Assembly: GCF_007751035.1 (NCBI RefSeq)
Contig: NZ_CP036433.1
Span: 7,607,001 to 7,671,000 of the forward strand
Length of the DNA: 64,000 bases
DNA from: Lignipirellula cremea
Lineage (GTDB): Bacteria > Planctomycetota > Planctomycetia > Pirellulales > Pirellulaceae
Direction: 5' to 3'
Position 1 is the stretch's first letter. Every line of letters starts with the position of its first letter. This document shows, in pieces, positions 1-64,000 of the stretch. Position numbers and translations under genes: made by a program. The notes beneath the pieces were generated by a model. The model searched no databases. It was not told where the DNA came from and worked only from the letters and a program-made list of their open reading frames with translations.

Positions 1-1
1 G

Positions 2-451
2 GCGGCCGCCGCCGACGCTGGTATTTACGCCAACGACGCGGTCGAAGCGACTTATCCCTTCACCCGCGTCGACGAGAACGGCCAGACCCTCGACGGCAGC
101 AAACACAACTACACGCTGACCTTTGCCGACGACGCCTACCCGCCGGTCAACGCCTTCTGGTCGGTCACCATGTACGACGGCAAAACGCAGCTGCTGATCG
201 ACAACCCGATCAACCGCTACCTGATCAACTCGCCGATGCTGCCCGAGCTGAAAAAGAACGAAGACGGCTCGCTCACGCTGTACATCCAGAAAGATTCGCC
301 CGGCGAAGAGAAAGCGTCCAACTGGCTGCCCGCTCCCGACGGCCCGATCTACCTGGTGATGCGGCTCTACTGGCCGAAGGAAACGCCGCCTTCGATCCTG
401 CCGCCCGGCAAGGGAACCTGGAAGCCGCCGGGCATCAAACAGGCCGAGTAA
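2..451 (+). CDS. DUF1254/DUF1214-type protein, C-terminal part (5' end outside window)
   Basis: The reading frame is open from the first bases of the window and ends at 451, so only about 149 C-terminal residues are seen. They include NAFWSVTMYD, a stretch with NRY and a conserved-looking LP(S/A)P..G.W.P.. end (YLVMRLYWPKE). This is the pattern of the DUF1214 half of DUF1254/DUF1214 proteins, which are exported or periplasmic proteins of unknown function, common in marine and soil bacteria. The true start lies upstream of the window. A strong hairpin follows the stop codon. The family call is from memory of the motif; the biochemical role is not known. Confidence 0.7.
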   Translation, partial: AAAADAGIYANDAVEATYPFTRVDENGQTLDGSKHNYTLTFADDAYPPVNAFWSVTMYDGKTQLLIDNPINRYLINSPMLPELKKNEDGSLTLYIQKDSPGEEKASNWLPAPDGPIYLVMRLYWPKETPPSILPPGKGTWKPPGIKQAE

Positions 452-482
452 CGTCCGCCCAAAAAGTCCGCGTTAGAAACGC

Positions 483-510
483 CGCGAACCCGGCAAAGGC
501 TGGGTTCGCG
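483..510 (+). terminator. Hairpin terminator after the DUF1254-type gene
   Basis: A perfect 9-bp stem (CGCGAACCC at 483-491 with GGGTTCGCG at 502-510) and a 10-nt loop lie 31 bases after the stop at 451 and before the convergent gadB stop at 552. There is no strong T tract, so the hairpin may serve both directions or act with a factor. Confidence 0.5.
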
Positions 511-551
511 TCGAAAGCTCTGCGAGGCGCGCCGTCAGCACGCCCGCTGCG

Positions 552-1949
552 TTAATGATGAAAGCCGGAGGCTTCCTCCGGCGTCAGGGGCGATTGCACC
601 GGGTGCTGCTGGAAGTACTCCAGGGCGCGTCGCATGTCTTCCAGCAGCAACGCCCCCAGGTCGCGGCTCACGCCGTGCCGCACCAGGATCCGCTGGATCG
701 CCTGGTTCTGCATGTCGGCCGGCAACGAATAGGCCGGCACCTGCCAGCCGCGGCTCCGCAGGCGGTCGGCCATGTCGTACAGGCTAAATCCGGGATCGGC
801 GCCGTCCCTCATTTTCCAGCAGAGCGCCGGGATGCCGTCATTCATCTGGCCGTTGTACAGGATCTCAAACGGCCCCAGCTTCGCGATCTCTTTCGCCAGG
901 TACTGGGCCGTTTCATAACAGGCCGAGTGGATCTTCCGGTAACCTTCCCGGCCCAGCCGCAAAAAGTTGTAGTACTGGCAGACGATCTGCCCGCCGGGAC
1001 GGGAAAAGTTCAAGGCGATATCCCGCATGTTGCCGCCCAGGTAGTTCACCCAGAAAATCTCCTCCTGCGGCAGATCGGCCGTTTCCCGCCAGACGACCCA
1101 GCCCACCCCGAGTGGCGCCAGGCCAAACTTGTGCCCCGAGGTGTTAATCGACTTGACCCGCGGCAGGCGAAAATCCCAGACCAGTTCCGGCGCGCAGAAC
1201 GGGGCCAGAAACCCGCCGCTGGCGGCGTCGACATGCATGCGAATGTTAAGGCCCGTGTCTTTCTGCAGCTGATCCAGCGCATCGGACACCGCCTGCACCG
1301 GTTCGTACTGACAGGTAAACGTCACTCCCAGCGTCGGGACCACGCCGATGGTGTTCTCGTCGCAGCGCTGGAGGACTTCTTCCGGCGTCATCAGCAGCCG
1401 GCCGGGCTCCATGGGGATCTCACGCAGTTCAATGTCCCAGTACCGGGCGAACTTGTGCCAGCAGACCTGCACCGGGCCGGTCACCAGGTTCGGCTTGTCG
1501 ATCGGTTTGCCCGCCGCCTTGCGTTCTGCTTCCCAGGCGCGCTTCATCGCCATGCCGCCCAGCATGGCCGCTTCGCTGGAGCCGGTGGTCGAACAGCCGA
1601 TCGTATTGGCGGCCTCGGGCGAATTCCACAGATCGGCCAGCATGTTCACGCAGCGGGCCTCGATCGCCGCCGTTTGCGGGTATTCGTCCTTGTCGATCAT
1701 GTTCTTGTCCATGCACTCATCCATGAGCTTGTGGACTTCGGGCTCGGCCCAGGTCTGGCAAAAGGTCGCCAGGTTCTGGCGGGAATTGCCGTCGAGCATC
1801 AGCTCATCGTGCACGGCCGAGTACACATGGCGCGGGTCCCGTTCACTGGCCGGGAAGCGGCTTTTCGGCATGGCGACCGAAAGATCGGCCGAGGCGTAAA
1901 CTTCATCTTCCAGATCGGCGCGCACCGATTCTTTGTCGTGCAAAGGCAT
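552..1949 (-). CDS. gadB: Glutamate decarboxylase (PLP-dependent)
   Basis: A 465-residue protein, the same length class as E. coli GadA/GadB (466). It would decarboxylate L-glutamate to GABA and CO2 in the cytoplasm, using pyridoxal phosphate. The N-terminus [20 protein letters not shown] resembles the family. The PLP-binding motif NTSGHKFG places the Schiff-base lysine at about residue 274 (E. coli K276), and HVDAASGGF holds the PLP-contacting aspartate. The open frame runs much further upstream, but the chosen ATG at 1949 gives the family length, and the upstream part has no family similarity. No glutamate/GABA antiporter gene is adjacent, so a role in acid resistance is not shown here. The upstream neighbour on the other strand is a secreted hydrolase. 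Confidence 0.93.
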
Positions 1950-2306
1950 CTGACAATCCTTGCTCTGGGGAAAACGGCAAACGTGCGAAGGACGACCGCA
2001 GGCAGGACACCCCGCGGCCGCAGTCGCTACGACCCGACCGCCCGCGTTAGCCGCCTCGCAAAGGTTTCTACCGCGATCCCCTCCGCCATGGCAACCGCCT
2101 GGCCAAAAAGAATCGCCGGCGCGCACTGCCGGAGAGCAAAGCCAGACACGCACACGACCGTAGATTCTCAACATGCAGCCGAAGGCGGACGACATTCGCG
2201 GCGATTCGCAAAGCGTGCTAACCTTGCGTCTTTCTGCTGTGACTACACTTGGCCCCTTTGCATTTGCCGCGGGCAGGGCAACGGGGCTTGCCCTGGAAAG
2301 ACACCC
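1950..2306. other. Divergent intergenic region between gadB and the secreted hydrolase
   Basis: This 357-base stretch separates two divergently transcribed genes and must hold both promoters. Open frames cross it as extensions of the neighbours, but their translations (Arg/Pro/Ala-rich, with no signal or domain) look like non-coding sequence. No clear operator or RNA gene is visible. Confidence 0.5.
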
Positions 2307-4292
2307 ATGAAAACTGCTTTCGCTCTGCTTTGCGGTTGCCTGCTGGCGACGAACTCCCTGGCGGCGGACGAGCTGCAGGTGCTGCCGGCGCCGCATGGTT
2401 CCGAGCGGCTGATCACGTATCTGAAAGCCGCAGCCGAACAGGCCTTTGCCCGACGCCAGGCCGCATACGAAGCACTGAAAACGCCCGAGCAGATCGCCGC
2501 CTGGCAAAAGAGTCGGCGGGACTTTTTCCGGCAGCAGCTGGGAGAAACGCCTGAGCGCGAGCCGGTCGAAGGGCACATCGTCGGCCAGCTGCAGGGCGAG
2601 CAGTTCGTTGTCGAAAAAGTTCTCTTCGACAGTCGCCCCGGCCACACCGTTTCGGCCTTGCTGTATCTGCCGCAGTCGGACAAATTCCAGCCGCCTTACC
2701 CGGCCGTGCTGGTCCCGTGCGGCCATTCAGCCAATGGCAAAGCGTACGGCGGCTACCAGCATTTGTGCATGCTGCTCGCCCGGCATGGCATGGCCGCGTT
2801 CTGCTATGACCCGATCGGCCAGGGGGAGCGATACCAGTTCCTGCTTTCCAACGGCAAGCCGCGGTTCAAGTCCACCCAGGAGCACTCACTGCTGGGCGTA
2901 AGCTCGATCCTGGTCGGCAGGAACACGGCCACCTACCGCGTGTGGGACGGCATGCGGGCGATCGACTACTTGTGCCAGCGGCCCGACATCAACGCCGATC
3001 GGATCGGCTGCACCGGCAGTTCCGGCGGCGGCACGCTGACCGAATACCTGATGGCGCTCGACGACCGGATTGTGTGCGCCGCTCCGGCCAGCTGCGTTAC
3101 CACCTTTCAGCGGCGACTGGAAACGATCGGTCCCGGCGACGCAGAGCAGAACATCTTCGGCCAGATCGGTTTCGGCCTGGACCATAGCGACTACACGCTC
3201 ATCAGGGCGCCCCGGCCCACGCTCCTCTGCACGGGCACGCTGGACTTTGTCGACATCCGCGGCTCCTGGGAGATCTTTCGAGAAACGAAACGCCTTTACA
3301 GCCGCATGGGTTATCCCGAGCGGATCGACCTGGTCGAAGTCGACGCCAAACATGGTTTTGTCAAGGAACTCCGCGAGGCAACCACGCAGTGGATGCAGCG
3401 CTGGCTGCGCGACGTGGACCAGCATGTGGTGGAACCCGAATTACCGACCTTTACCGAAGAGCAGTGCAGCACGGGGGCACAGGTCATGCAGCAGTATGGC
3501 AACCGGAACGTGCTCGACCTGAACCGCCAGCGGGCGGAAGAACTGGCGCCAGAACGGAAATTCTTATGGAAGGCCCACAACCGCCTGGATACGCTCCAGC
3601 AGGTAAGGCGACTGGCCGGCATTCATCCCCTGGCGGACCTTCGTCCGGCCCAGGCCGAAGTGGTGGGACGCAGCGAGCGGCCCGGCTACAGCATCGAAAA
3701 ACTCCTCCTGCATGCGACGCCTGGCTTGCCGTTGCCGGCACTTCTCTTTACCCCCAAAAAGCCGCCGACCGGCAAAACCTTGTACGTCGACGGCGCCGGG
3801 ATGGCGGGCGCCGCAGCGCCGGGCGGGCCCATCGAGAAACGGGTGCTGGCCGGCGAACAGGTGCTGGCGGTCGATCTCCGCGGGCAGGGCGAACTGGGCC
3901 AGGCGAAGGGTCAATGGGGCGGATCGTACGACGCGATCATGATCGCCTATCTGCTGGGCCGGCCGCTGGTCGGCATGCAGGCCGAAGATCTGCTCACCGC
4001 CGCCCGTTACCTGCAGCAGTACGGGGAACAGGAACCGCGAACGATCGAACTGATCTCCATCAAACTGGTCGCCGTCGGTCCGGCAACGCCGGCGGCCTTG
4101 CACGCCGCTGCGCTGGAATCCTCGTTCTTTGGCAAGTGCGAGTTCCGCGACGGCCTGCTTAGCTGGGAAGGCCTCTTCGACGATCCGGCCGCCCCCGGTT
4201 ACCTGGCCAGCGCCGTCCACGGGGCGCTAGCCGTTTATGATCTGCAGGATCTGCTCCACAGCCTGGGGGATCAGGCGGTGACAGGCGAATAG
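2307..4292 (+). CDS. Secreted alpha/beta hydrolase, acetyl-xylan-esterase-like, two-domain
   Basis: A 661-residue protein beginning with a signal peptide ([22 protein letters not shown]), so it is exported. Residues of about 130-400 form an alpha/beta hydrolase of the acetyl xylan esterase / dienelactone hydrolase group: VLVPCGHS near the oxyanion region, the nucleophile elbow GCTGSSGGG with Ser at about 239, and KHGF with a candidate catalytic His. The second half (about 430-661) resembles a second, degenerate hydrolase fold with no obvious nucleophile elbow. The start ATG at 2307 is chosen because it puts the signal peptide at the N-terminus; the frame is open far upstream without a recognisable domain. 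Ester substrates such as acetylated polysaccharides are likely but not shown. Confidence 0.8.
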
Positions 4293-4323
4293 AAGATGCA
4301 AGAAGAAGAGGAACCGAGCCAGA

Positions 4324-5232
4324 TCAGGTCAGTCCGAAGGCGACGTCCATGTTGGCGGAGACTTCTTTCAGGCGTTCCAGATCGCCGCCGCCGACTTCGG
4401 CTGCGGCCCAGCCGGTGTAGTTGATCTCCAGGAGTGCGGCCCGGACGCCGGCCCAGTCGAGATCGCCTTCGCCGATTTTGGTGAAGCGGTTCTCTTTCCG
4501 GGAGAAGCCTTTGAGATCCAGCTTGACGATCCGCCGTCCGAAAGTGCGGATCCAGCCGCCGGCGTCGCCGTACTTCCAGTGGTTGCCAATGTCGAACTGC
4601 ATGCCAACCCAGGGCGAATTGAAATCGTCGACATACTGCACGAACTTGTCGGCCGTCTGGTTGGAATCGCCTTCATGGTCGTACAGGAACTGGTTCCAGA
4701 CGTTCTCAATGGCGATGTACACGCCCAGTTCGGCGGCCAGCGGCAAGGCCTGGGAAATGTTGTCGACCGAACGCGGCCAGATCTCTTTTTCTGGACCATC
4801 GCTGCCGCGGCCCACGACCAGCAGCACCGTGTTGCCGCCCACGGCGTGCGTATCGCGAATCGCCTGCTGCAGATCCTTGAGGGCGGCCGCACGCACGGCC
4901 GGATCGGGATCGGTGTGGCGGACGCTCCAGTGCGAAGCGCAGACCGTGCCGTCGACCGGCAAACCGGTTTCGGCGATCGCGTGGCGCACTTCCTTCGGGT
5001 CGTAACCGGGCGCGTTGAGTTCAATGCCCTGGAAGCCGGCTTCTTTCACGGCGGCGAATTTTTCCACCAGCGTGCCGGGCGTCTTGACCATGCCGATCTT
5101 CAGCGTTTTATACAACCGACCCTGCAGGGTCGCAGGCTTTTCGGCGCCCAGCGCAAGTAACGGCTGCGCGGCACAAAAGGCAGCGGCGCCCTGCAGAAAA
5201 CCGCGACGCGGAATGCGGCCGAAATCAATCAT
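4324..5232 (-). CDS. Tat-exported sugar phosphate isomerase/epimerase-like TIM-barrel protein
   Basis: A 302-residue protein with a Tat-type leader (RRGFLQGAAAFCAAQPLLALGA) followed by an AP-endonuclease-2/xylose isomerase-like TIM barrel. Typical pieces are EAGFQGIELNAPGY near the first strands, IAIENVWNQF (metal-site Glu and Asn), MQFDIGNHWKYGD and VKLDLKGF. Family members bind a divalent metal and isomerise or epimerise sugars; the substrate here cannot be told. Export by Tat fits a metal enzyme folded in the cytoplasm. It is convergent with the hydrolase gene (31-base gap), and both could act on carbohydrate in the periplasm (inference). Confidence 0.85.
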   Translation of the reverse strand: MIDFGRIPRRGFLQGAAAFCAAQPLLALGAEKPATLQGRLYKTLKIGMVKTPGTLVEKFAAVKEAGFQGIELNAPGYDPKEVRHAIAETGLPVDGTVCASHWSVRHTDPDPAVRAAALKDLQQAIRDTHAVGGNTVLLVVGRGSDGPEKEIWPRSVDNISQALPLAAELGVYIAIENVWNQFLYDHEGDSNQTADKFVQYVDDFNSPWVGMQFDIGNHWKYGDAGGWIRTFGRRIVKLDLKGFSRKENRFTKIGEGDLDWAGVRAALLEINYTGWAAAEVGGGDLERLKEVSANMDVAFGLT

Positions 5233-5363
5233 TGGGAAACTCCATCAGGGGAAAGTCAAAAGGCGGCAGGGCAGGGGAGTCAGACAGAGAGCAGCAACAA
5301 GGGAAACCCAGCAAGGCAGGCGGAGTCGCTTCCGCCTGCCGGGCGTATGGTGGGCGTAACAAG

Positions 5364-5906
5364 CTAGTTCTTGTCGACGCCGAGTTCCGTCAGTTTGGCG
5401 GCCACATCGGAAGCATGCTGGGCCGTGTTGACCTTGCTGTCGATATCGAGAATCGTGCCGTCCTTGCCGATGATGAAGGTCGTTCGCGCAGCCGCATTGC
5501 GACCGGCGTTATAAATACCGTAGGCCGAGGCGGTCACGCCGTTGGGATCCGACAGGATCGGGTAGTCCAGCTTGAGCGATTCGGCGAACTCGGTGTTCTT
5601 TTTCACGGCGTCGGTGCTGGCGGTAAAGTAGGCCACCTGGAACTGCTTCATCTTTTCACCGCTTTCACGGAACGAGATGCATTCCTTGGTGCAACCGCCG
5701 GTGAACGCCCGCGGGAACCAGGCGACGACCACGACTTTTTTGCCGTTGAAATCCGACAGCTTGTAGGTGTTGCCGTCGCTGGCCTGCAGTTCAAAGTCGG
5801 GGGCCATGTCGCCGACTTTCAGCGGCTCGGCCGCCGACAAACCGGCCGGGGCCGCCAGGGCGCCAAACATCAAACCTGCTAGCAGCCAGCATGCGATACG
5901 TTTCAT
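5364..5906 (-). CDS. Exported peroxiredoxin (AhpC/TSA, BCP-like)
   Basis: A 180-residue thioredoxin-fold protein with an N-terminal signal peptide ([28 protein letters not shown]). The peroxidatic motif is [12 protein letters not shown], where Cys at about 76 corresponds to the family peroxidatic Cys, with a second Cys four residues later as in BCP/PrxQ resolving pairs. It would reduce peroxides outside the cytoplasm. Later landmarks are [12 protein letters not shown] and [15 protein letters not shown]. The gene lies 131 bases from the preceding minus-strand gene and may be separately transcribed. The substitution of Val/Pro around the motif is within family variation. Confidence 0.9.
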
Positions 5907-6471
5907 TGCGAGATTCCTTCATGAATTGGGTGAGAATTTTCCGCGAGCAATAATCGCTGGGGAGGAGTTCGTAGCGTACTCCGCGCCACGACGGGATGCA
6001 ACAAATGAAACAGTTCTGCTGGCGCCAGGCGTTGCCGCCCGCACGCAGCGGGGCGCCGGTCCCTCCGCCGGCGCGCTCGGGCCGCAAAACGGGGCGACAG
6101 ACTGCAGGGCCGCCCTTCCTGATGCCGATATCGAGTTGGGATTGTAACGATTTGCCAGGCAGCGGAAGGTTTCCGCCGCGGCGGCCCCGGTTCCGCGGCC
6201 CATGCGCCGCGGCCTCCCTCTGCGAGAGGGTCGCCAGACCCTTCGCAGACAGAAGGCGCCATTCCCGGTGTTCGATTCGGGTTGTCGAAAAGACTGTTTT
6301 TCGTCACAACCCACAAAAAGGAGCCGATCGGCGAACTCGTCGCAAGATGCGCGCCGGTTGAAGCAGCCCATCGCGACAGGACGAAAACCCGCCTCGGAGT
6401 CAAAAAACTCAACCTAGGTTTAAGGGATTCGTTTTCGCGCCAGGCGCTCCGCGACCTCGAGGGAGATCACG
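5907..6471. other. Intergenic region with a 34-base palindrome
   Basis: This 565-base region separates the divergent peroxiredoxin and RsbW-like genes. Its main visible structure is a hairpin at 6279-6312: GGGTTGT-CGAAAA, 6-nt loop, TTTTCG-TC-ACAACCC. It sits about 160 bases before the RsbW-like start and could be an operator, an RNA leader structure or a terminator of an unseen transcript. No convincing gene was found; open frames on both strands are arginine-rich shadows. Confidence 0.45.
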
Positions 6472-6990
6472 ATGATCCTGCATTCCACGCCTCTTTCCGC
6501 TTACCTGAAGTCCACGGAGCTTGTCTTTGAACTGGAAAATGACCCGGCGCTGATCCAGCCGCTGATCAACCAGATCCAGCAGCAGACCGGCCAGATGGTC
6601 GACTGCCGCGACGACCGCTGGCAGATGCAGTTCCAGGTCGCCCTGGAAGAGGCCGTCACCAACGCCATGCTGCACGGCAACCTGGAAATCTCTTCCAGCG
6701 TGCGCGAGGAGATGGACGGCTCTGTCGTGGAGCTCATGAAGCACCGCAACTCGGTCACGCCGTTTTGCGATCGCCGGCTGACGGTCCGCGTGAACATCGC
6801 CCCCGACCGCGTGCTGGTCGAGATCCAGGACCAGGGCCCCGGCTTTGACGTTTCCAGCCTGCCCAACCCGACCGAAGACGACTTCCTGGAACGGGCCCAC
6901 GGACGCGGCGTCATGCTGATGCGGGCCTTCATGGATGAAGTGAACTTCAACGCCTGCGGCAACCAGGTCACGCTCATCAAACGCCCCTGA
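6472..6990 (+). CDS. RsbW-like anti-sigma regulatory factor (HATPase_c_2 serine kinase fold)
   Basis: A 172-residue GHKL-type ATPase domain protein. The N box is FQVALEEAVTNAMLHGN, the G1 box IQDQGPGFD and the G2 box HGRGVMLMRAFMD, in the order seen in RsbW/SpoIIAB-type anti-sigma factors and their relatives. Such proteins bind ATP and phosphorylate an anti-anti-sigma (STAS) partner or sequester a sigma factor. A stretch of about 25 residues (SSSVREEMDGSVVELMKHRNSVTPF) between the N box and the next strand is longer than in RsbW and common in planctomycete versions (from memory). GGGAG lies just upstream of the ATG. No STAS or sigma gene is adjacent, so the partner is unknown. Confidence 0.85.
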   Translation: MILHSTPLSAYLKSTELVFELENDPALIQPLINQIQQQTGQMVDCRDDRWQMQFQVALEEAVTNAMLHGNLEISSSVREEMDGSVVELMKHRNSVTPFCDRRLTVRVNIAPDRVLVEIQDQGPGFDVSSLPNPTEDDFLERAHGRGVMLMRAFMDEVNFNACGNQVTLIKRP

Positions 6991-7034
6991 TTCCGCCGCT
7001 TCGCACGGCCGGCCATCACTGCCTCCAGCGCAGC

Positions 7035-7066
7035 AAAAAACCGGAACCTGTCTGGCTCCGGTTTTC
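7035..7066 (+). terminator. Rho-independent terminator of the RsbW-like gene
   Basis: A 9-bp stem, AAAACCGGA (7037-7045) with TCCGGTTTT (7057-7065) and an 11-nt loop, begins 47 bases after the stop at 6990. The A tract before and T tract after give a bidirectional terminator shape. Confidence 0.75.
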
Positions 7067-7123
7067 TGAATCCGTCTGCGGAACTGTCCCACGACGTCAA
7101 TCGAATGACTGACGGAGTTCGCC

Positions 7124-7158
7124 GGACAGTCGCCTTTCACTCGGAACGAGAAAAGAAT
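7124..7158. repeat. Half copy of the GGACAGTCG dispersed palindrome
   Basis: The sequence starts with GGACAGTCGCCTTTCACTC and then diverges as GGAACGAGAA. The same half copy is found at 59222-59256 (GGAACGTGAA). Full palindromic copies lie at 35754-35809 and 59304-59359, and an interrupted one at 7331-7560. Confidence 0.7.
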
Positions 7159-7209
7159 AGCTGCGAGTGGTGCGTCAAACCATAAAATCTGGTTTCTCTA
7201 AATCAGCCG

Positions 7210-7234
7210 CCGGGCGCTAGCCCCCGGTTTTTTT
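7210..7234 (+). terminator. GC hairpin followed by T7
   Basis: CCGGG (7210-7214) pairs with CCCGG (7223-7227) around CGCTAGCC, followed at once by seven T residues. This has the shape of an intrinsic terminator, although the nearest plus-strand gene ends at 6990 and has its own. From memory, CCGGGCGCTAGCCCCCGG-like elements are dispersed in planctomycete genomes, so it may be a repeat copy. Confidence 0.5.
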
Positions 7235-7330
7235 GGCAGCACAGCAGCACGGCCCCAATCGCTCACTCAAAGATTGAAGATTGACGCAGCACCAGGCATT
7301 GACTCGTCGTTTCCAAGAAAAACTGACGCC

Positions 7331-7560
7331 GGACAGTCGACTTTCACTCCGAGGCTGTGAATTTATTAACCAGAGGAGGGGTTCTGCTAGCAAATGGCAC
7401 TCAAAAACGACCCTGTTTTGATCTCAAACCTCGCCTCTGAGATGAAAATGGCTCGTTTTTGAAGCATCCTAAGTTAACATCCCCTGAATTTCGGAATAAA
7501 TTCACAGCCTCTCCGTGAAAGATCGCGTTCTTTCGCGGAGCAAAATACGACTTTCTGCGC
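7331..7560. repeat. Dispersed palindrome copy split by a small inverted-repeat element
   Basis: Bases 7331-7350 (GGACAGTCGACTTTCACTCC) and 7512-7560 (TCCGTGAAAG...CTTTCGCGGAG..) are the two halves of the palindrome seen intact at 35751-35820 and 59301-59362. They are separated by the 161-base element at 7351-7511. Removing the element and one TCC restores the intact repeat. Confidence 0.8.
7351..7511. mobile_element. MITE-like non-coding element, 17-bp perfect terminal inverted repeats
   Basis: The element is 161 bp. Its ends are GAGGCTGTGAATTTATT (7351-7367) and the exact reverse complement AATAAATTCACAGCCTC (7495-7511). It is flanked by TCC direct repeats (7348-7350 and 7512-7514), and the empty site is known from other copies of the host repeat in this same window. 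It holds no open frame of note; inside is a weaker inverted pair, TCAAAAACGA and TCGTTTTTGA. It is most simply a miniature inverted-repeat element mobilised by a transposase coded elsewhere, with a 3-bp target duplication. Confidence 0.8.
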
Positions 7561-7646
7561 CTGCTCGTCCTCCAGAGCACGCAACAGAATCCTGCCGAGC
7601 GATCCCGCGCCGTGTAGCTACGGGACCGCCTGTTTGCCGGCGAGCG

Positions 7647-10600
7647 TTACCGCTCTGAGGCCGGGATGTTGATCACGGCGAAGCTGCATAGCCCGAAGCC
7701 GATCGGCCGCATCATGGCCGGACGAATCGCATCGGCAGGGTGACCGTTGAAGTTGACGTACAGCGTGCTGCCGTCGTCGCTGATCTTCACGCCGTACGTT
7801 CCGCCCGGCACGTAGTCGATCTGCTCTTCCATCGCCGGAGCCAGAAACGCCAGCACCTTCCGCACGCCTGTGGCGATCTCGTACTGCACCACTGGCGTGC
7901 CGTAACGGAACGCCTGGCCATGGGCGCCCGGCAGGTAGTACACATACTTCTCATCGGGCGAGAGCAGCATCATCGTGGTGTACTCTCCCACGCCCCAGGT
8001 CGGCCCCAGCATTTTCACCTTGTTGGTCTTCGTATTCAGGGAAAACAGCTGGCTGGTGCGGTAGGTGGCGCCATAGATCTCGCCCCGCTTCGATTCGCCC
8101 GTCGAGGCCCGCATGCCGGGAGATTCGTCGGGGAAGGAAAACTTCAGGTCGGTCGTTTTCTTGGTCGCCGGATCCAGCCGCTGCAGGTTGCCTGCGGGGC
8201 CGTTGAAGTAGATCTGGCCCTCGGCGCCCAGGGCGAAGTTCCGGTTGAAGCCGACTTCGCCGTCGACGCCCTGGTACACCAGCTTGCCCGTTTCCAGGTT
8301 CAGCCCGTACAGGGCGTCGCCTTTGCCGGCCTCCAGATTGCACCACCAGGTTTTCCGCTCCGCGTCGTACAGCGAAGTGGCTGTACAGCGTTTGGGCGGC
8401 ATGTTCGCAAAGACGATCGTCTTGCCGGTTTCCGGATCGTACTGATAGATCTGCGCGCCGGGCAGGCGTTCCGTCCACTGGTACTTCGGATTGCCGGCGT
8501 CGTTGCCTGCGTTGAGCGTGCAGCAGAAGTAAATCTTGCCGTCGGGACCTTCATCAATCTTGGCGTGGACCTTCGACCAGGCTGGCTGGCCCGGTTGCGG
8601 CAGGACGACCTGATTCATGTCGACAATCTGCGTCAGCAGACGGGTCTTCGGGTCCCAGCGATAGATGAAGCAGCGACCGTCGCCCAGCGAATCGTGGTGA
8701 TGATCGCCAATGCCGATGTAAACGCTGCCGTCGCTGGCCAGGCAGATATCGCCCCACGAAGACCACAGCCGTCGGGTGAGCGGGCCTTCGCCCAGGTTCT
8801 GCGGGAACTGCACCTCGACCTTGGGCGGCGTTTTCGCCATCACGAACGGCGCGTAGCCTTCGACCTCTTTCATTTCGGCGGCCACCTGCGGCGGGATCTT
8901 CAGCAGGGCGGGGCCAGAAACGGTCGCCACTCCGTTGGAAGCGCCGGCAATCATCGGCGGCCACTGCATGGCGGCCAGCGACGCCTGGCGGGCCGCTTCG
9001 GACGCATCAATCTTCAGCCGCGTGTTGGCCGGCACGTTCCGCTTGATGATCTGTCCCTTGCCGTGCGGCAGGGTGACGATCAGATCGCACGCCTTGAGAT
9101 CGCCCAGTCCCAGATGCGCGACGGGCGCCTGGCCCGAGGCATAACCGTAACCGATGGCGATCTGCTCCGAGGCCACCATGGCCCCGTTCCTGGTCAAAGC
9201 CTGGCCGGCCGGATACGCCCGGACAACAGCACCCACGCCGTTCCGGTTGATCCCGTCGGCGCCGATCACTTCGACATCGACATAACCGCCGCTGGGCGTT
9301 TCATTGCGCAGCAACTGTGTGCTGCGGGTGGAGAACCAACTGGGCAGCAGCAGGTCCAGGCGGCCGTCGTTGTCGTAATCGCTGGACGGCCCGGGGGCGT
9401 GGTACATCACCTTGCCGCCGGCGGCCAGCTGCTCGTAAAAGCCGCCCGTCGACATGCCCGGGTGGAAGTCTTCCTGTTCGGGATACTTGGGCTGATGGAT
9501 AAACGCCGTTTCTTCAAACTGCGGCAACTTGTTCCCTTTGGCGCCGTGGTTCTTGAAGATCTCAGGATAGGAGCGGCCGCCTTCGAACGTCACAATCGAA
9601 GTGTAAATCTCGGGCCAGCCGTCGTTGTCAAAGTCGCGAATCTCCACATGGGGAGCCTTCATCGGCAACGGTTTGAGGCCGACCTGCTTCGTTACATCGA
9701 CCAGTTGCACCGCATCGACAGTGGAGCCCGCATTGCGGAGCAGACGGACGGCGACCGGGTCGCCCCAGGGACGCTTGGTGTGGGTGCCGACGACGATATC
9801 CAGCTGGCCGTCACGATCGAAGTCGCCCATGGCGACGCCGCAACTGTCGGCGGCGTCTTCTGCCTTGAAGACATCGCCCAGCTGGAACTCGGTCGCTTCG
9901 CGATAGCGGCCGCGACCGCGATTGATGAACAGCCGGTTGGAGCCGCCCACATACACATCGGGCCAGCCGTTGCCGGTCAGATCGCCGACCGCCACGCCCA
10001 GGCCGACCACATCGGCCGGCAGCGCTTTGGACAGCTTGAACTTCATTTCGCCCATGTTCTGGAACAGCTTCGAGGCTTCGCCGCTGTTGACCGTGGCCAC
10101 CACAAACAGATCGAGCAACCCGTCGCCGTTGAAGTCGAGCACGGCGAAACCGCGGGCCGTTTCCGGCAATTCCAGCGGGGCGCCCGTCTCATCGGTGGCC
10201 AGTTCCAGCTTCCCTTTGTTGTTCCGGTACAGCAGGTTCTCTTTGCCGAGCTTGCCGTTATTGGTGACGTACAGATCGTTCCAGCCGTCATTATCAAAGT
10301 CCGCAAAGGCGGCTCCCGTGGCCCGGCCCATCCAGGCGACATCGGCGTTCTTGACGGCGACGAACTTGCCGTCCCGTTGCATCAGCAGCTGGTTCGGCAC
10401 CGGTCCGGTCGCGCCGCCGGCCTGGTAGATTTCGATCTTGCGATCAGCGAAGGAGCCGACAAACAGGTCGAGCTTGCCGTCCTGGTCGACATCGCCCCAG
10501 GCGGCCGCATGGGCCATCATCCCCTGCAGCGGTTTCGTCAGACCGACCTCCGACGCCACATCACGAAACTGGAAAGGATCAGCCGCCGTCGCCAGCGTCG

Positions 10601-10667
10601 CCCAACCCAGCAACAGCAAACCGGCATGCAAAGCAATGCGTTTGCCGATGAATATTTCCCTGGACAC
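7647..10667 (-). CDS. Secreted FG-GAP/VCBS repeat protein with ASPIC/UnbV domain and C-terminal propeller
   Basis: A protein of about 1006 residues. A GTG start at 10667 is chosen because GGGGAG stands 7 bases upstream and the product then opens with a signal peptide ending LLLLGWATLATAA; an ATG at 10730 would add 21 residues before it. At least seven FG-GAP/VCBS calcium-type motifs follow (DVDQDGKLDLFVG, DFDNDGWNDLYV, DFNGDGLLDLFV, DFDRDGQLDIVVG, DYDNDGRLDLLLP). Then comes an ASPIC/UnbV segment near residues 480-560 (ending PANTRLKIDAS). The last part, about 600-1000, has beta-propeller-like repeats (DEGPDGKIYFCC, LGAEGQIYFNGPAG, LLSPDEKYVYYLPG). Likely an extracellular or cell-surface binding protein; the ligand is unknown. 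Confidence 0.85.
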   Translation of the reverse strand: MSREIFIGKRIALHAGLLLLGWATLATAADPFQFRDVASEVGLTKPLQGMMAHAAAWGDVDQDGKLDLFVGSFADRKIEIYQAGGATGPVPNQLLMQRDGKFVAVKNADVAWMGRATGAAFADFDNDGWNDLYVTNNGKLGKENLLYRNNKGKLELATDETGAPLELPETARGFAVLDFNGDGLLDLFVVATVNSGEASKLFQNMGEMKFKLSKALPADVVGLGVAVGDLTGNGWPDVYVGGSNRLFINRGRGRYREATEFQLGDVFKAEDAADSCGVAMGDFDRDGQLDIVVGTHTKRPWGDPVAVRLLRNAGSTVDAVQLVDVTKQVGLKPLPMKAPHVEIRDFDNDGWPEIYTSIVTFEGGRSYPEIFKNHGAKGNKLPQFEETAFIHQPKYPEQEDFHPGMSTGGFYEQLAAGGKVMYHAPGPSSDYDNDGRLDLLLPSWFSTRSTQLLRNETPSGGYVDVEVIGADGINRNGVGAVVRAYPAGQALTRNGAMVASEQIAIGYGYASGQAPVAHLGLGDLKACDLIVTLPHGKGQIIKRNVPANTRLKIDASEAARQASLAAMQWPPMIAGASNGVATVSGPALLKIPPQVAAEMKEVEGYAPFVMAKTPPKVEVQFPQNLGEGPLTRRLWSSWGDICLASDGSVYIGIGDHHHDSLGDGRCFIYRWDPKTRLLTQIVDMNQVVLPQPGQPAWSKVHAKIDEGPDGKIYFCCTLNAGNDAGNPKYQWTERLPGAQIYQYDPETGKTIVFANMPPKRCTATSLYDAERKTWWCNLEAGKGDALYGLNLETGKLVYQGVDGEVGFNRNFALGAEGQIYFNGPAGNLQRLDPATKKTTDLKFSFPDESPGMRASTGESKRGEIYGATYRTSQLFSLNTKTNKVKMLGPTWGVGEYTTMMLLSPDEKYVYYLPGAHGQAFRYGTPVVQYEIATGVRKVLAFLAPAMEEQIDYVPGGTYGVKISDDGSTLYVNFNGHPADAIRPAMMRPIGFGLCSFAVINIPASER

Positions 10668-10771
10668 AATCAATCTCCCCAATGAGGAACAAAGCAAAAG
10701 TAACTCCACGCTATCGTCTTCCACCCTCATCTGCTCTTTTATTCACGTTTCATTCCGGCCGCTTCCCGGTC

Positions 10772-11725
10772 CTACATCTCTTTCTCCGCACTCGCCCGTT
10801 TCTCGGCCATCGACTGCTTTAAACTGTCGGCGAAGTCGCGGGCGTAGCGGGGCGCGATCGCTCCCCGACGCCAGACCAGATCAATCCGCGTGCGGCCGAC
10901 CAGGCGACTGAGCGAGCGTTCGCTCAGCCCTTCTTCCACCGGCTGGCCCGGCAGGCCGAAGACAAAGCCGACGCCAAAACCGCGGCTGACAAATCGCCGC
11001 ACCGCGGCGGTGTACGTCGCTTCCACTCGGCTTGGATGGCGTTTGAACACATCGGCCTTGATCAACGCTTCGCTGATCGCCGGATCAAAGACCGAATCCC
11101 GTCCGTTCACAATCGGAAACTCGGCGATCTCCTCCAGGCGCAGCGTGCGGCGGCGGGCCAGAGGATGCTTCTTCGGCGTGACCAGCAGCAGGTCCAGCTC
11201 ATAGCCGGGCTCTACTTCAATCAGGCGGCAGCTGCGATCAATGGCGGCGCTCAGCGTTAATCCCAGATGGGCCTTGCCCGAGCGCACCGACTCGACGACG
11301 CTCTCGGTCCACATCTCCAGGCAACTCACCTGCGCCGTCGGAAAGTCCCGTTCGAACGACGGCAGGCAGTCGAGAATATCCTCTGCCAGCGTGCGAGGAG
11401 AGCTGGCGATCGTCAGCCGTGATCCCTGCTGGTCCGACGCCTCGCGAAAACTGGCCTTCAAAGAATCAATGCCGGCCAGCAAAGGCGTCGCCAGCTCCGC
11501 CAGGATCCGGCCCGACTCGGTCAGCCGGCAGCCCCGGCCATGCGGCTCCACCAGCTGCGCCTGGAACTCCCGTTCCAGCGCGTGCACCTGTTCGCCAATC
11601 GTCGGCTGGGTCAATCCGAGCGCATGGGCGGCCGCGGTCAGGCTGCCCAGCCTGGCCGTTTCGCAAAAGCTGCGCAACTGCTGCAGCCGCACTTCGTTCG
11701 AATTGGATCGCTTCTTCTTGGCCAT
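10772..11725 (-). CDS. LysR-family transcriptional regulator
   Basis: A 317-residue protein of usual LysR length. The N-terminal helix-turn-helix is LRSFCETARLGSLTAAAHALGLTQPTIGEQVHALEREF, followed by a linker helix and a two-lobed effector domain (SRLTIASSPRTLAEDILDCLPSF..., LLVTPKKHPLARRRTL). A basic Lys/Arg stretch precedes the HTH. It lies between two minus-strand genes: the creatininase gene ends at 11817 upstream and the FG-GAP gene starts at 10667 downstream. It is not divergent from an obvious target; the target and effector are unknown. Confidence 0.93.
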   Translation of the reverse strand: MAKKKRSNSNEVRLQQLRSFCETARLGSLTAAAHALGLTQPTIGEQVHALEREFQAQLVEPHGRGCRLTESGRILAELATPLLAGIDSLKASFREASDQQGSRLTIASSPRTLAEDILDCLPSFERDFPTAQVSCLEMWTESVVESVRSGKAHLGLTLSAAIDRSCRLIEVEPGYELDLLLVTPKKHPLARRRTLRLEEIAEFPIVNGRDSVFDPAISEALIKADVFKRHPSRVEATYTAAVRRFVSRGFGVGFVFGLPGQPVEEGLSERSLSRLVGRTRIDLVWRRGAIAPRYARDFADSLKQSMAEKRASAEKEM

Positions 11726-11816
11726 GCAAATTCAGAAGAGAAAAGAAGGGGAGCTGTTAGCGGTTAGCCGCCAGATCTTAGCTAATCGCTAATCGCTAAC
11801 CACTAAACGCCAATCG

Positions 11817-12548
11817 CTACGGATACATGGGCGGGATCGGCTCGACCGACTCCCCGCTCAGCATGGCTTCCAGGTGCTTCGACACGCGGTCCTCAATCCG
11901 CTCGAGAAACTGCTGGCCCTGGTCGGCCGTCGCCAGCGCGGGCGCCTGGTCCGGCTGGTCGGCCATTGCGTCGGGACGAACGTTCTCGGGGAAGGCAGCC
12001 AGTGCGATCGAGGTTTCAAACTCTTGCGCATGACCGGGCAGATGCTTGGGGCAAGTTTTGCCGCCCTGCAGCAGGTCAGCCGCGTCGGTCTCATCCAGCG
12101 TGGCGAAGTAGGACAGGAACTGCAGGTTCACTGGGAACCGCCGCACAAACTGCTGCCAGACGGCCTGGACCGGTTGGATATTGCCGCCGTGGCCGTTGAG
12201 CACCAGCACATTGGTAAAACCAGCCCGGACCACGCTCTCAATCAGATCCTCAAGCACATTCAAAAAGGTGCCGGGACGCAGCGTCAAGGTGCCGCGGTGA
12301 TTCATATGATGCTCGCTGACGCCGACCATCAACCCTTCGGCGACCAGCACTCTCGGCGCCATCCGCCGGGCGATCCCTTCGGCCACCACGCTGACGCTCC
12401 GCCAGTCATGCTCCATCGCCAGGTGTTCCAGATGCTGTTCAATCGCGCCGATGGGAATGATACAGCCCTGGAGTTCGCCGCTGTCCATTCTTTGGCGGAA
12501 CTCCCGGCGAGTCAGTTTTCGCAACAGCACTTCAGGCGATCGGGTCAT
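11817..12548 (-). CDS. Creatininase-family amidohydrolase
   Basis: A 243-residue creatininase-fold protein. The metal-binding pieces are IPIGAIEQHLEHLAMEHDW (Glu, His, Asp) and VLNGHGGN, typical of creatininase, MftE and FAPy deformylase relatives. The family hydrolyses cyclic amides or amines with two divalent metals; the substrate is open here. ATG at 12548 is chosen over an upstream in-frame start because MTRSPEVLLRKLTRREF fits the family N-terminus, while the extra 14 residues are Cys/Phe-rich and unlike it. It lies 91 bases upstream of lysR, in the same direction. Confidence 0.88.
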   Translation of the reverse strand: MTRSPEVLLRKLTRREFRQRMDSGELQGCIIPIGAIEQHLEHLAMEHDWRSVSVVAEGIARRMAPRVLVAEGLMVGVSEHHMNHRGTLTLRPGTFLNVLEDLIESVVRAGFTNVLVLNGHGGNIQPVQAVWQQFVRRFPVNLQFLSYFATLDETDAADLLQGGKTCPKHLPGHAQEFETSIALAAFPENVRPDAMADQPDQAPALATADQGQQFLERIEDRVSKHLEAMLSGESVEPIPPMYP

Positions 12549-12859
12549 GAGTGGTCTCAAACAGGGAAACAGAAACGCCCGGCAGCACAAGTCGACCGCC
12601 GCCGAGTCGGGTCGTCGAGCCAGGCGGCCCCCGATCGACTCTGGATATAGGTCGAACCAATAACTTACTGACGGTAACCTCGAAGGATTCTATATCGCAA
12701 ACGGGGCCGCTACAAGTTAAACTTCCCTGCATGACGATCGCGCGCTTTGAGCGCGGCAGTTCGTCTTCCCTCGATTCATCCCGTCGCCCAGCGACGCCAG
12801 CAGTTCCCAGCACACGACCAATGCGGCGGTCATCCCCGCTTCACGTGAAGGAATTCCTC
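12549..12859. other. Divergent intergenic region, creatininase / dehydrogenase-cytochrome
   Basis: A 311-base region between divergent genes, which must carry two promoters. A short GC hairpin (CGCGC..GCGCG near 12739-12753) is the only structure seen. Reading frames cross it but lack any protein-like features. Confidence 0.4.
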
Positions 12860-15847
12860 ATGCGGCAATACACTCGCAGAATCGCTTACCGGCCCGCTCT
12901 TTGGTTCCTCCTGGCTCTTCTGACAGGATCGCCTGCTGCCGCCCTGGCCCAGCCGACCGCGCCGCCGGAACCGCCCCTGCTGGGCGTGAAACGACAAACG
13001 CCCTGGACCGGATCGAAGTTTATCGGCTCCCCCGATACGCCGCCGCAGTACACGGTCCGGCGGGACTATCCGGGCCTGGAACTGGAGAACCCGGTCGCCC
13101 TGGCCGTGTTGCCGGGAAGCGACCGACTGGTTGCGGTGGAAATGCGCGGCAAGGTCGTGTCGTTCCCCGACGATCCCGCCGTGACGTCGTCCGACCTGCT
13201 GATCAACCTGGCGCAGTTCGAAGGCCATCATCGGACTTACGGCATCGCCTTTCATCCGCAGTTCGCCAAAAACGGATATGTCTTTCTGTGTTACGTGACG
13301 AAACCGTTCGGCCCGGGCGGCTCGCGCGTTTCCCGTTTCCAGGTCAAGCCGACCGATCCGCCGACCATTGATCCGGCCAGCGAAACGATCATCTACACCT
13401 GGCCCTCCGGCGGGCATAACGGCGGCTGCCTGGAGTTTGGCCCCGACGGCTATCTGTATATCACCACCGGCGACGGGCAGAATCCGTTCCCGCCCGACGC
13501 CCTGCACGTGGGACAGAATATCGGCGACGTCCGCTCCAGCCTGCTCCGCATCGATGTCGACCATGCCGACGCCGGGAAGCAGTACGCCATTCCCGCTGAC
13601 AACCCGTTCCTCAACACGCCCGGCGCCAGGCCGGAGATCTGGGCTTATGGCTTTCGCAACCCGTGGAAGATCGCCTTTGACCCGGCGACCGGCGACCTGT
13701 GGATGGGCGATGTGGGCTGGGAACTGTGGGAGCTGGTCCATCGCATTGAACGCGGCGGCAACTACGGCTGGAGCATCAAAGAGGGGGAGCAGCCCGTCAA
13801 CACCGAGGCGCCCGTCGGACCGACGCCGTTGATCCCGCCGCTGGTCGCCCTGCCGCATACGGTGTCACGTTCTGTCAGTGGCGGCGTGGTCTACCGCGGC
13901 AAGCAGCTGCCGGCCCTGCAGGGGTCGTACATTTACGGCGACCATGTCACGGGGAAAATCTGGGGCGTCAAAGTCGAGAACGGGCAGCCCGTCAACCAGG
14001 ACCTGGCCGACTCACCGCTGGCCGTCGTCGGTTTTGGAACCGATACCCGCGGCGAACTGCTGGCCATTGATTACAACAGCGGCGGCCTGTTCCGACTGGA
14101 GCCGTCCCCGGCCCAGGCGAATGCGAACTTCCCGCAGCGGCTCAGCGAATCGGGCCTGTTCGCCGCGACTCCCGCCCGGGAGCCGGCCCGGGGCGTGCTG
14201 CCGTATCAACTCAACGCTGAACCGTGGGCCGATGGAGCCCAGGCCGAACGCCTGCTGGCGGTTCCCGGCAACGAGCAGCTCGACCTGTATCTCAAAAGCG
14301 ATGTGCAGCAAGGCCGCGTCGCCGGCCAGTGGAGCTTCCCCGATAACGCCGTGCTGGCGAAAACGCTGTCGCTGCCGCTGGCCCGCTCGGGCGAAACCGA
14401 CCCGTCCCGGCCGCAAGCCTGGCGCCCTGTGGAAACACAAGTACTGCATCGCGACGCGGGCGTCTGGAAGGCTTACACCTATCGCTGGAACGAGGAGGCG
14501 ACCGACGCAGAACTCGTCCCGCCCGGCGGCGTGGAAGCGCTCTACGAAGTGCTGGATCCGACCGCCACCGATGGACGCCGGCAGCAAGCCTGGCATTTTG
14601 CCAGCCGCACCGAATGCATCGTCTGCCACACCACGCGGGCGGGCTCTATCCATGGCCTTAACCCCGACCAGCTCGCCGGCCAGTCGATCGACATGCTCAA
14701 AAAACTGGAAACCAGCGGCCTGCTGATGCATCCGGCCGCCCGCCCCGAACCGTACCCGGCTTCGTTCGACGAAGAGCTGCCGCTGGAAGCCCGGGCCCGC
14801 GGTTACTTGCACATCAACTGCGCCCATTGCCATCGCCGCGGCGGCGGCGGTAACGCCCCGTTTGAATTGCGACGCGAACTGGCGCTGGCCGATACAGGCA
14901 TCGTCGGCGAGCGGCCCAGCCAGGGGACGTTCGGCATTTTCCAGGGCGAAGTCCTGGCGCCGGGGGAACCGGAGCGGTCCGTCCTGCTGTACCGCATGTC
15001 AAAGCTGGGACCCGGCCGCATGCCGCACGCCGGCTCGACCCGTTTTGATCATCGCGGCACGGCCCTGATTCACGACTGGATCGCCAGCCTGCCTGCCGAA
15101 CCTAACGCACCCGCCGCCGCGCTGGCCGCCCGGAATACGGCCGCGCTGGAACGGCTGGAGAAGTCCGCCGCAGACGCCCCCGGCGACCCGACTGCAATCG
15201 ACGAACTGCTGGCGACCGTCAGCGGAGCGACACAGTTGATGTGGGCGATCGAGCGCGACCGTCTGCCGCCGCCGGTGCGTGAAGCGGCGATCGCCGCGGC
15301 CGTGGCGCACGCCTCGCCGGCAGTGCGTGATCTGTTCGAGCACTTCCTGCCGGAAGAGCAACGGGTGAAACGGCTGGGCAATGCGATCGACCCGGCCGCC
15401 ATTCTGGCGATGCCCGGCGACGCCTCCCGCGGCCGGACGCTGTTTTTTGAAACGACCGGCGTGAGCTGCAAAAGCTGTCATCGCATTGCAGGGCAGGGCG
15501 GTCAGGTCGGCCCCGACTTGACCCAGGTCGGCAAGCGTCTCACGGCGCCCAAAATCCTGGAGTCGCTGCTGGAGCCATCACGTGAGATCGACCCGAAGTT
15601 CGTCGCCTGGCTGGTCGAAACGTCCGACGGCAAGGTGCGGCAAGGCCTGCTCAAAGAGCGGACCGACGAGCGGATCGTGCTGATCGACAGCCAGGGAAAA
15701 GAGCTCGCCATCAACATCGCCGATACCGAGGTGATCGCCCCGCAGCAGAAATCGCTGATGCCCGACCTGCTGCTGAAAGACCTCACCGCCGAACAAGCCG
15801 CCGACCTGCTGGCGTACCTCAAATCGCTCCGCGACCCGACGCCATAG
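12860..15847 (+). CDS. Exported glucose/sorbosone dehydrogenase-like propeller fused to c-type cytochrome domains
   Basis: A 995-residue protein with a signal peptide (ALWFLLALLTGSPAAALAQP). Residues of about 50-430 form a PQQ-dependent glucose/sorbosone dehydrogenase-like beta-propeller (FHPQFAKNGYVFLCYV, LEFGPDGYLYITTGDGQ, YGFRNPWKIAFDP, GGVVYRGKQLPALQGSYIYGD). Three CxxCH heme sites follow: CIVCH (Cys about 586), CAHCH (about 654) and CKSCH (about 870). The last lies in a Pirellula/Verrucomicrobium-type heme-binding domain (GQGGQVGPDLTQVG). The protein is probably a periplasmic oxidase of a sugar or alcohol that passes electrons through its own hemes. ATG at 12860 gives a clean signal peptide. 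A (CTTAAT)4 tract lies just after the gene. Confidence 0.88.
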   Translation: MRQYTRRIAYRPALWFLLALLTGSPAAALAQPTAPPEPPLLGVKRQTPWTGSKFIGSPDTPPQYTVRRDYPGLELENPVALAVLPGSDRLVAVEMRGKVVSFPDDPAVTSSDLLINLAQFEGHHRTYGIAFHPQFAKNGYVFLCYVTKPFGPGGSRVSRFQVKPTDPPTIDPASETIIYTWPSGGHNGGCLEFGPDGYLYITTGDGQNPFPPDALHVGQNIGDVRSSLLRIDVDHADAGKQYAIPADNPFLNTPGARPEIWAYGFRNPWKIAFDPATGDLWMGDVGWELWELVHRIERGGNYGWSIKEGEQPVNTEAPVGPTPLIPPLVALPHTVSRSVSGGVVYRGKQLPALQGSYIYGDHVTGKIWGVKVENGQPVNQDLADSPLAVVGFGTDTRGELLAIDYNSGGLFRLEPSPAQANANFPQRLSESGLFAATPAREPARGVLPYQLNAEPWADGAQAERLLAVPGNEQLDLYLKSDVQQGRVAGQWSFPDNAVLAKTLSLPLARSGETDPSRPQAWRPVETQVLHRDAGVWKAYTYRWNEEATDAELVPPGGVEALYEVLDPTATDGRRQQAWHFASRTECIVCHTTRAGSIHGLNPDQLAGQSIDMLKKLETSGLLMHPAARPEPYPASFDEELPLEARARGYLHINCAHCHRRGGGGNAPFELRRELALADTGIVGERPSQGTFGIFQGEVLAPGEPERSVLLYRMSKLGPGRMPHAGSTRFDHRGTALIHDWIASLPAEPNAPAAALAARNTAALERLEKSAADAPGDPTAIDELLATVSGATQLMWAIERDRLPPPVREAAIAAAVAHASPAVRDLFEHFLPEEQRVKRLGNAIDPAAILAMPGDASRGRTLFFETTGVSCKSCHRIAGQGGQVGPDLTQVGKRLTAPKILESLLEPSREIDPKFVAWLVETSDGKVRQGLLKERTDERIVLIDSQGKELAINIADTEVIAPQQKSLMPDLLLKDLTAEQAADLLAYLKSLRDPTP

Positions 15848-15887
15848 AAAACAGGCCAGTCAAGAAGAAGAAATGTCTCTCCCCCTT

Positions 15888-15915
15888 CTTAATCTTAATC
15901 TTAATCTTAATCTTA
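15888..15915. repeat. Hexanucleotide tandem repeat (CTTAAT)4
   Basis: Four perfect CTTAAT units plus a partial fifth lie in the 154-base gap between two convergent genes. It is a simple-sequence tract in a non-coding position and could vary in copy number between strains. Confidence 0.8.
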
Positions 15916-16001
15916 GTCCCTCTTCCTCCACGCCCCGCCGCGCCCCCTGCAGCGAAAGCCCTTCTAAAAGTCGTTCCTCCCACAACCTCTAACCACACCC
16001 T

Positions 16002-16994
16002 CTAACTCACATACTGATCATCCTCATCCCCGCTATGCAGCGTAAGCTCGCCCATATCCTCCAGGCGGCGGACGATGTCGACGATCTGTTGCTGCGTGTT
16101 CTCCACTTCGGACAACCGCACGGCGCCCAGGTATTCCATCTCTTCGCGGAGCATGTCGGCGGCCCGACTGGACATGTTGCCGAGGATTTTCCGCTTGAGC
16201 TCTTCGCTGGCGTTTTTGAGGGCCATCGACCACTGGGAGCTCTCGACGTTTTTGAGCACCGCCTGGATGTCCTTGTCGGGAATTTTGGTGATGTCCTCAA
16301 AGACGAACATCAGCCGGCGGATCTCTTCGACCAGATCGGGGTCTTCCTGGGCCAGATTGTCCAGCAGCGTGCGTTCTGTGGTGCGGTCGGTCACGTTGAG
16401 GATTTCGGCCACGTTTGGCACGCCGCCGGCGTTTTCGAACTGTTCGTTCATCACGCTCGCCATACGGAACTCCAGGCCCGCTTCGACCTCGTGGATGACT
16501 TCCGGGCTGCACTGGCCCATGGTGGCGATCCGGCGAATCACCTGCAGTTGCCGCTCCGAGGGCAGACCGCCGATGATCTCCGCCCCATAGGCGGGCGGCA
16601 GGTGCGACAGGATCAGGGCGATCGTCTGAGGGTGTTCGTCGTTGATGAAGGTCTGCAGGTTTTGCGGATCGACGTTCTTGAGAAAACCGAACGGCACCGC
16701 TTCGACCGATTGCCGCACGCTGTCGATGGTGGCCGTGGCGTCGTTGCCAAGCGCCTTGTCCAGCAGGGCCCGCGCAAAGTCGATGCCGCCGACCTCGCCG
16801 CCCAGGGAGTTGGGGTTTGCCGCAGCAAAATCCAGGATGGCCGATTCCTGCTCTTCGCTGCTCAAGCGACCCAGCTTGGCGATTTCGATCGAGACCAGCT
16901 CCACCTGCTTGCGATCAATTTTATTGATCAGCATGGCAGCCTGATCCTGGGGCAGGCTCATCAGCAGAATGGCGGCTTTTCGTATCGAATTCAT
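16002..16994 (-). CDS. fliG: Flagellar motor switch protein FliG
   Basis: A 330-residue protein, the usual FliG length (E. coli 331). The N-terminal region starts MNSIRKAAILLMSLPQDQAA. The middle domain holds the EHPQTIALILSHL motif near residue 120, and the C-terminal domain includes MFVFEDITKIPDKDIQAVLK and the torque-helix-like KRKILGNMSSRAADMLREE. It would form part of the rotor C-ring and contact FliM and the stator. ATG at 16994 is preferred over a start 11 residues upstream because it matches the family N-terminus. No other flagellar gene is in the window; it stands alone and convergent to the dehydrogenase-cytochrome gene. Confidence 0.95.
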   Translation of the reverse strand: MNSIRKAAILLMSLPQDQAAMLINKIDRKQVELVSIEIAKLGRLSSEEQESAILDFAAANPNSLGGEVGGIDFARALLDKALGNDATATIDSVRQSVEAVPFGFLKNVDPQNLQTFINDEHPQTIALILSHLPPAYGAEIIGGLPSERQLQVIRRIATMGQCSPEVIHEVEAGLEFRMASVMNEQFENAGGVPNVAEILNVTDRTTERTLLDNLAQEDPDLVEEIRRLMFVFEDITKIPDKDIQAVLKNVESSQWSMALKNASEELKRKILGNMSSRAADMLREEMEYLGAVRLSEVENTQQQIVDIVRRLEDMGELTLHSGDEDDQYVS

Positions 16995-17168
16995 AACCCT
17001 GCAGGCTCCGGCGCAACCGAACAACACTTCTTCAGTATCGTCCGGCAGGGCGGCCCGTCTCTAACGATTCCTCCGGAACTCCCGCGGTGCGGTGATGCCG
17101 TAACCGAACAGACTTTGCTATTCTGACCGGAATGAAGGAACCTTGAACCCGGCCCCAGGAGACGCTTG

Positions 17169-17600
17169 ATGGCGAACACGCCCCCAACCCCCGCCGAACC
17201 GCTAGCGTTTTTTGTGTATGGAACCCTGAAGCAGGGCGAGTGCCGGGCCGAATTCTGGCCGGAGCCGCCACGCTCCATCGAAACGGCCTACATTACGGCC
17301 GAACTATACGACCTGGGACCGTATCCGTGTATTCTGCCCGGCAACGATCGGGTGGAGGGGGAGCTGTGGCGATTCCCGATCGCCGCGATGCCAGAGACGA
17401 TCGAAGTTCTGGACCAGGTCGAGGGCTACAACCAGGGAACACCCGATCTGTACCTGCGGCGCGTCGCGCTCTGCACAACGAGCTCCGGCATCCCCGTCCA
17501 CGCTTACACCTACTTTTACGCCAGCGAATCCATCGCCCGATCGGCCGCCCGGATCCGTCCCGGATCCGACGGCTACGCCCGCTGGCCCGCTTCGGTCTGA
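17169..17600 (+). CDS. Gamma-glutamylcyclotransferase (GGCT/AIG2-like) family protein
   Basis: A 143-residue protein of the small cyclotransferase fold. FFVYGTLKQGECR is the substrate-loop motif (YGTL) at residues 15-23, and VEGELWRFPI, MPETIEVLDQVEGYN carries the conserved acidic residue of the active site (Glu near 83). Such proteins release 5-oxoproline from gamma-glutamyl amines or peptides, although many members have unknown substrates. ATG at 17169 is chosen; a TTG directly before it is in the same frame. Divergent from fliG and convergent with queA. Confidence 0.88.
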   Translation: MANTPPTPAEPLAFFVYGTLKQGECRAEFWPEPPRSIETAYITAELYDLGPYPCILPGNDRVEGELWRFPIAAMPETIEVLDQVEGYNQGTPDLYLRRVALCTTSSGIPVHAYTYFYASESIARSAARIRPGSDGYARWPASV

Positions 17601-17667
17601 GCGTCTCGAAAGCAGATCAAACGTTCGTTCTGGATTCAGTCGTTCACGATGCTGACGATGCGCGCCA

Positions 17668-18714
17668 TTATAGAATCAGCATGGCGTCGCCATAGCTGTA
17701 GAAACGATAGCGTTCCTCGATCGCCATCCGATAGGCGCGGCGGATCAGCTCCTGGCCGGCAAACGTGCTGACCAGCACCAGCAGGGTGCTCCGCGGCAGA
17801 TGGAAGTTGGTCAGCAGCGAGTCGACCGCCTGAAACTTGTACGGCGGACGGATGAACAGGTTCGTCTCGCCCGACCCGGCGATCACCTGGCCATCCTGCA
17901 CGCTGGATTCCAGGGTGCGGACCGCCGTGGTGCCGATGGCGATCGCCTTGCCGCCGGCGGCGCGACAGGCGTTGATCTGGGCGGCCGCTTCCTCCGTCAC
18001 CTGGTAGCGTTCCGAGTGCATGGGATGCTCGGCGAGCGTCTCCGTGCTGATCGGCTTGAAGGTTCCCAGCCCTACATGCAACGTCACCTGGGCCGTGTGC
18101 AGGCCGCGTTTCGCCAACTGGTCCAGCAGCCCGGGAGTAAAATGCAGGCCAGCCGTCGGCGCCGCCACCGCGCCGGGATGCCGGGCGTAGACCGTTTGAT
18201 AGTTCTCCCGATCGGCATCGACCATCTGGCCGCCGCGAATGTACGGCGGCAACGGGGTGCGTCCGATCCGTTCCAGCAACGGCTGGGTTTCCTCAGGCGA
18301 TTCGGGCCGGGCGGCCCAGTGGCCATTCTCCAAAGGGGTGAGCATGGCCAGGCGGATATCGGGACGTCCGCTGCGATCTTCGAGCGTGATCGTCTCTCCC
18401 GGCTGCAGGCGTCCGCGCGTTTTCCCCAGCAGACGCCAGACGCCATGCTCGTCCTGGCCCAGATACAGGCCTTCCCAGCGGCCGCCCGTCTGGGTCCGTT
18501 TCCCTACCAGCCGCGCAGGCGTGACTCGGGTATCATTCACCACCAGACAATCGCCGGCGTTGACCAGTTCCGCCAGATTCCGCACATGAAAATGATCGAT
18601 ATCGCCCGACGCGCGATCGATCACCATCAGCCGGGCGTCGCTGCGGACCGCCAGCGGGAACTGGGCGATCAGCTCCCGGGGCAACTCGTAATCATACTGA
18701 TCAAGTTCAGACAT
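17668..18714 (-). CDS. queA: S-adenosylmethionine:tRNA ribosyltransferase-isomerase
   Basis: A 348-residue enzyme of the queuosine pathway. It transfers and isomerises the ribosyl part of SAM to 7-aminomethyl-7-deazaguanine in tRNA, forming epoxyqueuosine. Family hallmarks are DYELPRELIAQFPL at the start, NDTRVTPARLVGKR, PPYIRG, YQTVYARHPGAVAAPTAGLHFT, VTLHVGLGTFKPI and SLLTNFHLPRSTLL. ATG at 18714 matches the usual N-terminus (MSELDQYDYELP); an upstream in-frame ATG would overlap the divergent glycosyltransferase gene. No other queuosine gene is near. Confidence 0.96.
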   Translation of the reverse strand: MSELDQYDYELPRELIAQFPLAVRSDARLMVIDRASGDIDHFHVRNLAELVNAGDCLVVNDTRVTPARLVGKRTQTGGRWEGLYLGQDEHGVWRLLGKTRGRLQPGETITLEDRSGRPDIRLAMLTPLENGHWAARPESPEETQPLLERIGRTPLPPYIRGGQMVDADRENYQTVYARHPGAVAAPTAGLHFTPGLLDQLAKRGLHTAQVTLHVGLGTFKPISTETLAEHPMHSERYQVTEEAAAQINACRAAGGKAIAIGTTAVRTLESSVQDGQVIAGSGETNLFIRPPYKFQAVDSLLTNFHLPRSTLLVLVSTFAGQELIRRAYRMAIEERYRFYSYGDAMLIL

Positions 18715-18792
18715 CGGCCAAAAATCAAAAGGCGAGAAAAAGGAAGGAAACGCGACCCGTTTCCGGCAACTGCCGCGCCTATCATCATAGGG

Positions 18793-19932
18793 ATGCATGT
18801 GAAATCCGAGAACCGTACCCCCCTGCGACTGGCGCTGGTGATTACCGAGCTGGAAGTCGGCGGCGCCGAACGCTGCCTGGCGAATCTAGCGCTGCATGTC
18901 GACCGGGAACGCTTCGCCCCCCAGGTCTATTCGCTCGGCCCGCGTCCCATCGGCGATCAGGCGGCCCTGGTCGATCAGCTGGAGGCGGCCGGAGTCCCGC
19001 TGCATTTCCTCAACGCGGCCAGCCTGCGCCATCTGCCCGGCGCCGTGCTGAAACTGCAACGCCTGCTGCAGGAACAACAAGCCCAGGTGATCCAGTCGTT
19101 CCTGTTCCACGCCAATGTGGTCAGCGGTCTGGCCGCGCGACGCCTGCCGGCCGGACTGGCGTTTGGGATCCGCGTCGCTGATCCCCGCCGCTGGCGCCAG
19201 CAGGCGGAACGCTGGCTCTCGCGGCATGCACAACAGATCGTCTGCGTCAGCCAGTCCGTCGCCCGGTTTGCCGCAGAGGCGGGATTTGCGCCCGACAAAC
19301 TGGCCGTGATCCCTAACGGCATCGACCTGGACGCCATCCCTCCCGACGGAGCGACCAAGGAGATGTCGGCCTGGGGCGCGCCTGGCCGGAAGGGCATTCT
19401 GTTCGTCGGCCGCCTGCACCCCCAGAAAGGGGTCGACCTGCTGCTTCAGGCGGCGCCAGCGATGCTAGCTGCCGCCCCGGAGCATGATCTGTTCCTGGCA
19501 GGGGATGGGCCGGAACGCGCCGCCTGCGAACGTTTAGCGGCCTCCAGCGGGATGGGTAGTCGGATCCACTTTCTCGGCTGGCGGCCCGATGTGGGGCGAA
19601 TCATGGCGGCCAGTGACCTGTTCCTGCTCCCTTCACGGTGGGAAGGGATGCCGAACGCCCTGATTGAAGCGATGGCGCACGGGCTGCCAGTCGTCGTCAG
19701 CCAGGTGGAGGGGGTCGCCGAAGTGCTCGGCCCCCAGCACGGGGAGCAGTTGTTCACGCCGGGCGATGCCGCCGAGCTGCAGGAAAAAGCCACTCGCCTG
19801 CTGGCCAATCCACTTGCGATGGCCCGACTGGGTGCGGCCAATCGACACCGCATCGGTGAGGCCTTCACGCTCCCCGGAATGGTCCGTCAGTACGAAAATC
19901 TTTGGGGAATGCTAGCATCGACCGGGTCCTGA
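18793..19932 (+). CDS. Glycosyltransferase family 4 (GT-B fold)
   Basis: A 379-residue GT-B glycosyltransferase. The N-terminal half carries LVITELEVGGAERCLANLA, a typical GT4 acceptor-side motif. The C-terminal half carries ILFVGRLHPQKGVDLLLQAAP, FLGWRPDVGRIMAASDLFLLPSRWEGMPNALIEAMAHGLPVV and the E-x7-E nucleotide-sugar site (EGMPNALIE). It probably adds a sugar to a polysaccharide, glycolipid or glycoprotein; donor and acceptor are unknown. The ATG at 18793 lies 78 bases from the divergent queA start. It stands alone and not in a visible polysaccharide cluster. Confidence 0.92.
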   Translation: MHVKSENRTPLRLALVITELEVGGAERCLANLALHVDRERFAPQVYSLGPRPIGDQAALVDQLEAAGVPLHFLNAASLRHLPGAVLKLQRLLQEQQAQVIQSFLFHANVVSGLAARRLPAGLAFGIRVADPRRWRQQAERWLSRHAQQIVCVSQSVARFAAEAGFAPDKLAVIPNGIDLDAIPPDGATKEMSAWGAPGRKGILFVGRLHPQKGVDLLLQAAPAMLAAAPEHDLFLAGDGPERAACERLAASSGMGSRIHFLGWRPDVGRIMAASDLFLLPSRWEGMPNALIEAMAHGLPVVVSQVEGVAEVLGPQHGEQLFTPGDAAELQEKATRLLANPLAMARLGAANRHRIGEAFTLPGMVRQYENLWGMLASTGS

Positions 19933-20056
19933 AATCGATCACTCAGTCGGAAATTTTCTCATCGCTCGAAGTTCTCCTGCGCAACCGATCTAGGTCGCTT
20001 TTGCCCCTCTCCAAAGCCCCCTTCCCGGGAAGATTGTGTTGACGCTTTGGAGCCAA

Positions 20057-20101
20057 TGGGTATGCTTGGGCGGAAGTGGAAGCGAGTGGAGAGGAGTGGG
20101 G
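20057..20101 (+). promoter_or_regulatory. MraZ operator: five TGG(G/A) repeats at 10-base spacing
   Basis: TGGG/TGGA cores begin at 20057, 20067, 20077, 20087 and 20097, exactly 10 bases apart. This is the arrangement of MraZ-bound operators, which are direct TGGG-type repeats separated by short spacers (established for E. coli and mycoplasma MraZ). Here the array has five units. The last ones form the purine-rich ribosome binding region (GAGGAGTGGGG) directly before the GTG start of mraZ, so binding could block both transcription and, at DNA level, overlap the leader. Confidence 0.8.
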
Positions 20102-20104
20102 ACG

Positions 20105-20605
20105 GTGCTACTAACTGGCAAGTACTTTCGCTCCCTCGACGACAAGGGACGAACCCCTTTACCCAAGCCGCTGCGGGACGCCCTGGGCCACCCCGACAGG
20201 GGCCTGTTGTACCTCGCCCCGGGGTCCGATGGATCGCTTACCGCCTATCCGGAAGATACGTTTGCAACGTTCGCCGACCAATTGGCGCAACGTTCGCCCA
20301 CACAACAAGATGTGAGAGATTTTGGACGTCTCTTTTATGCCCAGGTGCAGCCTGTGGAGATCGACCGCCAGGGGCGGATTCGGATCCCATCGGACCTGGT
20401 TCAACTGGCCCAGCTGACGAAAGAAATCGTTTTGCTGGGCGTGCGTGATCATCTCGAAATCTGGAACGTCTCGCGGTGGGAAAACTACCTCGCCGAAAAG
20501 TCCCTTCGGTTTGACCAGATCGCCGAAAACGCCTTTAAAAACCCCCTGAAAGAGGTGAACCGCTCGCCCGACGAAGTGGACGTTCGTCCCACGCAACCGC
20601 GTTGA
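20105..20605 (+). CDS. mraZ: Transcriptional regulator MraZ
   Basis: A 166-residue SpoVT/AbrB-fold regulator with two MraZ half-domains. The first has TGKYFRSLDDKGRTPLPKPLRDAL (DxKGR motif), and the second has VEIDRQGRIRIPSDLVQLAQL (DxxGRxxIP). MraZ binds the direct repeats upstream of its own operon and controls division and cell wall genes. GTG at 20105 is chosen because it starts just before the first domain and has GAGGAGTGGGG upstream. The C-terminal tail (ENAFKNPLKEVNRSPDEVDVRP) is slightly longer than in E. coli. rsmH follows 544 bases later. Confidence 0.94.
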   Translation: MLLTGKYFRSLDDKGRTPLPKPLRDALGHPDRGLLYLAPGSDGSLTAYPEDTFATFADQLAQRSPTQQDVRDFGRLFYAQVQPVEIDRQGRIRIPSDLVQLAQLTKEIVLLGVRDHLEIWNVSRWENYLAEKSLRFDQIAENAFKNPLKEVNRSPDEVDVRPTQPR

Positions 20606-21149
20606 GCGCAAACGCCCCCCCGGGCTGCCTAAGGCGAGCCGCTGGGAGAGTGAAACTTTCAAGAATTTTGAGTCATAAAACTATTGTTTGGGGAAAAACA
20701 GTCGTATGATGGTAACCCCGTTTCCTGTGTCGGCGTTCCCGTTCCAGCCAGTTCAACTGGTCAGTCGGAGCGTCAAAGGAAACGCTGCCCTGGGGTTGTC
20801 CGAGTTCTTGAATTACCGTCTTTGTTCCTGTGAGGGAACGCGTTAAGTGTTCGCCACGCGTTGAAGGGAGAAGGGTCAGTCAGCGGCCACCGACTGTCTC
20901 GATTCTTTCAGCGAGTTTGTGGACAAGGATCGTCCGCGGGCTGCGAACTACGGGCGCCGCTTGCCGTTGTCATTGCATTACGGCGAGTCGCCCGTTGCCA
21001 GCGACCCGACCGAGGGCGAAAGGATCTCGCCCTGGGTCGTTTGCTTTTTTCCAGAACCTTGTCAAACTGGGACGCTTGTCATTCGGTCGGGCTGGCCTGT
21101 CGGAATGTTGGCTGTTTTTTGAGGTTAGCTGGACTCTAAAGGTTGCTCG
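20606..21149 (+). other. 544-base gap between mraZ and rsmH with a possible promoter
   Basis: In most bacteria mraZ and rsmH nearly touch; here they are 544 bases apart. A possible sigma-70-like pair, TTGTTT (20684-20689) and TATGAT (20705-20710), has a 15-base spacer, shorter than optimal. Open frames in the gap are short and lack domain or signal features. The segment may be a long leader for rsmH or the remains of a lost gene; no known RNA family was recognised. Confidence 0.4.
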
Positions 21150-22079
21150 ATGGCCTCTGCCGATTCGCCACGAGAGCCGGTCCACATTTCGGTCATGCCG
21201 GCGGAAGTCCTGCAGCAGATCGACCCCCAGCCCGGACAAATAATCGTCGACGGCACGCTGGGCGGCGGAGGCCATACGGCCGCCCTGGCGCAAGCTGTAG
21301 GTCCCACCGGCAAAGTGCTGTCGTTTGACCGGGACCAGGCCGCCATCGCCAGTGCGGAGCGTCGCCTGGCCGGCCTGCCGATTGAGTATGTCCACGCCAA
21401 CTTCGCCGAACTGCCGCAGGTGCTGGCGGATCGTGACCAGGAACCGGTCTCGGCGATCCTGCTCGACCTGGGTCTATCGAGTGATCAGCTGGCGGATCGC
21501 GAACGCGGCTTTTCGTTTGACGCCGACGGGCCGCTCGACATGCGGTTTGACACCACCACCGGCGAGCCGGCCTGGCGACTGGTCGAAACGATGCGGGAGA
21601 AGCCGCTGGCCGATCTGATTTATCAGTACGGCGAAGAACGCCTGAGCCGGCGGATTGCCCGGACCATTGTCGAAGAACGGCGACACACGTCGTTTCGCAC
21701 GGCGCCTGCGCTGGCGGATCTGGTGCGACGGTGCGTGCCGCGGCGGGCCGCCGGGAAGATCGACCCGGCAACTCGCACTTTCCAAGCTTTGCGAATTGCT
21801 GTAAACGATGAACTGGGTTCTCTGGCCGCTGCGCTGGAACATTTCCCCGAGGTGCTCCGCGAAGGCGGAATACTGGCCGTGATCACCTTCCACTCGTTAG
21901 AGGACCGCATGGTCAAGCGGGCCTTCCGGGAGGACGATCGCTGGCTGCTTGAAGCACGCAAGGGATTTACCGCCAGTGAAGAGGAGATCGCCGGAAATCC
22001 TCGCAGCCGCAGCGCACGTTTACGTGTCGCGCGACGAGCGGGGCCGGACGCACACGCCAGTAAAGGACGCTACCGCTAA
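21150..22079 (+). CDS. rsmH: 16S rRNA (cytosine-1402 N4) methyltransferase
   Basis: A 309-residue SAM-dependent methyltransferase (MraW/RsmH), which modifies C1402 in the 16S rRNA P site. The start HISVMPAEVLQQI and the SAM motif VDGTLGGGGHTAAL (residues about 30-43) are typical, followed by LLDLGLSSDQL, RGFSFDADGPLDMR, RTFQALRIAVNDEL and AVITFHSLEDRMVK. The C-terminus ends in an arginine-rich tail. It is the second member of a relic division/cell wall cluster, after mraZ and before a LysM protein. Confidence 0.97.
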   Translation: MASADSPREPVHISVMPAEVLQQIDPQPGQIIVDGTLGGGGHTAALAQAVGPTGKVLSFDRDQAAIASAERRLAGLPIEYVHANFAELPQVLADRDQEPVSAILLDLGLSSDQLADRERGFSFDADGPLDMRFDTTTGEPAWRLVETMREKPLADLIYQYGEERLSRRIARTIVEERRHTSFRTAPALADLVRRCVPRRAAGKIDPATRTFQALRIAVNDELGSLAAALEHFPEVLREGGILAVITFHSLEDRMVKRAFREDDRWLLEARKGFTASEEEIAGNPRSRSARLRVARRAGPDAHASKGRYR

Positions 22080-22183
22080 ACAGATCGTTCACGAACCCGA
22101 ACGGAGCGGAAGCCCGGATTTGAGCCGTAGAAACGTGTCGCTCCCCCGAGTGACTTCATGCCTGCAGACGAAGGATCGTCGCG

Positions 22184-23281
22184 ATGAATCAGCCGCAAAA
22201 GTTTCAGACGGAAGTCCGCCTTGGCATGGCGGTGCTAGTCCTGCTGGTGATTGGCCTGGGCGCCGCCGCCTGGCGCCGGTTTCAAATGCAGCCAGCGACG
22301 AAGCCCCTGGCCGCCGCGACCTCGGTCGCTCCCCAAAGCGCCAACGCAGGGCAGCGTCCGTCGACGTCGATACCTGCGAATCGGCTCCTGGCGGACCACG
22401 GCGCGACGAATCCTGACACAAACGCCGCCCCGGCGCCGCGATCCGGCGGCAGCTTCACGACATTCCGTGAAAATTACACCAGCGACACGGCGGGAGCCGC
22501 CGCCTCGTCCGATCAGCTGCCGTCCCCCCGGAACACGCTGACGCCGGCAAGCTCGTCTTCCAGGCCGCCTGCGGCAGAACCGCCGAGCGCTTTCTCGCCC
22601 CGGACTTACCCGGTGCAGCCGGCTGCGAACCATGATGCGGCGAACACCAGGCCGAACGCGGCTCCGGCCGCTTTTGAAGCTCCGGTAACCAACCCGCCCG
22701 GCGGCGCGTTTAATCCGTACGGCGGCAATGCCCGTCCGACCGGAGCTGCGGCCATTCCGTCGACCGACACGGCGTCCGAATACGCTGGCCCGGCCGCCGG
22801 TCCGGTGCATCCGGCTTCGGCGTCGCTGCCGCTGCCTGCCCCCCGGGCTTTCACTGCGGGTCAGGGGTTGCCGCCAGCGCAAACGCTGCCGAACGACAGC
22901 TTCTGGATGATCTCCGAGCGGGCCTACGGCACAGGCGTTTATTTCAAGGCCTTGTACCAGCATAACCGCGACCAGTTCCCCTACCCGGATCGTTTGCCGA
23001 CAGGCGCGCCGCTTCAGATTCCGCCGCTGGCGGAACTGCAGGTGCTGTACCCCGACCTGTGCCCCGAGCCGGAGGCGGCGGCGCCGAAAGAGAACGTGTT
23101 GCCCGAGGCGACGCGACGAAGGCTGTACAGCGTGCGCAACGGCGACACGCTTTATGAAATCGCCCGGCGAGAACTGGGCGAAGGCAGCCGCTGGACCGAC
23201 ATCTACCGGCTCAATCAGGCGAAACTGGGCGACCGCTACGACAACTTGCCAGTCGACATGCAACTGGTCCTGCCGGAGTAG
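22184..23281 (+). CDS. Membrane-anchored LysM domain protein
   Basis: A 365-residue protein. After about 10 residues a transmembrane segment follows (LGMAVLVLLVIGLGAAAW), then a long Pro/Ala/Ser-rich linker (about 40-230). A first degenerate repeat sits near 235-295 (DSFWMISERAYGTGVYFKALYQHNRDQF) and a clear LysM domain at about 311-365 (YSVRNGDTLYEIARRELGEGSRWTDIYRLN). LysM domains bind peptidoglycan or related glycans. The gene lies 104 bases after rsmH, where other bacteria carry ftsL, also a small single-pass membrane protein. It may tie the cell envelope to the relic cluster (inference). Confidence 0.85.
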   Translation: MNQPQKFQTEVRLGMAVLVLLVIGLGAAAWRRFQMQPATKPLAAATSVAPQSANAGQRPSTSIPANRLLADHGATNPDTNAAPAPRSGGSFTTFRENYTSDTAGAAASSDQLPSPRNTLTPASSSSRPPAAEPPSAFSPRTYPVQPAANHDAANTRPNAAPAAFEAPVTNPPGGAFNPYGGNARPTGAAAIPSTDTASEYAGPAAGPVHPASASLPLPAPRAFTAGQGLPPAQTLPNDSFWMISERAYGTGVYFKALYQHNRDQFPYPDRLPTGAPLQIPPLAELQVLYPDLCPEPEAAAPKENVLPEATRRRLYSVRNGDTLYEIARRELGEGSRWTDIYRLNQAKLGDRYDNLPVDMQLVLPE

Positions 23282-23312
23282 CCTCTCTGAGAGGGAAGTG
23301 CAGCGGAAGTTC

Positions 23313-23332
23313 CGCCCGTTGTTGAACGGGCG
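23313..23332. terminator. Bidirectional hairpin between the LysM and desaturase genes
   Basis: A perfect 8-bp stem, CGCCCGTT / AACGGGCG, with the loop GTTG lies in the 55-base gap between two convergent stops. Confidence 0.65.
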
Positions 23333-23336
23333 TTGC

Positions 23337-24470
23337 TTAGCTTTTCTTCGCCGGCGTGTGGTGGACCACGTTCTTGGCCAGGCCGACTTTTTCCAGGAAC
23401 ACGATGAACGTGTAGGTCAGGTCGATTTCCCACCATTTGTGCCCGTGGGCCGCACACCGTGGATGAGCGTGGTGGTTGTTGTGCCAGCCTTCGCCGTTGT
23501 TGGTAAAGCCGATCAACCAGTTGTTCCGGCTTTCGTCGGACACATCGTAGTTGCGGTAACCCCAGCAATGGGCGACCGAATTGACGGCCCAGGTGATGTG
23601 CCACACATACACAGTGCGGACGAACACGCCCCACACCAGCATGCTGGAGCCAAACTGCACGCCGCCGGCCACATTGCCCGACATCGCCCAGCCGACCAGA
23701 AAGCCGACCAGATAAAACAGCGCGGCATGCGCCAGGTAGACCCAGCCGAACATGCCGTTCCGCTCCAGCCGCAGATAGAACGGATCTTTCAGCAGGTCGC
23801 GGGCGTACCGATCATAAAAGTCGGTCGTGCCAAAGTATTTGTTCTGATAAATGAGCCAGCCGATATGGCCCCAGAAGAACGTCACCAGCGGGCTGTGCGG
23901 ATCGGGCTGATCGTCGGAGTGCTGGTGGTGCATCCGGTGAATGGCGACCCAGCGGGCCGGAGCATCCTGCAGGCAACACATGCCGCACAAGGCCAGCGTG
24001 TATTCCAGCCATTTCGGCACCGTCAGCCCGCGATGGGTGAGCAACCGGTGGTAGCCCAGGTTGATGCCGAGCGATCCAAAAATGTAGTTGCCGATAAAGA
24101 TCGACACCACGCCGGTCCAGCTGAAAAAGTACGGCACAAAGGCCAGCAAGGCCAGCATGTGGAGAATGACGAAGCCGGCCACGTACGTCCAGAAAATCTG
24201 GCGGGAAACCGTTTTCGGCCGCTCCAGCCGCTTCAGCGGATCGCCGCCGCGGTGCGCCTCTTTGGACGCCGGGGCATCCGGCGAATCCGCCACGCTGGCC
24301 GCAGACGGTGCGAGCGGAGTTTCGGCCGCAAGAGACGGAGCATCCGCCGCGGCGTCGGCTTTCGTGGCCGCGGCGGGGGCAATCGCATCGGAACTCATGG
24401 GCGCACCAAACGCAGGTGGAGAACTGGCCGGCATGGGCACGTTCTGATCGGGTATATCCAAGGAATCCAT
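23337..24470 (-). CDS. Acyl-lipid/acyl-CoA fatty acid desaturase (delta-9 type)
   Basis: A 377-residue membrane di-iron desaturase. The three histidine boxes are present: HRLLTH (about 142), HRMHHQH (about 177) and HNNHHAH (about 330), with four or more hydrophobic helices (IFWTYVAGFVILHMLALLAFVPYFF and others). The enzyme would put a cis double bond into membrane fatty acids with O2 and an electron donor. The first 75 residues are an Ala/Pro/Asp-rich extension not needed for the fold. No ferredoxin or cytochrome b5 gene is adjacent. Confidence 0.93.
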   Translation of the reverse strand: MDSLDIPDQNVPMPASSPPAFGAPMSSDAIAPAAATKADAAADAPSLAAETPLAPSAASVADSPDAPASKEAHRGGDPLKRLERPKTVSRQIFWTYVAGFVILHMLALLAFVPYFFSWTGVVSIFIGNYIFGSLGINLGYHRLLTHRGLTVPKWLEYTLALCGMCCLQDAPARWVAIHRMHHQHSDDQPDPHSPLVTFFWGHIGWLIYQNKYFGTTDFYDRYARDLLKDPFYLRLERNGMFGWVYLAHAALFYLVGFLVGWAMSGNVAGGVQFGSSMLVWGVFVRTVYVWHITWAVNSVAHCWGYRNYDVSDESRNNWLIGFTNNGEGWHNNHHAHPRCAAHGHKWWEIDLTYTFIVFLEKVGLAKNVVHHTPAKKS

Positions 24471-24795
24471 CGCACAGCCCCCTCATGCTGATGCGTCATA
24501 TGTAAATCGCAGTTGGCCAGGCAACACCTGGACAATCGGCGTGTTCTGAATTTCCCACAGGAAATAAGCGGAATCACCATCCAGGACGTGAAAACTTAGC
24601 ACTCAGAATTCGTACGCGGAATTCGCACCTGTCAGGTTCATCGACGCATCCCCGCTGCCGCTGTGGCAATTTTCGGGAATGAACGATTCCTCGGGCGTAT
24701 ACTGGTTCCCAAGCTGCACTTTGGAAGAATTTCGTCCGCCTGGCGAAACTATTCGGCACAAAACCCCCATCTTAGCAGAAAGAAGTCGTGTTCTC
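24471..24795. other. Divergent intergenic region, desaturase / sulfatase
   Basis: A 325-base region between divergent starts. It is less GC-rich than the neighbouring genes, as expected for promoters. No clear operator or RNA was seen. Confidence 0.4.
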
Positions 24796-26304
24796 ATGCC
24801 AAATCCTTCACAGACTTGCCTGCATTTTTGTCACAGGCTCCTGGCGGCCGCGCTGCTTCTGGCCGCCTGGCCTGGTTTAACAGGCTCCAGCCGTGCCGCC
24901 GAGAGCGCCGACACAAATTCCGCACGCCCAAATATTGTGTGGATTTTTGTGGAAGATATGAATGGCTGGTACGGTTGTTACGGCGACGACACGGTTCCCA
25001 CGCCCCATCTGGACCGGTTGGCGGCCCGGGGGATGCGGTTTGATCGGGCCTACATGCCGGCCGGCGTCTGCTCCGCCTGTCGGTCCGCGATTGCCCTGGG
25101 AGCGATGCAGACTTCTCTGGGAGTCCACAACCACCGCAGCTCCCGGGGCCGCACGCCGGGCGAAGTGATCCACCTGCCGGAAGGGGTGAAAACGGTGTAC
25201 GAACAGCTGCGGGATCAGGGCTATTATGTGATCAGCAGCCAGGGGAAAAACGACTTCAACTTTGAGTTTGAACTCGATGACCTGTACGACGACCTGCTGT
25301 CCGCCAAAATGGGCTACGGCGGTCCGGACTGGCGGAAACGGAAAAAAGACCAGCCGTTCTTCGCTCAAATCCAGCTACTCGGCGGGAAGAATTCCGGGCG
25401 TTTCCAGGGCGCGCCGTCCAAGGCTTCCAAAAGCAAGGATGCTGGGCCGTTTACCGATGTCTCCCAGGTCGAAATCGCCCCTTACTACCCCGATATCGCG
25501 GTGATCCGAAATGAGTACGCTCATCACTACGACACCATCCGCCAAACCGACGACGAAGTCGGGCGGATCATGCAGGGCCTGAAAGAGGACGGCCTGCTGG
25601 AGAACACGGTCGTCTTCTTCTGGACCGATCACGGCATGCGGTTATACCGCCATAAACAATGGGTCTACGATGGCAGCGTCCGTGTTCCGCTGATCATCGC
25701 CGGGCCCGGCATCCAAGCCGGTTCGGTCCGCGAGGACCTGGTCAGCGGCATTGATATCACCGCCGCCACGCTGGCGCTGGCCGGCGCCCCGGCGCCCGCC
25801 TGGTCCGAAGGGCAGGACCTGCTGGCCAAGGATTTCCATCGTGACTATGTGATCAGTGCGCGGGACCGCTGCGACTTCACGATCGACAAAGTCCGGGCCG
25901 TCACCACGCCCCGATATCGTTATCTGCGGAACTTCCTGACCGATCGCCCGTTCATGCAGCCCCAGTACCGCGACGGCCGGCCCGAGCTGGAAATCCCGCG
26001 ACAGCTGGCGAAAGAAGGGAAGCTGACCCCGGCCCAGGCGGCTGTCTGGTCACCTGTCCGCGTGCCGGAAGAGTTCTACGACCTGGAAAACGACCCGCAT
26101 GAAATCCACAACCTGGCCGACAATCCGGCCCATAGGAAAGAGCTGCAGCGACACCGGGACATTCTGGCCCAGTGGATCAAAGAGACAGGCGACCAGGGCC
26201 AGCAGCCGGAGTCGATCGCTTCACTGGAAGGGGTGCTGAAGCAATGGAAAGATCGCTGCACCAACCCCGAGTACGACAAAGTCCGGGCGGCCGTGGGCAA
26301 GTAA
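24796..26304 (+). CDS. Secreted sulfatase (formylglycine-dependent)
   Basis: A 502-residue alkaline-phosphatase-fold sulfatase with a signal peptide (RLLAAALLLAAWPGLTGSSRAAES). Metal ligands appear in PNIVWIFVEDMNGWYGCYGDDTVPTPHLDRLAARG. The nucleophile motif is CSACR, with Cys at about 92 to be converted to formylglycine. It differs from the common CxPSR by Ala for Pro and Cys for Ser, a C-x-A-x-R form. Later pieces are FFWTDHGMRLYRHKQWVYDGSVRVPLII (C-terminal metal site) and EFYDLENDPHEIHNLADNP. It would remove sulfate from a polysaccharide. ATG at 24796 is chosen for the signal peptide; no maturase gene is seen nearby. Confidence 0.93.
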   Translation: MPNPSQTCLHFCHRLLAAALLLAAWPGLTGSSRAAESADTNSARPNIVWIFVEDMNGWYGCYGDDTVPTPHLDRLAARGMRFDRAYMPAGVCSACRSAIALGAMQTSLGVHNHRSSRGRTPGEVIHLPEGVKTVYEQLRDQGYYVISSQGKNDFNFEFELDDLYDDLLSAKMGYGGPDWRKRKKDQPFFAQIQLLGGKNSGRFQGAPSKASKSKDAGPFTDVSQVEIAPYYPDIAVIRNEYAHHYDTIRQTDDEVGRIMQGLKEDGLLENTVVFFWTDHGMRLYRHKQWVYDGSVRVPLIIAGPGIQAGSVREDLVSGIDITAATLALAGAPAPAWSEGQDLLAKDFHRDYVISARDRCDFTIDKVRAVTTPRYRYLRNFLTDRPFMQPQYRDGRPELEIPRQLAKEGKLTPAQAAVWSPVRVPEEFYDLENDPHEIHNLADNPAHRKELQRHRDILAQWIKETGDQGQQPESIASLEGVLKQWKDRCTNPEYDKVRAAVGK

Positions 26305-26339
26305 GACGACGCGCAGTTGAACGCCGTTTAAAAGAGGGA

Positions 26340-26539
26340 TTCACCGCAGACGTCGCGGAAGAAAAGAAGAGGGGGGGAGAATTGTCTTGCGACGGGGAAT
26401 GCCCGCCGCGGGATTTTCTTCTCTCTCGCTGTTGCCCTCCCAGAAGGAAAGCCGTGGGTCTCAGCGACCTGTTTGCCAGTTTCTCGTACCGCCTTTTTTC
26501 TCCCCTTCCTTTGCGTTTCTTGGCGAAACCTGCGGTGAA
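26340..26539. repeat. 200-base element bounded by TTCACCGCAG / CTGCGGTGAA
   Basis: TTCACCGCAG at 26340-26349 faces its exact reverse complement at 26530-26539. A further TTCACCGCAG is at 26558-26567. The same pair, with one mismatch, bounds 35640-35846. The interior has no gene. This may be a dispersed intergenic repeat; whether it is mobile cannot be said. Confidence 0.45.
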
Positions 26540-26597
26540 CTTTCTTATTGAAAGGAGTTCACCGCAGTGGAAACATGGTGGGAGTGCTTCCCGATTT

Positions 26598-28163
26598 CTA
26601 GAGCGGGAATTCGTCTTCGGTGGCGGCGGCGCCGTAGATCGGCATGTGTCGGTAGTACACTTCCAGGATCATGGTCGCCATCGAGGTCGAATACAAACGA
26701 CCGCCGCGATCGCCGTGGCCGCCGTCCATGTCCCAGCTGCCCTTCTGGTGGCCGTTCTTGTCCTGTTCGGCGACCAGAAAGTCACGCATTTTTACATTCC
26801 ACTTGTCCCAGTCCTCGCCGCCGTACTGCTTGACCACCTGGGTGGCGTAATAGTTGTAGTACAGGTTGTTCTTGGACGGTCCGATTTTGCTCAGATACTC
26901 CACGCCGCGGGCGAGCGCCGGTTCATCTTTTTTCCAGCCCAGGTACATGCGGCAGAGCAGACCGACGGCCGTGGTCGATTGTCCCTTGCCGGGCCCCGTA
27001 TAGCCGTAGTAGGCGCCGCTTTCGGACTGCACCTGATCGAGGAACTTCATGGCGCCGCGGATCGTGTTGGGGTTAATCTGCAGGTAGCCCATGTGGCCGC
27101 TCTTGAGGGCCATGATCTGCCAGCCTACCGCCGACGTATCGCCTTCCTGACGGGGACTGTATCGCCAGCCGCCGCCGACCGGGTCCTGGGCGTAAGCGAT
27201 GAAGTTGAGCGAGGCCTGGGCCGGGATCAGCAGCCCTTTATCGTGGGTCATGGCGTACGCTTCGCACAGCGTAATCGAAGCCAGACCGTGCGAGTACATA
27301 CTGCCGCCCGGCTCGTGGAAGCTGCCGGTGCCGTGATCGTTTTTGATGTGGGTGACCAGGTACTGCAGACCGCCGCGGACGGTTTCTTTATATTCGCCTT
27401 CGAGATGCGTATTGCCGGCGCCCAGGAAGGGGAGCAGGGCCATCGCCGTCGCTGCGTTGCGGGCGCCGTCGGCGGTGCCTGGGTGGGAGCAACGTCCCTG
27501 GCAGCGGCCGAGCGTATGGTCAAAGCTCCAGCCGCCATCAGGATATTGATGTTCCGCCAGCCAGCGTAACGCCGCGGCGACAGCCGCTTCACTGGCTTCG
27601 TTCCCCCCGTTGGAACGGACCATCTGGGCCCGGACCTTCATGCCGCGGCCTTCGACGCCGTGGCCCGACATGGCGCCGATGGTCGCCATCAGATCGTTTC
27701 TAGGGGCCGTTGTGGGGCCGAAGTCGCTGAGGGTGACCTGGACGGCGGCCGCTTCGATGTCGTTCGCCAGCGTGACAGGCTCGGTGACTTCGACCGGCGT
27801 TTCAAACACCATGTCGCTCACGAACGTGTCGTTGGGCGTCACCACATCGGTCTCGGTCGGCTGTTCCTGCTCGACCACGATTTCTTCCAGCTCTTCGACT
27901 TCTTCAATCTTGGTGGCGACCGGCTCGACTTCGAGCATGTTGACTTCGTCTTCATCGGGCGCGGACAAGGTCCACATGCCGAGCACCAGCAGCAGAATAA
28001 AGTGCACGACCAGACTCACCAGCCAGCTGGGCGCCGCCGTAAAAAAGATAAACTGCGAGGAATTGCCAATGGCTTCCTCGTAATATTCTTCTTCTTCGTC
28101 AAGATGGGCGCTCGTGGTTTGGGTTGCCATGGAATACTGCTTGGGGTCGAGATGAGTGGACAT
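26598..28163 (-). CDS. Membrane-anchored prenyltransferase/squalene-oxidase-type toroid repeat protein
   Basis: A 521-residue protein. About 35 N-terminal residues with an acidic run (DEEEEYYEEA) precede one transmembrane helix (WLVSLVVHFILLLVLGMWTL), then a Glu/Val/Pro-rich stretch (VEPVATKIEEVEELEEIVVEQEQPTETD) reminiscent of TonB-type linkers. The main part, about 190-510, has alpha/alpha-toroid repeats (ALRWLAEHQYPDGGWSFD, YLVTHIKNDHGTGSF, FIAYAQDPVGGGWRYSPRQ, FLDQVQSESGAYYGY) as in squalene cyclase-like proteins. AGGAGG is well placed before the ATG at 28163. No catalytic DxDD motif is seen, so it is probably a binding protein. Function unknown. Confidence 0.8.
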   Translation of the reverse strand: MSTHLDPKQYSMATQTTSAHLDEEEEYYEEAIGNSSQFIFFTAAPSWLVSLVVHFILLLVLGMWTLSAPDEDEVNMLEVEPVATKIEEVEELEEIVVEQEQPTETDVVTPNDTFVSDMVFETPVEVTEPVTLANDIEAAAVQVTLSDFGPTTAPRNDLMATIGAMSGHGVEGRGMKVRAQMVRSNGGNEASEAAVAAALRWLAEHQYPDGGWSFDHTLGRCQGRCSHPGTADGARNAATAMALLPFLGAGNTHLEGEYKETVRGGLQYLVTHIKNDHGTGSFHEPGGSMYSHGLASITLCEAYAMTHDKGLLIPAQASLNFIAYAQDPVGGGWRYSPRQEGDTSAVGWQIMALKSGHMGYLQINPNTIRGAMKFLDQVQSESGAYYGYTGPGKGQSTTAVGLLCRMYLGWKKDEPALARGVEYLSKIGPSKNNLYYNYYATQVVKQYGGEDWDKWNVKMRDFLVAEQDKNGHQKGSWDMDGGHGDRGGRLYSTSMATMILEVYYRHMPIYGAAATEDEFPL

Positions 28164-28569
28164 GAACGAGGGATCCTCCTGACACAACGTCGGCGAAGGG
28201 GGGCGCGTACTCAATTTTTAAGGAAAAACGGGAAATTGGCAAGGAATAATTCCCCGCAAATGGCTGACGACGCCCCCTTGGCTGTTGTTACCCGTTATAT
28301 CCGCCAGCAGGCCTTCATTCGTTGTGAATCGATCGGAATATTCCCACATTTTCAGAAACTGCATCGCTTCCTGCCCCCCTCTTCGGGGCCAGCGCGGCAG
28401 GAAACGGGACGATTCCATCTTTTCAACCAGACGGCCTTTGTCTCCGGGCCAATTTGCGTGTAGAATCGCCCCTTCTAGAAATCCAGATTGAATCCCTAGC
28501 AACCATTACGGCCTGGGCGGTTCTTTTTCCCCAATGTTCCCCGTCGGTAGACGGCAGGTAGCGTAGAAG
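28164..28569. other. Divergent intergenic region before rpmG
   Basis: This 406-base stretch lies between the minus-strand toroid-repeat gene and rpmG. A 94-residue minus frame (28218-28502) crosses it but shows no domain and was rejected. No tRNA cloverleaf was recognised next to rpmG. Confidence 0.4.
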
Positions 28570-28734
28570 ATGGCCAAGAAAAATAAGAAAGCCGACACGG
28601 TTTTTCTCGTCTGTGAAGAAACGGGCGATTACAACTACTCCATCCGGCGCAAGTCGGGCGGCGAAAAGCTGAAGCTCAAAAAGTATTGCCCGCGCCTGCG
28701 ACGCCACACGGTGCACGTCGAAAAGAAGAAATAG
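28570..28734 (+). CDS. rpmG: 50S ribosomal protein L33
   Basis: A 54-residue basic protein ([34 protein letters not shown]..) ending KKK, with [15 protein letters not shown] in the second half. It is a subunit of the large ribosomal particle. Only one Cys remains in each of the two positions where zinc-binding L33 has CxxC, so this is the zinc-independent (C-minus) form. recJ starts one base after its stop. Confidence 0.95.
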
Positions 28735-28735
28735 C

Positions 28736-30478
28736 GTGCCGCAGCGGTGGAGGATTCATCCCCACGATCAGGCACTCGTCGCGGCAATTGAGAAAAGTGT
28801 CGGCGCCTCGCCTGTGGTCGCCCAGCTGTTGGCTGCGCGGGGAGTACACAACGCCGACGACGCCCGGATTTTCCTGGAAGCAAAGCTCACGGGCTTGCGC
28901 GATCCGGAATTACTCCCTGGCGTAACGGAAGCGGCTGCGCGGATTGATCAGGCAGTCCGCGCCGAGCGGCGGATCGTCATCTATGGCGATTACGATTGCG
29001 ACGGCATGACGGCGGCGGCCATTCTGGTCAGCTGCCTGCGAGAAATCGGCGCCAACGTCGGCTCGTTTACCCCCAATCGACTCGAAGACGGCTACGGCCT
29101 CAACGATCGAGCGCTGGAAGAACTGGCCAAACGGGGCGCTTCCCTGGTGATTACGGTCGACTGCGGCATTGCCAGCGTCGCCGAAGCCGCCACCGCCCGA
29201 CGACTGGGGCTGGAATTGATCATCACCGATCACCACCAGTACGGGCCGGAACTGCCCGACGCCGCGGTGCTTGTCCATCCCGCTTTGCCCGGCAGCGACT
29301 ACCCTTTCCCTGGTTTATGCGGGGCGGGCGTCGCCTTTAAACTGGCCTGGGCCATCTGCCAGCAGGCCAGCCAGGCAAAGAAAGTCAACGACAAACTGCG
29401 CGAGTTTCTGCTGGGCGCCATAGCCCTGGCGGCGGTCGGCACGGTCGCTGATGTCGTGCCCCTGATTGATGAGAATCGCATCCTGGTCCGGCATGGCCTG
29501 CACAGCTTGAGTTCCCGCCCCAACATCGGCCTGACCGCGCTGATGAAAGTGGTCGAGCTCGATAAAAAGCCGGCCCTCACCAGCGACGACATCGGCTTTC
29601 GCCTGGCGCCCCGGCTCAACGCGGCCGGCCGTTTTGGCCAAGCCGCCCTGGGCGTGGAGTTGCTCACCACCCGTTCCGCCGAACGGGCCGAAGCGCTGGC
29701 CGAGTACATTCACGATCTCAATCGCCAGCGCGACAGCCTGGAACAAAGCATCCTGCTCCAGGCCAGCAAGCAGATCAAAGAAGAGTTCGACGCCGAGAAC
29801 GACCGGGCCTTTGTGCTGGCGGGCCGCGACTGGCACTCGGGCGTGATCGGCATCGTGGCCGGCCGTCTGGCGGAAAAATATCATCGCCCCGTGGTGCTGC
29901 TGTCGCTGGACAAGCTGGGCCAGAAGGCAGCCAGCGGCTCCGCCCGGGCCGGGGGACGCTTGAATCTGCATGACGCCCTGGAAGCATGCAGCACGTATCT
30001 GGTGACGCACGGCGGACACGCGGCCGCGGCCGGCCTGTCGCTGGAAGAAGCGAATATCGACGCCTTTCGCGCCGAGTTTTGTGAGCATGTCGCCGGGATT
30101 CTCACCAGCGCCGACATGGGCGGAGAACTGGCGATCGATGCCGAAGCCCCGCTGGCCCAGTTCAACCTGCCAACCGTCGATCAGATCGAACAGCAACTGG
30201 CCCCGTTCGGGCAGGGAAACCGTCGGCCTCTCTTCTGCACCCGCGGCGTCGAACTGGCGGAAACGCCCCGTCGCATGGGCGGCGGCGATCGCCACCTGCA
30301 GGCCAAATTCCGCCAGCACGGGCAAACGATGCGAGCGGTCGCTTTCGGCAAAGGGGACTGGGCCGACGAACTGGCCGAGTGCAACGGCCCAATCGATATC
30401 GCTTTCCACCCGGTGATCAACGATTTCCGCGGACGTCGCGTGGAGATGCACCTGGTCGACTGGCGCCCCAGCGAGTAA
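28736..30478 (+). CDS. recJ: Single-stranded-DNA-specific exonuclease RecJ
   Basis: A 580-residue DHH-family nuclease that degrades single-stranded DNA 5'->3' in recombination and repair. Motifs in order: IVIYGDYDCDGMTAAAIL (about 81-98), the DHH motif ITDHHQYGPELP (about 163-167), FPGLCGAGVAFKLAWAI, and the DHHA1 part with GRLAEKYHRPVVLL and YLVTHGGHAAAAGLSL. The C-terminal OB-like domain ends in VEMHLVDWRPS. GTG at 28736 is directly after the rpmG stop, so the two genes are probably co-transcribed and translation may be coupled. Confidence 0.95.
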   Translation: MPQRWRIHPHDQALVAAIEKSVGASPVVAQLLAARGVHNADDARIFLEAKLTGLRDPELLPGVTEAAARIDQAVRAERRIVIYGDYDCDGMTAAAILVSCLREIGANVGSFTPNRLEDGYGLNDRALEELAKRGASLVITVDCGIASVAEAATARRLGLELIITDHHQYGPELPDAAVLVHPALPGSDYPFPGLCGAGVAFKLAWAICQQASQAKKVNDKLREFLLGAIALAAVGTVADVVPLIDENRILVRHGLHSLSSRPNIGLTALMKVVELDKKPALTSDDIGFRLAPRLNAAGRFGQAALGVELLTTRSAERAEALAEYIHDLNRQRDSLEQSILLQASKQIKEEFDAENDRAFVLAGRDWHSGVIGIVAGRLAEKYHRPVVLLSLDKLGQKAASGSARAGGRLNLHDALEACSTYLVTHGGHAAAAGLSLEEANIDAFRAEFCEHVAGILTSADMGGELAIDAEAPLAQFNLPTVDQIEQQLAPFGQGNRRPLFCTRGVELAETPRRMGGGDRHLQAKFRQHGQTMRAVAFGKGDWADELAECNGPIDIAFHPVINDFRGRRVEMHLVDWRPSE

Positions 30479-30535
30479 GGGCGAGTAAAGCGTTCCAGCG
30501 TAACGACTTCTGCCTGTCAACCGCGGAACCTTCTG

Positions 30536-30558
30536 TCCTGTGATCCGGCTTCACAGGA
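30536..30558 (+). terminator. Hairpin after recJ
   Basis: A perfect 8-bp stem, TCCTGTGA / TCACAGGA, with a 7-nt loop lies 57 bases after recJ. It lacks a T tract, so terminator function is only likely. Confidence 0.4.
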
Positions 30559-30609
30559 TCTCCCCGCCGCTGGTTGCCCGACGTCCTGGCCGGCTCTTGC
30601 GCCCTTGAT

Positions 30610-30617
30610 CCTGACGC
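30610..30617 (+). repeat. Left target-site duplication of the ISKra4-type element
   Basis: CCTGACGC directly precedes the left inverted repeat and is repeated at 32143-32150 after the right end. Confidence 0.8.
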
Positions 30618-30648
30618 GTGTGAGCGTCACTTTTGTGGGTGGATTTTG

Positions 30649-32050
30649 TTAGTTTCGGTGCTTCTCCCAAAAGGCGTCCCATTGGTCCGGTTCGCTGAGG
30701 AACAGGGCGCGGAGGTGGCAGAGGGCGTCCGCGCCGTCGTTGCCCCAACGCATGCCGCTGCCGTTGAGGCGGTCGCCGACTACAGTCCGACAGGCCGACT
30801 CGATCGGACCGGAACCGATCTGCCAGCCGTTCTTCACGTAGCTCGGGTAGTCCATCTTGTGCTGATGATTTTCAAAATATTGAACCGTGACGCGATACAG
30901 TTCACGCGTCGCCGCGATCGGTCCGGGGTCAATCTCTTTCAGCTGGGCCAGCACGGCTGGGCCGCCTTCATGCTTGAGCATGGGAGCGTGACGATCCATC
31001 CAGCTCTGGCGTTCATGCTCGTCGGCGAAGAGCGCCTTCGCCAGTTCCACCAGGTACTCTTTCACGTGCCAGAAGTCGATGATGATCGTGGCCAGCGGAA
31101 AGTTGCGGCGAAGGAATTGCTCCATGCCGTTGCCGCCGTCCGAGAGGGCGATTTGCACCTCGGCCTTGTCCCAGCCGACCTGTCCGGCTTGGCGACGAAG
31201 CTGCAGGCCGAGTTCGTTTAGCTCGTAAAAACCCGACAAATAACGCGATTGATGCGGCTTCTTCTGTGTCTCATCATACTCGCTGTCGGGATTGTAAATC
31301 GACGCGACGTACGCCATGCGTCCCTCCACGCGACTCGCCTTGGGGCCTTGCCGGCGAACGCACTTCGCATCCAAACTGGCGTAAGCGCAGGTGCGGCCCA
31401 ACGCATCGCGTTGCCACTTCCACTCGCGGTCCGCGCCGAACTTGATTCGGTCCTCCAGCAGTTTGCCGACCCGGGCGCCGGCATCTTCGGTGACGCGTTC
31501 GACGCTCGACTCACTGACGCGCAGACCGGTCATCTTGAGCAGCATGCGTTTCGCCGAGACCGCGAAACTCGACACCGTTCCGGCCAGCGACGAAAGCTCC
31601 GCCACGGCGGGCGAAAGGCAGCGTTTCGACAGCCCCAGTTCCTGATCCCAAGGCGACAATCCTTCACTGCAAACGGCGCAGTGGTAATAGGGGCGACGCA
31701 CGCGAATGCCGCCTAATAGACAGGTGATCGTACGTCCTCGCCGTTCGACGAAGCGGGCGTCGTTCTGGCATTTCTGGCAGACGCAGCTAGCACCCTGGTA
31801 CCCCTTTTTTTGCCGCGGCGTCGACCGCGGCTTGTATCGCCTGGGCTCCGATTCGATGCACAATGTCGCGCGCTTCGAACTCTGTTTTGCCGAAGATTTG
31901 ACTGTCGGGTTTGGAGGCCAGCAGCACAGACAGTTCCACAAGATGCTTGTCCGCATTCGCCCGCAGATGTTGCAAAATAAGGTCCGCGCGTTCCTGCTGC
32001 TCAGGACTCAACTCCGCCGCCTTCGTCAGAGAGCCGTTCAACTTCGCCAT
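30649..32050 (-). pseudogene. ISKra4-family transposase, interrupted by a frame change
   Basis: The N-terminal part (32050 to a stop at 31787, about 87 residues) starts MAKLNGSLTKAAELSPEQ and ends EFEARDIVHRIGAQAIQ..AAAKKG. The remaining part continues in another frame from about 31810 to the stop at 30649, with KKGYQGASCVCQKCQNDARF (zinc-finger-like CxxC), VSESSVERVTEDAG, IQIALSDGGNGMEQF, IDFWHVKEYL and KNGWQIGSGPIESACR, the DDE-region landmarks of the family. Removing one A from the A7 run fuses the two into one sensible protein. It may be a true mutation, a slippage site that makes the full enzyme, or a sequencing slip. Confidence 0.85.
31805..31811 (-). other. A7-G4 slippery tract at the transposase frame change
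   Basis: Read on the minus strand the site is GCAAAAAAAGGGG. The upstream frame reads GCA-AAA-AAA-GGG-GTA and then a stop nine bases on; the downstream frame reads CAA-AAA-AAG-GGG-TAC. Going from the first to the second needs loss of one base or a +1 (or -2) shift. Confidence 0.75.
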
Positions 32051-32142
32051 GACACCATTCTCCACAAGCTGGAAATCGGGACGAAAAATCGACACCCCCT
32101 CATCAGAGCAAATTTCCCACCCACAATCGAGACGCCCACACC

Positions 32143-32150
32143 CCTGACGC
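32143..32150 (+). repeat. Right target-site duplication of the ISKra4-type element
   Basis: CCTGACGC after the right end of the element, identical to 30610-30617. Confidence 0.8.
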
Positions 32151-32281
32151 TACCCGATGGGAATTTGCATTGAATTTTCCGATTTTTCCCGTATAAATAC
32201 CTGATGGTACATTGATTGAATGCTGTCGACGTGGGCGGGGATTTTGTCACGAACAGCATTTGCCTTACGGGGAGATTTGAA

Positions 32282-32584
32282 ATGAAACGGATTCTTTTAA
32301 CCATGGCGCTGGCCACAGCCGGCCTGTTGTTCGCGCTCGCTCCGGAGCCCGCGCAGGCCCAGGTCGGGTTTAGCTTCTCGGTCGGACGACCGTACTACGG
32401 AGGCGGCGCTTACTACCGCGGCGGTTACGGGTATGGACACCGCAGCTACTATGGCGGCTACGGCGGCGGGCACGTCCATCGGGGACACTACGACTATCAT
32501 CCGCCGGCGATTGTGCCCCACTACAACCACTACCATGTGGTTCCGGGCCATTACCACTACCACCGCGGCCACCACCACTACTAA
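32282..32584 (+). CDS. Small secreted Gly/Tyr/His-rich protein
   Basis: A 100-residue protein with a signal peptide (MKRILLTMALATAGLLFALAPEPAQA|QV). The mature part is nearly all Gly, Tyr and His: GRPYYGGGAYYRGGYGYGH.. and then HYNHYHVVPGHYHYHRGHHHY at the end. GGGGAG stands well placed before the ATG. The composition suggests metal binding or an adhesive/structural surface role, but no domain is recognisable. It is one of three histidine-rich exported proteins in the window. A hairpin follows it. Confidence 0.8.
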   Translation: MKRILLTMALATAGLLFALAPEPAQAQVGFSFSVGRPYYGGGAYYRGGYGYGHRSYYGGYGGGHVHRGHYDYHPPAIVPHYNHYHVVPGHYHYHRGHHHY

Positions 32585-32677
32585 GCGAGTGGTTCGCCGC
32601 CCAAGCAACGGGCCGCGTGGAACATACTCGTAAAAAAAGTTTCGGCCGGAAGACATCGCGTCCCCAGCCAGCAACAA

Positions 32678-32701
32678 AACGGCGACCTCTAGGTCGCCGT
32701 T
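32678..32701 (+). terminator. Hairpin terminator after the Gly/Tyr/His-rich gene
   Basis: The stem AACGGCGACCT (32678-32688) pairs with AGGTCGCCGTT (32691-32701), a near-perfect palindrome, 93 bases after the stop and before the antiporter gene. Confidence 0.65.
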
Positions 32702-32767
32702 ATCTTCAGGTCGGCCGGCGTTTCTCACCGGCGGCCCCTTTCCTCCTGGCGAGTGAAATCGTCCTCT

Positions 32768-33850
32768 ATGGTAACGTCGTTGGGCCTGATGGTCCTGGGT
32801 CTTTTGGGGCTGGTGGTTGGCGGCGAATTCCTGGTGCGGGCCGCTTCACGATTGGCTGCCGCCGCGGGAATTTCTCCGCTGGTGATTGGCCTGACCGTCG
32901 TCGCGTTTGGCACCAGCGCGCCGGAGCTTGCCGTTTCCGTGCAGGCCGCCTGGAGCGGCCAGGCCGACATGTCGGTGGGGAATGTGGTCGGCAGCAACAT
33001 TTTCAATGTGCTGTTCATTCTGGGCGTTTCCGCGCTGCTTTCTCCACTGGTCGTGTCGAGCCAGTTGATCCGCATCGACGTGCCATTGATGATCGTCGCC
33101 TCGGCGGCCGTTCTGGCGCTGGGATGGGATCAACGGATTGGCCCGCTCGAAGGGATGCTCCTGTTCGCCACGCTGATCGTTTATGTCGGCTGGACTGTGC
33201 TGCAGAGTCGCCGGGAGCAAGCGAGTGTCCAGCAGGAATTCCAGCAGGAATTTGATCGCCCGCTCGGCCCTTCGCTGGGGACGTGGTCGCTGCAGTTGCT
33301 GCTGCTGGCCGCGGGACTGGCGCTGCTGACCGTCGGGGCCCAACTACTGGTGAACGGGGCGACCGGGATCGCCCGACAGTCGGGCATGAGCGAGTTGCTG
33401 ATCGGCCTGTTGATCATCGCCCCGGGCACGTCGCTGCCGGAAGTCGCCACCTCGATCCTGGCGACGGTGCGCGGCGAGCGCGATATCGCCGTGGGGAATG
33501 TGATCGGCAGCAACATTTTCAACCTGTTGTGCGTGCTGGGGCTGTCATCGATCCTGGCTCCGGAAGGAATCGTTATCTCTCCCACGGCCCTGTGGGTGGA
33601 TATTCCCATCATGATCGCCGTAGCGGCCGCCTGCCTGCCGATCTTTTTTACGGGCCATCGGATTTCACGAGGGGAGGGCGGACTCTTCCTGGGCTACTAC
33701 CTGGCGTACACCACGTACCTGGTGCTGGCGGCCGCGTCGCCCGAGACGGCCCGCACTTTTGGTCTGGGAGTGCTGATGTTGGCCGCTCCGGCTACCTTCG
33801 TCATGCTGCTGCTGGCGGTGGTGCGTTCCTTCCGTCCCGCAAAAGACTGA
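32768..33850 (+). CDS. Calcium/sodium antiporter (CaCA family, YrbG-like)
   Basis: A 360-residue membrane protein of two homologous halves. Each half has the ion-binding alpha repeat: GTSAPELAVSVQAA...GNVVGSNIFNVLFILG in the first and PGTSLPEVATSILAT...GNVIGSNIFNLLCVLG in the second. About ten hydrophobic helices are visible. It would exchange Ca2+ for Na+ (or K+) across the inner membrane. ATG at 32768 is used; an in-frame GTG five codons upstream is possible. The central loop is charged (QSRREQASVQQEFQQEF). It is followed 92 bases later by fhcA, with no clear functional link. Confidence 0.93.
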   Translation: MVTSLGLMVLGLLGLVVGGEFLVRAASRLAAAAGISPLVIGLTVVAFGTSAPELAVSVQAAWSGQADMSVGNVVGSNIFNVLFILGVSALLSPLVVSSQLIRIDVPLMIVASAAVLALGWDQRIGPLEGMLLFATLIVYVGWTVLQSRREQASVQQEFQQEFDRPLGPSLGTWSLQLLLLAAGLALLTVGAQLLVNGATGIARQSGMSELLIGLLIIAPGTSLPEVATSILATVRGERDIAVGNVIGSNIFNLLCVLGLSSILAPEGIVISPTALWVDIPIMIAVAAACLPIFFTGHRISRGEGGLFLGYYLAYTTYLVLAAASPETARTFGLGVLMLAAPATFVMLLLAVVRSFRPAKD

Positions 33851-33942
33851 CCCGGTTTCGGCCCACCTTGGCGGACCGGGACTCGACTTCTTATGATGGG
33901 GAGATCGCCCGCCCGTATCCCCGTAAATGCCTGCCGTTCGTT

Positions 33943-35604
33943 ATGTCGTATTTCAAAATCAGCGGCGGTCAAATCTATGACCCGGCGAACGGACGAGACG
34001 GCGAAACGGGCGATCTGTGGATCCGGGATGGCAAGATCGTTGAAGCCCCCGCCGACGACGTGCGGCCCGACCGCATCCTTGACGCCAGCGGCCTGGTGGT
34101 GATGCCCGGCGGCGTCGACATGCATTGCCATATTGCCGGACACAAGGTCAACACGGCGCGTAAAATGCGGCCGGAAGAGAAGCGCCGGGATCCCGCCGTA
34201 CCTCGCACGGCCGTCACCCGCAGCGGCACGCTGGGCAGCACGCCCAGTACGTTTGTCACGGGTTACAAGTATATCGGCTTGGGGTACACGTCGGCCTTTG
34301 ATGCGGCTGTGGCTCCGCTGGCGGCGCGGCACACGCATGAGGAGTTTGAGGACACGCCCTGCATCGACAAAGGCTTCTTCGTCCTGCTGGGAAATAACCA
34401 CTTCGCCATGCGGGCGATCGCCGACAAGGACCCGGCCCGGCTGCAGGCGTTTCTCGGCTGGCTGCTGACTTCCGCCAAAGCGTACGCCCCCAAGCTGGTG
34501 AATCCGGGCGGCGTCGAGATGTGGAAACAGCGAGCGCGGGGCAATGTCGACTCGATCGATTCGCCGGTGGATCACTTTGGCGTGACGCCGCGGGAGATCA
34601 TCTTTGAAACGGCCCGGGCCGGCAACCGGTTGGGGCTGCCGCATCCGGTGCATCTGCACTGCAACAACCTGGGGATGCCGGGCAACTACACCACCACGCT
34701 GGCCAGTATGGAGGCGCTCGGCGGTTACCGGGGCCATTTGACGCATATCCAGTTCCACAGCTACGGCGGCGGCGAAGGGGACGAGAACTCCTTTAACTCC
34801 AAGACGGCCGTGCTGGCCGATTATGTCAACAGCCACCCCAATCTGACCGTCGACGTGGGCCAGGTGCTGTTCGGCCCGACCACCAGCATGACGGGCGACG
34901 GGCCGCTGGGCTATTTCCTGCACAATGTGTACGGGACCAAATGGTTCAGCGGCGACACCGAAATGGAGTCCGGCTGCGGCATCGCCCCCATTGAGTACCG
35001 GAACAAAAGCCTCGTCCACGCCCTGCAGTGGGCGATCGGTCTGGAGTGGTTCCTGCTGGTCAATGATCCCTGGCAGGTGGCGATGAGCACGGATCATCCC
35101 AACGGCGGATCGTTCATGGCTTACCCGCAGATCATTCGCCTGCTGATGGACCGCACCTTCCGCCGGGACATGGTGCTGGCCGCCCATCCGGCCGTCCGCG
35201 AGCGCACTCTGCTGGGCGATCTGGATCGCGAGTACACGCTGGGCGAAATCGCCGTGATCACCCGGGCCGGCCCGGCCCGCATGCTGGGCCTGACGCAGAA
35301 GGGCCATCTGGGTCCTGGCGCCGACGCCGACATTACGATCTATACGCCGCACGAGAACAAGCAGACGATGTTCGAACTGCCGCGATGCGTGATCAAGTCC
35401 GGCCAGATCCTGGTCGACCAGGGCGACATCCGCCAGAGCCCGCTCGGCAAGACGCTGCATGTCGGACCGTCGTTCGATCCCGGCGTGGAAGCGTCGATCC
35501 GCGAATGGTTTGACGCCTTTTACACGATCCGCTTCGCCAACTACCCGGTCGGCGACGAATACCTGCCGCATGCCGAACAGGTCGCCTGCCGGCCAGATAA
35601 ATGA
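33943..35604 (+). CDS. fhcA: Formylmethanofuran dehydrogenase subunit A homologue (FhcA/FwdA)
   Basis: A 553-residue amidohydrolase-fold protein. The first metal motif GGVDMHCHIAGHK lies at about 57-69, followed by NTARKMRPEEKRRD, PVHLHCNNLGMPGNY, LTHIQFHSYGGG and MSTDHPNGGSF, the landmarks of archaeal FwdA/FmdA and bacterial FhcA. In planctomycetes and methylotrophs FhcA is part of the formyltransferase/hydrolase complex that releases formate from formyl-H4MPT (established for methylotrophic proteobacteria). ATG at 33943 gives the family start (ISGGQIYDPANG). The other complex genes (fhcB, C, D) are not in the window. Confidence 0.92.
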   Translation: MSYFKISGGQIYDPANGRDGETGDLWIRDGKIVEAPADDVRPDRILDASGLVVMPGGVDMHCHIAGHKVNTARKMRPEEKRRDPAVPRTAVTRSGTLGSTPSTFVTGYKYIGLGYTSAFDAAVAPLAARHTHEEFEDTPCIDKGFFVLLGNNHFAMRAIADKDPARLQAFLGWLLTSAKAYAPKLVNPGGVEMWKQRARGNVDSIDSPVDHFGVTPREIIFETARAGNRLGLPHPVHLHCNNLGMPGNYTTTLASMEALGGYRGHLTHIQFHSYGGGEGDENSFNSKTAVLADYVNSHPNLTVDVGQVLFGPTTSMTGDGPLGYFLHNVYGTKWFSGDTEMESGCGIAPIEYRNKSLVHALQWAIGLEWFLLVNDPWQVAMSTDHPNGGSFMAYPQIIRLLMDRTFRRDMVLAAHPAVRERTLLGDLDREYTLGEIAVITRAGPARMLGLTQKGHLGPGADADITIYTPHENKQTMFELPRCVIKSGQILVDQGDIRQSPLGKTLHVGPSFDPGVEASIREWFDAFYTIRFANYPVGDEYLPHAEQVACRPDK

Positions 35605-35639
35605 ACTCTTCCCAGGAAGAAAGCCGCCTCAGGAAAAAA

Positions 35640-35846
35640 TTCACCGCAGAGGAAGAGGATCGTCAGATGCTGGCCGGAAGGCATTGGCCCAAACGTCGTC
35701 ACCCTTCTTTATTCTCGGGAACATGCGATGAATAACTCACGGAAATCGAAGGACAGTCGTCTTTCACTCCGTGAAAGAACGCGTACTTTCGCGGAGCGAA
35801 AGTCGACTTTCTGCGCCTGCTTTTTCGCGAGACGCTCCGCGGTGAA
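35640..35846. repeat. Element bounded by TTCACCGCAG / CCGCGGTGAA
   Basis: The left end TTCACCGCAG (35640-35649) faces CCGCGGTGAA (35837-35846), which differs by one base from the exact inverse. It has the same ends and nearly the same length as 26340-26539, and it contains a full copy of the GGACAGTCG palindrome. No gene lies inside. Confidence 0.4.
35754..35809. repeat. Dispersed palindrome, full copy
   Basis: Two 24-base arms (35754-35777 and 35786-35809) match at 20 of 24 positions around an 8-base loop; the core is CTCCGTGAAAG / CTTTCGCGGAG. The same element is at 59304-59359 and, split, at 7331-7560. It lies between the convergent fhcA and DUF1552 genes. Confidence 0.8.
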
Positions 35847-35896
35847 GCCTTCTTTTTGAAGACTTCACTTCGAGTCCTGCTTTCCGTTTTCTTACC

Positions 35897-37237
35897 TCAA
35901 GACAGATCAAGCGAGCCGGTGCTGTCGCTGAACTTGTCGGTTTCCACGCCCATTTTCTGCAGCATGGAAACGTACAGGTTGGTGAGCGGCGTGTCCCGCT
36001 GGTAGCGGCGGTGCTGGCCGGATTTGACGCCGCCGCCCTGGCCGAGCAGCATGATCGGCAGGTCTTCGTGGTTGTGGCGATCGCCGTCGGCGATGCCGCT
36101 GCCGTACATGACCATGCAGTTTTTCAGCAGCGACTGGCCCTGCTCCTGGGACGCCTTGAGCTTGCCGGCGAGATAGCTGAACTGTTCCAGGTGATAGCGG
36201 TTCACCTTGGCGATCTTCGCCTGCTTTTCCGCGTTACGGCCGTGATGCGACAGGGAGTGGTGGCCGTCGGAAACGCCGACCTGCTTGTACGACCGGTTGC
36301 TGCCGGCGTTGGTGAACATGAACGTGATGACGCGAGTGGAATCGGTCTCAAAGGCCAGCGTCATCAGGTCGAACATCAACCGGCAATGCTCGGCGAAGTC
36401 GCTGGGCGAACCGGCCGGCCGGGGGTAATCCGGCACATCGGGCTCCTGGCCGTGCAACTTGTCGGCCTCGTTGATCCGGCGTTCGATCTGTCGCACGGCA
36501 AACAGGTACTCGTCGAGTTTCTGCTTGTCGTTCACGCCCAGTTCGCGGCGCAAGGCGCTGGCGTCTTCCAGCACAAAGTCGAGAATGCTTTTGCGGTACT
36601 CGTCGCGGAGCATCCGGCTGCGGCGGGTTTCGGCCGCCTGCTGGTTGCCGAACAGACGATCAAACACCGAACCCGGATCGGTCTCTTTGGCGACCGGCGA
36701 AGTAGGCGTCCGCCAGGACATGTTCGAGGTATACACGCAGCTGTAACCCGAGTCGCAACGACCGGCCGGGGCGCTCCGTTCCAGCCCCAGCTCCAGCGAA
36801 GGCAGACGGGTCTTGTTGCCGATTTTTTCCGCGGCCGCCTGATCGACCGACGGGCCGTTTTCAATATCGGCCCCGTTGGTTTTCTTGGGATGGGCGCCGG
36901 TCAAAAACGACGCCACGCTGCGGGCATGATCGCCGCCGCCGTCGCCATGGCTGCGGCCGCCGTCGAGCGCCAGACCGCTGAGCATGGTAATATCGGAACG
37001 ATAATCGGCCATCGATTCCAGCGCCGGCGGCAGCTCAAAGTCGAAGCCCTCGGTCGCCGGGGTCCAGTCCGGCATGTGCATGCCGTTGGGCACGTACAGG
37101 AAAGCCATACGGGTCGGCGGAGCATCAGGCGTGCGGCCGCCGTAAACGTTGCGGGGGTGCATCGCCTCCAGTAGCGGCAGCGACAGGGCGGCGCCCAGTC
37201 CACGAAGCGCGGTGCGTCGAGAAATCTGCAGGTTCAT
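35897..37237 (-). CDS. DUF1552 domain protein with Tat leader
   Basis: A 446-residue planctomycete-type protein. The N-terminus [26 protein letters not shown] is a Tat-type signal, and the body has PTRMAFLYVPNGMHMPDWTP, SGLALDGGRSHGDGGGDHARSVASFLTGAHPKKT and MFTNAGSNRSYKQVGVSDGHHSLSHHG. The family has an alkaline-phosphatase-like layout (DUF1501/DUF1552 relatives) but no proven activity. Its ATG overlaps the stop of the upstream cytochrome gene (ATGA), so the two are translationally coupled. In planctomycetes this pair recurs many times per genome. Confidence 0.93.
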   Translation of the reverse strand: MNLQISRRTALRGLGAALSLPLLEAMHPRNVYGGRTPDAPPTRMAFLYVPNGMHMPDWTPATEGFDFELPPALESMADYRSDITMLSGLALDGGRSHGDGGGDHARSVASFLTGAHPKKTNGADIENGPSVDQAAAEKIGNKTRLPSLELGLERSAPAGRCDSGYSCVYTSNMSWRTPTSPVAKETDPGSVFDRLFGNQQAAETRRSRMLRDEYRKSILDFVLEDASALRRELGVNDKQKLDEYLFAVRQIERRINEADKLHGQEPDVPDYPRPAGSPSDFAEHCRLMFDLMTLAFETDSTRVITFMFTNAGSNRSYKQVGVSDGHHSLSHHGRNAEKQAKIAKVNRYHLEQFSYLAGKLKASQEQGQSLLKNCMVMYGSGIADGDRHNHEDLPIMLLGQGGGVKSGQHRRYQRDTPLTNLYVSMLQKMGVETDKFSDSTGSLDLS

Positions 37238-39609
37238 GGGGTGCTCCGTTCGTCGGAAGAAATCGGCAGGCCACGGCGTTTCTGGAAAGGTTCGCTCTTG
37301 ACGATTCCCAGCAGGAAACTGGAGAACCGATAATCCTGGGGCGCCGCCGCAGCGACGATCCCGTCAATGGCGCACTGGTCGTAATACTCCAGTCCTCGTC
37401 CTAAACTGTACGTCAATAATTTCTCGGCCAGGCAGCGCAGAAACGCTTCTTTCTTTTGGCGAATCAACAAACGCCGCAGCTCCGCCGGTCCGCGAAATGC
37501 TTCGCCGGTGGGCAGCAGGCCCGAGGTATCAATCGGGGCCCCGTCGTCTTTTTCACGCCAGGCGCCGACCGCGTCGAAATTCTCCAGGGCAAAGCCCAGC
37601 TGGTCCATCACCCGATGGCACGCGGCGCAGGACGGGTTGGCCCGATGCTGTTCCATCCGCTGGCGGAGGGTGCCTTTGAGCTCGTGCTGGTCTTCCAGCT
37701 CGGGGATCATCGGCCCGGGCGGCGGCGGAGGTTCGTTCAGCAGGTTATCCAGGATCCACTTGCCGCGTTTCACGGGCGAAGTGCGAGTGGGACTGGAGGT
37801 CACCGTCAGCACGCTGGCCTGGGTCAGCAGGCCGCCGCGACGTTCGCCAGCGGGACCCTGCAGCGACACCCGGCGGAAATGCTTGCCGGTAACGCCTGGC
37901 ACGCCGTAGTGGCGGGCCAGAGGTTCATTCAAAAAGGTAAAGTCGGCGTCGACCAGTTCGACCACGCTGCGGTCTTCCCGCAACACGGCGGCAAAGAACA
38001 GCTCTGTCTCCTGCCGCATCGCCTGGCGGAGTTCGTCGTTAAATTGCGGATACATATCGGCGTCGGGCGCCGCGTCGGCCAGGTTCCGCAGTTCCAGCCA
38101 CTGGTTGGCGAAGTTCTGCACCAGGGCTTCGGACTTGGGGGAAGCGATCATGCGGCGGACCTGCCGCTCCAACTGATCGCCTTCGCGTAGTTTCCCTTCC
38201 CAGGCCAGCAGCAGCAGTTCGTCGTCGGGCATGCTGCTCCACAAAAAGTAGGACAGGGCCGTCGCCAATTCATAATCCGTCAGCAAACGATCAGCGCCGG
38301 GTTCGCCGGGCGATTCCACGCGGAACAAAAAGTGGGGCGAAGCCAGCACGGCCTGCATCGCCAGCTGGATACCGGCCGAGAACGAATTCTCCTTCTCTCT
38401 GCCGATCTCCGCCAGCGCGACCAGACGATCAACTTCCTGGTCGCTGACCGGGCGACGGAACGCCCTGCTGGCAAACCGGGACAGCACCTGGCGGGACGCC
38501 TGGGCCGGCGGCGTTTTGTCGCTGGGGAACAGGAACAGGATCTTTTTCTCGGCATTAAGCGCAGCCGGAGGCGCCTGCTGCGGTCCGCGAATCTCCACAT
38601 GGCCCACATACAGGTTGCGGTCGCGACGTCGACGGTCCTTGGCTTTGGGATCGTAGAAATCGTTGAAAAACGCGACACCCACTTTATGCGAGCCCTTTTT
38701 CACGTCGACCGACACCACATAGGTGCCGGGCTTCTCTTCTTCGGCCGGCACATCGACCGTTTTCACTTCGCGGCCGTCGAGAATAAAGGTGATCTGGGCC
38801 GGTTCATCGCCGGCCTGGTCGCCCCAGGACAGGGCGGAAAATTCGTACTTGCCGTCGTAAGGAAAATCAAAGTCAAAGCCCAGTTCGGCCCGCGAGGTCA
38901 TCGCCCGGGCGGTCCCATTGGTCAGCGACGATTTGCCGTCGACATCGCGCATGGACTCGGCCCTGATCCGCTTGCTGGTCGGTGACCAGGGCTGCTCACG
39001 GGCGATCGCCTGCTGCGCGATCGCTTCGGCCGCGTCGAGATATTTTTCCATCAACAGGGGCGGCAGCGACAGCACGTCGCCAATGTTGTCGAACCCGTAA
39101 CCAACATCGTCGCCGGGGAAATCGGCGGCCGGGGCGTATTCCACGCCGGTCAGATCACGGATGGTGTTCTGGTACTCGTTCCGGTTCAAGCGGCGGATCG
39201 TAGGACGGCCCGGGCTGGGCGTTCCACTGCAGTCGATATCGTTGGCGGTGGCTTCGATCCAGTCGGCCAAAAAGTCGCGTTGGGAGGTCGGCAGCGCCGG
39301 CGATTCTTCCGGGGGCATTTGACCGTTGCGCAAACGCTGCACCACGCGGAGCCAGCGGTTGCGTCCTTCCAGAATCGATTGCGCCGTGTGGAACGACGTC
39401 ATGTTGAATTCGCCCTCGGACAGATCAGCCGAGTGGCACTCCACACAGTACGTTTTCAGCAACGGAACGACCCGTTGCCGATACTCTGTTTCACGCGTCG
39501 GAGAAACGGCGGTCGCCGCGGACGCAGTCAGAAAACAGATCAAACACACCAGTCCAGGAAGGACAACGGACCCGGTGGTTTGAAGGCGGGAAAGTAGGGT
39601 AGGCATCAT
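37234..39609 (-). CDS. DUF1587/DUF1592/DUF1588/DUF1585 cytochrome-type protein
   Basis: A 791-residue exported protein. A hydrophobic leader is followed by the heme motif YCVECHS (Cys about 55), then DUF1587 ([17 protein letters not shown], about 140), a carbohydrate-binding-like middle ([18 protein letters not shown]), DUF1595 ([23 protein letters not shown]), DUF1592 ([19 protein letters not shown]), DUF1588 ([21 protein letters not shown] with [23 protein letters not shown]) and DUF1585 at the end ([14 protein letters not shown]). Thus it has at least two CxxCH sites. It is probably a periplasmic multiheme-linked oxidase or carbohydrate-binding protein working with DUF1552; function unproven. 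A double ATG stands at the start. Confidence 0.93.
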
Positions 39610-39868
39610 AACTTTATTATATCAACAAGCATGGATAACGCGAAGCTCAACCTGCGATCCGCCCCGCATTTTGCACCCTTTTCCGGCCCCCCCAGAAAGT
39701 CGTAAAAAAGAGCGAATTTTCTGGCGAACGGGATCTGGTATGCTGGTACAGAAAGATGGCGCCGGGCAGAACGTTTGTTACTGCCGGTCCCGTTTTTTTC
39801 GGCCGCCGGCGAAACGCTTTGCCGGTCCGATGTTGATATGCTCTTGCCTGCAGGCTGCCCAAAAAACG

Positions 39869-40996
39869 ATGGCGAAAAAGAAGAAAATCCGCACCGAATT
39901 CCGAAAAAAGTACGGCGGCCGCAGTCGCGACGGCGATCTCACGCGCGACTACAAAGCCGGCGGCGAAAACGCCGACGCACAGCACTCGGAACGGATCAGC
40001 GGCAAAGGCAGTCTGACCCGGCATCGGACCATTACCGGCGGACAAACCGAAGCAGAAGAAACGGCCTTTGCGGTCGAGCTCTCGGTGGACGAAGCCCAGA
40101 GCAAACAGGGACGCGTGCTGAGCATCCACGGGCTCAACAGCTTTGTCATGTCGGACGACGGCATTCGCTACCAGTGCTCGACTCGCGGCCTGCTCAAAAG
40201 CCTGAACACCGACCAGCGGAATGTCATCGCCGTGGGCGATCGCGTTTCGATTCGCGTCGTCAGCGAGGGCGAAGGCGTCATCGACCGGATTGAACCCCGC
40301 CGCGGAGTCATCAGCCGCACCAGTCGCGGGCGGCAGCATGTCATCGTGGCGAACGTCGACCAACTGCTGATTATCACCAGCGCCGCTGAGCCAGGCCTGA
40401 AGCCGAACCTGGTCGATCGCTTCCTGCTGACGGCCGAAAAATCGCACATTCGCCCCATCATCTGTATCAACAAGGTTGACCTGATCGACCCGGCCGACCT
40501 GCAGCCGCTGATCGGCGTTTACAGCCAGATGGGATACCGCGTGCTGCTGATGTCGGCGGCCACAGGCGTGGGCGTCGACCGTTTGCGGCAACTGACCGCA
40601 GGCAAGCAGAGCGTCGTGGCGGGCCAGTCCGGCGTCGGCAAATCTTCGCTGCTCAACTCCATTGAATCAGGACTGGCCCTGCGCGTGCAAACAGTCAGCC
40701 AGGAGAACCAGAAAGGACGCCATACCACGACGGCTGGCAAACTGATCCCGCTGTCGATGGGCGGCTACGTGGTGGATACGCCCGGCATCCGGCAGTTTGA
40801 ATTGTGGGACGTGATCCCGCAGGAGGTAGCCGGCTTTTATCCTGATATTCGCCCGTTTGTCAGCCTGTGCCGCTTTCCTGATTGCACCCACACACACGAA
40901 GCGGATTGCGCGGTCAAACACGCAGTCGGCGACGGACGGCTCGACGCCCGCCGGTACGAAAGCTATCGCTACCTGTTCGAAGGCGAAATGGTGTAA
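39869..40996 (+). CDS. rsgA: Ribosome small subunit-dependent GTPase A
   Basis: A 375-residue circularly permuted GTPase (RsgA/YjeQ) that assists maturation of the 30S subunit. A Lys/Arg-rich N-terminal extension (about 70 residues) and OB fold ([17 protein letters not shown]) come first. Then come the G4 motif INKVDL, the G1/P-loop [13 protein letters not shown] (about 251-258), G2 GRHTTT and G3 DTPGIRQF. The C-terminal zinc site is [19 protein letters not shown]. The permuted order of motifs is diagnostic. ATG at 39869 follows an A-rich leader; the frame is open further upstream without similarity. Confidence 0.96.
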
Positions 40997-41027
40997 CCCA
41001 AGGCCTGAGTCCAAAAAAACGGGCGCT

Positions 41028-41067
41028 TAAAAAAACTGCCCCGCGTGACGAATCGTCAGCGGGGCAG
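41028..41067 (-). terminator. Strong rho-independent terminator for the His-rich gene
   Basis: Read on the minus strand, CTGCCCCGC-TGACGA pairs with TCGTCA-GCGGGGCAG (outer stem 41036-41044 / 41059-41067) and is followed by seven T (the A run just before 41036 on the plus strand). It lies 55 bases after the stop of the minus-strand His-rich gene and 32 bases after rsgA. Confidence 0.85.
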
Positions 41068-41121
41068 CGAAATCAGTAGCGTCGCCCCTGAATCAGCGGC
41101 GATCGTGTTTTCTCAATTGGA

Positions 41122-42546
41122 CTACGCTTCCTGGCCGGTCAAGCCGCGCAGGACATCCCAGGCGCTGGCTTCGGTGTCGCTGTCTTTGGAAACCGACTTT
41201 TTGGGAGCTTCCGGCTTCTTTTTCGGAGCGGCTTCCGGCTTCTTCTTGGGGGCTTCGTCCGCTTTCTTCTCCTCCGCGCCGTCAGATTTTTTCTCCGCCG
41301 ACGGGGCGTGGGGCCGGTGGCCGAACGGGCCGAAATGATGGCCCGGGAAGTGACCCCGGAAATGTCCCCAACCGGGATGGCCAGGGCCGCCCGGATGGCC
41401 AGGGCCGTGCGGGTGACTCGGCGCGGCCGCTGCTCCCGGAGCCCCTTTGGAGGCCTGGAGCAGGTTCAGCACGCGATCCAGCTTCTGCTCGAGCTGTTCA
41501 ATGCGTCCCTTCAGATCCCCATCGGAAGCCGAACCGTGGTGGCTCGGACCATGAGAAGCCGACGGGCTATGATGCGCGGACGGGCCGTGACCATGATGCG
41601 AGAACGGGCCGTGACCATGATGCGAGAAAGGGCCGTGACCATGATGCGAGAACGGGCCATGACCATGGTGCGAGAACGGACCGTGGTGGCCGTGATGCGC
41701 GAACGGACCGTGGTGGCCGCGATGCGCGAACGGGCCATGGTGACCGTGATGCGAGAACGGGCCATGGTGGCCGTGATGCGAGAACGGGCCATGGTGGCCG
41801 TGATGCGCGAACGGACCGTGGTGGCCGTGATGCGCGAACGGGCCATGGTGGCCGCGATGCGCGAACGGGCCATGGTGGCCGCGATGCGCGAACGGGCCAT
41901 GGTGGCCGTGATGCGCGAACGGACCGTGGTGACCGCGGTGTGCGAATAACCCGAACGGACCGTGGTGGCGATGATGTCCATGGTGCGCGTGATGGCCATG
42001 ATGTCCATGGTGCGCGTGATGGCCATGATGGCCATGGTGCGCGTGATGGCCATGATGGCCATGGTGCGCGTGATGGCCATGATGGCCATGGTGCGCGTGA
42101 TGGCCATGATGGCCGTGCTCACTCTTGCCGTGGCCCTTGGCTTCGCAGGCAGCGCACTTGCCGTGGCCCTTGGCTTCGCAGGCAGCGCACTTGCCGTCTC
42201 CCTTGGCTTCACAGGCAGCGCATTTGCCGTCGCCCTTGGCTTCACAGGCAGCGCACTTGCCGTCTTGCTTGCATTCCTGTGACTTCTCGCCGACCGTTTT
42301 GTCGGTCTGTTTGCTTGAGGCTTTGTCTTTGGAGCCGTCTTTTTTCACTTCGAGAACTTTGGCGATGTCCGTCTTCTGAAAACTTTCGGTCGTCAAATCC
42401 GACGGCGAGGCCGCGGCGACTTCCCCTGGCGACTCGACGCTCGGCGGCTCGTCGATCGAATCCTCCGCGGCGGCGTACGCCGGCAAGCCGAGGGCGGCGA
42501 CTGCTGCGATACTCAGCAACCAACGCGGACTGCTAAAAAATTGCAT
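41122..42546 (-). CDS. Exported histidine-rich low-complexity protein with CAACEAKG repeats
   Basis: A 474-residue protein of striking composition. A signal peptide (WLLSIAAVAALGLPAYAAAEDS) is followed by about 70 mixed residues, four tandem 11-residue units GKCAACEAKG(D/H) near 95-140, then about 180 residues of HHGHHA and HHGPFA(H/R)(H/R)G repeats. A short coiled coil (LKGRIEQLEQKLDRVLNLLQ), a Gly/Pro/His part and a Lys/Glu/Ala-rich tail come next. The His and Cys repeats suggest binding of Cu, Zn or Ni outside the cytoplasm (inference). GGAG lies before the ATG. It is followed by a strong terminator and lies 283 bases downstream of the sigma-factor operon. No known family was recognised. 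Confidence 0.8.
   Translation of the reverse strand: MQFFSSPRWLLSIAAVAALGLPAYAAAEDSIDEPPSVESPGEVAAASPSDLTTESFQKTDIAKVLEVKKDGSKDKASSKQTDKTVGEKSQECKQDGKCAACEAKGDGKCAACEAKGDGKCAACEAKGHGKCAACEAKGHGKSEHGHHGHHAHHGHHGHHAHHGHHGHHAHHGHHGHHAHHGHHGHHAHHGHHRHHGPFGLFAHRGHHGPFAHHGHHGPFAHRGHHGPFAHRGHHGPFAHHGHHGPFAHHGHHGPFSHHGHHGPFSHHGHHGPFAHRGHHGPFAHHGHHGPFSHHGHGPFSHHGHGPFSHHGHGPFSHHGHGPSAHHSPSASHGPSHHGSASDGDLKGRIEQLEQKLDRVLNLLQASKGAPGAAAAPSHPHGPGHPGGPGHPGWGHFRGHFPGHHFGPFGHRPHAPSAEKKSDGAEEKKADEAPKKKPEAAPKKKPEAPKKSVSKDSDTEASAWDVLRGLTGQEA
41575..41950 (-). repeat. In-frame tandem repeats coding HHGPFAHRG units
   Basis: Units of about 18-27 bases of the ATGCGAGAACGGGCCATGGTGG type recur through the segment. 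They code His-Gly-Pro-Phe repeats and keep the reading frame, so copy number may change without breaking the protein. Confidence 0.8.
41965..42115 (-). repeat. In-frame tandem repeats coding HHGHHA units
   Basis: A unit near 27 bases (CATGATGGCCATGGTGCGCG type) repeats about five times with few changes. Near identity at DNA level, not only protein level, points to recent expansion. Confidence 0.8.
42126..42270 (-). repeat. 33-base tandem repeat coding CAACEAKG
   Basis: Four units of 33 bases (core TTGCCGT..CCCTTGGCTTC) code the Cys repeats of the His-rich protein; units differ at a few third positions and between GTGG and GTCG. Confidence 0.8.
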
Positions 42547-42829
42547 GTTGAAACTCCAAGTCCATAAGAGGGGGGGAACGACGGCAATCAGACGCTAGCA
42601 CGCGACCGGATCGCTCTCCATGAGTTTGAAGAGCCTGAATTAGCAGGAGATCCGTACTTGCTAGCGTTGCAGCCATGCGCAAGGCGGCCCGGGAATACAG
42701 ACCGCTCCCCTCATAAACCCCACAGACGACTCGAAGTTTTGCCGTTTTTTCCGTTTTTCCTGAAACAGACTGGCGCCGGCGGACCAGGCGGCCGACGACA
42801 TGCGCGGGCACGACGCCCGGTTCGCCGTC

Positions 42830-43558
42830 CTAGAACTCAAGGTCGTTTCCTTGGCCCAGCAGTTCGGTCTGGCGACGCTGGATGATCTCTTCGCGGGCAG
42901 CATTCCGCTTCTCGATCGCTTCGCCCAGCCTCTCCAGCTCGGCTCCCAGCGATTCCAGATTCAACTGGCGTCGTTTTTGCCGTACTTCAAAATGCCGCTC
43001 GATCGCCTGGCGCACTTCCGCTTCCAGCTTTTCCCTTTCCTTTCCCTCGGCGTTCCGGCAGCGTTCTGCCAGTTCCAGCGTGCGACGATTCAGCTCCGCA
43101 TCCTGCTCTTCCAGCTCCGCCATTTCCCGATCCTCAGGATAATCCCGAGACAGGCTCCCAGCTCCCGCTTCGTCTGCCCGTGGCGGCGGACCATGCGGAG
43201 GCGGACCATGCGGAGGCGGACCATGCGGAGGCGGACCATGCGGAGGCGGACCATGCGGAGGCGGACCATGATGCGGTGGTGGGCCGTGATGCGGTGGCGG
43301 ACCGTGCGGCGGCCGACCATGGGGCGGCGGGCCGCCGTGGGGTCCGTGCGGCGGCGGACCGCCGGGGGGATGGCCGGCGCGCGGAGGATCGCCGGGGGGA
43401 GCATCGTCGAATTCAAAACCGACCGCCTGGTCGCGGCGATGCTCGCGCACCCGGGCATCGGACCAGTCGTGATCGGGACCAGGACGGCCGCAACCGGACT
43501 GGCCAGCAAACAGGCAGACCAGCAGCAACACCGGCCCCAGTGGCAAAGGGCGCATCAT
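42830..43558 (-). CDS. Pro/His-rich predicted lipoprotein with C-terminal coiled coil
   Basis: A 242-residue protein beginning MMRPLPLGPVLLLVCLFAGQSGC, a lipoprotein-like signal with Cys at about 23, though the residues before Cys are not the ideal lipobox. The middle holds about fifteen PPHG/PPPHG repeats. The last 100 residues are a charged helix (LEEQDAELNRRTLELAERCRNAEGKEREKLEAEVRQAIERH). GGAGATTT precedes the double ATG. A longer frame upstream has no signal or domain and is rejected. It lies 91 bases after the putative anti-sigma gene and is probably in the same transcript. The make-up recalls periplasmic metal-sensing proteins (inference); no family was recognised. Confidence 0.75.
   Translation of the reverse strand: MMRPLPLGPVLLLVCLFAGQSGCGRPGPDHDWSDARVREHRRDQAVGFEFDDAPPGDPPRAGHPPGGPPPHGPHGGPPPHGRPPHGPPPHHGPPPHHGPPPHGPPPHGPPPHGPPPHGPPPHGPPPRADEAGAGSLSRDYPEDREMAELEEQDAELNRRTLELAERCRNAEGKEREKLEAEVRQAIERHFEVRQKRRQLNLESLGAELERLGEAIEKRNAAREEIIQRRQTELLGQGNDLEF
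43184..43270 (-). repeat. 15-base tandem repeat coding PPPHG
   Basis: Five nearly perfect copies of GCGGACCATGCGGAG, in frame in the Pro/His-rich lipoprotein gene. Confidence 0.85.
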
Positions 43559-43649
43559 GAGGGAAATCTCCAGCGGGCAGGTCCTGTCAGGGGGGCGACC
43601 CGCCTGGGGACCACGGAGGAAGGAAGGAGGGCAGGGGAGGTCGTCACGC

Positions 43650-44285
43650 CTAAAAGGAGCCAGCGTCGAGGTCGTTTTCCAGCTGCTGCAGGTCCGTATC
43701 CAGGCGACTCCCAGGCGACCAGCGCGGGGCGATCTCCTCCTGGGCTTCCTGGATCGAGAGACCCACCTGTTCAAAACGCAGATCCAGATCATCGTCCCAC
43801 GTCGCACGGCCTGGCGTCTCTTCCGACCCCGCTGGCGGCGCAGCATGTTCCACAATCTGGGCGGGGGTTTCGAGGTTTTCCGACCAAGGCAGGGAGCCGA
43901 ACTGGCCCAGGTTCACGGCCGTCAGCAGCAGGGCCGCAATCAGCGCTCCGCTGACCAGCAGCGTGGGCCAGACGAACTTGCCTTTGTCCCGTTTTCCACC
44001 GTGAGGCGACCGTTTCGCCAAGGGCTTGGCCTGGCCGCTGACAGGAACGGGACGGGACGAGGGGTTCTGCAGGCGACTAAGAAACAGGTCGGGATCAAAG
44101 TCGCTTGCCGCCTGGTCCAGCTGCCGGCCGAGCGACGTCCAGGCAGCCCGCAGTTCGGCTGCAGCGGGCGACAAGGTCGGCTCAGGCCCTTCCAGCGGGG
44201 CCGTGATCTGTTCCAGCTCCTGCAGTTCGCTGTTGGGGCCCTGGCGGGCGCGTCGATCAGAGGAGAATCCGTTATTCGCGTTCAT
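43650..44285 (-). CDS. Putative membrane-bound anti-sigma factor
   Basis: A 211-residue single-pass protein: about 100 cytoplasmic residues, a transmembrane helix (WPTLLVSGALIAALLLTAVNL, about 104-124), and about 85 outer residues rich in Asp/Glu (ATWDDDLDLRFEQVGLSIQEAQEEI). Its ATG overlaps the stop of the ECF sigma gene (ATGA), the classic arrangement of sigma and anti-sigma pairs. It lacks the His-x3-Cys-x2-Cys zinc motif of ZAS anti-sigma factors, so it would be another type. The role is inferred from position and topology only; it may instead be a general membrane partner of the sigma factor. Confidence 0.65.
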   Translation of the reverse strand: MNANNGFSSDRRARQGPNSELQELEQITAPLEGPEPTLSPAAAELRAAWTSLGRQLDQAASDFDPDLFLSRLQNPSSRPVPVSGQAKPLAKRSPHGGKRDKGKFVWPTLLVSGALIAALLLTAVNLGQFGSLPWSENLETPAQIVEHAAPPAGSEETPGRATWDDDLDLRFEQVGLSIQEAQEEIAPRWSPGSRLDTDLQQLENDLDAGSF

Positions 44286-44815
44286 GGCGATTCCTCGGTC
44301 ATATTTTTCCGCAAGGCGGCCAGGCCGCGGCGGCAGTGGCTCAGCACCGTATTCAGCGGCAAACCGGTCGTTTCGGCAATTTCTGCGAAACCCAGGTCGC
44401 CATAAAATCGCAGCAACAGCACCCGTCGCTGTGCTTCGGACAAATGTTCCAGCGCCTGGGCCAGCTCCTGGCGGGATTCTTCCGCCAGCATGGCCGCTTC
44501 GGGGTCGGCGTGCGCCGCGGAAGGCTCCAGGATCCGCCACGCCTGGGAGCCGACGTTGACCTCGATCTGTTTTTTCCGATAGCGATCAATCAACAGGCGG
44601 TCGGCGATCCGCATTAACCAGGCGCGAGCCTGGCCTTGCTCCTGATACTGATCGCCTGCCATAAATGCTTTGCGGAAAACCTCTTGTAACAAATCGTCGG
44701 CCAGATCCACCCGTTGCACGGCCCCCAGAAGGTACCCGCGCACCGCGGCCCCGTGCTCGCGGACCCAGCACTCCAGTCGTCGATGCAAGTCAGTGGGGGG
44801 GCTCATTAGCTTCAT
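44282..44815 (-). CDS. ECF-type RNA polymerase sigma factor
   Basis: A 177-residue sigma-70-family factor with only regions 2 and 4. Region 2 has DLADDLLQEVFRKAFMAGDQYQEQGQARAWLMRIADRLLIDRYRK, and region 4 has LSEAQRRVLLLRFYGDLGFAEIAETTGLPLNTVLSHCRRGLAALRK with its helix-turn-helix. It would direct polymerase to a small regulon, probably under control of the coupled downstream membrane protein. An alternative ATG three codons on is possible. The His-rich genes downstream are obvious candidate targets (inference); no autoregulatory promoter could be defined by eye. Confidence 0.92.
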   Translation of the reverse strand: MKLMSPPTDLHRRLECWVREHGAAVRGYLLGAVQRVDLADDLLQEVFRKAFMAGDQYQEQGQARAWLMRIADRLLIDRYRKKQIEVNVGSQAWRILEPSAAHADPEAAMLAEESRQELAQALEHLSEAQRRVLLLRFYGDLGFAEIAETTGLPLNTVLSHCRRGLAALRKNMTEESP

Positions 44816-44951
44816 GTCGAGACTGTTAACGGGGCGGGCCGCTCCTTATTGCAAAGGATTCCCGGCCGCACTCGATTTTCTGTCAAAAATCCGGCGGCGG
44901 GGCGTTCAGGCAAGGGATCCCGAACGGTCACTCCCGTCCCAGCCGCGACGC

Positions 44952-47900
44952 CTACAGATCACTCAGGCCCTGGAGTTTCTGCTTCAGGCGCCGGAAGCTC
45001 TCGCGCGGCTCGCCGGCGGACAAGGCGTCCTCGCGCAACGGAGCGATCGCCGCGTAGGCCTGGGAAGCCAGGCGACGGACGTCCTGGGGGGAAATCTCTT
45101 CTTCGGCCAGCATGGCGGAGTGCAGATAGGCCAGCTGCAGGCGCAACTGGCGACTGCGGGAGTCGTTCGGGTCCCGATGCTCGGATGCGCGAATCGCCGT
45201 CAACATCGCCTCGGAGGCTGCCTCGGCGGCGGCCGGCGCCAGGTCGGCCGCCACGCTCTGGTACTTCCGCACCAGCAGGTTCGCCTTGAGCGCCAGGGCG
45301 CGGAACTGCAGGTCGTCCCGAGCTTCGGGGAATTCCTGCATGGCGGCGACCAGCTTCAGCACCAACTCCGCATCCAGCATCGCCTGGGCGTACTGCTCAG
45401 GGTCTTTCGTCTTCAGAAGGGTTTCGCCCCGCAGCAGCGACAGGCCAAGCGAATACAGGATCATCCGCGATTCCTGCGGCGGGAACAGATCCAGATGGGA
45501 GGCGATCACGGCGGCCCGTTCCATCGGCTCCTCTTTCGCCAGGATCAACACCTCGACGGCCGAGAACAGTTCATGGGCGGCGACCGACTTGTCCCCTTCG
45601 CGGACAGCCGTGACAATCGCCTGGGCCAGTTCCGTCGCTTCCGCGAAGCGTTCGAGCTGCAGTTGCAACTGCGCGCGATGGACCTGGTAGCGGGACCAGT
45701 CCGGGCTCTTTTGGCGGAGGGCGTCTTCGATTGCCAGAGCGGCCTGTTCGTCGGCCGCAGCGTACATGGCGGCCTGGGCTTCCCCTTCCAGGTTCTTGCC
45801 GGCGTACTGTATCGCCTGGCTGAGCCGGCTGCGGGATTCGGCCTGGAGGGAGGGCGGCGATTTTTCCACGGCGGCCTGGAGATGCTCGATCGTTTCTTTT
45901 TCAAAGGCCGCCTGTTCGTCGAGGGGGACGTACCCGCCGGCCGTTTGCCGCAAGCGGCAGCGTCCCCAGTCGGCCAGGGCGACCGATTCCTGCGTCTCAT
46001 CCGGGGCCGCCTTTGCGGCGGCAAGGGCGTTGCGGTAAGCGTCCTGCGCGGCGGCATACGCTTCGGGGGCTGCTTTCGGTTCGGCCCCATCGGCGACCGA
46101 TTCCAGCAGATGGGCGACGGTCAGCAGCGCCGTAAAGCGATGGTCGGCGGGCGATTTTTCCAGCGCCTGTCCCGCCAGATCAAGCCCCTTGAACAAATGC
46201 TCCTGCCGCTGGCTGGCGTCGTAAAAGGCCAGCAACCGCTCCGCCTCGGCAGCCGACTCCAGTCCCGCCGTCACATAGAGAGTGTCAATTCCTGACATTG
46301 CAGACCCGGCGAGAGGAACCACAGCGGCCGCAGACAGTTCGATCGATTGGCTCAGCAGACGCATCTGTTCGCTGCGGTCGCGCGGCCCCTCTTGCGCCGC
46401 GTACAGATCGGCCCAGGCCTGCGCCAGTTTCGCATGGGGCGAATTACGGTCCAGCTCCGCCGCCTGCCGGGCGAGATTTTCCAGCAACGCCAGACGGACC
46501 GCCGGCGACAAATCGGAGCGCTGCTCAATCGCCAGGCACTGGCCGGCCACATTCTCGACCGTCGGTGCGTACTTCGCGGACGAAGCAAACGCGGTTTGCG
46601 CCGCCGCTTCCTCGGCGCCGTCAGCCGGGTGCAACTCGTCGCACAGCAGCTGTTCGGCCTGGGTCTGATAAATGATAGCCAGCGCCAGACGAAGATCATC
46701 GGACAGCGGTTCCGCCGCCTTGCTCTTAACAAACCGGGCGGCCGCAGCCAAAGCCGGGTCGATCAGACGCAGGCGTTGTGATTTTCCTTCCGGTCCGACT
46801 GCGCTAATGCGGCGCAGCAGCTGGCCGTACGACGTGACGGCCGACGAATTCTCCGCCGCCTGGGCCGAATACGCCTGGGCCGCCGCCCAGGCGACCTGCA
46901 CCGGGATTTCCGCCAGCGGCAAGGAAGGAGCGGTCGCCACGATCTTTTCCAGGTCGGGCGGATCCAGCGCACTCCAGGCCAGCACCCGCAAACTGTCGGC
47001 CCTGCGATGCTGGACCGCTGTTAACGGCAGGCGGTCGCCGTCAAAGGCCAGCCATTCCGTCGCCTGCCTGGCGCCGGCGGCTGTATAGGCGGGGACCAGG
47101 ATCTGGTTGAGCGGAGCCTGCTGGAGCGCTTCGGCGGCCTGGAGCAAGACTTCCACCGCCGCCTGCTGTCGCCCGGGACTCGTCAGGGGTCCTTGCGGCG
47201 GGGCCGCAAAAGCCCGCGTCGTCGCATCCCCCGCCGCGACCAGCCGCGCGGCCACACGATCCGCCTGGCCGCGCACGTAGGCGGCGTAAGGCTCCTTCTG
47301 GAATGCGGCCGGCGTTTCGTCCAGCAGGGCGATCGACGGCCCGGCGTCGGCGGCGCCCGGCTGCAGCAGGCACTCGGCCAGACAGGCTTTCAAACGCGGA
47401 TCGGGACTTCCCTCGGCCAGCAAATCGCGGCAACGGTTGCCCAGAAACTCCAGGTCGGCCGCCAGACTGGCCGTCGGATGCTCCAGCCGCTCAAGCACGT
47501 CATGCAGCATGGCTGTCTGCCCCGCTGCAGGACCGACCGCCGGACTCTTGATTGCTGCCGGATCGGCCGGCTTTGCACCGCCCGTCTGCGACCGCACCGC
47601 CGCGGTCCCGGTGGTCGGATGGGCCGGCTCCACCTTCACGGGATCTGTTTCGACCGTGACCAGTCCCCCGAACCAGCCTTTGCTGAAACCGTACGGAACC
47701 AGCGAAATGGCGACCAGGATCAACAGCGCACTGAGCACCAGGAACGGCGTCGCCCGACGTCGCGAAGGAAGCCTCACCGCCGCTGTCGTGGACCGGGGCG
47801 TTGGCTGGGCTGCGGTGCCGTCGGGCCGTGCCGCCCGGGTTTCCGCTCCGATCCGCTGCCTGGGCTCCCGCGCGGCGATCACCGGCTCGGCGGACGCTTT

Positions 47901-49088
47901 GGCCGCGGTCTCGCTTGCGGGCAGATCCGCCGGCTGGTCCACGAGCTGGCCTGATGGTTCGTCCGCCGAGTGGCTGGCGCCTTCGTCCAACGGCGGTTGA
48001 TCCGGCCTGGCTTCAGTCGCTGACGAAGCGGCCAGACGGGTGCGATACGCTTCGCCCAGGGCGGTGACGAAGTCGCTGCAGCTGGGGTAACGCTCGGTCG
48101 GCTCGCGAGCGGCCGCCCGTTCCACGACCGCTCTTTCCTCGGGCGGCAACAGGTCAAACTGGAAGCGATTCTCGGTGCGGGCCGTCATAATGCCGGTGAG
48201 CGTTTTATCCTCAAACGGCAGATCGCCGCAGCGCAGCTCAAAGTAACTGATCGCCAGGGAGAACTGATCCGACGCCGGGCTGGGCCGCGCCGTCGACAGA
48301 ATCTCCGGCGCCCCATAGGCGATCGTATAAGAGTTATTTGCGGTGACGCGATAGTCGAGCGTGGATTTGGCCAGACCAAAGTCGCACACCTGGGCGGCCC
48401 CGCTGACCAGCAGAATGTTTTGCGGTTTGATGTCGCAATGCTGAACGTGGTGCTTCTGATTCAGCAGGTCGATCGCTTTGGCCGACTCGCCCAGATAACC
48501 GAGCAGTTCCTCGGGCGGGATGCCCTGCAGGCCTTGCTCCTGGCATTCGTGCATCCGGTCCAGCAGGTTGCAGTCGCCCAGCCCCATCGCAATCAGCAAC
48601 TGCACCGCCTGGCGGGGTCCCGTGCCGAACAACGCCGACTCCCGGGAGCGTTCCTCCCCTGCGGCTGAACCCTTCGGTCCCGAGGCGTCGTCCGCACCGC
48701 CCTCGTCGTCGGTCAACGGGAATTCATCGTTCGCCTCCAGGTCGACCAGATGCGGGGCGTCGCGGTGGGAGTCGCCCGCCGGCTCCCGCGGAGGTTTTGC
48801 GACATGGTCCAGCAGATTGCCCTGGGAGTCTTTCATCCAGAACGCGACAATCGGCGTCAGATGCGGGTGATGGACGTTCTTGACCAGTTCCAGCGCGCGG
48901 AGCTCTTTGCCGCCGGTCTGGGGATCTACACGGTAGATGATTTTGAGCGCCACCTCGACGCCGCCGGCCGAAACGGCCTTCCAGACTTCGCCAATGCCGC
49001 CCTGACCCAGGGGATGCAACAGACGATATCCGGGAACCGGCTCATCGCCTTCGCGATATCTCTGAGAGTGAATCGAAGCAGGAGGCAC
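44952..49088 (-). CDS. Transmembrane Ser/Thr protein kinase with long helical-repeat outer part
   Basis: A receptor-like kinase of about 1378 residues. The glycine loop is LGQGGIGEVWKA (about 26) and the ATP lysine is in VALKII. The catalytic loop is HCDIKPQN (Asp about 217; HCD instead of HRD), and DFGLAKS is at about 238. An acidic insertion of about 85 residues (ANDEFPLTDDEGGADDASGP) splits the lobes at the hinge. A single transmembrane helix lies at about 445-467 (TPFLVLSALLILVAISLVPYG). The remaining 900 residues are Ala/Leu/Glu-rich helices, probably a TPR-like solenoid outside the membrane. The start is uncertain: GTG at 49088 fits the family, but the frame is open to 49253. Confidence 0.85.
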   Translation of the reverse strand: MPPASIHSQRYREGDEPVPGYRLLHPLGQGGIGEVWKAVSAGGVEVALKIIYRVDPQTGGKELRALELVKNVHHPHLTPIVAFWMKDSQGNLLDHVAKPPREPAGDSHRDAPHLVDLEANDEFPLTDDEGGADDASGPKGSAAGEERSRESALFGTGPRQAVQLLIAMGLGDCNLLDRMHECQEQGLQGIPPEELLGYLGESAKAIDLLNQKHHVQHCDIKPQNILLVSGAAQVCDFGLAKSTLDYRVTANNSYTIAYGAPEILSTARPSPASDQFSLAISYFELRCGDLPFEDKTLTGIMTARTENRFQFDLLPPEERAVVERAAAREPTERYPSCSDFVTALGEAYRTRLAASSATEARPDQPPLDEGASHSADEPSGQLVDQPADLPASETAAKASAEPVIAAREPRQRIGAETRAARPDGTAAQPTPRSTTAAVRLPSRRRATPFLVLSALLILVAISLVPYGFSKGWFGGLVTVETDPVKVEPAHPTTGTAAVRSQTGGAKPADPAAIKSPAVGPAAGQTAMLHDVLERLEHPTASLAADLEFLGNRCRDLLAEGSPDPRLKACLAECLLQPGAADAGPSIALLDETPAAFQKEPYAAYVRGQADRVAARLVAAGDATTRAFAAPPQGPLTSPGRQQAAVEVLLQAAEALQQAPLNQILVPAYTAAGARQATEWLAFDGDRLPLTAVQHRRADSLRVLAWSALDPPDLEKIVATAPSLPLAEIPVQVAWAAAQAYSAQAAENSSAVTSYGQLLRRISAVGPEGKSQRLRLIDPALAAAARFVKSKAAEPLSDDLRLALAIIYQTQAEQLLCDELHPADGAEEAAAQTAFASSAKYAPTVENVAGQCLAIEQRSDLSPAVRLALLENLARQAAELDRNSPHAKLAQAWADLYAAQEGPRDRSEQMRLLSQSIELSAAAVVPLAGSAMSGIDTLYVTAGLESAAEAERLLAFYDASQRQEHLFKGLDLAGQALEKSPADHRFTALLTVAHLLESVADGAEPKAAPEAYAAAQDAYRNALAAAKAAPDETQESVALADWGRCRLRQTAGGYVPLDEQAAFEKETIEHLQAAVEKSPPSLQAESRSRLSQAIQYAGKNLEGEAQAAMYAAADEQAALAIEDALRQKSPDWSRYQVHRAQLQLQLERFAEATELAQAIVTAVREGDKSVAAHELFSAVEVLILAKEEPMERAAVIASHLDLFPPQESRMILYSLGLSLLRGETLLKTKDPEQYAQAMLDAELVLKLVAAMQEFPEARDDLQFRALALKANLLVRKYQSVAADLAPAAAEAASEAMLTAIRASEHRDPNDSRSRQLRLQLAYLHSAMLAEEEISPQDVRRLASQAYAAIAPLREDALSAGEPRESFRRLKQKLQGLSDL

Positions 49089-49336
49089 AGCATCAACCCC
49101 GTAAAAGTCGCCGGATCTCGATACCAAGAATATGCCGTAGATACGTCGGTAGGTCCAGGCACGCCCGGATAAAAGACCAGGCAAAGTGAGGGCGCACGGC
49201 GACGAAGACGCGGCTTTTCTCACCGATTGGGCCCGTTCCATGAGAAACGGCAAGCCTGCCGTCGGCGCGAATTACGCGATCTGGCGGGCGAAGGATCGAC
49301 AAAGACCGTGCTAGCAAACACGCCCTGGCGGGGGTG

Positions 49337-50161
49337 CTATTCGGGGGTGACGGTGACCAGCTCGCTGGAGACCGATTCGATCTGCGCGCCGTCGATCCGG
49401 GCGCACTCTTCGGCGTAGGAGATCAGCAGGGCCAGATCGCACAGGCGATTGATGCGACGCGGCACGCCGGCTGTCAGTTCGTGGATGCTTTCCACGGCGT
49501 CGGGCGTAAAGATTTCCGTCTGCGCGCCGGCCGCACGCATCCGATGGGCGATGTAGCTGACCGACTCTTCCCGCGTGAAAGGCCGCAACAGACACTTCAC
49601 ATCGACGCGGCTATCCAGCTGCGGCGCCCGATCCAGCGAAGTCAGCAGCGACGTCTGCCCGATCAGCAGCAAGGTCAGCGCGGGCCCCTGCGCGTACTCC
49701 ATATTCAACAGCAGCCGCATCGTTTCCAGGGCGCCTGTATCCGCCAGCAGATGGGCCTCGTCGACCATCACCACCGCATGGCGATTCTGGGCGGAGTTTT
49801 CTTTGAGCGTTTTCTGAATGCGCCGTACGCTTTGATCCATGGCGACGGGGGAGGTACGTTCGACCGTATCGCCGGTCAATTCGTCAGCCAGGTAGGCCAG
49901 CAACTGGTCAGGCGGCATCTGGGGAAAAACCAGATGCACCACGGGCGAGAATTGTTCGTTCAGCTGATCGGCCATTGCCTGGGCCAGCAAAGTTTTCCCC
50001 AGTCCCGCAACGCCGCTAAGCACGGCCAGGCCGCGCCGATTCTCGATGGCGTAGCGCAGCTTGAGCAGCGCCCCCTGGTGGGCCTCGCCAGGGTAATAGA
50101 ATCGCGCATCCGAAGTATTTTCGAACGGCTTGTTTTCTAGTTGCCAGTACTTTTCGTACAT
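49337..50161 (-). CDS. ExeA-like AAA ATPase
   Basis: A 274-residue AAA ATPase beginning MYEKYWQLENKPFENTSDARFYYPGEAHQGALLKLRYAIENRRG, typical of ExeA/GspA and the exosortase-linked ATPases. Walker A is GVAGLGKT (about 46-53), Walker B is AVVMVDEAHLL, with sensor-like LLLIGQTSLL and the C-terminal RINRLCDLALLISY. Such ATPases help assemble secretion or surface polysaccharide machinery. A TTG two codons upstream is also in frame. The gene lies 26 bases after the ParA-like gene and probably shares its transcript. Confidence 0.9.
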   Translation of the reverse strand: MYEKYWQLENKPFENTSDARFYYPGEAHQGALLKLRYAIENRRGLAVLSGVAGLGKTLLAQAMADQLNEQFSPVVHLVFPQMPPDQLLAYLADELTGDTVERTSPVAMDQSVRRIQKTLKENSAQNRHAVVMVDEAHLLADTGALETMRLLLNMEYAQGPALTLLLIGQTSLLTSLDRAPQLDSRVDVKCLLRPFTREESVSYIAHRMRAAGAQTEIFTPDAVESIHELTAGVPRRINRLCDLALLISYAEECARIDGAQIESVSSELVTVTPE

Positions 50162-50187
50162 GATCAAAGACCGCAGGGCGCCGGTGG

Positions 50188-52425
50188 TTAGCGAACGAAA
50201 TTGTCGATGACGCCTGTATGCTCAATCCCGGCCGCCTGCAGGCGGCCAATCAGCGAGGCAGTCTGCAGGTCGGTGGTCTGACGATGGTCGCGAACCAGCA
50301 AGGCCGCGTCGATGAAACTGTCGTTATCCGCCGCAAACAGCTGCAGGGCCGATCCGCCCGCTTCGCCAGCATCGATAATCACCAGGTCGAATTCGTCGGA
50401 CTGCTTCGCCAGCATGGCCAGCAAGCGTTCAAACGCAGGCTTCTCCACACTGGCCCGCAGGGGCACCAGGGTCAGCTGGTCATCGAGAGCATAAATGGCC
50501 GTTTCACTCAGCGGCAGTTTTTCCACCACCGCGTCATTCCAGCAGCAAGGCGAGGACAGGCCGACCTGCGAAGAAATCCCGGGCCGCGCCGTATCGGCGT
50601 CGACCAGCAGCACGCGTTGCCCTTCTGAACAGGCCCGCGCCAGACAGAGCGCGGCCGTCGTCCGGCCGATCCCTTCCCCTTCGCCCGTGATGGCGATGGT
50701 GCGTCCGCCCGATTCGGTCAGCAGCGTTTGCGCCACCTGCTTCCAGGCGTCGAAATCCTCCGCCAACAGATCCTTGCAAACCGTCGGCCAGTCCAGACGA
50801 TCCACTTCCCAGACCGGGTTCAGCCGGGCAGCCGCCGGATGTTTCAGCGTGACGGGCCCTTCGACGCCAAAGTTCCGCTTTTCCGTCGAGGCGGCAACCG
50901 CATCCGAAACGCCACTCGCCGCGACCACCGTTTCCGCAACCGCAGGCAGCGGATTCACGGCCGGCATCGGAGCCGGCATCGGAGCCGGCTCGATCGCCGG
51001 CGCTGGCGCCGCTTTCTCTTCAGCAATCGGGGCTTCGGCAATCGGGGCTTCCACTGCGGGCGTTTCCACGACCGGTGGTTTTGCAACGGGAGCTTTCACC
51101 ACGGGCGTTTCTGCGACCGGCGGTTTAGCGACGGGAGCTTCCACAACCGGAGTTTCCACAACCGGAGCTGCCACAACCGGTGGCGCTTGAACGACCGGCG
51201 TTTCGACGACCGGCGTTTTCCTTGGCCGGGCCACGCCAGGCTGCGGCAGCAGGGCGTCTTCCAGCATCGACGGCGTGCTGTGCGGGCTCACGACGGGAGC
51301 CTGCGTCGCCAGCGTTTCGATGACGGGAGCCGGCGGTTCTACGGCAACCGGTTCTTCGACCGCGGGCGACTCTACCACAGCGACAGGTGTTTCAACCTCG
51401 ACCGGCGCTTGAATCTTGACCGGCGCTTGAACGGCAACAGGTTCTTGAACGGCAACAGGTTCTTGGACGGCAACAGGTTCTTGAACGGCAACAGGTTCTT
51501 GAACGGCAACAGGTTCTTCAACCGCGACCGGTTCTTGAACAGGCGCGGGGGCTTCGACCGGCAACGGCGGCGCGAAAACCGGGAGGGAGCCTAAGGTCGG
51601 CTGGACGAGGTTATCGGTCTGGTCGAAATGATCCGCTTGCCCCGGCAGATCGGCGTCCACCGGCACGATCATCCCGTAATTTTCCGACGCCAGCTCGATC
51701 GCCCACACGTTCACCGAAGCGATCGCGTTGATCGTATAGGGATCGCGGGCCGACTCGTGCGGAGCCACATCAATCAGAATGGCTTCCTCCCGCGACGCGG
51801 CTTTTTCTTTTGTCGCTGGCTCATTCACGGGAGCCTGATGCTGTTCTTTCACCTCCGCCTGGGGCGGAGCAGGCGCCGCTTCTTCCCCAGCAGCCGGAGC
51901 AGGCTGGAAGGGCGCTTGGCGCACAGGCGCTTGCTGGCTCGGAGCAAGCGGGGCGGCAGGCGCCGGAGCGCTGGCGAACGGCGGCGGATAGTTATTCGGC
52001 TGGGCGGCCGGCGGCGCAAACTGCGGCGCTTCGGGCGCCGGAGCCCGCGAAAAAAGCGGCTGATATGCGTCCGTCGGCGAAGGGGCGTATTCGTACCCGG
52101 GAACCGGTCGCGTGTACGGAGCGGCGTTCGAGGGTCCGGCCGCTTCCTGCCAGGATCGCGGCGGGGCAGGGGAGGGCGCGTAATTCGACGGCGTTGCAGC
52201 CGGGTTCTGTTCCTGGGTGGGCTGGGGATGCGCGCTATCGACCCGGTACCAGGAGCCTTTGTCGTACTGGTTTTCCACCACGATTGCTTCCGTCTCTTTC
52301 TGGGTTTCCGACAGACTGGCGGGCCGCAACACGCGGGCCGTCTCCTCTGCCGTCGGCAGCATCGCGCCCTCGGAAGTCAACTCGCGGGCGTAGGCCTTGA
52401 TAAACGCCTGATCCAGGTTTGTCAT
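50188..52425 (-). CDS. ParA/BY-kinase-like ATPase with long Pro/Val repeat region and altered P-loop
   Basis: A 745-residue protein. The first 550 residues are Pro/Ala/Val-rich and disordered, including about seven VAVQEP units (about 298-338). The C-terminal 200 residues are a CpsD/Wzc-type (MinD/ParA-fold) ATPase: P-loop GEGEGIGRTT (about 580), where the usual GK(S/T) lysine is Arg, then the Walker A' site VLLVDADTARPG and Walker B FDLVIIDAGEAG. No tyrosine-rich tail is present (ends GVIDNFVR), so tyrosine autokinase activity is doubtful. Its ATG overlaps the stop of the upstream membrane-anchor gene. It may control a surface polysaccharide or secretion machine together with the ExeA-like ATPase (inference). 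Confidence 0.82.
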   Translation of the reverse strand: MTNLDQAFIKAYARELTSEGAMLPTAEETARVLRPASLSETQKETEAIVVENQYDKGSWYRVDSAHPQPTQEQNPAATPSNYAPSPAPPRSWQEAAGPSNAAPYTRPVPGYEYAPSPTDAYQPLFSRAPAPEAPQFAPPAAQPNNYPPPFASAPAPAAPLAPSQQAPVRQAPFQPAPAAGEEAAPAPPQAEVKEQHQAPVNEPATKEKAASREEAILIDVAPHESARDPYTINAIASVNVWAIELASENYGMIVPVDADLPGQADHFDQTDNLVQPTLGSLPVFAPPLPVEAPAPVQEPVAVEEPVAVQEPVAVQEPVAVQEPVAVQEPVAVQAPVKIQAPVEVETPVAVVESPAVEEPVAVEPPAPVIETLATQAPVVSPHSTPSMLEDALLPQPGVARPRKTPVVETPVVQAPPVVAAPVVETPVVEAPVAKPPVAETPVVKAPVAKPPVVETPAVEAPIAEAPIAEEKAAPAPAIEPAPMPAPMPAVNPLPAVAETVVAASGVSDAVAASTEKRNFGVEGPVTLKHPAAARLNPVWEVDRLDWPTVCKDLLAEDFDAWKQVAQTLLTESGGRTIAITGEGEGIGRTTAALCLARACSEGQRVLLVDADTARPGISSQVGLSSPCCWNDAVVEKLPLSETAIYALDDQLTLVPLRASVEKPAFERLLAMLAKQSDEFDLVIIDAGEAGGSALQLFAADNDSFIDAALLVRDHRQTTDLQTASLIGRLQAAGIEHTGVIDNFVR
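51418..51530 (-). repeat. 18-base tandem repeat coding VAVQEP
   Basis: About six copies of an 18-base unit (GTTCTTGAACGGCAACAG) lie in frame within the ParA-like gene. Copies are almost identical. Confidence 0.85.
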
Positions 52426-53375
52426 CGTTGAACTCGCGGCTGCGGTTGAGGAAATGCGCCGGTGGACGACGCAGTGGCGGGGCCCGAGTAGGCTCCGGGA
52501 TCGGACGAATTCCGTTCGCCCTGGCCTTCGTAGGCCGGATAACGAAACCGCGAGGGATCCGTACGCGGATAGTCGTTCGACGCCAATGGCGCCTCGCCCG
52601 GCGGTAACTCACGGGCGGCCTGCTGGTCCAGCGCCGCCGGACTCATCGCTTCCGGCCTCATCGCTTCCGACTGGGCGGCCGGCGAGGCCGACGCTTCCAG
52701 GTTGGGCGCTTCCAGACGCAGGTTGAAATCCGGGTTCTCCGTCAGGGAAAGGTCTTCCGGCTCAAAGGCCGAAATCGGCTCGGCGATCGGTTCCGCGGCA
52801 GGCAATCCCGAGGCCACCGACGGGCTGTTGTCCTGGGCGACCAGAGAAAATTCGTCGTCGCTGGCGTCCAAGTCGTCGGGCGCCGCGCCCCAGTTGAAGA
52901 TCGTCAGATAAGCCAGCACAAAGAAACTGCCCAGTCCCATCAGCACCAGGCCCTGCATCAGCATCGATCCCCAGCGCGACGGGGCCGGCGCTTCCCGTTC
53001 CCGGCGGCGGCGCGAGCGTTCGCGACTGTCGCTGGCGGGCTGCTCTTCGTCGTATTCGGCCTGTTCGCTGTCGTCATCGGCGAGGTCGTCAATGAGTTTC
53101 TCCGCCAGGTCGTCGTACGCGTCGTGGCCGGCGACTTCTTCCTGGTCTTCGGTCGCTTCCAGGGCGGGAGAGTCGACGGCCGCAGCAGGCGCGCTCTCTT
53201 CTTCGTAGTCGTCCTCTTCCAGCAAAGCCGAAGGCAGATCGCCTGCGGGCTCCGGGAGCGGTTCGTTCCGCACGGTCAAATCAGGGGCCGACAGTAGTAA
53301 ACGCACTTCCGACACATCGGCTCGGCGACCTGGCTTCAGGGGCGAAAGTCGTTTCGTGGGTGTCAGGGTACTCAT
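52422..53375 (-). CDS. Single-pass membrane protein with acidic cytoplasmic part
   Basis: A 317-residue protein of no known family. The first 135 residues are strongly acidic (LLEEDDYEEES, YDDLAEKLIDDLADDDSEQAEYDEEQ), followed by a basic stop-transfer patch (RERSRRRREREAPAPSRW), a transmembrane helix at about 138-160 (MLMQGLVLMGLGSFFVLAYLTIF) and a Pro/Ala/Ser-rich outer part. Its stop overlaps the start of the ParA-like ATPase gene (ATGA), so they are translationally coupled. In Wzc-type systems a membrane subunit activates the ATPase; this protein could have that role (inference). Confidence 0.75.
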   Translation of the reverse strand: MSTLTPTKRLSPLKPGRRADVSEVRLLLSAPDLTVRNEPLPEPAGDLPSALLEEDDYEEESAPAAAVDSPALEATEDQEEVAGHDAYDDLAEKLIDDLADDDSEQAEYDEEQPASDSRERSRRRREREAPAPSRWGSMLMQGLVLMGLGSFFVLAYLTIFNWGAAPDDLDASDDEFSLVAQDNSPSVASGLPAAEPIAEPISAFEPEDLSLTENPDFNLRLEAPNLEASASPAAQSEAMRPEAMSPAALDQQAARELPPGEAPLASNDYPRTDPSRFRYPAYEGQGERNSSDPGAYSGPATASSTGAFPQPQPRVQR

Positions 53376-54188
53376 TGTGGCTTCCTTGCCGCTTACGAAA
53401 TGCCCGCTGCTGGCGCAGTTGCAAACATGGGGTTATAGATGTTTATCGGCGCCGGTAACGTGATGCTTGAGCATTATCCTAACTTTAACGACCAGGGGGT
53501 TTTTAACGATCAGGTCGTCTGGACTACTCCCTGACGGTTACTCACGGCCAGTTCCGCCGCCCAGGACTGCCTGCCTTTTGGGGGATTAACGGCAGGGCAA
53601 TCCCGAGTGGATTCCCGGGGCAGAAGACATTCTGCGGCTTGCCGGTCAGCGACGGGCCGGAGATCGTTCCGAACCGGCGCCTGCCTGAGCAGGACTATCC
53701 TTAGCAAGGTTTGCCGCTGCTGCAAAGGTGAATTTCCACATCCTGGACCTGTCGGCAGATACTGACGGCGTTCCCCAGGAACAGGATTCGTAAACGACGG
53801 AACGGCGTCAGGATCGAGGGGAAAATAACTTCGGTTTTTGCCTCACGGCGCGATGCGGAACCCATCGGTCGCGCGTTGCTGAACGCGCCAGAGCCTGGCC
53901 GTTGTTTCGAGAAGACTCCCTCCAAAGTCTGGCGACTTCGGCTACCTGCTGGCTGACGCCCCGGGAGGGAATCAACGAGGTTATTTTCCCTTGTTCCTTA
54001 CCTCCTGATTCCTCCGCATGACGAACTGCTAGCGTCAAGCGGGCGATCGTTGGCGCCAGCGGTGCGATGACTCGACTTCGACGCCAGAATGCCCTTGCTC
54101 TGCGGGGGCGAAGTTTCTAGCATGCGCGGCCTGTCGGTTCCACCGAGGAGCCAGCCGATGTTTCTCTTGCAGCACCTTTGGGTTCGGC
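53376..54188. other. 813-base intergenic region with a dispersed palindrome
   Basis: This long gap separates the divergent ATPase operon and the ABC transporter gene. It is lower in GC near 53400-53520. It contains a 65-base palindromic repeat at 53878-53942. The short open frames here show no domain, signal peptide or family feature. Promoters for both flanking units must lie inside. Confidence 0.5.
53878..53942. repeat. 65-base dispersed palindrome, copy 1
   Basis: The arms GCTGAACGCGCCAGAGCCTGG (positions 53878-53898) and 53922-53942 form an imperfect inverted repeat. The same structure, also 65 bases, is at 63006-63070. Confidence 0.7.
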
Positions 54189-56162
54189 ATGCGTAATTTT
54201 GTCCGCGTCTTGAAAATTGCTCTCCGGTTCCGCTTGACGCTGATCGCGGCCGTCACCTGCTCCTTTATGGTGGCCGGTCTCTGGGGAGCAAATATTGGCG
54301 CCGTTTATCCTTTCGTCGAAGTCGTTTTCCAGGGCGACTCGATGCACCAGTGGGTCGACGAACGGACGGTCGAATCCCGACAGTCGATTGTCGATCTTAA
54401 AAAGCAGGTCGCCGATCTGCGGCAAGCAGATGCCAATAACTCCCCGGCGGAATTGTCGCTGCTGGAGACCCGACTGGAGGCCGAAGAAGCCAGCCTGCAG
54501 GGACTCCTGTGGCTGACGCCCTATATAAAGGGTTACCTGCCGGACGACGCCTTTGCGACGCTGGTGCTGATGGTTGTCTTTTTGATGGGGGCTACGGCCG
54601 TCAAAGGGGTGCTGCTGGTCATGAACCTGTGCCTGGTCGGACGGGTCGCCCAGCTGACCACTCTGGAACTGCGCACCCAGTTCTTTAACCGCACGCTCGA
54701 TATGCCGCTGAGCTCTTTCGGACAGGATCGCACTAGCGAACTGATGAGCCGCATGAGCGGCGACGTCAACACCATCGGCGTGGGCGTGTCGCAGCTGTTC
54801 ACCAAAACGATCGGCGAGCCGCTGAAAATGCTCGTCTGTTTTGCGGGGGCCGCGTTCATCAGTTGGCGACTGCTGCTGTTCTCCTTGTTGATCGCTCCGC
54901 CCGCCATGTTTTTGATGTATCGCCTGTCGGGGTCGATCAAACGGGCCAACCGCCGGGCGATGGAAGAAATGGCCCGCTTGTACGGCCGCCTCAGCGAAAC
55001 CTTCGTTGGCATTACGGCCGTCAAAGCATTCAGCACCGAAGGTTTTGAGAAAAACCGCTTCCGCGAAACGGCCCTGTCGCTGTTCCGCAAGCAGCTGCTG
55101 ATTGTGTGGTACAGCTCATTCGTACGGGTGAACAATGAGATCTTTGGCGTCGGCGTAATCTGCCTGGCGATTCTCTCTGGCGGCTACCTGGTGCTGACGG
55201 GCGAAACGCACCTGTTCGGGCTGCCGATGACGGCCCGGCCGTTGTCGTTTGGTTCGCTGATGGTGTTCTATGCGTTCCTGGTCGGCGTGAGCGATCCGGC
55301 CCGCAAGCTGAACGAGGTCTTCAACCAGCTGCAGGCCGCCAACGCGGCGTCGGACCGCTTGTTCGAAATGCTGGACCGGGAGCCGACCATCGTCGACCCG
55401 GCCGAACCCCAGCCTTTAACCAGCGCCCGGAAAGAGATCGTCTTTGAGAACGTCACCTTCGGGTACGATGAAACGGCCCCCATCCTGCACAACGTAAACC
55501 TGCGCATCCGCAACGGAGAAACTCTGGCCATTGTCGGTCCCAACGGCTGCGGCAAAAGCACGCTGACCAAACTTCTGACCCGGTTCTACGACCCGCAGCA
55601 AGGGAGCGTCCGGCTGGAGAACCTGGATCTGACCCAGGTGCGGCAGCACGACCTGCGTTCGCGGATCGGCATGGTCACGCAGAACGCGCTGCTGTTCGAT
55701 GAGTCGATCGCCTTTAACATTCGCTACGGCTCGCCCGAGGCGACCGACGAACAGGTGATAGCGGCCGCCAAAAAAGCGTACGCGCATGAGTTCATTCTGG
55801 AAACCGAAGAGGGCTACGCCACCTGCGTAGGCGAACAAGGGAAGCGTCTGTCGGGCGGGCAGCAGCAGCGGGTATCGCTGGCCCGGGCCATTTTGCGCGA
55901 TCCCGACATCCTGATTCTCGACGAGGCGACCAGCCAGATCGATATCAAGAGCGAGCAGCTGATCCACGAGGCGCTGAAGAATTTCATCGTCGACCGGACC
56001 ACGATCATGATCACCCATCGCCAGACGACGCTGTCACTGGCCGACCGCGTGCTGGTAATGGACGCCGGCCGCATCCACGATATCGGCGCCCACGACGAAC
56101 TGCTGGCCCGCTGCGACATCTATCGCCGGCTCATGCACTTCGAACTCAAAAAGGCGGCGTAA
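54189..56162 (+). CDS. ABC transporter, fused permease and ATP-binding protein (MsbA-like exporter)
   Basis: A 657-residue half-transporter. The N-terminal membrane domain has about six helices, with an inserted charged stretch of about 60 residues after the first helix (VDERTVESRQSIVDLKKQVADLRQADANN). The C-terminal nucleotide-binding domain has Walker A GPNGCGKST (about 450), the Q-loop VTQNALLFDE, signature LSGGQQQR (about 553), Walker B ILILDEATSQ (about 575) and H-loop MITHRQT. It probably dimerises and exports a lipid or hydrophobic compound. The substrate cannot be told. clpV follows in the same direction 269 bases on, probably separately transcribed. Confidence 0.93.
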   Translation: MRNFVRVLKIALRFRLTLIAAVTCSFMVAGLWGANIGAVYPFVEVVFQGDSMHQWVDERTVESRQSIVDLKKQVADLRQADANNSPAELSLLETRLEAEEASLQGLLWLTPYIKGYLPDDAFATLVLMVVFLMGATAVKGVLLVMNLCLVGRVAQLTTLELRTQFFNRTLDMPLSSFGQDRTSELMSRMSGDVNTIGVGVSQLFTKTIGEPLKMLVCFAGAAFISWRLLLFSLLIAPPAMFLMYRLSGSIKRANRRAMEEMARLYGRLSETFVGITAVKAFSTEGFEKNRFRETALSLFRKQLLIVWYSSFVRVNNEIFGVGVICLAILSGGYLVLTGETHLFGLPMTARPLSFGSLMVFYAFLVGVSDPARKLNEVFNQLQAANAASDRLFEMLDREPTIVDPAEPQPLTSARKEIVFENVTFGYDETAPILHNVNLRIRNGETLAIVGPNGCGKSTLTKLLTRFYDPQQGSVRLENLDLTQVRQHDLRSRIGMVTQNALLFDESIAFNIRYGSPEATDEQVIAAAKKAYAHEFILETEEGYATCVGEQGKRLSGGQQQRVSLARAILRDPDILILDEATSQIDIKSEQLIHEALKNFIVDRTTIMITHRQTTLSLADRVLVMDAGRIHDIGAHDELLARCDIYRRLMHFELKKAA

Positions 56163-56431
56163 AAACGCCCGGCCGCAAGTCGCTCTTCTTCTTCGCGACG
56201 CCCATCCTTTCCGCGGCGCCGAACGGAGCCGTGGCCTGTCCACTCCAGCCGAGTCCATTAGTGGCGACGGTCGCTTTGCGGGGCTAGGCAATCTGCGCCG
56301 GGGGGAACTGATTTTGCTGGGGAAGGTTAGCGCGCGGGGACGATAGTAGCGACTGGAGGGGATTTCGTCGACATCTTGAACGGCGTTTTCCTGGATGGAT
56401 TGCCTCCTTCGCACCCCGGAAGAAGCCAAGC

Positions 56432-59089
<2,658 letters not shown>

Positions 59090-59221
59090 CCGCCGTCAGG
59101 CGTCGCGATCCCGCGAACGGAACGCTATCAGCGCGATGACAGACGTTCTATCGTCGCGCCCGCTGGCGAGGAAACCTTCGCTGCCAGATTTTGATTCGTC
59201 GTTTTGAGGAAGAGCAGACTC

Positions 59222-59256
59222 GGACAGTCGCCTTTCACTCGGAACGTGAATAGAAT
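59222..59256. repeat. Half copy of the GGACAGTCG dispersed palindrome
   Basis: GGACAGTCGCCTTTCACTC followed by GGAACGTGAA, near identical to 7124-7158. Confidence 0.7.
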
Positions 59257-59303
59257 ATCTGATCGATTCTCGTTCGTCGTTTTGAGGCAGAACAGACGCC
59301 GGA

Positions 59304-59359
59304 CAGTCGCCTTTCACTCCGTGAAAGGACGCGTACTTTCGCGGAGCGAAAGTCGACTT
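59304..59359. repeat. Dispersed palindrome, full copy
   Basis: The same two 24-base arms as at 35754-35809, with one loop-proximal difference (AAAGGAC for AAAGAAC). It lies 128 bases before the MFS gene. Confidence 0.8.
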
Positions 59360-59487
59360 TCCCTCGCATTCGACGGAACCATCGCGGAATGAAGGACGAC
59401 GATTCCTGGGCGCCGCGTGTTTGCCGGCGGCGCTCGACCGGTTGACGCTGGCGGGCGGGACGCTTTCAATAAAGGGGTCGCCTGCCG

Positions 59488-60876
59488 GTGCAACATGCTC
59501 CCGGCGGGTCGTTTCCCTCTGTACCGTCGGCGCCTGCGATTACTAGCAAACCCCAGTCGAAACCGCCTGCCTCCCTGCCTGCCGATCCTCCGCTGACGAC
59601 TCTGGAAAGCGAGATTCGTGAGCATGAATCGCGCAATCTGCTTGCGCTGGCCGCCCACCAGGTGATTCTCCGGGTGGGCTGGATCTTCAAGGTCGAGTCG
59701 GTCATCATTCCGACATTCGTTGACGCCATTGCCGGCCCGGCCTGGGTCCGCGGCTGGCTGCCTTTTCTGAACCGGACCGGGCAGACGGCGGCTCCCTTCA
59801 TCTATTCGCACATGCTGAGCAGCGCCCGGCTGAAAAGCCGCTCGCTGATTGTCTCCAGCATGTTGCTGTCGGCCCCGTTTTTCCTGCTGGCGGGAACCTG
59901 GGCCGCACTGGGCGAATCGCGGCCGTTCTGGCTGGTTCCTTTTTTCCTGGTGCTGTATCTGGTCTTCTTCGCTGCGGTCGGCGTGAACCAGATGTCCTTC
60001 GGCGCCGTGCAGGGAAAGCTGATTCGTCCGCAACGGCGGGGACGATTGATGAGCATCAGCGGCCTGGTCGGTTCCGTCGCGGCGATCACCGCGGCGGCGA
60101 TCTGGCTGCGGCCCTGGCTGGAGCTGCCCGACCACGGCTTTCTCTACATTTTCACTACCGCCGCCAGCGTTTTCCTGGCGGCCGGGTTGATGGCGTGCTT
60201 TGTCTACGAGCCCTTCGGCGCGGTCCAGGAGCCGCGACTCTGGCGGCCGTTTCGCGACGCCTGGGACGTGGTCGCCCACGATGCTTCGTTCCGCAAGATG
60301 GCCATCGTGGCGATGATGTTCAGCATGGCCCATCTGGCCTTCCCGCATTACCAGGCGCTGGCCAAGGGCGAGCTCGGCAGAAGCAGCTACGATCTGTTTG
60401 TGTGGATCGTCGCCCAGAATATCGGCGCGGGACTGTTCAGCGCGCTATCCGGCATGCTGGCGGATCGACTGGGCAACCGCTTTGCCTTGCGCGTGCTGGG
60501 CTTCATGGCGGCCGGGATACCGCTGCTGGCGCTCGGCCTGAGCCAGTTGCCGCCGGAAGAAGGCCGCGAGTATTACTGGCTGGTGTTCCTGCTGCTGGGA
60601 TTGGCTCCGGTGATCTTCCGCACCCAGTCCAACTATGTGCTGGAACTGGCGCCGCAGGAAGAACACCCACGCTATCTGAGCACGCTCAATGTATGCCAGT
60701 CGGCGCCGTTTCTGCTCTCGGTGCCGCTGGGCATGGCGATCGACGGCTTTGGCTATCGCGTGGTGTTCAGCCTGATCGCGCTCAGCGGCCTGACCGCCGG
60801 CCTGCTTACCTTCTGGATGGATGAACCACGCCACCATTCGGTGGTTGTCGAGGAGCTTCCACCAGATGCTCCCTGA
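59488..60876 (+). CDS. Major facilitator superfamily transporter
   Basis: A 462-residue integral membrane protein with about 12 hydrophobic segments and a central charged loop (EPFGAVQEPRLWRPFRDAW). Recognisable parts include the cytoplasmic loop LRVGWIFKVESVIIPTFVD near the start, GKLIRPQRRGRLMSISGLVGS and SGMLADRLGNRFALRVLGF (the MFS loop 2/8 motif GxLaDRxGrr). GTG at 59488 with AAGGGG upstream is chosen; no better start is found before the first helix. The substrate is unknown. Its last 71 bases overlap the convergent secreted-protein gene. Confidence 0.85.
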   Translation: MQHAPGGSFPSVPSAPAITSKPQSKPPASLPADPPLTTLESEIREHESRNLLALAAHQVILRVGWIFKVESVIIPTFVDAIAGPAWVRGWLPFLNRTGQTAAPFIYSHMLSSARLKSRSLIVSSMLLSAPFFLLAGTWAALGESRPFWLVPFFLVLYLVFFAAVGVNQMSFGAVQGKLIRPQRRGRLMSISGLVGSVAAITAAAIWLRPWLELPDHGFLYIFTTAASVFLAAGLMACFVYEPFGAVQEPRLWRPFRDAWDVVAHDASFRKMAIVAMMFSMAHLAFPHYQALAKGELGRSSYDLFVWIVAQNIGAGLFSALSGMLADRLGNRFALRVLGFMAAGIPLLALGLSQLPPEEGREYYWLVFLLLGLAPVIFRTQSNYVLELAPQEEHPRYLSTLNVCQSAPFLLSVPLGMAIDGFGYRVVFSLIALSGLTAGLLTFWMDEPRHHSVVVEELPPDAP

Positions 60877-61501
60877 GCGAATCTCCCAGCAGTGAGTCCA
60901 GCATGCGCGCCTCCCGCTGCAACGTATGCGGGGACCGATGAACAATGGCGTCGCGCCGGTCCCGAAACAGCGGACGCTCCGGCTCAAGCTCCCCGGCGCG
61001 GGCCAGCTTCGCCGCGGGACGCAGCTCAAGAATGGCGGACCGCACCAGGTCGCGGGGAAACGGGGTGACGTGAGTCTTCCCATACTTCAGCCGCCTGCTA
61101 TCCGTCGGAAAATTGGCGTAGATCTGATCGCCCACCACCGGCGATTCGCACTCGCAGGAATCGCCGCGCCCTTGCCAGTAGTCTCCTGTGGCCTGGTAAT
61201 TGGCGAACAGCAATAACTTCTCGTCGACCTGGTAAGGGCCCCAGCGCCAGGCGCATAGCCAGTCACGGAACTGAGCCACACGGATCGTCTCGCCAGGCTG
61301 GAGAGACCCGACGATCACTTCGTCGACGTGCAGTTGATAATCATTCCTGTCTCCTGCCTGAGTGATCGTTCCCACCACGATCGCCTCTGAGGTGCGGGCC
61401 ATCTCCGCAAAATGCATCGGATTATTTTCCGCCGGTGCGATACTCGACATTGCGAGCACCGCCACGGCGGTGCAAAGGGACGTTTTCCAGGCGGTTTTCA
61501 T
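60806..61501 (-). CDS. Secreted protein of unknown function
   Basis: A 231-residue protein with a signal peptide (WKTSLCTAVAVLAMSSIAPAEN). The mature part begins FAEMARTSEAIVVGTITQAGDRNDYQLHVDEVIVGSLQPGETIRV, a beta-rich segment like the OB-type domains of several secreted proteins, followed by a Cys pair (SCECES) and a charged tail with many Arg. No enzyme motif is seen. The C-terminal 23 residues are coded within the end of the opposite MFS gene. It probably forms a unit with the following minus-strand secreted gene upstream (35-base gap). Confidence 0.7.
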   Translation of the reverse strand: MKTAWKTSLCTAVAVLAMSSIAPAENNPMHFAEMARTSEAIVVGTITQAGDRNDYQLHVDEVIVGSLQPGETIRVAQFRDWLCAWRWGPYQVDEKLLLFANYQATGDYWQGRGDSCECESPVVGDQIYANFPTDSRRLKYGKTHVTPFPRDLVRSAILELRPAAKLARAGELEPERPLFRDRRDAIVHRSPHTLQREARMLDSLLGDSLREHLVEAPRQPPNGGVVHPSRR

Positions 61502-61536
61502 CGCGTTTCTCCTGGCGTTACTTTTGAGGGACAGCG

Positions 61537-62967
61537 TCACTTGCCCACCGGCGTTTGCGGGAAGGAGACGTGTTCCGCCGGCGAGCCTGGCGCCTGGACG
61601 AAGCCGATGTGGTCGATCAGGATTTTCGTCGGCGAACGTCGCTGGCGAAACGGCGTGACGACGCCCAGCGCCATGATCGTATCGCTGGCCAGCAACTGCT
61701 GCTGCTGGAACATCGGCTGGCAATCCTCCTGGCCATACGCACAGATGAAATCGGCCAGCGGCAGCACGAGCGTCGTCCACTCGCCGTTCGGGACAGACCG
61801 GCGAAGATGATAAAAGCCATAAGCCACGCCCGGCGTCGCCTCTTCCGACAGGTAATAAGTGTAAGCGATCTCCGGCTGCTTCTGCCAGGCGGCCGGCGGG
61901 GCGTAACGCTCCCAGGGGAAGGCGGCCCGCTCCGCGCTCGGCGCCACATACACGATAAAATCCAGCGCCACCGTCGGGCCGATGCTGGGGTGGGTCGCTT
62001 TCAGCTGCACGGTCAGGCCGTTCGCGGCCGGCGGACCGAGCAGCTTCACCCCGGCAAAGGCGACCTCTTCCGTGCCATGCTGCTCGATCGCCAGGGAGAA
62101 CTTGCCCGTTTCGCCGTCCGCCACCCGTTCGATCTTCGGCGGCGGCCAGGTCGGACGGGCCAGGTAAGGCGGCCGGGTCAGGTCGATCGGATCCTGCAGA
62201 AAGGAAAACGCCAGCTCGCGGTCGGCCGGTTGTTCAAAGTCGACTGGTTCGCCCACCGGCTGCAGCTCGTCCGCCTGGAACGTCGGATAAGGACGTCCCT
62301 CGCCGCGGCTGATCAGCTCCACCTGGTCCAGCAGCAACTCTCCCTGGGAACCCTTGCCGACGTACAGGTACATCGGCTCCTGGATCCAGCGGGTGTAATA
62401 AATGACCGGCGACGTCCGCCCAAAGCGGGCCCGGCGGAAGTTCCGCTGCAGGTCCTGGTGCAGCGAGAATTCCAGCGTCCGCCAGCCCGATTCGTCGGCG
62501 TTTCCCTTCGCGCCGGCAGAGACCGTCTGCAGGGGAGAGCTGACGTCGCTATGGCCAAAGTAAACCGTCGGGCTGCCGACGGTGAGATGGAACTCGCCGC
62601 GGAGCACCTTCACCCGCACCCGCACGGCGTCGGCTTCCGGCGGCAGGTAATCGGGCCCCAGGTTCAAGGCGACCAGCTTCCCCTTGGGTCCCCAGGGCAG
62701 GTCGGGCGTCACGCTGACGCGGCAACACTGGGAGCCAAAGCTCCGATCGGCGACCACCTCCAAACCGCCGGTGCGGTTCGCATTGGCCACCTGCTCCGGC
62801 GTCCAGTTATGGTACACGATCGGCTTCAGCGGCCCGGGCGACTCCCGTTCAAAGTCACGCAGCACGCCCAGCACCTGCGGTTCCGCAGCCAGGCAGGTTT
62901 CCGCCAAGGCGGCCAGCAGCAGGATCGCCGGCAGGAGAAAACGGCCGTTTTTCAAGATACAGTTCAA
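61537..62967 (-). CDS. Large secreted protein, possible carbohydrate-binding beta-sandwich
   Basis: A protein of about 476 residues with a signal peptide (GRFLLPAILLLAALAETCLAAEP). No ATG fits; TTG at 62967 with GGAA 8 bases upstream, or a second TTG four codons on, is the likely start. The body has repeated beta-strand patterns: FGSQCCRVSVTPDLPWGPKGKLVALNLG, LLLDQVELISRGEG near 210, and KILIDHIGFVQAPG at the end, which look like carbohydrate-binding or galactose-binding-like modules that line up ligand or Ca2+. No catalytic residues were recognised. It lies 35 bases upstream of the other secreted gene, so the two may be co-transcribed. Confidence 0.65.
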   Translation of the reverse strand: MNCILKNGRFLLPAILLLAALAETCLAAEPQVLGVLRDFERESPGPLKPIVYHNWTPEQVANANRTGGLEVVADRSFGSQCCRVSVTPDLPWGPKGKLVALNLGPDYLPPEADAVRVRVKVLRGEFHLTVGSPTVYFGHSDVSSPLQTVSAGAKGNADESGWRTLEFSLHQDLQRNFRRARFGRTSPVIYYTRWIQEPMYLYVGKGSQGELLLDQVELISRGEGRPYPTFQADELQPVGEPVDFEQPADRELAFSFLQDPIDLTRPPYLARPTWPPPKIERVADGETGKFSLAIEQHGTEEVAFAGVKLLGPPAANGLTVQLKATHPSIGPTVALDFIVYVAPSAERAAFPWERYAPPAAWQKQPEIAYTYYLSEEATPGVAYGFYHLRRSVPNGEWTTLVLPLADFICAYGQEDCQPMFQQQQLLASDTIMALGVVTPFRQRRSPTKILIDHIGFVQAPGSPAEHVSFPQTPVGK

Positions 62968-63005
62968 AGCAAATGTTCCGTGAAGGTTGATGTCAAAATG
63001 CCGTA

Positions 63006-63070
63006 GCCGAACTCGCCAGAGTTTGGTCGCTGTTGCCAGTGTGCTCCGTCCCAAGTCCGGCGACTTCGGC
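63006..63070. repeat. 65-base dispersed palindrome, copy 2
   Basis: The arms GCCGAACTCGCCAGAGTTTGG (63006-63026) and the near-inverse at 63051-63070 enclose a 24-base loop. It is the partner of 53878-53942 and lies in the 196-base gap between two minus-strand genes. Confidence 0.75.
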
Positions 63071-63163
63071 CAGGTGCTGGGAAGTATAATAATCAGAGCA
63101 TCTCTCCTCTCCCTCCGCGCCCTCAGCGATGAAGCCCTCTTTCCTGATCGCTTTGGAAAAAGG

Positions 63164-64000
63164 TTATCTTCCCAGAAACGTGCCGCCCGTCCGACGAGCC
63201 AGCGTGCGCAGGAAGGCGGAAAGCTCAGGGGCGTCGTCGCCCAGGCCGATGGTGTTGATCGGAATCCGCCGGTCGCTGGTTTGTTCAACCAGGGCGAAAA
63301 TCGCGGCCACATGCTCGTCGTTATAGGCGGCCGAATCGGCGCTGGAAGGATTGCCGTCGGTAAACAGCAGGATCGAATCCAGGTGTTCGACCGCGTACGC
63401 TTTGTGCAGTGCGGCCAGCGTATTGGTCCAGCCGCCGGGACGCTTGCTGGCGAGCTGATCGATAAGCCATTGGCGATTGACGGGGCCGGAAGGGCCGGCG
63501 ACGCGCAAGGTACCAACGGCCGGGAAGGCGTTCGCCTCGCCGTTGAAAATGATGAGTACGCATTCGTCGACATCGAAGTGCGTCAGCCAGGCGCCAACGA
63601 TCTCCCGCACCATGGCCCAGCGGTCCTGCTGCTGCATGCTGCCCGAGGCGTCGACCAGAATAGCAACCTTTTTCAGCCCGCCGCGAATGCCGACTAGTTC
63701 CTGGTTGATCTTTTTCTCTTGTTCCTTGGTCGCCGCCAGCCGTGTGTTCACGGTGTCGTACGCCTCCTTGTAGGCCAGCAGCCGGTGCTGCAGTTCGGCC
63801 AGTTGCCGCTGCATGGCCAGGTTCCGGGCCAGCAACTGCCCGCGTTCCACGTTGGTGCTTTCCAGCCGGCGGAGCGCATCGTTCAGCTCTTCTTCGGTGG
63901 CGTTGGCTTCGACCCGGGTCTGGGCGAGCGTGGTTCGCAGTTTGTCGAACAAGGCCGCCAGCCCCTCGCGGTTCTTCGCCAGGTCGTCGATCTGTTCGCG
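63164..64000 (-). CDS. Coiled-coil / von Willebrand factor A domain protein (5' end outside window)
   Basis: At least 278 C-terminal residues are present; the frame is open to the end of the window. A heptad-rich coiled coil of about 95 residues (LRTTLAQTRVEANATEEELNDALRRLESTN..QRQLAELQHRLLAYKEAY) is followed by a vWA domain with the MIDAS motif DASGS (KVAILVDASGSMQQQDRW) and later LIIFNGEANAF and ILLFTDGNPSSAD. The C-terminus ends LRTLARRTGGTFLGR. vWA domains bind metal-dependent partners; in planctomycetes such proteins often sit in the envelope, but no signal can be seen because the start is missing. Confidence 0.85.
   Translation of the reverse strand, partial: REQIDDLAKNREGLAALFDKLRTTLAQTRVEANATEEELNDALRRLESTNVERGQLLARNLAMQRQLAELQHRLLAYKEAYDTVNTRLAATKEQEKKINQELVGIRGGLKKVAILVDASGSMQQQDRWAMVREIVGAWLTHFDVDECVLIIFNGEANAFPAVGTLRVAGPSGPVNRQWLIDQLASKRPGGWTNTLAALHKAYAVEHLDSILLFTDGNPSSADSAAYNDEHVAAIFALVEQTSDRRIPINTIGLGDDAPELSAFLRTLARRTGGTFLGR

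Follow-up and report, generated by a model that had tools for sequence, protein, structure and literature searches.

A histidine- and cysteine-rich gene lies downstream of an ECF sigma factor module

The window, the whole 64,000-nucleotide stretch of Lignipirellula cremea DNA that we analysed, carries four neighbouring genes in the same orientation. Gene 1 encodes an ECF sigma factor, gene 2 a putative membrane anti-sigma factor, gene 3 an exported protein with a C-terminal helical hairpin, and gene 4 an exported low-complexity protein rich in His and Cys. The positions of these genes and their features are listed in Table 1.

Table 1 Features of the locus and of the MNIO loci in the same genome.
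Feature	Position	Strand	Basis or remark
Predicted ECF promoter, TGCAAT...CGTT	44828..44853	−	16 nt separating GCAAT and CGTT; upstream of gene 1
Gene 1, ECF sigma factor, 177 aa	44282..44815	−	Pfam Sigma70_r2 and r4_2; NCBIfam sigma70-ECF above cut-off
Gene 2, putative membrane anti-sigma factor, 211 aa	43650..44285	−	Position; transmembrane stretch by inspection
Gene 3, exported protein	42830..43558	−	HGPPP-repeat linker, then C-terminal helical hairpin (CC domain)
Gene 4, His/Cys-rich low-complexity exported protein, 474 aa	41122..42546	−	
Gene 4, signal-peptide-like region, aa 1–26	42469..42546	−	By inspection
Gene 4, four GKCAACEAKG units, aa 96–138	42133..42261	−	One CxxC in each unit
Gene 4, HGHHGHHAH array, five units, aa 144–188	41983..42117	−	
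Gene 4, HGPF[A/S]H[H/R]GH array, aa 195–320	41587..41964	−	
Gene 4, short coil DGDLKGRIEQLEQKLDRVLNLLQAS, aa 342–366	41449..41523	−	Counterpart in gene 4 of relatives
MNIO locus L001	G000:C1:5799911-5803693		BufA2-like precursor, BufB-type MNIO, and HvfC-type partner adjoining
MNIO locus L002	G000:C1:5695925-5699692		MNIO flanked by two candidate-partner genes

The reading frame of gene 4 opens with an ATG that has a GGAG 7 nt upstream, and the codon-position GC of its non-repeat parts resembles that of the neighbouring genes. Therefore, the frame is supported. The product contains 100 His and 9 Cys, and its N-terminus, MQFFSSPRWLLSIAAVAALGLPAYAAAED, resembles a Sec signal peptide by eye. The GKCAACEAKG units start at residues 96, 107, 118, and 129, and residues 138–337 contain 89 His per 200 residues (44.5%), confirming the signal-peptide-like start, the four Cys units, and the nearly half-His segment described in an earlier note on this DNA. 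Of its two arrays of nine-residue units, HGHHGHHAH comes first and HGPF[A/S]H[H/R]GH second, and they have a common register, G-x-x G-x-x A/S-x-x. The protein also has a stretch of His, Pro, and Gly and a tail of Lys, Ala, and Glu.

The tandem repeats of gene 4 far exceed chance; Tandem Repeats Finder reports 27 bp × 14.4 (89% match), 27 bp × 5.7 (97%), and 33 bp × 4.3 (94%). Between units, pN/pS is 0/0.24 for the GKC core, 0/0.16 for the HHA array, and 0.044/0.345 for the ten HGPF units. The recent expansion that had been proposed from the near-identity of the DNA repeats fits the HHGHHA array, but not the ten HGPF units, which have diverged silently. The pN/pS values are a hint of selection and not a test of it, because independent changes are few.

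Genes 1–3 form a recurrent module

The start of gene 2 overlaps the stop of the sigma gene, and its product has one transmembrane stretch. It matches no family in Pfam or NCBIfam, and a single-sequence search finds two relatives among 100 family genomes, each adjoining a sigma gene. Gene 3 carries a lipobox-like LFAGQSGCG (by inspection). A model of its CC domain, built from seven sequences, is a two-helix hairpin with helices at 6–34 and 37–104 (pLDDT 89.7).

The CC domain has no convincing relative among the families and structures searched. Full-length gene 3 matches no Pfam family at E ≤ 1. No Pfam family matches more than two of the seven CC domain members, the best single match being 9.2e-4, and sensors of the CnrX, ZraP, or Spy type are not among 25 of the 33 Pfam families listed for the domain. 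The best match of its sequence profile in the PDB is an unrelated protein (E = 0.021). Foldseek returns no PDB match for the model at E ≤ 0.001, and none of the best 50 of 215 matches bears the name CnrX, ZraP, or Spy.

The CC profile matches 77 of 296 genomes of the order (E ≤ 0.001), 41 of 241 of the family (E ≤ 1e-10), and 36 of 294 of the phylum (E ≤ 1e-8). At 44 of 53 CC loci (the window and 52 others), a sigma gene scoring at least 100 bits lies upstream on the same strand. It is absent at seven loci (L055, L059, L073, L074, L081, L084, and L086), and L083 and L085 have only a weak sigma hit on the other strand or more than 2 kb away; at three of these nine (L055, L073, and L074), less than 1.1 kb of upstream sequence is available. 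Fifteen further CC loci of the phylum include 14 with a same-strand sigma hit, one of them weak (32 bits). Among the matches listed, L083 (G058) and L085 (G040) carry CC-domain genes in tandem, without the usual close upstream sigma gene.

CnrYXH of Cupriavidus metallidurans is an ECF sigma/anti-sigma operon with an exported accessory protein. The present module resembles CnrYXH-like operons in that a sigma factor, a membrane anti-sigma factor, and an exported third protein are encoded side by side, a conserved motif lies upstream of the sigma gene, and the exported protein is His-rich here. Unlike in CnrYXH, however, neither sequence nor fold searches link gene 3 to a metal sensor, its relatives are mostly not His-rich, and no metal efflux pump is recognised among the window proteins scanned. 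More broadly, Pfam recognises no metal gene among 17 window proteins, a subset of the window's reading frames; an ABC and an MFS transporter are among them, neither with an assigned substrate. Elsewhere in the window, a 435-residue reading frame (30649–31956) has no Pfam match at E ≤ 1e-5.

A conserved motif precedes the sigma gene

A spaced-word search with no preset motif over the upstream sequences of the 44 usable sigma genes finds GCAAT-N16-CGTT in 26 and GCAAT-N17-CGTT in 17; in four shuffled sequence sets, words of the same size peak at 4–5. With the spacing relaxed to 15–18 nt, the motif is present at 44 of 44 loci, the count being confined to CC loci with a usable sigma gene (200 shuffles: mean 0.44, maximum 2). 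GCAAT is preceded by T in 34 of these 44 copies and followed by AA, with 38 and 31 occurrences of the two A's. In the window, CGTT ends 12 nt ahead of the sigma ATG.

The motif is also found at all three named planctomycete loci examined outside the 44 (L130–L132). The named outside loci number six and come from a scan of genome contigs, none of them from the window's own genome; L128 duplicates the contig of L126, and L127 and L129 did not enter the count. Among 14 further phylum loci with a sigma gene, four have the motif (shuffle mean 0.055). It is missing from the other ten of these more distant loci and therefore is not phylum-wide.

Within its own genome, TGCAAT-N15..18-CGTT has 43 hits, compared with 14 for the reversed control. 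No clear further regulon target emerges from 30 of the 43 under a coarse rule (inside a reading frame or not, and a reading frame starting downstream), which labelled even the operon's own promoter as inside a reading frame. No GCAAT-N15..18-CGTT occurs between genes 3 and 4. A GCAAT-N14-CGTT overlapping the gene 4 start codon was rejected as a promoter on account of its position and spacing.

The fourth gene recurs in relatives with a different composition

Directly downstream of gene 3, a gene of the gene 4 layout is present in 7 of the 16 family genomes whose CC match is strong (E ≤ 1e-19), namely the window's own (G000), G031, G080, G075, G119, G126, and G007. The common layout consists of a signal peptide, low-complexity filler, and one short coil, and the window gene has it, its signal peptide being assigned by eye. 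Such a gene was not seen in the other nine (L058 by filter, eight by reading the list of reading frames), nor by a simple filter at any of 36 loci outside the family, of which L085 has only 436 bp of downstream sequence and the others 2.3 kb or more.

The filler is wholly different between genomes. The six counterparts have repeats of the G/P/R/D/E type with 0–18 His and 0–1 Cys, compared with the 100 His and 9 Cys of the window gene. Therefore, metal ligands are not required for the general function of gene 4. In G126, gene 4 (L117:2997-4076) is built of a tandem unit of the GFHGPFAPGKPPVE type, and the word HGPFA is common to it and the window array.

The main rival to a metal-binding reading is that gene 4 encodes structural filler, a surface or matrix polymer whose chemistry drifts freely and whose His and Cys have no dedicated metal role. 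The His enrichment could then be drift of low-complexity sequence. We hold this to be a serious possibility, if a tentative one. It agrees with the composition of the counterparts and with a tree of sigma and gene 3 (CC) sequences, in which the seven carriers of gene 4 form no group, the backbone being unresolved. In addition, gene 4 scores higher than the cut-off of the Pfam Collagen model (31.3 vs 27.2 bits). Collagen requires Gly at every third residue, whereas the longest Gly-x-x run of gene 4 is 4 triplets and, in the arrays, Ala or Ser takes the place of about every third Gly; the Collagen model also matches none of the six counterparts at E ≤ 0.01. These results speak against a collagen identity. 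All three repeat arrays, moreover, keep their residues even though silent sites vary, with few changes in all.

The drift of a free filler is also at odds with the neighbouring gene, since a single genome has two adjoining exported proteins, both from this module, that are rich in His, which independent drift does not predict. The gene 3 linker contains 16 His among 112 residues, and the next-highest count among the 53 loci is 8. As a fraction this is 14.3% when the window gene is trimmed to its MMRPL start and the other loci are taken at their longest frame; the 52 others average 1.5%, the next being 7.1% (2 of 28 residues) or, among linkers longer than 50 residues, 4.9%. With the window gene also taken at its longest frame, its linker has 7.6% His, still the highest of 53 (next 7.1%). 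Equal treatment of the starts thus weakens the argument from His excess in gene 3. Our overall assessment is unchanged, because the His count (16 vs 8) and gene 4 carry the argument.

Of 149 family genomes, 1 contains GKCAACEA, the window's own. The shorter GKCAACE occurs in 2 of 392 phylum genomes, the other bearer being a CxxC-rich protein of different layout. HHGHH[G/A]HH is present in 11 of 239 family genomes; the nine hits in the window's own genome all fall within gene 4, and the reading frames inspected in nine of the ten other genomes all have a different layout. The earlier note had held that absence of the repeats from close relatives would count against a metal-buffering product. 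That absence is seen in part, in the single occurrence of GKCAACEA and in the six counterparts, none of which is His/Cys-rich; the family searches turned up no second genome of the same genus. A whole-protein search of gene 4 in 60 relatives gives three matches including itself. The other two were rejected as low-complexity: a Gln/Gly-rich stretch in G020 and a 67-residue frame overlapping the tail of a GroEL gene in G006.

Two proteins of another genus of the family (L144:1246-1971 and L145:1045-1746) look exported and combine tandem Cys-pair units of the PCCEPAP type with HHGHH runs. They resemble gene 4 in the signal-peptide-like start and in tandem Cys units with HHGHH runs, but differ in the Cys unit and in layout, and no Pfam family matches L144 at E ≤ 0.01. 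They represent an independent, parallel case of Cys combined with His.

Other matches of gene 4 are explicable by composition, as is that to Collagen. PF05403, the Plasmodium histidine-rich proteins, matches weakly (17 bits, cut-off 45.8), and DUF4083 also gives a weak match. The Plasmodium proteins likewise have short His-rich tandem units, but gene 4 lies below the cut-off, its units differ, and it encodes an exported protein of bacterial origin that also contains Cys units and a coil. The resemblance is likely convergent.

Association of gene 4 with the module

Gene 4 might instead have no connection to the ECF module and be an independent metal binder, rich in His and Cys, that lies downstream by chance. 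In the window, genes 3 and 4 are separated by 283 bp; in the six counterparts, gene 4 starts no more than about 200 nt from gene 3. A weak terminator-like stem on the minus strand (42770–42787), 43 nt past the gene 3 stop, could limit read-through into gene 4. Co-transcription of genes 3 and 4 is uncertain because of the gap, the stem, and the lack of a motif between the genes, and the same features would suit a chance neighbour with no conserved promoter ahead of it.

A profile of the six counterpart coils gives the window protein a marginal E of 0.051, and among 627 background reading frames an unrelated coil-containing one of different layout (L070) scores higher; the other higher hits are copies of the training rows (L020 and L096) or the cut window gene (L017 and L093). 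In pairwise alignments, however, none of 300 composition-keeping shuffles reaches the score of the window coil against the coils of G031, G080, and G126, and its scores against G007, G119, and G075 are reached by 1, 2, and 11 of 300 shuffles. The same position, orientation, and layout are repeated in six other family genomes, which argues further against an unrelated gene. We consider a chance association improbable.

Relation to MNIO-modified precursors

The likeness of the GKC units to bufferin or HvfA precursors, which the earlier note had raised loosely, is not supported, and the corresponding reading, in which the GKC cysteines are modified in trans by a genomic MNIO and bind copper as bufferins and oxazolins do, is very improbable. 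The oxazolin family is marked by repeated EGKCG motifs (PMC12452194). Like Buf_EGKCG/oxazolin and BufA2 bufferins, gene 4 has a signal-peptide-like start, repeated Lys-Cys units, and suspected metal binding. Such precursors may be of considerable length, usually carry a Sec signal peptide, and are in some cases encoded by solitary genes (PMC12452194), all of which would accommodate gene 4.

Unlike these families, however, gene 4 lacks EGKCG, its units being [D/H]GKCAACEAKG. No NCBIfam Buf family matches it at E ≤ 0.5, a threshold above the level of about 0.1 beyond which HMMER filters drop most matches, and the BufA2 profile in particular gives no match at that threshold. BLASTP of gene 4 against the genome's own BufA2-like precursor stays at chance level (E = 1.5). 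Cys repeats are found in none of the six gene 4 counterparts.

It was correctly noted that the window holds no MNIO gene, but the genome carries two, 1.8–1.9 Mb away (at 5.80 and 5.70 Mb, the window being at 7.61–7.67 Mb), and both are adjoined by candidate partners of their own. At L001, the MNIO scores above its NCBIfam curated cut-off, and the BufA2-like precursor (E = 1.9e-4) and the HvfC-type partner (E = 1.6e-14) score under theirs. At L002, the MNIO is flanked by a 427-residue protein with a Cys/Gly-rich tail and by a small protein that weakly matches an NHLP-clan RiPP model. Modification of gene 4 by an MNIO in trans is unlikely.

A model for the module and its output

Gene 4 may well encode a fast-evolving exported output of an autoregulated ECF module that has taken a metal-binding form in this lineage; on the sequence evidence, we give this reading about an even chance. 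A metal role is plausible because the protein presents His and CxxC ligands outside the cytoplasm, its residues are kept where silent sites change, and its neighbour in the set is His-rich. Against it speak the 283-bp gap with its weak stem, the lack of a recognised metal gene among the 17 window proteins scanned, and the apparent lack of likeness between gene 3 and a metal sensor. What the sequences establish directly is the gene order, the conserved motif ahead of the sigma gene, the recurrence of the fourth gene's position and layout, and the enrichment in His and Cys.

According to this model, an envelope signal would free the sigma factor from the membrane anti-sigma factor. The freed sigma factor would transcribe its own operon from the predicted GCAAT/CGTT promoter, and read-through would extend into gene 4. 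The exported gene 4 protein would be largely disordered, with the short coil holding it in oligomers. Its clustered His and CxxC pairs would bind Zn, Cu, or Ni, and the protein would act as a metal buffer, either periplasmic or on the cell surface.

ECF sigma modules are already known as a kind, and a large reclassification of ECF sigma factors has reportedly been published. That work aside, in which the module may already be catalogued, our literature search finds no description of a module with this promoter and hairpin domain. We tentatively propose an ECF chassis whose promoter is fixed and whose exported products have their filler rewritten from genus to genus; here the two neighbouring outputs would have turned jointly into metal ligands, making a general envelope module a metal-buffering and perhaps metal-sensing one. 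The signalling parts would stay constant and the chemistry of the exported effector would be exchanged, an arrangement that possibly extends through much of one planctomycete order and partly beyond; we put this forward with similar caution.

The locus provides a concrete planctomycete ECF module comprising a predicted promoter, a sigma factor, a putative anti-sigma factor, and an exported hairpin domain that no Pfam or NCBIfam model matched convincingly in the searches made here. It also shows that a gene whose product is poor in metal ligands, or lacks them, in relatives can exist in a His/Cys-rich 'metal' form. If the His/Cys form does bind metal and is induced by it, the module would make a good comparative case for the origin of new exported functions through rewriting of low-complexity sequence under unchanged regulation.
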